A DNA stretch of 33,359 nucleotides from Prevotellaceae bacterium (lineage in GTDB: Bacteria; Bacteroidota; Bacteroidia; Bacteroidales; Bacteroidaceae), in assembly GCA_022508615.1 (NCBI GenBank), contig JAFLUW010000006.1, positions 1-33,359 of the forward strand, written 5' to 3'. Under the pieces are notes generated by a model that made no database searches, was not told the DNA's origin, and saw only the letters and a program-made list of their open reading frames with translations. The translations under genes and the position numbers were made by a program. Shown here piece by piece: positions 1 to 33,359 of this stretch (within the stretch, counting starts at the first letter, position 1; each line of letters begins with the position of its first letter).

Positions 1-75
1 AGACAACATTGACACACCTTCCAGCCTACTTTTTGCATATTAGGCCAAAACTTCAAATTCACGGGCGTTGTCGCT

Positions 76-552
76 ATGTGCGCACTCGTCCTCTCGGGAA
101 TGACTTCCTCGTGCAAAACTGCGCTTGATCTTAAGGAGTTCCGCTCCGTTCAACCGCAGGAAGCCCGCGTGCTGACGCATCTTTCCGCAGCCGATCTCGC
201 CCTCAGCCCCGATGCCACCTCGAAAATGCGTAAAAGCTTCACCTACACCTACGATCAGAAGCAGATGAAAGCCTTTGGCAAGAGCATGTCCGCCATGCGC
301 CGCGACGTATGCGCCCGTGCCTGCCAAGAAACAGGCTGCGACGTCATGATAGGCCCGATTTACAGCATCCAGTCCAAGAATCTGAAGAAAGGCGTGACCA
401 TTACGATGACCGGCTATCCCGCCTACTACACGCAATGGCAGAAAGCTCAGCTCAGCGACGAAGATCTCTACAGCGAAATGCGCAAGACAAGCAACTCTTC
501 GCAAGTGATCGTCAAGCAGAAAAAAGGCTTCAAAGGTTTGCTCAAACACTAA
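76..552 (+). CDS. Small putative lipoprotein, conserved hypothetical
   Basis: 158-aa ORF; N-terminus MCALVLSGMTSSC looks like a short lipoprotein signal with Cys. In-frame stop at 10-12, so the ORF is not truncated by the window edge, although the start is uncertain. Confidence 0.7.
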   Translation: MCALVLSGMTSSCKTALDLKEFRSVQPQEARVLTHLSAADLALSPDATSKMRKSFTYTYDQKQMKAFGKSMSAMRRDVCARACQETGCDVMIGPIYSIQSKNLKKGVTITMTGYPAYYTQWQKAQLSDEDLYSEMRKTSNSSQVIVKQKKGFKGLLKH

Positions 553-589
553 AACGCCGAATTAAGATTCGTTTAAAACATTTTATCTC

Positions 590-1279
590 ATGAAAAAGAT
601 TTTTACTTTCATCGTTGTGTCCTGTTTGGCCTTTACCGCCTCGCAGGCCCAGATTTACACCGTGACGAGCAGCGAAAGCGAAATCGGAAAACTCTATTCG
701 GGCGATCTCAATATCGGTTTCGGCTTCGGCACCAAGTTTAAGTTCGACGGAAACACCTACAACGTGAACACCAACAGCGTCTTTCTCGAAACGATCCATG
801 GTGTGCGCCTGACAAAATACGCTTTCGTCGGTCTCGGCTTTGGTGCCCATTGGTACTACAAGGATAGCCAAGACTTCGAATATGAGTACCAATATCCGGA
901 ATCTGATGAAACCAGGACTTTCGACTGTAGCCTCGATATGCAGCATATGGTGGCTTTCCCGTTATTTGTCAATCTGAAAGGGTTTTATCCGATCAACGAC
1001 GATTTGAAAGCCTATGTCGGAACAAGCCTCGGCTATTCTTTCACTACGGAAGTCGGCAACTCTGCATATAATTATTGGAGTGGGTACTATCATCCCGAAT
1101 ATCAGCACGGATTCTATGGTACGTTCGACTTTGGCATACAGTGGAAGAAGCTGCATGTAGGTTTCGGTCTGACACATCAGACGCTGAACGTAAAAGAATA
1201 CAGCACGGGCGGCGATTATTTTGACGGCAAAGACATCAAGTTTAACAATTTTGCATTGAAATTCGGCTTCTGCTGGTAA
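590..1279 (+). CDS. Outer-membrane beta-barrel family protein
   Basis: 229 aa; signal peptide MKKIFTFIVVSCLAFTASQAQ, alternating aromatic/glycine beta-strand pattern, C-terminal ...FALKFGFCW. Confidence 0.8.
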   Translation: MKKIFTFIVVSCLAFTASQAQIYTVTSSESEIGKLYSGDLNIGFGFGTKFKFDGNTYNVNTNSVFLETIHGVRLTKYAFVGLGFGAHWYYKDSQDFEYEYQYPESDETRTFDCSLDMQHMVAFPLFVNLKGFYPINDDLKAYVGTSLGYSFTTEVGNSAYNYWSGYYHPEYQHGFYGTFDFGIQWKKLHVGFGLTHQTLNVKEYSTGGDYFDGKDIKFNNFALKFGFCW

Positions 1280-1304
1280 TCATGCCTTTTCATAAAGAAA
1301 CGAA

Positions 1305-1339
1305 AGCTGCGACAGTCTCGAAAGACTGCCGCAGTTTTC
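1305..1339. terminator. Bidirectional intrinsic terminator between convergent genes
   Basis: CTGCGaCAGTCT-cgaa-AGACTGcCGCAG hairpin flanked by A-rich left and TTTT right sides. Confidence 0.75.
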
Positions 1340-1374
1340 ATTTCCAACGCGGATATCCCGGCGGTTGGCGGCGC

Positions 1375-2670
1375 CTATTTGTAGCGGATCCAACGAATCA
1401 TTTCGCGGAGCGTGGGCTTCTTGCCGTACATCAGGATGCCGACGCGATAGATTCGGCCCGCAATCCAAATCATGCCCAAGGCCGAGCCGAAAAGCAGGGC
1501 GACAGACAGCACTTCCTGCCACAAAGGCACGCCGAACGGCACGCGCACCATCATCACGATGGGGCTGGTCAGCGGAAACAGCGACGCCCAGAAAGCCAGC
1601 GGGCCGTCGGTGTTCTCGATGCTGTACATCGCGGCGTAGAGGCCAAAGACCATGATCAGAACCATGGGCGTGACGAACTGCGAAGAGTCTTCCTGCGAGC
1701 TGACACTGGCGCCTACGGCGGCGTAGAACGAGGCATAGAGCAAATATCCGCCTGCAAAGCAGCAGACAAACATTATGCCCATTTCGAGATAGGGCAAGTT
1801 GAGCAGCGCTTCGAGCACTTCGGCGCCCTCACCCGCGGCTACGGCCTGCGCTGCCTCGGCTTGCGGAGCCGGAACGCCGGCTGCGGGCGACGAAAGCTCG
1901 GGCGAGGCGCCGAAGAAGATGCTTGCGGCTGCAATGATGGCGGCCAGCATCACGCCCCACACGATAAGTTGCACGAAACCCACCAGTGCCACGCCGACAA
2001 CCTTGCCTAACATCAGCTGGAAGGGCTTCACGCTCGACACCATCAGCTCGACGATGCGCCCTGTCTTTTCTTCGAGCACGCTCTGCATGACCATTGCGCC
2101 GTAGGCCATGACAAACATGTAGATGAGGAACGTAAAGAGGAAGCCGGCGCCCATGGCGACGTAGGTGTTCGACGATGTTTCTCCGCCGTCGGCGTTCCAT
2201 TTCACGGTGCGCACGTTTACGCCCTTTTCCAGTTCGGCCACGATGTCTTCGAGGCCGGCTATGCCCGAGGCGGCGAGACGATCCTGGCGCAGACGTTCGT
2301 CGAGACGCGAGGAGACGAGGCGGAGCAGGTCGGGCGACACTTCTTTTTCCGAATATATCTGTACGGCCGAGGGGTTGGCGGCCAAATCGGCCGAAATGAC
2401 GATGGTCGCTTCGTAGTCGGCGCCGGGTTCGAGCTGTGTCTCGGGAACGAAACGCCACGAAGCGTCGTCGGTGAACTCGCGGGCGTAGCGTCCCGTGTGG
2501 TCGATGAGGGCTACGGATTTCTGTCCGTCGTCTTTGATTTGCGCCAGCGCGACGGGAACGAAAATGAGGGCGGCAAAGACGAAAGGCATCAGCACGGTCA
2601 GGAGGATGAACGACTTTTTGTGTACGCGTGTCGTGAATTCGCGCTCGATGATGATGAGTGTTTTGTTCAT
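1375..2670 (-). CDS. ABC-2 type transporter permease (NatB-like)
   Basis: 431 aa; N-terminal TM anchor, large extracytoplasmic domain, TM cluster; ATGA overlap with upstream ATPase gene. Confidence 0.9.
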   Translation of the reverse strand: MNKTLIIIEREFTTRVHKKSFILLTVLMPFVFAALIFVPVALAQIKDDGQKSVALIDHTGRYAREFTDDASWRFVPETQLEPGADYEATIVISADLAANPSAVQIYSEKEVSPDLLRLVSSRLDERLRQDRLAASGIAGLEDIVAELEKGVNVRTVKWNADGGETSSNTYVAMGAGFLFTFLIYMFVMAYGAMVMQSVLEEKTGRIVELMVSSVKPFQLMLGKVVGVALVGFVQLIVWGVMLAAIIAAASIFFGASPELSSPAAGVPAPQAEAAQAVAAGEGAEVLEALLNLPYLEMGIMFVCCFAGGYLLYASFYAAVGASVSSQEDSSQFVTPMVLIMVFGLYAAMYSIENTDGPLAFWASLFPLTSPIVMMVRVPFGVPLWQEVLSVALLFGSALGMIWIAGRIYRVGILMYGKKPTLREMIRWIRYK

Positions 2671-3572
2671 TGCGCTACGGTTTTGAGGAAGATTTCGTGC
2701 ATCGTGGGCAGTTGTTCGCTGAACAGTTGCAGCTCCATGCTTCGGGCTACGGCCGAGGCCAGCGCCGAGTTGGAGGTCGAGGGGGCTTTTGCGAGCAGAT
2801 AGCGCTGCAAGCCGCCGGCTTCGGTCTGCCCGACGATGTCGAACAGGCCGGGCACGGCCGCGAGCCGGCCTTGTCCGCAGACTTCGAAGCGTCCGGTGCG
2901 GAAGCGTTGCTTAATGTCGGACACTCGGCCTGAAAGCGCCACGCGCGAGCGGTCGATGAGCGCGATTTCGTCGCAGATGTCTTCGACCGAGGCCATGTTG
3001 TGCGTCGAGAAGATGATGGTGCGGCCCTGGTCGCGCAGTTCGAGAATCTCGCGTTTGAGCAGTTCGGCGTTGACGGGGTCGAAACCCGAAAAGGGCTCGT
3101 CGAAGATGAGCAGTTCGGGCTCGTGGAGCACGGTGATGACGAATTGCACTTTCTGGGCCATGCCCTTCGAGAGTTCTTCGAGCTTCTTGTCCCACCACGA
3201 GGTGATTTCGAGCTTTTCGAACCAGACTTTCAGCCGGCTCACGGCTTCCTGGCGCGAGAGGCCTTTGAGCCGGGCCAGATAGACGGCCTGTTCGCCGACT
3301 TTCATCTTCTTGTAGAGGCCGCGTTCTTCGGGCAGGTAGCCGATGGCGGCCAGATCGGCGGACCGAAGCGGGTGTCCGTCGAAGATGACCTGCCCTGTGT
3401 CGGGCGCCGTGATGCGGTTGAGTATGCGTATCAGCGTGGTCTTGCCTGCTCCGTTGGGGCCGAGCAGGCCGAACACTTTGCCGCGGGGCACTTCGAGGGA
3501 GACGTTGTCGAGTGCCGTGTGCCCGGCGTAACGTTTCGTCACGCTGCGCACGGAGAGAAAGTTTTCTGTCAT
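2667..3572 (-). CDS. ABC transporter ATP-binding protein (NatA-like)
   Basis: Walker A GPNGAGKTT, signature-like LSKGMAQKVQ, Walker B LLIFDEPFSG. Confidence 0.93.
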   Translation of the reverse strand: MTENFLSVRSVTKRYAGHTALDNVSLEVPRGKVFGLLGPNGAGKTTLIRILNRITAPDTGQVIFDGHPLRSADLAAIGYLPEERGLYKKMKVGEQAVYLARLKGLSRQEAVSRLKVWFEKLEITSWWDKKLEELSKGMAQKVQFVITVLHEPELLIFDEPFSGFDPVNAELLKREILELRDQGRTIIFSTHNMASVEDICDEIALIDRSRVALSGRVSDIKQRFRTGRFEVCGQGRLAAVPGLFDIVGQTEAGGLQRYLLAKAPSTSNSALASAVARSMELQLFSEQLPTMHEIFLKTVAQ

Positions 3573-3774
3573 ATATCGGTTGGGTTCGTTTTTCGTTTCG
3601 GGCCGGTCGGGGCGGCCGTCGCTCCGGCAAAGTTACGCAAAAGCGGCCGTGCAGCCGTCGCGAAAGGCGTCGTTTCGTGACATTAGACGCCTTCGGCCGG
3701 CAGAAAACTACATGCGACGGCTTTTTTCGCCGAAAATTTCGGGCCGGCGCGTGTCGGGCGGACGTTGTGCTGAG

Positions 3775-3851
3775 ATACGGAAAACTTAGTCTGAGTAAGT
3801 TTGAACTATCTCAGACTAAGTTCGAACTATCTCAGACTAAGTTTTCCGTAT
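3775..3851. repeat. Triple-unit 21-bp-period intergenic element, copy 1 (units F-R-R)
   Basis: ATACGGAAAACTTAGTCTGAG...CTCAGACTAAGTTTTCCGTAT perfect 21-nt inverted arms; internal unit CTATCTCAGACTAAG; linkers TTTGAA and TTCGAA. Confidence 0.9.
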
Positions 3852-3961
3852 GTTTTTTTGGTTGACTTTCTGCGGCTTGCCGGGCCGGAAAAATGCAGCG
3901 TCGCCGCCCGCCGGAAGGGGTCCGGAGGGCGGCGACGCGGAGTGGGGCGGAGCTGCGGGCT

Positions 3962-6340
3962 TTATTTGACGGCGAGCGTGCGCTCTATTTGATCGGCGAG
4001 GGCGGCATAGTGGGCCGAAGTGGCGGCATCGGCGCTGCGGGCCGAGGAGAGCCGCGTTTTGAGTTGACGCAGATTTTGCAACAGGGCGCTGCGCACCTCG
4101 CCGAGGCCGAGTTCGCCGAATTGGTTGCAGAGCGATTGCACGTAGGCCGTTTGCAGCGTGCGGCGGTAGCGGACGACGGCGCTGCCCGTGCGGGTTTCGC
4201 GGAAAAGGCGTGCGGTGAGCTCGCCGAGCAGGTCGGCTGCCGTGAAGTCGCCCGTAAGGCGCGCGAGCCGGGCGCTGCCGGTGAGCGCATTGACCACATA
4301 TTGGCCCACGCGAGCGGTCTGGCGCATGGGGTCGACGCCGAGACGCATGACGAAAGGCTCGTCGCGCAGCCACACGGGCTCGTCGAACACATGACTGTCG
4401 ATGAAGTCGAGACACTCCAACTGACGTGCGCGCGGCACGACCGTGTAACAGTCGGCAGGCGACTCGTCGACGGTGCGATAATTCTTCTCCACGCCGCCGA
4501 TCCATGCCATGACGTGACCCGTGTAGCGAAGGAACTGACCGACAATCTCGCTATACATGTCCGTAAGGTCGGCCGAGTAGATGTCGTCGGCGCGGAAGGT
4601 CCACTCGGGCAGGCGTTTCATCTCGCGTTTGAGGTTGAGAATGCCATAATGCGAGGCTTTGACGGCATCGTCGCCGAGGTCTTCGGTCTGGCAGCGGGGG
4701 TCGAAGCGATAGGTCTCGCCGTCGCCGAACCAGAGACGGCGGCTCGAAGCCATAGCCTCGCGCGTCATGGGTTCGAGCAGGCGATGGTCGCTCGCAGCGT
4801 CGGTCGCGCCGGCCATGGGACGGTAGCCCCAGCGAATGGCCCACTTGTCGTAGTCGCCGATGCGGGGGAATATGCCTTCGTGCGCAATGTTGTCTTCGGG
4901 TTGGGCCACATAGTTGAAGCGGGCGTAGTCCATAATGGAAGGCGTGTGGCCGTGGGCTTCGACCCACGCCTTGTTGCGCAGCGAATCGACGGGCACGGTG
5001 CTCGACGAGCCGAAGTTGTGGCGCAGTCCGAGCGTGTGGCCCACTTCGTGGCTGCTGACGAAGCGGATTAACTGGCCCATAAGCTCGGTGTCGTAGTTCA
5101 TTTTGCGCGCGGCCTCGTCGATAGTGCCGGCTTGAATCATGTACCAGTCGTGTACGAGCTTCATAACGTTGTGGTACCAGCAGATGTGGCTCTCGATGAT
5201 TTCGCCCGAGCGCGGGTCGTGGACGTTGGGGCCGTAGGCGTTGGCGATGGGGCTGGCCAAGTAGCGGATAACGCTGAATCGGGCGTCTTCCATGGACATC
5301 GTGCTGTCCTTAGGCCATTCCCGGGCCAGTATGGCGTTTTTGAAGCCGGCGCCTTCAAAGGCTTCCTGCCAGTCTTCTACGCCTTTGATGAGATAGGGCA
5401 CCCACTGGGCGGGCGTAGCCGGGTCGATGTAGTAGACGATGGGCTTCTTGGGCTCGACGGCGAAACCGCGGGCCAGCGAATCGGCGGCTTCGGGCGTTTG
5501 GGGTTCGAGGCGCCAGCGGGTGATGAAGCGCTCGCGCGACACACGCTGCTGGTTGTCGCTATATTCGTTGAACGAATCGGCGAAATAGCCCACGCGAGGG
5601 TCGAACGTGCGGCGCAGCATGGGCGTTTCGGGCAGCAGGACGAACGAAATGTTGATGTCGAACGTCACTCTTCCCGTTTTCCAGCCGGCTGTGGTCTGCG
5701 AAGCGCCCGCCGCGCTGTCGAAGGTCTTGACCAAGTGTACCTCGGTGTTCATCGGGAATGTTTTGATCGTATCGATATACGAAGCCCCGGCCTGTTGGCG
5801 CGACAAACTGAACTGGCGTTTCAGCGCATTGGTGCCGAAAGCGGAATTTTCTTCGTTGAAAAACTGCGTTACCTTGATTTTCGAGGCCTTTCCTTCGCGT
5901 CCCTCGACCTTGAATGCGCCGATAATGGGGTTTGCGTTCGAGATGCGCACGGCCTGGCTGATGTTATCGGCCGAATCGGCGTGGTTGATGAGCACGCTGG
6001 CACGCATCAGCAGGCGATTGTCGGCGGCGCGCTCGAAGTAGACCACTTGTTGGTCGAACTGTTCGCCGCCGTATTGGTCGGTGCCGCCGGGCGTGGCGAT
6101 GTAGCGCACGGTGGCGAGAATCTGACGGCCGACAATCGAATCGGGAATGGTGAGGAAATAGTCGGTAGCGTCTTTTTTCGTCTGTTTTTCTACGCCGAAA
6201 AGGCCGGACTGACGGACGCTCTGGGGCTGTTCGGCCTTGGGAGCGGCGGCAGGCGGCGGTGTCGGCTTTTTCTTGCGGGCTTCGGCGCCCTGGGAAAGGA
6301 CGAGCAGCAGCGTGAGCAGGAGAAGGAGCGGTTTTTTCAT
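3962..6340 (-). CDS. Zinc-dependent metalloprotease, Bacteroidetes DUF5117/DUF4953-type
   Basis: SHEVGHTLGLRHNFGSS (HExxHxxGxxH). Start chosen at MKKPLLLLLTLLLVLSQGAEA (cat 6338-6340) instead of 6406 because it gives a signal peptide. Confidence 0.9.
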   Translation of the reverse strand: MKKPLLLLLTLLLVLSQGAEARKKKPTPPPAAAPKAEQPQSVRQSGLFGVEKQTKKDATDYFLTIPDSIVGRQILATVRYIATPGGTDQYGGEQFDQQVVYFERAADNRLLMRASVLINHADSADNISQAVRISNANPIIGAFKVEGREGKASKIKVTQFFNEENSAFGTNALKRQFSLSRQQAGASYIDTIKTFPMNTEVHLVKTFDSAAGASQTTAGWKTGRVTFDINISFVLLPETPMLRRTFDPRVGYFADSFNEYSDNQQRVSRERFITRWRLEPQTPEAADSLARGFAVEPKKPIVYYIDPATPAQWVPYLIKGVEDWQEAFEGAGFKNAILAREWPKDSTMSMEDARFSVIRYLASPIANAYGPNVHDPRSGEIIESHICWYHNVMKLVHDWYMIQAGTIDEAARKMNYDTELMGQLIRFVSSHEVGHTLGLRHNFGSSSTVPVDSLRNKAWVEAHGHTPSIMDYARFNYVAQPEDNIAHEGIFPRIGDYDKWAIRWGYRPMAGATDAASDHRLLEPMTREAMASSRRLWFGDGETYRFDPRCQTEDLGDDAVKASHYGILNLKREMKRLPEWTFRADDIYSADLTDMYSEIVGQFLRYTGHVMAWIGGVEKNYRTVDESPADCYTVVPRARQLECLDFIDSHVFDEPVWLRDEPFVMRLGVDPMRQTARVGQYVVNALTGSARLARLTGDFTAADLLGELTARLFRETRTGSAVVRYRRTLQTAYVQSLCNQFGELGLGEVRSALLQNLRQLKTRLSSARSADAATSAHYAALADQIERTLAVK

Positions 6341-6411
6341 AAGTAAGTGGGATTTTGGTGGATATACAAGGAAAATGGCGGTGCAGGCCGGGAGGCTTGC
6401 AGACACCTTAA

Positions 6412-7074
6412 TTATATATAGGTCAGGGTTTTTGCGAACGATTCGTAGGTTTCGTCGAGCCGGCTCAGCTGAAAGGGCTCGACGCGCAGGGAGAATGTGG
6501 CGTTCACGGGCGGCAGGCCGAAATAGGCCTGAACAAGGGCCGCCATGTTGAAGCTGAGGCTGTCGCCGCGGCGGATGAGCTCGAGGCAGAAGCGCGTTTG
6601 TATCTGCGGTTTGCCGTCGAGTTGTTTGAGTTCCTGAAAAAGGACGTAATAGCAGGGTACTGTGCCGCCGCGCACCAAAGCTATTTTCGAGGGATGCAGC
6701 GATGCGATTTCGGCAGGTGTGCGCAGTACGGGCAGGAAGGCGTCGGCAATTTTACGGGCGTCGACATCGGTGTAGTCGAGCGGAGGAAGGGCGAGCTCGA
6801 TGCGGCCTGCGTCGTAGAGGGCGGCTGCGGCTTTGAGCATGGTGCCGAGATAGGCTCGCGCGTTGCGGCTCACGAGCGACTTGAACAGCGTCCAAAAGCG
6901 CGAAGCCTCGGTCATGGCAGGCAAGAGCTTTTCGGCCAGCAGATAGCTGGCCGTGCGCCGGTCGGCATGGCTTAGCGAGTCGAGCGTATCGGCCAGCCGG
7001 TCGGTCTCTCCGGCCTCGACGAGCAGCGCAAGGCGCTGCTGCAGGGCAGGATTGTGCTTGCGGACGGTGGTCAT
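6412..7074 (-). CDS. Conserved hypothetical protein (220 aa)
   Basis: Full-length ORF, alpha-helical composition, packed between two same-strand genes. Confidence 0.75.
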   Translation of the reverse strand: MTTVRKHNPALQQRLALLVEAGETDRLADTLDSLSHADRRTASYLLAEKLLPAMTEASRFWTLFKSLVSRNARAYLGTMLKAAAALYDAGRIELALPPLDYTDVDARKIADAFLPVLRTPAEIASLHPSKIALVRGGTVPCYYVLFQELKQLDGKPQIQTRFCLELIRRGDSLSFNMAALVQAYFGLPPVNATFSLRVEPFQLSRLDETYESFAKTLTYI

Positions 7075-7076
7075 AT

Positions 7077-8516
7077 TTATATTATGGGGAGTGGATCTCG
7101 GCGAACGAGCAGTACGACGTTTTCGACGTGGTGGGTCTGCGGGAACATGTCGACGGGCTGTACGCGGTCGACGAAATAGTCTGCGTCGAGCAGCGCGAGG
7201 TCGCGGGCCTGCGTTGCCGGATTGCAGGAAACATAGACGATGCGGCGCGGCGCGGCGCGAAGGATGGTGGAGACGACGTCGGGATGCATGCCGGCACGGG
7301 GAGGGTCTGTAATAATGACGTCGGGGCGGCCGTGGGTGGCGATGAAGGCGTCGGAGAGCACGTCTTTCATGTCGCCGGCAAAAAACAGGGTTTTGTCGTC
7401 GAGCCGGTTGAGGCGGGCGTTTTCGCGGGCGTCTTCGATGGCTTCGGGTACATACTCGATGCCGATTACCCGACGGGCGCTGGCGGCCACGAAGTTTGCG
7501 ATAGTGCCCGTTCCGGTGTAGAGATCGTAGACCAGCTCCTCGCCCGTGAGCCCGGCAAAGTCGCGCGCTACTTTATACAGCTCATAGGCTTGTTGCGTGT
7601 TGGTCTGATAGAAACTTTTCGGGCCGACCTTGAAACGCAGGCCCTCCATCGTTTCGTAAACATAGGGCGTTCCGCTGTGGCAGACGATGTCGAGGTCGCC
7701 GATAGTGTCGTTGCATTTCGTGTTGTTCACCCATAAGAGCGAGGTAATCTCGGGAAATTCTGTTTTCAAAAAATCGAGTACCTCGAAAGCCTGACGCTGT
7801 TCTTCGTCCGAACGGATGCAGAACTGAATGACGAGCATTAGTTCGCCCGTCTGGCTCGAACGCAGCATGATGTTGCGTAAAAGTCCTTCGCCGCGGCGCA
7901 AATCGTAAAAAGCAAGTTTGTGCTGGAGGGCAAATGCACGCAACCCGTTGCGAATATGATTGTTTACGGGCAGCATAAGGTGACATTCGTCGATGTCGAG
8001 AATCTTGTCGAATGCGCCGGAAATGTGAAAACCGAGCGCATTCATCGACTCGAACGCGATGCCTGAGCGTACTTCTTCAGTCGTGAGCCAACGTTTGTTG
8101 GAAAAACCGAATTCCAGCTTGTTACGGTAGGCGCGGTCGAGCGCAGAACCCAGAATCGGGCTGATTTCGGGGAGTTCGACTTTGGCTATACGCCTTAATG
8201 CGTCGCTTACCTGCTGTTGTTTCCACCGGAGTTGCTCGCCGTAGGGCAGACACTGCCATTTGCAGCCGCCGCAAACGCCGTAGTGGCGGCAAAAGGGCTT
8301 GGCGCGCTGCTCGGAACGCTTGTGGAAACGCACGATTACGGCTTCGGCGAACGAATGTTTTTTGCGGATCACCTGAAGGTCGACTATGTCGCCCGGAACA
8401 GCGTAGGGTACGAAAACGGCAAGCCCGTCGACATGGGCTACGGCCTTTCCTTCGGCTGCTACAGCCTCTATTTCGATACGTTCCAGCAGGGGAAGCGGTT
8501 TTTTCTTTCTGCTCAT
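7077..8516 (-). CDS. rlmD: 23S rRNA (uracil-5-)-methyltransferase, RlmD/RumA (TrmA) family
   Basis: TRAM-like N-terminus, CRHYGVCGGCKWQ Fe-S cysteines, DLYTGTGTIANF SAM motif, ITDPPRAGMHP, VSCNPATQARD. Start at MSRKKKPLP (8516). Confidence 0.92.
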   Translation of the reverse strand: MSRKKKPLPLLERIEIEAVAAEGKAVAHVDGLAVFVPYAVPGDIVDLQVIRKKHSFAEAVIVRFHKRSEQRAKPFCRHYGVCGGCKWQCLPYGEQLRWKQQQVSDALRRIAKVELPEISPILGSALDRAYRNKLEFGFSNKRWLTTEEVRSGIAFESMNALGFHISGAFDKILDIDECHLMLPVNNHIRNGLRAFALQHKLAFYDLRRGEGLLRNIMLRSSQTGELMLVIQFCIRSDEEQRQAFEVLDFLKTEFPEITSLLWVNNTKCNDTIGDLDIVCHSGTPYVYETMEGLRFKVGPKSFYQTNTQQAYELYKVARDFAGLTGEELVYDLYTGTGTIANFVAASARRVIGIEYVPEAIEDARENARLNRLDDKTLFFAGDMKDVLSDAFIATHGRPDVIITDPPRAGMHPDVVSTILRAAPRRIVYVSCNPATQARDLALLDADYFVDRVQPVDMFPQTHHVENVVLLVRRDPLPII

Positions 8517-8667
8517 GAGTCTATTTAGCACATGGAGAATGCAAAGTTACGTAAATCCGTCTGTTTCGGCCGGTTTCTTTCAATCTTTTTGGGTTCTTTC
8601 GCGTGCTTGCACGTTTTTTTGTTATCTTTGCGGCGATTTGACGAAAAAACTAAATTAAACGAGAGAA

Positions 8668-10287
8668 ATGAAAAAGTTATTCATTGCCTTTTGTCTGTTA
8701 TGGATTGGTTTAGCTCCCTCTTCTGCACAGATTACTTATGAAGTTCCGGCTCTTTCGCCCCAACTCGACTCCATGTGCCGCGAGGTGGTGGATCTTCGTG
8801 TGAGCAATCCGCAAAAGGCTTATTTAAAATTTGCCAAAATCGCCATGCTCATACAGAACCGGAAAGACGATCTCATTGCCGTCGGCGACTATTTCCGCCG
8901 CAATAAGGTATATCCCTGCGATTCGCTCTGCGCCGAGAGGGCTTATGCTATTGCTGCGAATGATATCGACGCGCTTAAATTCCGTGCTGCAATGGTCGAG
9001 GGTGGAGGTAATTTGCCTGTCGCAGCTCAGATGTACGAAATACTCCTCGGGGAAGACTCTTTGAACGTGGATTTGCTGTATAAGCGGGGCTTTCTCAATA
9101 AAAACAGCAACGAATTTGTTGCTGAGGCCGACTTTCTGCATGTCGTTGAGCTCGATCCCCAACATTATGAAGCATGGCGCAACCTGGGCGATCTTTATGC
9201 CGGCAAACCCTCGCTTCAGGACGATGAAAAAGCAATAAACAGCTATACGGAATACTACAAGCGTTGTCCGAAAGATTCGCTTAAAGCCTATGCCTGCGCC
9301 AAGTTGCTCGATTTGACGTTTATCGACGCCGCTAATGCTGAAGAAGCCGAGATGTCCGCAAAATTTGAAGCGCTGGGCCATTTGGCGGATGAGTTGTCCT
9401 CCGTGCTGGGCAAGGACAACATATACTTGAAGCGCGTGAGAATGCTCTCTTTGTTGCAGACATACAGAGACCGTTTGGACGCAGAGCAAGCCGTGGCGGA
9501 AGTAAAGGATGCCATAAAATATGTAGAGGATAAAGCATACAATGATTCGATCTACAAGCCTTTCGATTACATCAATGTTTCAACCTTTTACGGAAATGAG
9601 AGAGACTATCCGAAGGCTATCGCTTATATGCAGCAGGCTATCGCCTGCGATTCTACTCAAATCGGCCTTTATTTGAATCTGTCCACCCTTTATCGGCGCA
9701 ACAACCAGTATGATGAGGCCATCGCAGCTTATAAAACGTACGCAAAAGGGAAAGGAGAGGACAAACTGGATACGTCCGACGATTACAGACTCATGCAATT
9801 GTATTTCTTTGCTGCCCGCGATGCAGAACTGTCTTCTGATGTAAAGGACAAATACATAGCTGACGGCGATGAGATATGCCAGAGCGTGATAAACAAGTAT
9901 CCGGATTTCTATATGGCCTATATATATAAAGCGTGGTTCCATGGCATAAAGGTCGGTATCAACCCGCTTAACGGAGAATTGGACGAGGAAGCGGCCGTTT
10001 ACTATGCAAAAGCCCTCGATATTATGCAGGAAAAGGATGCAGATCCGGATGCGATGAAAAGTTACATCCTGCCCTTGCTGATTTATCACCAGGGCGTGGC
10101 GGCAGCCGCTTCGGACGCAAACGACAGCAGCCGTTCGGAGAAAGAAATCTGGGCCGAAACATGGAAGTATGCCGAATGGTATCATAAGATAGACTCGACC
10201 AACGCGTCTGTCGAAAAGCTATATGAGGCGCTCAAACCGCTTTATGCCCCTGCGGCAAGAACTTCCGGGAAAAGAAAATCACGCTGA
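8668..10287 (+). CDS. Secreted TPR-repeat protein, paralog A
   Basis: Signal peptide; TPR-like helical repeats (YEAWRNLGDLYAGK..., LYLNLSTLYRRNNQYDEAIAAYKTY). Confidence 0.88.
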   Translation: MKKLFIAFCLLWIGLAPSSAQITYEVPALSPQLDSMCREVVDLRVSNPQKAYLKFAKIAMLIQNRKDDLIAVGDYFRRNKVYPCDSLCAERAYAIAANDIDALKFRAAMVEGGGNLPVAAQMYEILLGEDSLNVDLLYKRGFLNKNSNEFVAEADFLHVVELDPQHYEAWRNLGDLYAGKPSLQDDEKAINSYTEYYKRCPKDSLKAYACAKLLDLTFIDAANAEEAEMSAKFEALGHLADELSSVLGKDNIYLKRVRMLSLLQTYRDRLDAEQAVAEVKDAIKYVEDKAYNDSIYKPFDYINVSTFYGNERDYPKAIAYMQQAIACDSTQIGLYLNLSTLYRRNNQYDEAIAAYKTYAKGKGEDKLDTSDDYRLMQLYFFAARDAELSSDVKDKYIADGDEICQSVINKYPDFYMAYIYKAWFHGIKVGINPLNGELDEEAAVYYAKALDIMQEKDADPDAMKSYILPLLIYHQGVAAAASDANDSSRSEKEIWAETWKYAEWYHKIDSTNASVEKLYEALKPLYAPAARTSGKRKSR

Positions 10288-10332
10288 GTCGCGGAAGAAA
10301 CGTTTCGCCAAAAAGTTTTCAGGCTTTCTCGA

Positions 10333-10372
10333 GCCGCTCGCTTTGCAAAAATGCAATGCGGGCGGCTTTTTT
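10333..10372 (+). terminator. Rho-independent terminator
   Basis: GCCGCtCGCtTTGCAaaaaTGCAAtGCGgGCGGC followed by TTTTTT. Confidence 0.88.
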
Positions 10373-10478
10373 GTTTCATGCGTGCAGGTGGCGGCCGTGT
10401 TCGTGTTGCGAAATGTCAAAAAGACGCTTTTCGGGGCGTTTTGGAGCTAAGATGACGCCCAATGTAGAAAATTTTATT

Positions 10479-10486
10479 TACTTTTG
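10479..10486 (+). promoter_or_regulatory. -7 element upstream of TPR paralog B
   Basis: TACTTTTG matches TAnnTTTG; no good -33 element seen at N20. Confidence 0.45.
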
Positions 10487-10534
10487 TCCCGCTATCATTT
10501 GATTAGACAAGACGAAAACCATAAAAAACGAAAT

Positions 10535-12013
10535 ATGAAAAAGTTATTCCTCAGCCTTGCCGTAGCGCTTTTCGGCACACTCGGCGCTATGGCGCAGACC
10601 AATTACGAAGTGCCCGAGCTCTCGCCCGATTTGGCCGCCGCCTGCCAGAGCATTATCGACCTGCAGCTCGATGATCCCGAAAAAGCCAACAACCAGTTCG
10701 CCCGCCTCATGCGCAAAATCCGCAACAAGCGGAACGACCTGCTAGCTGTGGGGCATTTCTTCGTCGAGAACAAAGTGCTCCCCTGCGCCAATCAGTGCGC
10801 CCGCACCCTCTACGAAATCGCTCCCGAGGATATCGACGGCCTGATGTTTTCGGCTGAGGTCAACATGCTGCGCAAATCCTACGGCGAGGCCGGACAGAAG
10901 TATGACATCGTGCTCTCCATCGACTCCACCTACGTGCCCGCACTCAAGCGCCGCGCTTTCATCTATAAGAACGTCAATCCTTTCGTAGCCGTCGAGGACT
11001 ACGAGCACATTCTGCGCCTCGACCCCGCCGACATCGACGCTTACCGCAATCTCGGCGACATCTATTTCAAAACCGACGAGAACGAAAAGGCCGTGGCCAA
11101 CTACGACATCTACTACGCCAAGACGCCCAAGGCAGAACTCGACGTGCGCTCGTGCGAAAACTACGTGATGGCGCTCTTTGCGCTGGCCCAGTTCGACCGC
11201 GTCGCCCAGCTTTCGTCCGAATTCGCCAAACTCGACGAAAAAGACGTCATCTTCAAGCGCATGCTCTTCTTCGGACTCGTGCCTACCTACAGCGCACGCA
11301 CCGACATCGAGCAGGCAACGGCCGAAGTCCGCGCCGCCATGAAGTACATCACTGAGCAACAGTATGCCGACTCCGTCTACATCAACCTCGACTACCTAAA
11401 CGCCTCCAACTTTTGCAAGTTCGAGAACGAAATACCCGAAGCCATCAACTACATGAAGAAGGCCATCGAGCGCGATCCCGCGAAAGTGGACAACTATCGC
11501 GAACTCTCCACGCTCTACCGCCGCAACAACCAGTACGACGAAGCCATCTCCACCTACGAACTCTACATGTCGAAGAAAGGCGAGGACAACCTGAACCTCG
11601 GCGACCGCATGACGCTGGCGCAGAACCTCTTCTTCGCCGCCCAGCAGGACGACATCGCCCCCGAACTCAAGGAAAAATACATCGCCGAGGGCGACGCCAT
11701 CTGTCTGGCCACGCTCGAGAAAGAGCCCAAGGCCTATCAGGCCTACATCTACCGCGGCCGCTTCAACTGCCTCAAGCGCGGCGACAACAACCTCGACGCC
11801 GAGTCGGCCGAAGACTACGCCAAAGCCATGGAAATCATGCAGGCCGCCGAAAACCCCGAGTACTCCTTCATGCAAGACGTCTCGCTGCGTCTGGCCATCT
11901 ACTATTACATGAACGAAGACATGGAGAACGCCAAGAAATACGTCGGCATTCTCCACGAAGTCAACCCCGACCACTCCGTAGGCAAGCAGCTCTACGAAGC
12001 GCTCTATCAGTAA
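10535..12013 (+). CDS. Secreted TPR-repeat protein, paralog B
   Basis: Start at MKKLFLSLAVALFGTLGAMAQ (10535). Collinear similarity to 8668-10287 (NYEVPELSPDL / TYEVPALSPQL; STLYRRNNQYDEAI in both). Confidence 0.9.
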   Translation: MKKLFLSLAVALFGTLGAMAQTNYEVPELSPDLAAACQSIIDLQLDDPEKANNQFARLMRKIRNKRNDLLAVGHFFVENKVLPCANQCARTLYEIAPEDIDGLMFSAEVNMLRKSYGEAGQKYDIVLSIDSTYVPALKRRAFIYKNVNPFVAVEDYEHILRLDPADIDAYRNLGDIYFKTDENEKAVANYDIYYAKTPKAELDVRSCENYVMALFALAQFDRVAQLSSEFAKLDEKDVIFKRMLFFGLVPTYSARTDIEQATAEVRAAMKYITEQQYADSVYINLDYLNASNFCKFENEIPEAINYMKKAIERDPAKVDNYRELSTLYRRNNQYDEAISTYELYMSKKGEDNLNLGDRMTLAQNLFFAAQQDDIAPELKEKYIAEGDAICLATLEKEPKAYQAYIYRGRFNCLKRGDNNLDAESAEDYAKAMEIMQAAENPEYSFMQDVSLRLAIYYYMNEDMENAKKYVGILHEVNPDHSVGKQLYEALYQ

Positions 12014-12079
12014 ACGCCTCTTTCCGCCCGTCCTCCGGGCCTTTTGCCGGGTGCGCAAAGCGCGGCAAAAAACACGGCG

Positions 12080-12142
12080 AAACTTAGTCAGCGTTAGTTT
12101 GAACTTAGTCAGTGTTAGTTCAAACTAACGCTGACTAAGTTT
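12080..12142. repeat. Triple-unit element, copy 2 (divergent unit sequence, F-F-R)
   Basis: Perfect 24-bp arms AAACTTAGTCAGCGTTAGTTTGAA / TTCAAACTAACGCTGACTAAGTTT around 15-nt CTTAGTCAGTGTTAG. Confidence 0.92.
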
Positions 12143-12273
12143 TTCCTATCTCCCGCCTTCTCTTCCGCCCCCTGCGCCATGCGGCTCGAAGCCCCTCACG
12201 CATGGCGTCCGCAAGCCCCCGTCAGCAGCCTGCGCAGCGTTGCGCTCCGGCAGCCCCAAGCCCCGCGCCGCCC

Positions 12274-12305
12274 TTTGTGCGGGTAAAAGGATTTTCGTAA
12301 ATTTG
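12274..12305 (+). promoter_or_regulatory. Bacteroidetes-type promoter for putative porin
   Basis: TTTG (12274-12277) - N20 - TAAATTTG (12298-12305); ATG only 7 nt further. Confidence 0.75.
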
Positions 12306-12312
12306 CTGCCGC

Positions 12313-14532
12313 ATGAAAAAGAAACATCTCCTCGGCCTGCTCCTTGCGCTGATCTGTACGGCCGCGCCGGCCCAGCGCTCGCTGAAAGGCGGCGCCCTCA
12401 CGCTGCGCCCCGACGGACAGACGCCCGGCGGACACTTCGACCAAGGCTGGGAGAGCGACTCCGTGCGCAAAGAAGGCGTGCCGCAGGACATCCGCTTCTG
12501 GCGCATAGAGCCCCGCTTCGGCAGCGTGCGGCCCGCCGAGGCCGACACGCTGGCCCACGGCTTTCCGAACACGGTGCTGACCGACGGCATGCGCGGAGAA
12601 TACAACTTTACGGGCAACTACGGCGCCCCGCGTCAGCCGCGGCTCTACATGATGCGCGACGTCGAAGCCTTCGGCTCGCAATTCGTCTTCGAATCGCCCT
12701 ACGACTTCTTCCTCTTTCAGCCCGGCAACCTGCTCTTTACGAACACCAAGTCGCCGTTTACGAATCTCACCTACCATTCGTGCGGCAACAAGACCAACGG
12801 CGAGGACCGCATCACCGCACTCTTCGCCGTCAACGCCGGAAAGCCGCTCGGCGTGGGCTTTCGCATCGACTACCTCTACGGCCGCGGCTATTACGACAGC
12901 CAGTCGACCTCGCAGTTCGGCGGAACGCTCTTCGGCTCTTGGCGCAGCGACCACTATGAAATGCATGCCTACTACAACGCCAACCACTTGAAGACCACCG
13001 AGAACGGAGGCGTGGAAGACGACCGCTACATCACGCATCCCGAAGCCTTTGCCCAAGGATACAGTCCCGCCGACCTGCCCACGCGCCTCACGAAAACGTG
13101 GAACCGGCTTTACGTCAACACATTCTATCTCACCCAACGCTTCAACCTCGGCTTCGACCGCTATCGCGACGCCGAAGGCCGTCTCGCCGCCCGCCCGGCT
13201 GCGGCCGAGTCGTCCGCACGCCGCACGAGCGGCCTGGGAAAACTGCTGCTGGGCCTCTCGCGCGACACCCTTTCGGCCGAAACCGACTCGCTCCCGGCCG
13301 TTCGTCAGTCCGACTCACTGGCCGTCGCCGGTTCGGCCGAAGCTGTTGCCGAAGAACCGCAGCTGACCTGCGAATTCGTGCCCGTGACTAGCGTCGTGCA
13401 CACCCTCAGGCTCGAGCACAGCAGCCGGCGTCTGCTCTGCAACAAACTTGCCGACGACTATTTCGCCGATTACTACCTGCCTGGCGATTCGGCCAACGAC
13501 TTCACGAAAAACATCCGTCTCGTCAACACGCTTGCACTTGAATTGCGCGAAGGTTTCAACCGCTGGATGAAAACCGGCATACGCCTTTTCGCCGGACACG
13601 AGTTCAATAATTTCCGTCTGCCGGCGCCGGTGCGCGGCCGCGAGGAACTTTACACGACGAACGACTTTTTCGTCGGCGCCAGCCTGCTGAAAGAACAGGG
13701 CCGCGTGTTCCATTACAACGTGACGGGCGAGCTGCGCACGAGCGGCACGGACTGGGGCGAATTCAACGTGGAGGGAAAGGCCGACGTCAACCTGCCGCTG
13801 GGCCTCGACACGCTGCGCGTCGAGGCTGCGGCCTTCGTGCGCAACGAAACGCCGCCGTTCTATTTCATGCACTACCACGGACGCAACGCATGGTGGGACG
13901 ACGAGGGGCTGAGCAAAGTGTTCCGCACGCGCGCCGGCGGTATGCTGCGCTACGGCTCGACGCGACTGTCGGCTTATGTCGAGACGATACAGAATTACGC
14001 CTACCTGCGCGAAACGGTTCAGGCGTCGGAAGACCGTATGCGCTACGGCGTAGCCGTGAGCCAAAGCGCACGCAACATTCAGGTGGTGTCGGCCACGCTG
14101 GGGCAGGACTTCCGCTTCGGCATCCTGCACTGGGACAGCGAAGTGACGTGGCAAGCCACGTCGGACAAAGACATATTGCCGCTTCCGGCGCTCAATGTCT
14201 ACTCGAATCTCTATCTGAAATTCCGCATAGCCCGCGTGCTCGACACTGAAATCGGCGCCGACGTGCGCTACTTCACGCGTTATTATGCGCCGGCCTATGC
14301 TCCCGTGGTGGGGCTCTTTGCCGTGCAGGCGACCGAGGCGCCCCGCGTCAAATTGGGCAATTATCCGGTGGTGAATGCCTACGTCAATTTCCACCTGAAG
14401 CGCACGCGTTTCTACCTGATGGGCTCGCACGTCAATTTTAAGAAGGGCGCGGGCGCGCCTTTCCTCGTGCCGCACTATCCGCTGAACCGTCTGGTCGTTC
14501 ACATGGGCATTTCGTGGAATTTCTGGAACTGA
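12313..14532 (+). CDS. Putative porin (Bacteroidetes outer-membrane protein)
   Basis: 739 aa; signal peptide; FESPYDFFLFQPGNLLFTNTKSPFTNLTYHS region typical of putative porins; beta-barrel C-terminus. Confidence 0.88.
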   Translation: MKKKHLLGLLLALICTAAPAQRSLKGGALTLRPDGQTPGGHFDQGWESDSVRKEGVPQDIRFWRIEPRFGSVRPAEADTLAHGFPNTVLTDGMRGEYNFTGNYGAPRQPRLYMMRDVEAFGSQFVFESPYDFFLFQPGNLLFTNTKSPFTNLTYHSCGNKTNGEDRITALFAVNAGKPLGVGFRIDYLYGRGYYDSQSTSQFGGTLFGSWRSDHYEMHAYYNANHLKTTENGGVEDDRYITHPEAFAQGYSPADLPTRLTKTWNRLYVNTFYLTQRFNLGFDRYRDAEGRLAARPAAAESSARRTSGLGKLLLGLSRDTLSAETDSLPAVRQSDSLAVAGSAEAVAEEPQLTCEFVPVTSVVHTLRLEHSSRRLLCNKLADDYFADYYLPGDSANDFTKNIRLVNTLALELREGFNRWMKTGIRLFAGHEFNNFRLPAPVRGREELYTTNDFFVGASLLKEQGRVFHYNVTGELRTSGTDWGEFNVEGKADVNLPLGLDTLRVEAAAFVRNETPPFYFMHYHGRNAWWDDEGLSKVFRTRAGGMLRYGSTRLSAYVETIQNYAYLRETVQASEDRMRYGVAVSQSARNIQVVSATLGQDFRFGILHWDSEVTWQATSDKDILPLPALNVYSNLYLKFRIARVLDTEIGADVRYFTRYYAPAYAPVVGLFAVQATEAPRVKLGNYPVVNAYVNFHLKRTRFYLMGSHVNFKKGAGAPFLVPHYPLNRLVVHMGISWNFWN

Positions 14533-14600
14533 AAACGCTTCGGTCTTTCCCGTCCGAAGCCCGCTTGCAGGCGGCTGAAAGCCACGCCGCAAGGTGTACG

Positions 14601-14668
14601 AAAAAATTAGTCTGAGTAAGTTTGAACTTAGTCTGAGATAGTTTGAACTTACTCAGACTAAGTTTTTC
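14601..14668. repeat. Triple-unit element, copy 3 (F-F-R)
   Basis: ATTAGTCTGAGTAAG-TTTGAA-CTTAGTCTGAGATAG-TTTGAA-CTTACTCAGACTAAG with A-run left and T-run right; between convergent genes. Confidence 0.9.
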
Positions 14669-14719
14669 CTATCTCAACGTTTCCTTGTTTCGAAGCGGAC
14701 GAAGCCGGCCGTTGCCGGC

Positions 14720-16771
14720 TCACAGCGTCCATTGCAGTTGCAGCGCGAGGTCGGCCTTCGCGGGCGAGAAAATCTGCATCGCGCCGCTGCTCTGCGTGTC
14801 GCGGTCGAAGTAGCGCAGACAGGCCACGCGCACCCCGCCCGTGAGCTTTCGGGCGAGGCGAATCTCGGCGACGGCGGCCGAGACGAAGCCCCGTCCGCGA
14901 TAAGCCGCGAGGCCGTACTGATAGCGCAGCGCCGGCTCGAACGCATAGAGCACGGCGTCCGAGCGGTCGCCCGAAAAGAGCGCGCCGTAGAGCGTCGCGC
15001 GCAGCCGTCGGGCCTCTTTCGTGGAGCAGCGCAGCGAAAGCATCCAGCCCCAGACGGCTGCCGAAAGCTGACTCGTGTGGACGACGCCGTCGGCGGCTGC
15101 CGACACGCGGAAGCGCCGGCCTCCGGCGTCGGCACGCAGCCGGAGGCGGTGCGTTTGCTCGTAAGCCAGCAGGTTGTCGTGTGCCGGCACGTCGCAGGCC
15201 CGTGCTCCGGCCTTGTAGCGCAGGCTAAGCGCGAGGCTGCGCCTCGTTTCGTAACGTATTTCGGCCCATGCCCTGAAGCCGTTCGAAGGAAGCGCGGCGC
15301 GCCAGGCCGCCCGCGGAAAGCGAAAGACGTCGGCAAAGGCCTCGAAGGCCAGCCGGCGCGAACGGGTGCAGGAAAAACCGAGCAGCAGGCCGTACTCGTT
15401 TTGCAAACGGCTGTTCTCGGCCGGATAACTGCCGAAAACCTCGACATATCGCGGCGAAAACATACGCCCCGAGGCCGTCAGCGACAAGCCGTCGCGCGGC
15501 GTGAAGCGCAACGTGTGGACTGTGGCCGGATGAAGCCGGCCGTCGAACGCCGCTTCGCCCGTTGCGCTGAACCGACGCAGGCTCAGCCGGTAGTCGGTCT
15601 GAATGCCGCCTGCCCTGCGGCCGCGGAGATAGTATTTATTATAGGTCCGTGCGGGCGGAGCGAAGGTTTTGTCGAACTTCGCGCCATATCCGCCCGCGGC
15701 GAGGCTGAAAAACTGCGAATGCCAACCTATTCGCGCGCCGCCGGCGACGACCTGCACGTTGTGTCGCCGCGCACGTTCCGTCGGGCTGCGGTGAAGGCCC
15801 GACGTGAGCCACGTGGTCACGCTGTCTCCGCCGAGGGCGGTGGCGTCGCGCCGGCTCAGGCTGCCGAACAACTGCATGCGCAGCCGGCTGGCCCGCACTT
15901 CGCTGGCCACGCCGCGGAAAAAGCGGTTTTCGTCGGTCGATGTGTGCGGCCGGAAAGGCGTATCGCCGTTTCCGCCGCGGACGACAGCCGCGCGGCGCAC
16001 AGGAAGAAAGCCGCTGCCGAGCAGCAGGCCCTGCCCGAAGTGAACTTCGAAATCGCCGGCCAGCAACTGCCAGCGGCGGGAGGGCGGCCGGAGAGAGACG
16101 TAGGCCGAAACGTAGTCGTAAGGCCTCGTGCCGTCGGTGCCGAAAGGCTCGAAGGCGTCTTTTTCGAGCGTCAGTCCGTAGCGCACAAGGCCTGCGGGCT
16201 CATCGTAGCGATAGCGCAGCACATGGGTCAGACGATTGCCGAGAAAGGCGTTTTGCGGATGCGAAGAAGGGTAGTCCGAAGGACCGCGGGGGTCGCCTGC
16301 GCGCGTATAGAGCGGAATGTCGAGCCGCGTCTCCAAACGGTGGCGCCCGCCGAACAGCCTTTGTCGGAGCGGAGCCGGCGGAACGGTTTCGGGAAGCAGG
16401 CGGACGAAAAGCGAAAGCCAGCGCCGCGTGCGCGCATCGAGACCCGTGACGAACATCAGCTCGCCGAGTGTCACGAAACGACCGCGCCGCTCGCGGTAAC
16501 GCAGCAGCGAGTCGGCCTGCGTCTCGTTGAGAAAAGGCAGACCGAGCAAATCTTCGCGCGTGGCGGCGTTCAGGTCGAGCGGAGCGGCGGCAAGCAGCTC
16601 GAGATGCTGACAAAGCGCATCGAGAGCGGTGTCGTCATCGTCGCCTGAAGCGGTTTCACTGTCAAGAAATTCAGAGAGAAAAGTGTCCCAGTCGGTATAA
16701 AGTTCGCGCGTCTGAGACCGCAGTGCCGCGGAGAGCAGAAAAAGGAGCGATGCAAGGGCGACGCGCGTCAT
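14720..16771 (-). CDS. Helix-hairpin-helix domain protein with outer-membrane-like C-terminal region
   Basis: Start [20 protein letters not shown] (cat 16769-16771; ATGA overlap with pgeF stop), HhH-like PLDLNAATREDLLGLPFLNETQADSLLRYRERRGRF; beta-rich remainder. Listed 932-aa ORF is an upstream over-extension. Confidence 0.82.
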   Translation of the reverse strand: MTRVALASLLFLLSAALRSQTRELYTDWDTFLSEFLDSETASGDDDDTALDALCQHLELLAAAPLDLNAATREDLLGLPFLNETQADSLLRYRERRGRFVTLGELMFVTGLDARTRRWLSLFVRLLPETVPPAPLRQRLFGGRHRLETRLDIPLYTRAGDPRGPSDYPSSHPQNAFLGNRLTHVLRYRYDEPAGLVRYGLTLEKDAFEPFGTDGTRPYDYVSAYVSLRPPSRRWQLLAGDFEVHFGQGLLLGSGFLPVRRAAVVRGGNGDTPFRPHTSTDENRFFRGVASEVRASRLRMQLFGSLSRRDATALGGDSVTTWLTSGLHRSPTERARRHNVQVVAGGARIGWHSQFFSLAAGGYGAKFDKTFAPPARTYNKYYLRGRRAGGIQTDYRLSLRRFSATGEAAFDGRLHPATVHTLRFTPRDGLSLTASGRMFSPRYVEVFGSYPAENSRLQNEYGLLLGFSCTRSRRLAFEAFADVFRFPRAAWRAALPSNGFRAWAEIRYETRRSLALSLRYKAGARACDVPAHDNLLAYEQTHRLRLRADAGGRRFRVSAAADGVVHTSQLSAAVWGWMLSLRCSTKEARRLRATLYGALFSGDRSDAVLYAFEPALRYQYGLAAYRGRGFVSAAVAEIRLARKLTGGVRVACLRYFDRDTQSSGAMQIFSPAKADLALQLQWTL

Positions 16772-17574
16772 TGCATCAGGATTCCGTTGAATATGCGGCC
16801 GGAATGCAGGCCGAGACGGCGGGCCGAGAAAAACTGGTCGGGGTGGCTGAACGTGCAAATGCCGCTCATGCGGATATGGTCGAGCGGAAGTCCGGCCGCT
16901 TCGAGTTGCAGAAAGTTGGCGGCGGGCAGGTCGATGTGCCATTTCGCACCTCGTCGCGCGGCAACGACGTGCATGGGAAAGCCGGCGGCCGCAAATCGCT
17001 CGTAAACCTCGTCGCCCACCTCGAAAGCCTCCATGCCTATGCCCGGCCCCACTACGGCGTGCAAGTTTTCGGGCTTGCAGCCCGCTTCGGCCTGCATCAT
17101 TTCGATGCAACGGGCCGCAATGCGCTCCACCGTGCCGCGCCAGCCGGCGTGAACGGCCGCCGATGTGCCGCTGACGGGGTCGGCCAGCAAAATGGGTATG
17201 CAGTCGGCCGTCGAAACGCCGATGCAGACGTTCGGCACGCGGCAAACGACGGCATCGACGCCCTCCAAGCGCCCACTTTGTTCGGCTCGGGGAAGCGCGA
17301 GAAAGGCTTCGTCGATAATAACATGGGCCGTGCCGTGCGTTTGGCGCGGCAAGATGAGCCTGTCGTCCGACAAGCCGAGCGCAGCGCAGAGCCGTTTGCG
17401 GTTTTCGGCCACGGCCTGCGCACTGTCGCCGCAATAGTGCGTAATGTTCAGCGAAGCGTAGGCGCCGACGCTCGCGCCGCCCTGCCGCATCGTAGAGAAA
17501 GCGCGGAAACCGGGGCACAAGGGATATTCGAGCAGCTGCGGCGCGCCGCAGGGAGGCGTGTCAGGCGTCTTCAA
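16768..17574 (-). CDS. pgeF: Peptidoglycan editing factor PgeF / laccase-domain (YfiH) protein
   Basis: [60 protein letters not shown] start at 17574 proposed because ATG at 17697 would overlap obgE by 137 nt. Confidence 0.85.
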
Positions 17575-18727
17575 GGTCTTCGATGTCGTAGATTTCTTCG
17601 CCTTCGTCGAGCGTATCGCCGTCGGCTTCGTCGTAGTCGCCCTGCCAGTCGGCAAAATCGCCCGAGAAGACGGCCGCGTCGCGGTCGCGGTGAACAATGG
17701 CGCCGCCTTCGGTAATGGCTTGCAACTTATTGCTCTCGCTGTTGAGTTCTTGCCAGAGCAAATCCTTCAACTTGTCGATGCCGTAGCCCGTGACGCTGGA
17801 AATAAACACGACGGGCAGGTCGTCGGGCAGGTCGTCGCGGAGCATTTCTTCGAGCTCTTCGTCTAAAAGGTCGCTCTTGGTGATGGCCAGCAGGCGCTGT
17901 TTGCCGAGCATGCCGGGGTTGAATTTCCCGAGTTCGCCGAGCAGCACTTCGTATTCGCGGCGAATGTTGTCCGTATCGCCCGGTACCATGAACAGAAGCA
18001 GCGAGTTGCGCTCGATGTGCCGCAAAAAGCGCAAGCCGAGGCCGCGTCCTTCGCTCGCTCCCTCGATGATGCCCGGGATGTCGGCCATGACGAACGACTT
18101 TCCCTCGCGCCACGGCACGATGCCGAGGCTCGGTTCGAGCGTCGTGAAGGGATAGTTGGCGATTTTGGGCCGGGCCGACGAAAGTGCCGAGAGCAAGGTC
18201 GACTTTCCGGCGTTGGGAAAGCCCACGAGGCCCACGTCGGCCAGCAGTTTGAGTTCGAGAATGACCATCATCTCCTGCATCGGCTCGCCGGGCTGGGCGT
18301 AGCGCGGCGTTTGGTTGGTGGCGGTGCGGAATTGGTAGTTGCCCAACCCGCCGCGGCCGCCGCGAAGCAGCATGACGACTTGCCCGTCTTCGGTTACATC
18401 GCAGATGTATTTTCCCGTCTCGGCGTCGTAGGCCACCGTGCCGCAGGGAACATCGATGTAGCGGTCGTCGCCGTCGCTTCCGTGCGAACAACATTTGCCG
18501 CCGTTGCCGCCATGTCCGGCGAAGACGTGGCGCTCGTAGCGCAAGTGCAGCAAAGTCCAATAATTGTGGTTGCCGCGCAGGTAGACGTGGCCGCCGCGGC
18601 CGCCGTCGCCGCCGTCGGGGCCGCCGTTGGGCTGGTATTTGGCGCGGTGCAGGTGCATCGAGCCGCGGCCGCCCTTGCCCGAGCGGCAATAGATTTTGAC
18701 GTAGTCTACGAAATTGCTTTCTGCCAT
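17561..18727 (-). CDS. obgE: Obg family GTPase CgtA/ObgE
   Basis: Glycine-rich Obg fold, [37 protein letters not shown]. Confidence 0.96.
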
Positions 18728-18808
18728 AGGATTGCGGGGTGGATAGTGCGCGCGGCGCCGCGCGAAGTTTTCTTCGTGCGGCTGGTTCGACGGACTATCG
18801 CCGTGTAA

Positions 18809-18879
18809 GCAAAAACTTACTCAGACTAAGTTCAAACTTAGTCTGAGTAAGTTCAAACTTAGTCTGAGTAAGTTTTCGC
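18809..18879. repeat. Triple-unit element, copy 4 (R-F-F)
   Basis: CTTACTCAGACTAAG-TTCAAA-CTTAGTCTGAGTAAG-TTCAAA-CTTAGTCTGAGTAAG; outer arms complementary. Confidence 0.92.
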
Positions 18880-18971
18880 CCCTTGCGGGTGTTTGAAATT
18901 CAGTGCGTTGTAAAGTGGGATTTTTGGCCCTTCGGCGTGCGGTTGTCGGGGCTGAAGGGTCCGAAGGCGCG

Positions 18972-19541
18972 TCAGAGCGCGTCGATGACGGCGCAGAGGG
19001 CGGCGTTGATTTCTTCGAGCGAGCCGTAACCCTTGACGGTGTGGTGCAATCCCTCGCTCTCGTACCACTCGACGAGCGGCGCCGTCTGCGAGCGGTAGAC
19101 GTCGAGCCGCTTGCGAATGGTTTCGGCGTTGTCGTCGGCGCGTCCGCTGGTTTTTCCGCGATTGACGAGGCGCTCCATGAGCATTTCTTCGGGCACATCG
19201 AGCTCCAACATGGCGCCGACGCCCGTGTTGCGGTCGGCTAACATTTGTTTGAGGGCCTCGGCTTGGGGAATAGTGCGGGGGAAGCCGTCGAAAATGACGC
19301 CTTCGCAGGGGCCGAGGGCGTCGTAAGTGGCGGCCAGGATGTCGATGATCAGCGCGTCGGGCAGCAGCTGGCCTTTGTCGATGTACGAACTGGCCGTGCG
19401 GCCGAGCTCGGTGCCGGCTTTGATTTCGGCGCGCAGCACATCGCCGGTCGAAATGTGGCGGAAGCCGTATTTCTGCACGAGCAGGTCGCTCTGAGTTCCT
19501 TTGCCGGAGCCGGGAGCTCCGAAGATGACGATATTTTTCAT
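18972..19541 (-). CDS. adk: Adenylate kinase
   Basis: IFGAPGSGKGTQ P-loop, ISTGDVLRAEI, FDGFPRTIPQAE. Confidence 0.96.
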   Translation of the reverse strand: MKNIVIFGAPGSGKGTQSDLLVQKYGFRHISTGDVLRAEIKAGTELGRTASSYIDKGQLLPDALIIDILAATYDALGPCEGVIFDGFPRTIPQAEALKQMLADRNTGVGAMLELDVPEEMLMERLVNRGKTSGRADDNAETIRKRLDVYRSQTAPLVEWYESEGLHHTVKGYGSLEEINAALCAVIDAL

Positions 19542-19562
19542 TGTTTCCGATTAAATGTGTCT

Positions 19563-20723
19563 TTACAAATTGGCCGCATCGCCCGGCTGCGGGTCCGTTT
19601 CCTGGGCGCTGCGCTTCTTTTTGCTCTCTTCGCCGCGGTGAAGGGCGAACCATTCTTCGAGCTTTCCGCCTTCGTAGCGCTCGAAGCTGGCCGCGGCTGT
19701 CTTGAGTGTGCGGAAGCCCACTTGTTCGCAGTCTTTCAGGTCGGCAAGCCGGCCGTCGAGCGTCTGCCGCCTGAGTTCGGCCACGCGGTAGCGCGCAATG
19801 TATTCGTGAATGTCGTTATATCCCTGCGAACGAAGGGTTTGCAACACGACATGCCGGTTGTACCCGGCCATACGGCAGAGTCGTTCGCGATTAAACAGAT
19901 AGTCGAGGTAGGGACGTTCGTGCTGCATGAGATATTCGATGGCTTCGAAGCGCTGAAAGTTGGCCGCATTGAAATCGGCGTTGTCGGCCACGGCGATAGC
20001 TTCGGGTGAGGGCGGCGCTTCGACGGGTTTGATCTGCGGATAGTCCATCGAGAGGATGACCGGCCGCAGTATGCGGAACGAAAGAAAGATATTGATGCCC
20101 GTGAAAAGGATTTCGTAGACGATAAGCCGCTCTATGCTGAACCATATCGTGACGGTCACGAAAAAAATGCAGCTTCCGCCGAGCAGAAGACCGTAGGAAA
20201 CGAGATCGCGCGGCAGTTCGAACTGCCGGACCAGCTTGTGGGGAAGGCGGAAGATGTTGATAATGTAATATCCCGAAAGACAAAGTGCCGCGAGCCGCAG
20301 CAAAACGTCGCCCGACAGCAGGCTGCTCAGCAAATCTTCAAGCTCGTACACGTGTGAAAGGTCGCTGCCCACGCTTGCTCCTATACTATATATAAATATG
20401 AGGGCGATTGCCGGCGTGGCATACTGCCACATGCGTCCCCACTGCAGATAACCGGGCATGCAGAGGCCGAGCGGATAAATACTTTGCAGATAAGAGGCGG
20501 CCAGCAGGTAGATAAGCAGCATCGGATTGAGTATGCCCAACTGCGGCACCCCGTTGCGCGCCAGAAACACCGTGGCTGCACCGTAGAATATGCTGAAAAT
20601 AAGCATAATCCAGGCTTGCGAGAGAAAGCGCACGCTTCGCACGGCGAACCGGAAGAGCACAAGCGAGAAGATGAAGTGCGCTACGGCGGCAAACTCGGTC
20701 GTGATGAGAAGGAGGGTCTGCAT
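19563..20723 (-). CDS. Membrane-anchored AraC-type HTH regulator
   Basis: Multiple N-terminal TM segments; C-terminal AraC-like region FNRERLCRMAGYNRHVVLQTLRSQGYNDIHEYIARYRVAELRR. Confidence 0.75.
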   Translation of the reverse strand: MQTLLLITTEFAAVAHFIFSLVLFRFAVRSVRFLSQAWIMLIFSIFYGAATVFLARNGVPQLGILNPMLLIYLLAASYLQSIYPLGLCMPGYLQWGRMWQYATPAIALIFIYSIGASVGSDLSHVYELEDLLSSLLSGDVLLRLAALCLSGYYIINIFRLPHKLVRQFELPRDLVSYGLLLGGSCIFFVTVTIWFSIERLIVYEILFTGINIFLSFRILRPVILSMDYPQIKPVEAPPSPEAIAVADNADFNAANFQRFEAIEYLMQHERPYLDYLFNRERLCRMAGYNRHVVLQTLRSQGYNDIHEYIARYRVAELRRQTLDGRLADLKDCEQVGFRTLKTAAASFERYEGGKLEEWFALHRGEESKKKRSAQETDPQPGDAANL

Positions 20724-20793
20724 AACTGCGGGCGAAGTTACATATTTTCTGCGAACTGCGGCCCGTGCCGGCGGGAAATGTGGCCTTGGCGGC

Positions 20794-21504
20794 TCATTTG
20801 ACGGCGAAGCTCACTTCTTTCAGCCCGTAGGCGCGCAGTGTCCCGTCGCTGCGGGCGAGCAGCAGCCGCCCGTCGGGCGCGACGTCGTGTATGCGGGCCT
20901 CGAAGCGGCCGCCTGCGTCGAGGTAAGCGTGGATTCCCGTGCGGCGATAGAGGCTTTTCATGTAGTCGGCGTGCAACCATTTGTCGTCAGCCTCGGCAAG
21001 TTCGGGCTGTAAGGCGATGTGTCGGAGCAAAGCGCGGAGCACCGCCTCGCGCTCGAAACTCCGGCCGGCCGCCTGGCGCATTGACACGGCGCAGGGCAGT
21101 GCAGCGGCCCACTCCGTCTGGTTGACGTTCAGCCCGATGCCGGCAATGCTCTCGTCGATGCGGCCGCCCGCGATTTTGTTCTCGATAATGAAGCCGCAAA
21201 TCTTGCGTCCGTCCACGTAAATGTCGTTCGGCCATTTGATTTCGGCCCGCAGTCCGAAGTCTGCCAGCGTTTCGCCGATGGCCAGCGCCAGATATTGCAT
21301 CAGCCTGAAGCGCCGCGCCGCGCTGAGCGCCGCCGGGCGAAGCCTGAGCGAGAGCAGCAGGTTCTCGGCCGGGCGGCTCAGCCAGCTGTTGCCGCTTTGT
21401 CCGCGGCCGCTGTGCTGATAGTCGGCCGTGGCGAGCGCGAACTGCGGATTTTCCGCGAGCAGCGTCATGGTCGAAGCCGTTTGGCGGACGTGCAGGCGGT
21501 TCAT
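20794..21504 (-). CDS. birA: Biotin--[acetyl-CoA-carboxylase] ligase
   Basis: STMTLLAE, ADYQHSGRGQSGNSWLS, IKWPNDIYVDGRKICGFIIE. Confidence 0.92.
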   Translation of the reverse strand: MNRLHVRQTASTMTLLAENPQFALATADYQHSGRGQSGNSWLSRPAENLLLSLRLRPAALSAARRFRLMQYLALAIGETLADFGLRAEIKWPNDIYVDGRKICGFIIENKIAGGRIDESIAGIGLNVNQTEWAAALPCAVSMRQAAGRSFEREAVLRALLRHIALQPELAEADDKWLHADYMKSLYRRTGIHAYLDAGGRFEARIHDVAPDGRLLLARSDGTLRAYGLKEVSFAVK

Positions 21505-21896
21505 CGGAAATAGCCGCAGCCCTTGCCGCGCACGGTGTGCCAGTCGAAGGCCCGTTTGTGGTGGTCGATGCGGAAATTGCGGGCGCCGGTTCCCGTGAGC
21601 GTCACGATGTCGAAGCGGAAAGGCTTGTCCAAATGATAGTAGGCCATGAAGGCGGCGGCCGCGCGCAGCATGTTTTCGCGCTTCTCGCGGCCGACGGCTT
21701 CGAGCGCCTCGCCGGGCGAAGCGTGCGTGCGGGTTTTCACTTCGACGAAGACCACTTCGCCGTAGTCCTCGGCCACAAGGTCGAGCTCGAGCCGTCCGGC
21801 GCGCCAGTTGCGCGCCAGCAGGCGATACTCGAGCGCCGAGAGAAAGCGCGCGGCGGCCTCTTCGCCCTGTTTTCCCAAATCGTTGTGCCCGGCCAT
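21501..21896 (-). CDS. YraN / UPF0102 family nuclease-like protein
   Basis: MAGHNDLGKQGEEAAARFL, LLARNWRAGRLELDLVAEDYGEVVFVEVKTR. Start moved from 21941 to 21896. Confidence 0.9.
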   Translation of the reverse strand: MAGHNDLGKQGEEAAARFLSALEYRLLARNWRAGRLELDLVAEDYGEVVFVEVKTRTHASPGEALEAVGREKRENMLRAAAAFMAYYHLDKPFRFDIVTLTGTGARNFRIDHHKRAFDWHTVRGKGCGYFR

Positions 21897-21898
21897 GG

Positions 21899-22333
21899 TC
21901 AGCGCTTTTTGCGGAAAAAGTCTTGCATCAGCGCGGCACACTCCTCTTCGAGCACACCGCTGCGCACCTCGGTGCGCGGATGGAGTGCGTCGGGCGCAAG
22001 GCGCGTATAGCCGCGCTTAGGGTCGGCTGCGCCGTAGACCACGCGCCCCGTCTGCGCCCAGCCGAGGGCTCCGGCGCACATGACGCAGGGTTCCACCGTC
22101 ACGTAGAGCGTACAGACGTCCAGATATTTGCCCCCGAGCGCTGCGGCCGCGGCCGTAATAGCCTGCATCTCGGCATGGGCCGTCACGTCGCCCAGCCGTT
22201 CGCACATGTTGTGGGCCTGTGCGATGATGTGTCCGTCGGGCGCGGCGACGACGGCCCCCACGGGCACTTCGTCCTCGCGTGCCGCCTGTCTTGCCTCGTC
22301 GAGCGCGCGGCGCATGTAGTCTTCGTCGGTCAT
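21899..22333 (-). CDS. tadA: tRNA-specific adenosine deaminase TadA
   Basis: HAEMQAI and PCVMCAGAL zinc/catalytic motifs; MRRALDEARQAAREDEVPVGAVV. Confidence 0.93.
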   Translation of the reverse strand: MTDEDYMRRALDEARQAAREDEVPVGAVVAAPDGHIIAQAHNMCERLGDVTAHAEMQAITAAAAALGGKYLDVCTLYVTVEPCVMCAGALGWAQTGRVVYGAADPKRGYTRLAPDALHPRTEVRSGVLEEECAALMQDFFRKKR

Positions 22334-22395
22334 TGTTCAGGAGCGTTGAGTAAAGCAAATGAAAAAAGGAAAAAGCGCGGGGCTTTCTCCTTTCG

Positions 22396-22469
22396 TAGCG
22401 CGAGACAGGCTTGAACTGTCGACCTTCGGATTATGAATCCGACGCTCTGACCAGCTGAGCTATCGCGCC
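22396..22469 (-). tRNA. tRNA with CAT anticodon (Met, elongator-like; Ile2 not excluded)
   Basis: GGCGCGATAGCTCAGCTGGTCAGAGCGTCGGATTCATAATCCGAAGGTCGACAGTTCAAGCCTGTCTCGCGCTA; cloverleaf arms, CCA not encoded. Confidence 0.95.
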
Positions 22470-22479
22470 GTTTCGGCTG

Positions 22480-22511
22480 CAAAAGTAGACAATATTTTCC
22501 GCCCGGCCAAA
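22480..22511 (-). promoter_or_regulatory. Promoter of the tRNA
   Basis: Minus strand TTTG (22508-22511) - N20 - TACTTTTG (22480-22487). Confidence 0.75.
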
Positions 22512-22661
22512 CAATCCGCCCGAAAAGTGGCCTTCCGCCCCGTGCTGGCCCCTCCGTCCGGCCTTTGTCTGCCGCCGTCTCTCCGCCTGCGGCGTCGTGT
22601 TCGTCTCGAAGCGCCTTTGCGCGGCCGCAGGCAGGCCTCTTTCCTGCTGCAAACTTACAGG

Positions 22662-22727
22662 GAGAAACTTACTCAGACTAAGTTTGAACTTACTCAGACT
22701 AATTTTCGACTAACTCAGCCTTTCTCG
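22662..22727. repeat. Triple-unit element, copy 5 (degenerate third unit)
   Basis: GAGAAACTTACTCAGACTAAGTTTGAACTTACTCAGACTAATTTTCGACTAACTCAGCCTTTCTC; two intact R units, third eroded, outer GAGAAA/TTTCTC retained. Confidence 0.82.
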
Positions 22728-22886
22728 TTCCCGTCGCCGGCGCAACCCCTCCGCACGAGGTGCAAACTGCTCGTCCGCATCGCCTTCGCGCCGTTTTGCG
22801 CCGCCGTCAGGCCGCAATGTCTTTGTCCGCAGCCGGAGGGTCTGCCCTTCGGCCGACTCGCCGGCCGCCAACATTTCCGCCAACTT

Positions 22887-22918
22887 CTTGTTCGTAAAGC
22901 CGCTTTGTCGTATATTTG
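22887..22918 (+). promoter_or_regulatory. Promoter driving candidate ncRNA
   Basis: CTTG (22887-22890) - N20 - TATATTTG (22911-22918). Confidence 0.7.
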
Positions 22919-22922
22919 CCTT

Positions 22923-23173
22923 GCCCGCCGTCCGCAGGACGACGGGCGGACATACGACGAAAGGGCGTTTAGCTGATTATCTCTTACAGGAATCTGGACA
23001 ATTCCACGTTGCGAAGATAACAGGCAGAAACGCCCGCATCTGCGTGATATAACAGGCCCGCCGCGGCATTCTTATATCATAAGGGTGTGGGCCTTTGCTT
23101 ATTATTTGTGACGGGCAGTCCAGAGCCTCTGTAAGGTAATAAGCCATCGTTCCCACGCCTTTTGCTGTTTTCT
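22923..23173 (+). ncRNA. Structured non-coding RNA or long structured leader, family not identified
   Basis: Promoter immediately upstream; hairpins CCCGCCGTCC/GGACGACGGG (22924-22946), GGGCGTTT/AAACGCCC (22963-22970/23028-23035), AGGCCC/GGGCCT (23054-23059/23089-23094), CTTATTA/TAATAAG (23098-23104/23137-23143); U-rich end after CCCACGCC. No convincing CDS. Confidence 0.65.
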
Positions 23174-23217
23174 GAAGACAAGTCCGCCGGGAACGCGGAC
23201 AGAAAAAATCTGCGGGA

Positions 23218-23829
23218 ATGAAACGAAATGAATTCCTCGGGGCGGCCTGCGGGCACTCCCGGCGCTGCAAGGGCGGCGCAATGCATGGCGTGAAGGCTCC
23301 GGCGCGCTGGTCCGGACGACTTTGTCTGGCCGCCGCGCTGCTTTGTGCGGCGCTTCGGGTGCCGGCCGGCGATTTTTCGGACGGAGGGCTGGTGTTCCGC
23401 CCGGCAATGGCCGGCGGCCGGCCCGTGTGCAGCGTGGTGGCGCCCGTCGACCGCGGGGTCGGGAAAATTGTTGTGCCCGAAAGCGTGACGCACGGGACGC
23501 AAACCTACGCCGTGACGCATATCGGCGACAATGCTTTTGCCGGATGCAGCCGTCTCGGCGAGATAGTGCTCCCTTCGACGCTCGAACACATCGGCAGCCG
23601 GGCCTTTTCGCACTGTTACCGGCTCCGGGAGGTGCATGTGCCTCGCGGCGTGAGACACATCGGCCCGGGCGCTTTCATGCACTGCTACACGCTCGTCCGT
23701 GTCGTGCTGCCGCGGCGTGCGAAGCTGGGCCGCGGCGTGTTTTGCCAGTGTCTCGCGCTCGGCCGGGGGGCGATAAGGCGAGCTCGGAGGGCAGTCGCGC
23801 CGACCGACGCCGGAAAAAGCCGGCGATGA
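23218..23829 (+). CDS. Short leucine-rich-repeat (BspA-like, LRR_5) protein, possibly truncated
   Basis: IVVPESVTHGTQTYAVTHIGDNAFAGCSRLGEIVLPSTLEHIGSRAFSHCYRLREVHVPRGVRHIGPGAFMHCYTL repeats; ends abruptly in Arg-rich tail. Confidence 0.7.
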   Translation: MKRNEFLGAACGHSRRCKGGAMHGVKAPARWSGRLCLAAALLCAALRVPAGDFSDGGLVFRPAMAGGRPVCSVVAPVDRGVGKIVVPESVTHGTQTYAVTHIGDNAFAGCSRLGEIVLPSTLEHIGSRAFSHCYRLREVHVPRGVRHIGPGAFMHCYTLVRVVLPRRAKLGRGVFCQCLALGRGAIRRARRAVAPTDAGKSRR

Positions 23830-23850
23830 TTTGCATACGGTAGAAACGAC

Positions 23851-23889
23851 GCGGGCTGCCGCCGCTCTCGTCGAGCGACGGCAGCCCGC
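23851..23889. terminator. Strong hairpin between convergent genes, possible terminator
   Basis: GCGGGCTGCCG...CGGCAGCCCGC 11-bp perfect outer stem plus inner CGCTC/GAGCG; no adjacent T-run. Confidence 0.45.
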
Positions 23890-23952
23890 AGCGCTGAGCA
23901 AGCCGGACCAAGGCCTCGCCCTTTCCGTCCGGCGCCTCTCTTGCGGTAGCCT

Positions 23953-24156
23953 CTATTTGTGCCGGTTGGCCCGCTTGCGGCGTATCTCGGCCTTCATTTT
24001 GGCCGAACCCGAGCCGTGCAGCCCCGTGATGTAAGTTTTCTTCTTGGCCTTCGTTTTTACTTTGGCCTCGGCGGGCTTTTGTTTGAGTTTCGCGCCCTTG
24101 AAGACGATGCCCGTGGTGATGGCGGCGTGGATTTCTTGTTCTTCTGCCTTGCGCAT
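23953..24156 (-). CDS. Small highly basic protein (67 aa)
   Basis: MRKAEEQEIHAAITTGIVFKGAKLKQKPAEAKVKTKAKKKTYITGLHGSGSAKMKAEIRRKRANRHK; internal start within the longer listed ORF, 17 bp downstream of purH-like gene. Confidence 0.6.
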   Translation of the reverse strand: MRKAEEQEIHAAITTGIVFKGAKLKQKPAEAKVKTKAKKKTYITGLHGSGSAKMKAEIRRKRANRHK

Positions 24157-24173
24157 AGCGGTAGGTCGGCGTT

Positions 24174-25355
24174 TTAGTGGTGGAACAGGCGTATGCCGGT
24201 GAATGTCATGGCTATGCCGTATTTGTCGCAGGTGGCTATGACATGGTCGTCGCGCACCGAGCCGCCGGCTTGGGCCACAAAGCGCACGCCGCTGCGGTGG
24301 GCGCGCTCGATGTTGTCGCCGAAGGGGAAGAAGGCGTCCGAGCCGAGCGCGACGCCCGTGTTTGCGGCCAGCCATGCGCGGCGCTCTTCGGCCGTGAGGG
24401 CTTCGGGGCGCTCGGAGAAGAACTGCTGCCACGCGCCGTCGGCCAATACGTCCTCGGGATGGGCGCCGAGGTAGACGTCGATGCTATTGTCGCGGTCGGC
24501 ACGCCGTATGTCTGCGCGCCAGGGCAGGCCGAGCACCTTCGGATGCTGGCGCAGCCACCACGTGTCGGCCTTGTCGCCCGCCAGACGCGTGCAGTGTATG
24601 CGGCTCTGCTGGCCTGCACCGATGCCGATGGCTTGTCCGTCCTTGACGTAGCACACGGAGTTCGACTGAGTGTACTTCAACGTGATGAGGGCCACGACAA
24701 GGTCGCGGCGGGCGGCCGCCGGGAAGTCTTTGGTCTGTGTCGGGATGTTTTCGAAGAGCGCATCGGAGGCGAGATCGATTTCATTTCGGCCCTGTTCGAA
24801 GGTCAGTCCGAAAACTTGCTTGCGCTCTGTGGCCACAGGGCGGTATGCGGTGTCCATTTTCAGCACGACGTAGGTGCCTTTGCGCTTTGCGCGGAGCACT
24901 TCGAGGGCTTCGGGTGTATAGTCGGGCGCAATGATGCCGTCGCTCACTTCGCGTTTCAAGATGAGGGCCGTGGCGAGGTCGCAAGTGTCGCTCAGGGCTA
25001 CGAAATCGCCGTAACTCGACATGCGGTCGGCGCCTCGGGCACGGGCATAAGCCGTAGCCACGGGCGAGAGCGGCTCGGCGAGGTCGTCGACGAAATATAC
25101 ACGCGCCAAAGTCTCGTCGAGCGGCTCGGCCACGGCGGCTCCGGCTGGCGAAACGTGTTTGAACGACGCGGCGGCGGGCAAGCCGGTAGCTTCGCGCAGT
25201 TCGCGCACCAACTGCCACGCGTTCAGCGCGTCGAGAAAGTTGATGTAGCCCGGCCGTCCGCTCAGCACTTCGAAGGGCAGGTCGCCGTTTTCGGCATAGA
25301 TGCGGGCCGGTTTCTGGTTGGGGTTGCATCCGTATTTGAGTTCCAGTTCTTTCAT
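24174..25355 (-). CDS. Phosphoribosylaminoimidazolecarboxamide formyltransferase (AICAR transformylase), monofunctional PurH-like
   Basis: 393 aa; KYGCNPNQKPARIY, SFKHVSPAGAAVA, SNSVCYVKDGQAIGIGAGQQSRIHCTRLAGDKAD, DAFFPFGDNIERAHRSGVRFVAQAGGSVRDDHVI. Lacks an N-terminal MGS-like cyclohydrolase domain. Confidence 0.9.
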   Translation of the reverse strand: MKELELKYGCNPNQKPARIYAENGDLPFEVLSGRPGYINFLDALNAWQLVRELREATGLPAAASFKHVSPAGAAVAEPLDETLARVYFVDDLAEPLSPVATAYARARGADRMSSYGDFVALSDTCDLATALILKREVSDGIIAPDYTPEALEVLRAKRKGTYVVLKMDTAYRPVATERKQVFGLTFEQGRNEIDLASDALFENIPTQTKDFPAAARRDLVVALITLKYTQSNSVCYVKDGQAIGIGAGQQSRIHCTRLAGDKADTWWLRQHPKVLGLPWRADIRRADRDNSIDVYLGAHPEDVLADGAWQQFFSERPEALTAEERRAWLAANTGVALGSDAFFPFGDNIERAHRSGVRFVAQAGGSVRDDHVIATCDKYGIAMTFTGIRLFHH

Positions 25356-25460
25356 AGAAGATATGTTTTTTGATGACGTATATACTGCATAAAGGCTGCG
25401 CCGGAGCGGCTGCTGTCAGGGCCGAATCGGCGTGTGCCGGGATTTTCCTTGTGTTTGTCT

Positions 25461-25528
25461 GAAATAAGTCTGAGTAAGTTCAAACTTACTCAGAGATAGT
25501 TCAAACTTACTCAGACTAATTTATTCCG
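25461..25528. repeat. Triple-unit element, copy 6 (F-R-R), overlapping a stop codon
   Basis: ATAAGTCTGAGTAAG-TTCAAA-CTTACTCAGAGATAG-TTCAAA-CTTACTCAGACTAAT-TTATTCC; TTA at 25521-25523 is the stop of the esterase gene. Confidence 0.9.
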
Positions 25529-27734
25529 GCTTTTGTCGTGCCGGCGCGCCGGCGGGCGAAACGTCGATGCGAAACGTGCTGCAAGGCAATCCCGTGGCGC
25601 CCGTGAGGTTAGCCGTGGTATATGGCTGCCAGCCGTAGCGCACGAAGCGGACGTTGGTCAGGCCCTCGGGGCTGCGGAGCACGACGCAGTCGCCCTCGAT
25701 GCGGGCGTCTGCCGTGCGAAACAGGCCTTCGTGCCCGGCCGTCTCGAACGTGCGCGGCGGCTGCCCGTCCGAGGTGCGGAGCGCGGCGGCATGGGCGAAG
25801 CGGATGCGTATCTCGCCGTCGCAGCACTCGGCCGCCAGCGGCTCAGGGCCGCGGGCTTCGGTCTGGCTTCGGCCGTAGTGGTCGTGCAGGGCCAGCAGGG
25901 CCAGCCGGCGGCCCACGGGCGCCTTGTCGCGCGGATGTACGTCGGTCGGGTGGCCCGCGTCAGAAGAAACGGCCATGCCCGTGTGCGGCAGGCTCAGGGC
26001 CAGCCGCCGCTGACTCTCGCGGAAAGCCGGCCAGGAGGGGCGGCCGAGGCTGGAGAGCTGTACGAAGTAGACCGGAAGCGTGTCGCACGCCCAGTAGTCG
26101 CGCAAGCTGCGGACCATAAGGCCGAAAAGGTGCTCGTGGGCCTCGATGTTATGAGCGTTCGACTCGCCCTGATACCAGATGACGCCTTCGATGGGAAAGC
26201 GTTCGAGACTGCGTATGCCCGTTTCGTAGAGGTAGCACGGCTCGTAGGGATGTCGTTGCAGGGAAAGGCTGCGCCGGGCCGTGTTGCGCTGCGCGCGGCC
26301 GCGCACCCAGTCCTGTACGAAATCGTTTGTCATCCAGTCGCGGAGAATGGCGGGAAACTCGGCTTCGAGCAGCCGTCGCGACACCCACGCCTCGGTAGGC
26401 GAGCCGCCGATAGCGTTGCAAATCAGTCCGACGGGCACGCCGAGGCTGTCGCTGAGCACGCGGCCGAAGTGATAGCCCACAGCCGAAAAGCGCGCGGCGC
26501 TTTTCGGCGTGCAGCGCGTCCACGTTGCGGGCGCGTAGTAGAGGCCTGCGTTGACGGAGTCGAGCGCTTCGGGCGTCCATTCGCAGTTGTCGGTCTCCCA
26601 GCGAGCCTTCATGTCGTAGAGCCGCAGGCCCGGTCGTCCGGCTTCGGCCTGGTCTTGCTGCGCCGTTGCGCTTTGGCTGAGCGTGAAAGCCATGTTCGAC
26701 TGCCCGGAACAGAGCCATATTTCGCCGGCGGCCACATTGCGGTAAGTGAGCCTGCGTTTCGGCGTACTGACGTGCAGGGTGTAGCCCTCGCCGGCCCGTA
26801 ACGGGTCGAGACAGACGGACCAGCGGCCATAAATGTCGGTCACGGCTTCGCGTTGCTGGCCGCCGATGCCGACGGTGACGCGCTCGCCGGCGTCGGCGCG
26901 GCCCTCGATGCGGAATGTCCGTCCGTGGGGCAGAATCATGTCGTCGCTGTAGAGCGGCGACATGGCCAGTCCGCCGTAGTTTCCGGTCAGCAGTCGGCAG
27001 GCCGTGCGGGCCATGATTCCGGCGCCGGCCTCGTTGGGATGGATGGCGTCGGGAATGAGGTGCGGATGCGCGTAAAGCGGCTCGTGGAAGTCGATAAGCG
27101 TGGCTCCGGAGACTTCGCAGACGACGTCGATGGCGCGGTTCACGGCCTTTTGCCAGTCGCGCGTGCCCGACTCGAAGCGCTGGTGGCGGTGGGAAAGGGG
27201 AGTGGTGCGCGCTACGTAGAACCGGCAGCCGGGACTGGCTGCGCGCAGCGAGTCGATAAGGGCCAGGTAGTCGCCGACGAAGTCGTCGCCGTAATTGGGC
27301 CAGGCCCGCGGGTCGGTATCGTTGACGCCGAGGTGGATGATGGCGATGTCGGCCTGAAAGTCTTTGGCCTGTCGGTATTCTTCCTGGTCGAAATAGGGGC
27401 GGAAAGCCTTGCGCAGCAGCGTAGCGCCGGGTTTGCCGAAACGGCCCACCTCATAGCCGTCGCCCAGCAGGCGCTGGAGCTGTGCGGGATAGGAGTCGCT
27501 GTCGGGCCGTGCCATGCCGCTGCCGAAAGTGATGCTGTTGCCGATGCAGGCTACTTTGATTTTCTTGCGTGCCGGCTGTTTGCGTACACGCGGCGCGCTG
27601 TGGCGCGCGCGTTGCGGGGCGCGCGCGTTGTCCGACAGGGCGACGGCAGCGTTTCCCGCCGATGCCGCCGCCGCTTCGGCCGGTGTGTGCAGAAGCAGCA
27701 GGGCGAGGGCTGAAAATATGAGGGCGTGTCTCAT
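25521..27734 (-). CDS. Two-domain SGNH/GDSL esterase - sialate O-acetylesterase
   Basis: N-terminal SGNH domain (ACIGNSITFGSG, HLGVND, DAIHPNEAG) plus C-terminal sialate O-acetylesterase domain (IWLCSGQSNMAF, VIWYQGESNA, TDVHPRDK). Confidence 0.9.
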   Translation of the reverse strand: MRHALIFSALALLLLHTPAEAAAASAGNAAVALSDNARAPQRARHSAPRVRKQPARKKIKVACIGNSITFGSGMARPDSDSYPAQLQRLLGDGYEVGRFGKPGATLLRKAFRPYFDQEEYRQAKDFQADIAIIHLGVNDTDPRAWPNYGDDFVGDYLALIDSLRAASPGCRFYVARTTPLSHRHQRFESGTRDWQKAVNRAIDVVCEVSGATLIDFHEPLYAHPHLIPDAIHPNEAGAGIMARTACRLLTGNYGGLAMSPLYSDDMILPHGRTFRIEGRADAGERVTVGIGGQQREAVTDIYGRWSVCLDPLRAGEGYTLHVSTPKRRLTYRNVAAGEIWLCSGQSNMAFTLSQSATAQQDQAEAGRPGLRLYDMKARWETDNCEWTPEALDSVNAGLYYAPATWTRCTPKSAARFSAVGYHFGRVLSDSLGVPVGLICNAIGGSPTEAWVSRRLLEAEFPAILRDWMTNDFVQDWVRGRAQRNTARRSLSLQRHPYEPCYLYETGIRSLERFPIEGVIWYQGESNAHNIEAHEHLFGLMVRSLRDYWACDTLPVYFVQLSSLGRPSWPAFRESQRRLALSLPHTGMAVSSDAGHPTDVHPRDKAPVGRRLALLALHDHYGRSQTEARGPEPLAAECCDGEIRIRFAHAAALRTSDGQPPRTFETAGHEGLFRTADARIEGDCVVLRSPEGLTNVRFVRYGWQPYTTANLTGATGLPCSTFRIDVSPAGAPARQKPE

Positions 27735-27756
27735 GACAGTCTGAGGAAAAAGAAAA

Positions 27757-27817
27757 AAGGAATGAGACCTACCTCGTGCCGGCGTTTCGTTGCCGCTGGG
27801 TTTCTCTCATTCCTTGT
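27757..27817 (-). terminator. Intrinsic terminator of M23/LysM gene
   Basis: GGAATGAGA (27759-27767) / TCTCATTCC (27805-27813), minus-strand stem followed by TTTTTTC; long internally paired loop. Confidence 0.7.
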
Positions 27818-27849
27818 GGCTTCTACGGGATTTTCGCCGGACAATCCGG

Positions 27850-28770
27850 TCAATAGCGGAGAATTTGTCCGATCTGTAGTTTGGCATTCGGGCGCAGGCC
27901 GTTCATGGTGCGCAGCCGGTCGACGGTCGTGCCCAGACGCGAGGCGATGGCATAGAGCGTTTCGCCTTTCTTCACCTTATGGTAGTGATTGCTCCGCGTC
28001 CGTTTGTTTTTTGTCGCTTTTCCGGTGTCGGCCGCTTCGGGTTGTCCGTCGTCTTGCGCCAGCGTCCGGGCGCTTTCCCCGCCTTTTTTGCGGAACATGT
28101 AGAAGTCGCCCGTCACGTCCTGGGCGGCAAAGTCGAACATCTCGGCCGGATCGATGGCTTCGCCCAGAAAACGCGTCTCGAAGTGCAGGTGCGAACCGTA
28201 GGAAAGCCCCGTATTGCCGCCCAGACCGATGGGCTGGCCGGCTTTCACCTCGTCGTCGACGCTGACAAGCTGTTTCGAAAGGTGGCCATAGATGGTTTCG
28301 AGCCCGTTGGGGTGGCGCAGCACGACGTAGTAGCCGTAGCCGCCCGCGTCGTAGCGCACCACGCGCGTCTTGCCGTCGAAGGCGGCCACAATGGTGTCGC
28401 CCGTGTAGACCTTAATGTCCAATCCTTTGTGCTGACGGCGGAAGCGGGGGCGATAGCCGAAGTTGCTCGTCACGTTTCGGCTCGGCGTCGGCATGGCGAA
28501 GCCGCGCAAGTCGATGGCAAAGCTGTCGGGAACTTCCACGTTGGCGTAAGGGTGCGCCATAGTCGTGACCCACGAGTCGTAGAGCGCGTCTCCGGCGTCG
28601 GCCGAGGACGCTGCCGGCCGCAGATAGCGCTGTATGGCCACGCTGTCTACGGCTTTGAGTTTGCGATCTATGGGCGCTTGGCGCGCTATGAGGTCCTGCC
28701 CGAAGGCGCTCCCTGCGGAAACGCAGAGCAACAGGCCGGTCAGCAGGCTTTTTATGGCGATTTTTTTCAT
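27850..28770 (-). CDS. M23 family metallopeptidase with C-terminal LysM domain
   Basis: SNFGYRPRFRRQHKGLDI, YGHLSKQLVSVDDEVKAGQPIGLGGNTGLSYGSHLHFETRF; LysM HKVKKGETLYAIASRLGTTVDRLRTMNGL...LQIGQILRY. Confidence 0.94.
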   Translation of the reverse strand: MKKIAIKSLLTGLLLCVSAGSAFGQDLIARQAPIDRKLKAVDSVAIQRYLRPAASSADAGDALYDSWVTTMAHPYANVEVPDSFAIDLRGFAMPTPSRNVTSNFGYRPRFRRQHKGLDIKVYTGDTIVAAFDGKTRVVRYDAGGYGYYVVLRHPNGLETIYGHLSKQLVSVDDEVKAGQPIGLGGNTGLSYGSHLHFETRFLGEAIDPAEMFDFAAQDVTGDFYMFRKKGGESARTLAQDDGQPEAADTGKATKNKRTRSNHYHKVKKGETLYAIASRLGTTVDRLRTMNGLRPNAKLQIGQILRY

Positions 28771-28930
28771 GTATGCACGTTAAGGTTGAACACGTTTCGC
28801 CCGCAAAGTTACGAATAATCTTTGAAATGCGAAAATCTCCATCCTGCGTCTTCCCTGCCGGCGTTTGCGCTGCGCTGCGCGGTGTGCAGTTTCCCGCTGT
28901 GGCTCCGGCCGCGTTCACCCTGCAAAACAG

Positions 28931-29000
28931 GGAGAAACTTAGTCTGAGTAAGTTTGAACTAACTCAGACTAAGTTCAAACTAACGCCCTGTTAGTTTTCC
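28931..29000. repeat. Triple-unit element, copy 7 (F-R-variant)
   Basis: CTTAGTCTGAGTAAG-TTTGAA-CTAACTCAGACTAAG-TTCAAA-CTAACGCCCTGTTAG; shares left flank ACAGGGAGAAACTTA with copy 5. Confidence 0.88.
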
Positions 29001-29043
29001 ATTACCCGGACTTACCGGAATCTGTGCCTTTCGGTGCGCGTAC

Positions 29044-29117
29044 ACACCCCGCATGGCAAACAAAAAATCCGGCAAACATCGTTCGTTTGCCGGATTTTTC
29101 GTTTGCCATGCGGGTGT
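29044..29117. terminator. Very long nested bidirectional hairpin terminator
   Basis: CCCGCATGGCAAACaAAAAATCCGGCAAAC-atcgttc-GTTTGCCGGATTTTTcGTTTGCCATGCGGG: 30-bp stem with one mismatch; flanking ACACC/GGTGT extends it past a bulge. Confidence 0.85.
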
Positions 29118-29150
29118 CGTCATGCGAAGACTGCCGCATGGAGAGGCGGA

Positions 29151-29324
29151 TTAGTCTTCCTCAGTGTCGGTGTCGGTCCAGCTTTCGCTGTACCAACCGC
29201 CCTTCTTGTGCGTCCATTGGTCTGCTTCTTTCTCGGTGTCTATGTTGAGACTGGCAGCCAACAACGCACACTCCGTGCTAAGTCGGATTTCTTCCGTCTG
29301 GGGTATGATATAAGTTTTTTTCAT
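29151..29324 (-). CDS. 57-aa small protein, acidic C-terminus
   Basis: MKKTYIIPQTEEIRLSTECALLAASLNIDTEKEADQWTHKKGGWYSESWTDTDTEED*; translated by hand, below the ORF-track length cutoff. MKKTYI.P...-type N-terminus recalls short Bacteroidales hypothetical proteins. Confidence 0.72.
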   Translation of the reverse strand: MKKTYIIPQTEEIRLSTECALLAASLNIDTEKEADQWTHKKGGWYSESWTDTDTEED

Positions 29325-29361
29325 TTTTTTTTCGTTGTTTTTAGGTGTGACACACTATGTC

Positions 29362-32316
29362 TTAACGAACAAAAACCTTCTTGCCGTCTTTTACATAGAT
29401 TCCGTGGGTCGGAACGGCAATGCGCCGGCCGCTCAAATCGTAGAGCGTAGCCTTGCTCTCGTCCTGTCCGGCAACGGTGCTGTCAATGCCCGTAGGCTCA
29501 CCGAAGCTGAAACGCAGAACGTTCACGTTTTGTCCGGCAACCGAAGCAGGCAGATAGGCCTTGTTGGCTTTCAATGTAGTTGCGTTGGTTTTGTAGAGAC
29601 CAACTTTTCCGTCAGCCATGCCCAATACGAGATAGTCCTCAGGTGTGATGTCGGTCTGTTCGGTAAGCGTGCCTTGCAGGTCGCTGCTGGCAGACTCGGT
29701 AGCCTCTGTAATGTAGAGTGTGTAGGTGTCGGCTGTGCCTTTCAAGATAGCACCGGTCTCGGCAGGAAGCGTTTCGATTTCGTTCAGTTTCAGATATTCG
29801 CCGCTAACCGAGCCTGTCAAGATTTGCAGGTCGCTACCGTCTTGTGCGCTGACGCCGAACGGCAGGTAAGTAGAGGCCCAATAGCTGCCTTCGCCCTCGT
29901 TCAAAGCGATTTCGATGTCGGTAGCCGGGATAATGTACCATGCTCCGTCCGAATCTTTGGGGTTCGGGTTCCAACTGCCAACGCTGCCGCTGCTGTATAT
30001 CACAAGGTTTTGATTGTTCCCATCCTTAATGTTGAACTGCGCTCCGCCGAGATCGACCAAACGGTAGCGACCGCCGTTTTGATATGTATCGGACAGAGAA
30101 TTGTCATTTGCAGGCTTCATGTAACCCTTCTGGTTGGGAGAGTAAATCTTGTAGCCGACTTCGCCGTTTTCCGTGCAATCTTCGAATTTCCAGATATAGG
30201 AAACATCGGTTTTTCCTGCATCCGAGGCAATGCGCTGACCATTGTTGTTCAAGCCGATCATTTTTCCATTCCCGGCATTGTCCTTGCGGAGATAGTTCTG
30301 AATGCGATAGTAGCGGCCGGCAACCATTTCAACAATGCTGTTGTCGTCAATCTGATTTAATAAAGCGGAGAGCGTAGTCATCTCGCTTTCATTATGCGGA
30401 TTGGCCGTAACGTTTTCTACTGCTGTTTGCAGCTGTGCGGAAATGGCAGTAATGCTTGTGTTTGTCCCTACAGCTCCGGCAGGTGCTTCAGAATGTGATA
30501 AATAAGCCTCGGCGCAGTTGAGCATGAATGTCGAAGGAGCAAAGAAACGGCAAGAGGAACCGTAGTCGCGAGCAGTCCAAGTTTTCAATAAGTGAAGACT
30601 TCCCTCGTTCTCGGTCTGATGATTGATGAAGTTTGTGCCGTCTAACGTGAAGCATGTTGCCCCGTCTAAATACAAGGAGGTCTGAATTTTGAGAATGTTG
30701 TTGTCGTCGGTTGTACTTAATTCAAAAGCAGAAGTCCCTTTGCGTAGAGTCATAGATTCGCCGGCAGCCTTGTTGTAAATTTTGAAACCGTCAATAAGAT
30801 TTCCGACAAAGCACCACAAATGTTCGTCTGCAATAATATTTTTCGACGAGGTAGTTAAGACTGGCGTCTGTACGTTTTTCTCGTTATCGGATACGTATGT
30901 CCAATAGTAGTTATTCTGGTTGCTATGAATGTCAACAGCATACCACGTGGCATTAGCAAAGTTTGTAGAAGCCGTAAAAGGCAAGTTCTCCTTACAAATG
31001 ACGTTTACGGTAGCATCTTCCGTGACAGTGGTATTTGTAAAGTCGTGAGAAAGGATTGTCACATAATCCTTTTCGGGAACAGACAGCGATATGTTTTTGT
31101 CATGCTCCACAATGTCGCGGGTATATTCGCGTCCGTCAATATAATAGATGAACGTAATGGTTGCGGCATTTTCATATCTGTCTACAGCAGCAGCAATGGT
31201 GGATTGCATTTCTTCCGTAATTTCGGCGATTTCGGATATTTGATAAGTATTGCCGCCGTCGGTTAGGTTATTGTAACCACCTTCCCAACTTACTACACCG
31301 TGTGCCCCGGCTGTGCCGGCCGTGTTCAAAGCCCACTTATTGGTGGACAAAACGAAAGGATAGCCGGCATCGGCTGCGTTGGACATCCGGATTTCCACAT
31401 CGTTGGTAATCGCCGAAACCAAGGCAACAGGCTTTGAGTCGCCATCGGTGGAACTTCCGATGAACTTTTCGCCGGCCACACTGTAGAAATAATATTTTCC
31501 GGTTTTTTCAGATTTGTAGATTGCCCAATGGAATTGAGAATTCGCAGGCGAAAATTTCAGATTGGGGTAACCGCTGCCGTAGGTCGAAGCAACATTGTCC
31601 GGGCATTCGGAATGGTAGATCAAGAAACCTTGGTTTGCTCCCCAATTGCCCCGATTGGTCTTCAATGTGTAGATGTGGTTGTTGTCGATTTCGTCGATCG
31701 AAGTGAGAGAGCGTCCTTCGAATTTGACCACAGCCGCTTCGATAGCAGCGATAGTTGGGTCTTCGAGATCGCCGATCTCGATAAAGCTGAACACATTGCC
31801 GGCGTCGTTAGTTTGGTTATAACCACCCCTCCAATTGAGGACACCATGACAATTTGCTTTATCGGCTACATTCAAAGCACCTGTTCCATTGGTGGAAAGC
31901 AGAAAGCGGAAAGGATCGTCCGACTCTTTGACTCTGATTTCGGTTGTATTAGTAATGGTTTCGGTCATGGGTATTGGATCGTTGTCTCCGTCGGAATGCC
32001 CCACGAACATATTGCCGGCAATACTGTATAAATAATAGAATCCAGTTTTTGCAGATTGGTAAATAGCAAAATGGAAAGCGGTGTCGTCTTCAGAAAACGT
32101 TTTGTTTACACCTGCGTTACTATAATTGGAAGCCAAATTGTTGGGAGCCGACGCGGCATCATACAATAAGTACTTCTCGTTCCCGTTATCGCGAGCTGAT
32201 TTGATAGCATACACTTTGCTATTGGATAAGTCGCTGAGCGACGCGACTGACGTCTGCGCCACTGCGCCTATGCAACCGAGCAATAGGGCGTAAAAAAGAA
32301 AAGTGATTTTTCTCAT
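29362..32316 (-). CDS. Large secreted/surface repeat protein with C-terminal sorting-like sequence
   Basis: 984 aa; signal peptide MRKITFLFYALLLGCIGAVAQ; duplicated ~180-aa module; C-terminus LYDLSGRRIAVPTHGIYVKDGKKVFVR resembles Bacteroidetes C-terminal sorting/secretion tails. Confidence 0.9.
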   Translation of the reverse strand: MRKITFLFYALLLGCIGAVAQTSVASLSDLSNSKVYAIKSARDNGNEKYLLYDAASAPNNLASNYSNAGVNKTFSEDDTAFHFAIYQSAKTGFYYLYSIAGNMFVGHSDGDNDPIPMTETITNTTEIRVKESDDPFRFLLSTNGTGALNVADKANCHGVLNWRGGYNQTNDAGNVFSFIEIGDLEDPTIAAIEAAVVKFEGRSLTSIDEIDNNHIYTLKTNRGNWGANQGFLIYHSECPDNVASTYGSGYPNLKFSPANSQFHWAIYKSEKTGKYYFYSVAGEKFIGSSTDGDSKPVALVSAITNDVEIRMSNAADAGYPFVLSTNKWALNTAGTAGAHGVVSWEGGYNNLTDGGNTYQISEIAEITEEMQSTIAAAVDRYENAATITFIYYIDGREYTRDIVEHDKNISLSVPEKDYVTILSHDFTNTTVTEDATVNVICKENLPFTASTNFANATWYAVDIHSNQNNYYWTYVSDNEKNVQTPVLTTSSKNIIADEHLWCFVGNLIDGFKIYNKAAGESMTLRKGTSAFELSTTDDNNILKIQTSLYLDGATCFTLDGTNFINHQTENEGSLHLLKTWTARDYGSSCRFFAPSTFMLNCAEAYLSHSEAPAGAVGTNTSITAISAQLQTAVENVTANPHNESEMTTLSALLNQIDDNSIVEMVAGRYYRIQNYLRKDNAGNGKMIGLNNNGQRIASDAGKTDVSYIWKFEDCTENGEVGYKIYSPNQKGYMKPANDNSLSDTYQNGGRYRLVDLGGAQFNIKDGNNQNLVIYSSGSVGSWNPNPKDSDGAWYIIPATDIEIALNEGEGSYWASTYLPFGVSAQDGSDLQILTGSVSGEYLKLNEIETLPAETGAILKGTADTYTLYITEATESASSDLQGTLTEQTDITPEDYLVLGMADGKVGLYKTNATTLKANKAYLPASVAGQNVNVLRFSFGEPTGIDSTVAGQDESKATLYDLSGRRIAVPTHGIYVKDGKKVFVR
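31171..32241 (-). repeat. Tandem ~180-aa protein module duplication inside the 984-aa protein
   Basis: Residues 26-202 vs 203-382: FHFAIYQSAKTGFYYLYSIAGNMFVGHSDGDNDPI / FHWAIYKSEKTGKYYFYSVAGEKFIGSSTDGDSKPV; HGVLNWRGGYNQTNDAGNVF / HGVVSWEGGYNNLTDGGNTY. Confidence 0.88.
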
Positions 32317-32378
32317 GTTTTTGGGTTTTAAGTTGGTTGTTTTTTCTTATTTTTGAGTGTTCTATGTGGTTGATTGCG

Positions 32379-32410
32379 CAAAAATACGGATTTCCCCCCC
32401 CCCTTCCAAG
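32379..32410 (-). promoter_or_regulatory. Promoter with G10 homopolymer in the spacer
   Basis: Minus strand CTTG (32407-32410) - N20 containing GGGGGGGGGG (32394-32403) - TATTTTTG (32379-32386). Confidence 0.75.
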
Positions 32411-32534
32411 AAAGTTGCGGACTTTTTAATTAAATAGTTGAAAAATGGATGATTACGGGCAGCAAAAAGACCTTTGCAATCGGCAGAGGTCTGCAAAAAC
32501 GGGCTGTTCGACGGGAAAACTGATTTGTCGGGCC

Positions 32535-33239
32535 CTACAAATAAAGATCGCGGGTTAGTGCGGCGTGTTCGGCCGAGCGCGAGCCGTCGGCATCGGTCAG
32601 TACGAGCGTGTCGCGCCGCGTGGCGGCGTCGGGCGACGTCGGGCTGAGGCAGAGCAGTGTGCGGCGCGGCGGCTTGGGGCTTCTGGTGACGACATCTGTG
32701 CGTCGCACGAGGGCGAAACCCTGCGCAGCGGCCTGCGACAGAAGCGTGTCGGCGCGTTGCGCGGGCAGAATCAGCGAAAAGAGGCCGTGCGGCGTGAGCA
32801 GTCGTCGGGCGGCCGTGAGCAATTCGTCGAGCGCGAGGCCTTGTGTGTGGCGCGCTTGCGCGCGACGGGCGTCGGGCGGCAGCAGGTTCTCGTCGAAAAA
32901 GGGCGGATTGCTCACAATGCAGTCGAATGGCGCGGCGGTCAGCGTGCGGATGTCGGCCGTGAGAAGCTCGATGCGCAGCCCGAAGGGCGAATGGTCGGCG
33001 TTTTCACGCGCCTGACGGATGGACGCTTCGTCGATGTCGACGCCTGTGACGCGGGCCTCGCGGTTGCGTTGGGCGGCGATCAGCGCAACGAGGCCGCAGC
33101 CGCAGCCTATGTCGAGAATGCGTGTCGCGTGTTCCACCGGCGCCCACGCGCCGAGCAGCACGCCGTCTGTGCCGACTTTCATGGACGAACGGTCGTGCCA
33201 CACGCGAAAGTTTTTGAAATCGAAATAGGGATTAGCCAT
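32535..33239 (-). CDS. tRNA1(Val) (adenine(37)-N6)-methyltransferase TrmN6 (YfiC) family
   Basis: MKVGTDGVLLGAWA, ILDIGCGCGLVALIAAQRN, DCIVSNPPFF. Confidence 0.9.
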   Translation of the reverse strand: MANPYFDFKNFRVWHDRSSMKVGTDGVLLGAWAPVEHATRILDIGCGCGLVALIAAQRNREARVTGVDIDEASIRQARENADHSPFGLRIELLTADIRTLTAAPFDCIVSNPPFFDENLLPPDARRAQARHTQGLALDELLTAARRLLTPHGLFSLILPAQRADTLLSQAAAQGFALVRRTDVVTRSPKPPRRTLLCLSPTSPDAATRRDTLVLTDADGSRSAEHAALTRDLYL

Positions 33240-33261
33240 GTTTTTGTGCGGACGCTGGCTG

Positions 33262-33293
33262 CAAAAATACGTCTTGCCGGCCTAAACGACAAG
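33262..33293 (-). promoter_or_regulatory. Promoter of trmN6-like gene
   Basis: Minus strand CTTG (33290-33293) - N20 - TATTTTTG (33262-33269). Confidence 0.7.
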
Positions 33294-33359
33294 ACTGTGC
33301 CGGCGTTTTCTCTTTGTCTTTCACGTGCGCGCGCGTCCATAAGTATTATATATCCTTTT

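Follow-up and report, generated by a model that had tools for sequence, protein, structure and literature searches.

A ten-base G tract in the promoter spacer of a secreted-protein gene from a Prevotella-like gut bacterium: a candidate phase-variable promoter

Homopolymers lying between the two elements of a promoter are known from Neisseria, where the spacers of the porA and opc promoters carry such runs and changes of one or two bases tune the transcription of outer-membrane proteins. The promoter described here, with a run of ten G (G10) in its spacer, shares this arrangement. However, porA and opc have sigma-70 promoters with -35 and -10 elements and belong to a proteobacterial pathogen, whereas the G10 site has -33 and -7 elements, the latter of the form TAnnTTTG, and comes from an uncultured gut member of the Bacteroidota. 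A first-pass annotation of this DNA had named fimbrial and opacity genes of Haemophilus and Neisseria as precedents. These examples were loose: Haemophilus fimbrial promoters carry TA repeats and Neisseria opacity genes carry CTCTT repeats within coding sequence; porA and opc are the closer cases.

The best-known examples of poly-G slippage as a strategy come from pathogens, Campylobacter among them. In Campylobacter jejuni, poly-G tracts of at least eight bases mediate switching, G9 and G10 being the commonest (PMC6321876). The tracts reported below resemble the Campylobacter phasome in being multi-locus, dominated by poly-G, mostly 8 to 10 bases long and directed at surface-structure genes (PMC6321876), but they occur in another phylum, are fewer (18) and lie in promoter spacers in at least four of the 18 cases. 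The pilus switch of Bifidobacterium breve is likewise a case of G-tract slippage controlling surface structures in a gut commensal, and its authors note that other G-tracts lie in promoter spacers; the tract measured there is, however, a coding one in a Gram-positive host, whereas G10 lies in a promoter spacer (PMC9187656). In Bacteroidales, phase variation has been described through DNA inversion (PMC12632263, PMC11868660). The invertible promoters of this order, like the present locus, vary or may vary surface molecules via a TAnnTTTG promoter (PMC12632263, PMC4747536), but they work by inversion between inverted repeats. No inverted repeats flank the G10 promoter, where two short palindromes both lie on one side, and an invertible promoter was rejected on these grounds. 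Searches for slipped-strand or homopolymer phase variation in Bacteroidetes, Bacteroidales, Bacteroidota or Prevotella found no report, which is weak evidence of absence, as most subscription papers lie outside the search. Phase variation by simple sequence repeats (SSR) is well known in other bacteria, and the G10 site is best regarded as a candidate variation on it, set on a -33/-7 promoter. A poly-G phasome in an uncultured gut member of the Bacteroidales would, if true, provide a second phase-variation mechanism for the order, invisible to tools that search for inversions.

The window (the whole stretch of DNA analyzed, 33,359 nt, G+C content 58%) belongs to a fragmented draft genome of 1.87 Mb in 156 contigs, 86% complete, in which tract lengths may be one base off. 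The host appears to be a Prevotella-like gut bacterium and its relatives metagenome-assembled genomes (MAGs) of ruminant and other gut Bacteroidales; 16S was not found in the assembly. No other homopolymer of the window is as long as G10, and no other G/C run there reaches seven bases. The -7 element next to it, TATTTTTG, fits the TAnnTTTG consensus of Bacteroidota -33/-7 (sigma-ABfr) promoters (PMC7366714, PMC12632263), and CTTG stands at the modal spacing of 20 nt (N20). Judged from these features CTTG-N20-TATTTTTG is a credible promoter, with the ATG of a 984-aa ORF 63 nt downstream. The anatomy proposed in the first-pass annotation, in which 10 of the 20 spacer bases form a G run ahead of this gene, was thereby confirmed ( Table 1 ).

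Table 1. Positions of the features discussed; numbers without a prefix are positions in the window.
Feature	Location	Strand	Basis or remark
-33 element CTTG (TTG core 32407-32409)	32407..32410	minus	read from sequence; TTG enriched at N20
20-nt promoter spacer GAA-GGGGGGGGGG-AAATCCG	32387..32406	minus	sequence and N20 pattern counts
G10 homopolymer, putative slippage tract	32394..32403	minus	read from sequence, homopolymer counts
-7 element TATTTTTG, fits TAnnTTTG	32379..32386	minus	exact pattern; consensus PMC7366714, PMC12632263
-7 element to start codon: predicted transcription start (~32372) and 5' UTR	32317..32378	minus	inferred from -7 position
984-aa ORF, putatively controlled gene	29362..32316	minus	ATG at 32316
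Upstream gene, small-domain methyltransferase	32535..33239		its end 131 nt from the G10 tract
Palindrome clusters of the window	3786-3840, 14607-14660, 18814-18870, 22668-22700, 25470-25520, 28939-28980
Promoter tract	G10 site of window		before 984-aa secreted-protein gene
Promoter tract	C98		before outer-membrane beta-barrel protein (PF14905)
Promoter tracts	C1, C7		before two copies of conserved small RNA
Tract overlapping expected -33 position	C85		before secreted 779-aa protein with the window protein's C-terminal tail
Intergenic tracts	C12, C36
Coding G/C tracts of 8-10	L045:11456-11463, L111:7296-7305, L113:2922-2930, L110:5368-5375, L110:7253-7261, L114:7815-7823, L114:14831-14839, L105:7958-7966, L109:722-730, L107:2799-2806, L115:10160-10167
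Frame-change tracts	C88, C67, C67		secreted protein, glycosyltransferase, acyltransferase
Frame-change tracts	C90, C90, C1		hexapeptide transferase, TupA-like, lipoprotein
Small-RNA copies	C1:1-100, C7:1-100 (L042, L043)		both at contig ends; relatives L049-L076

The window holds five matches to TTG-N20-TAnnTTTG, at the G10 site and at four other promoters (the first-pass annotation had counted at least four others), where shuffles predict 0.18; none of 100 shuffles reached five. Across 280 kb of the same genome, TTG precedes TAnnTTTG at N20 in 21 cases, at N19 and N18 in seven each and at N21 in three (background about 3-4), and the corresponding numbers for loci from relatives are 51, 21, 9 and 5 (background about 6). 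By these counts N20 is a narrow spacing optimum, with a sharp mode both in the genome sample and among the relatives, and because it is narrow, adding or removing one or two G ought to have an effect. The mode also supports the earlier argument that slippage of this size would move the promoter off its optimum: G10 is placed inside the N20 spacer, where any change in length alters the spacing. A neutral tract, or one that slips without useful change in transcription, either because RNA polymerase tolerates the altered spacing or because another promoter is used, seems improbable. Promoters with N18 and N19 are also present in this genome, in keeping with such tolerance, but the N20 mode is strong in the genome and in the genus, and neither the surplus of long tracts across the genome nor their positions look neutral.

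This excess is seen when G/C runs are counted by length, those of four to six bases in the 280-kb sample and those of seven or more in the whole genome. The sample holds 852, 124, 13 and 2 runs of lengths 4, 5, 6 and 7, which scale to about 5686 G4, 828 G5 and 87 G6 per genome, and the whole-genome count of G7 is 9. Up to this length each added base cuts the number of runs about 8.6-fold, a decay that extrapolates to 1.0, 0.12 and 0.014 runs of G8, G9 and G10. G/C tracts at least eight bases long number exactly 18 in the whole genome (8 G8, 7 G9 and 3 G10), against about 1.2 expected, so that G10 is both of slippage-prone length and a member of a class present above chance. The jump at lengths 8-10 has the look of a maintained set of slippage tracts. 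The G9/G7 ratio is 0.78 in this genome and 0.20 in the genus as a whole. An assembly or sequencing artefact, by which the true tract would be shorter or the frame breaks described below would be errors, might be suspected in a fragmented draft with error-prone homopolymers, yet it is very unlikely to account for these observations: a one-base error would still leave G9 to G11 at the G10 site, 52 of the 58 genus genomes contain long G tracts (counted as exact G9), and the excess is limited to G/C runs, A/T runs of lengths 6-10 numbering 182, 55, 7, 3 and 0 with no rise.

Four of the 18 tracts sit 4-12 nt upstream of TAnnTTTG (P ~3e-7 under random placement), although one small-RNA promoter, present in two copies, accounts for two of them and the independent number is three. 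The looser pattern G8-N0-12-TAnnTTTG has five matches in this genome, one of them (C146) a coding tract, and none in the control. Among 301 family genomes, TTG-N1-3-G8-N5-11-TAnnTTTG is found at 8 sites, three of them in this genome, with no control match. Within the genus, G8 spacers occur in 14 of the 58 genomes (3 control matches), and several of the poly-G spacers of relatives precede signal-peptide genes, including those of CarboxypepD_reg and lipoprotein-like proteins. The poly-G promoter spacer is, on these pattern searches, a rare and lineage-specific feature tied to secreted proteins. The G10 promoter has no close orthologue in the genus. In front of the gene for a homologue of the window protein (L152, G055), an 8-base G tract precedes the -33 element by 5 nt. 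At another locus, L067 (G057), a G8 tract lies just upstream of the promoter and not inside it.

The tracts could instead form a fixed promoter or regulator-binding element of constant length, acting for instance through a transcription factor or DNA stiffness. The sequence context is in line with this idea, since the 3' flank is non-random, with TAA following 27-46% of G8/G9 tracts but 0-3% of G3-G6 runs (own genome and genus loci), and the four promoter tracts of this genome all read G8-10-AA[AT]T. The TAA(A) flank of tracts of eight or more bases points to a common origin of these tracts or to selection on their context. However, most promoters of the genome have no tract, and in the 280 kb all TTG-N18-21 spacers other than those of the G10 site and the two small-RNA sites hold runs of at most G4. 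Spacers with G5-G7 are absent from this genome, so that a graded G-rich promoter element is disfavoured. Also, the arrangement is rare in the family (the 8 matches above) and missing from the small-RNA promoter of relatives, tract lengths range from 8 to 11, and a fixed element would leave the frame breaks at coding tracts unexplained. A fixed element is therefore regarded as unlikely.

Coding sequence contains 11 of the 18 tracts. On the polysaccharide side, the genes concerned encode three acyltransferase-3 proteins, a GT4-type glycosyltransferase, a hexapeptide transferase, a TupA-like ATP-grasp protein and a nucleotidyltransferase-like protein, and the others encode a lipoprotein with a signal sequence and three secreted proteins with the C-terminal tail of the window protein. 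With the promoter tracts counted as well, tract genes across the genome are those of glycosyl- and acyltransferases and of outer-membrane, lipo- and secreted proteins. Five of the coding tracts are in register, and the other six mark the precise point of a frame change, the break in the TupA-like gene being less certain owing to a nearby assembly gap. In the glycosyltransferase and the acyltransferase of C67, the Pfam domains are split between two frames that switch at the tract. Slippage would be expected to leave a trace of this kind, with frame breaks clustered at homopolymers; these breaks bear on the coding tracts, the promoter tract having no frame in which slippage could show.

We consider it likely that G10 is a contingency promoter tract within a multi-locus poly-G phasome. 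The tract would gain or lose single G's during replication, and each change of length would move the -33 and -7 elements of a housekeeping promoter of Bacteroidota type closer together or further apart. Ten G give the optimal N20, and the promoter as assembled should therefore be ON; G8, G9 or G11 and longer would be weaker or OFF, and cells of one population would differ in whether they express a large secreted protein that is probably associated with the surface. G10 would act as one of about 18 tracts in the genome, working via promoters and reading frames. We infer that the tract varies in length and that transcription follows that length. Because some 18 long G-runs lie in promoters and surface-structure genes, slippage during copying is probably a means by which this bacterium turns surface genes on and off. 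Support for phase variation, which the first-pass annotation had offered as a candidate, comes from the promoter anatomy, the narrow N20 optimum, the excess of long tracts, their placement at promoters and surface genes and the frame changes at six of the 11 coding tracts. Counting against it, two of the promoter tracts drive small-RNA copies and not a surface gene, and these promoters and that of C98, with G8 and G10 tracts respectively, have N18 and not N20 spacing, which could represent OFF states or a different optimum. A wider proposal, to which we assign slightly better than even chances, is that an uncultured Prevotella-like commensal genus possesses a multi-locus poly-G phasome combining -33/-7 spacer switches, frame switches in polysaccharide and secreted-protein genes and the control of a conserved small RNA by poly-G, as an alternative or addition to invertible promoters.

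The 984-aa protein carries a signal peptide (MRKITFLFYALLLGCIGAVAQ) and a C-terminal tail, YDLSGRR...GIYVKDGKKVFVR, common to other secreted, tract-bearing proteins of the genome. It has at least 14 matches in this genome and matches in 57 of the 58 genus genomes, the nearest homologues being 31-38% identical. No match was found in Pfam, NCBIfam or PDB, and the AlphaFold model was unusable (mean pLDDT 31). The ORF is real; as to the earlier description as a surface protein, surface association is probable, judging from the signal peptide and the tail shared with other secreted proteins.

The small RNA downstream of the C1 and C7 tracts is about 90 nt long, comprises GTTTTTTCATCTCTATATAAGTTCTGTGAGG, a hairpin and a T-run, and occurs in about 43 of the 58 genus genomes, usually with one match each. 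It has no Rfam match at the gathering score. Both copies in this genome have G8 in the promoter spacer, and the promoters of this RNA in relatives have no spacer tract. Poly-G as an ordinary part of strong promoters, such as those of rRNA, was considered and rejected, given that this small RNA and not rRNA lies downstream of the C1 and C7 tracts; the tract-free promoters of relatives and the absence of G5-G7 spacers also contradict it. In addition, dispersed clusters built from a palindrome of about 21 bp (TTCAAACTTACTCAGACTAAG and its complement) lie between genes; the window holds six of them and the rest of the genome many.
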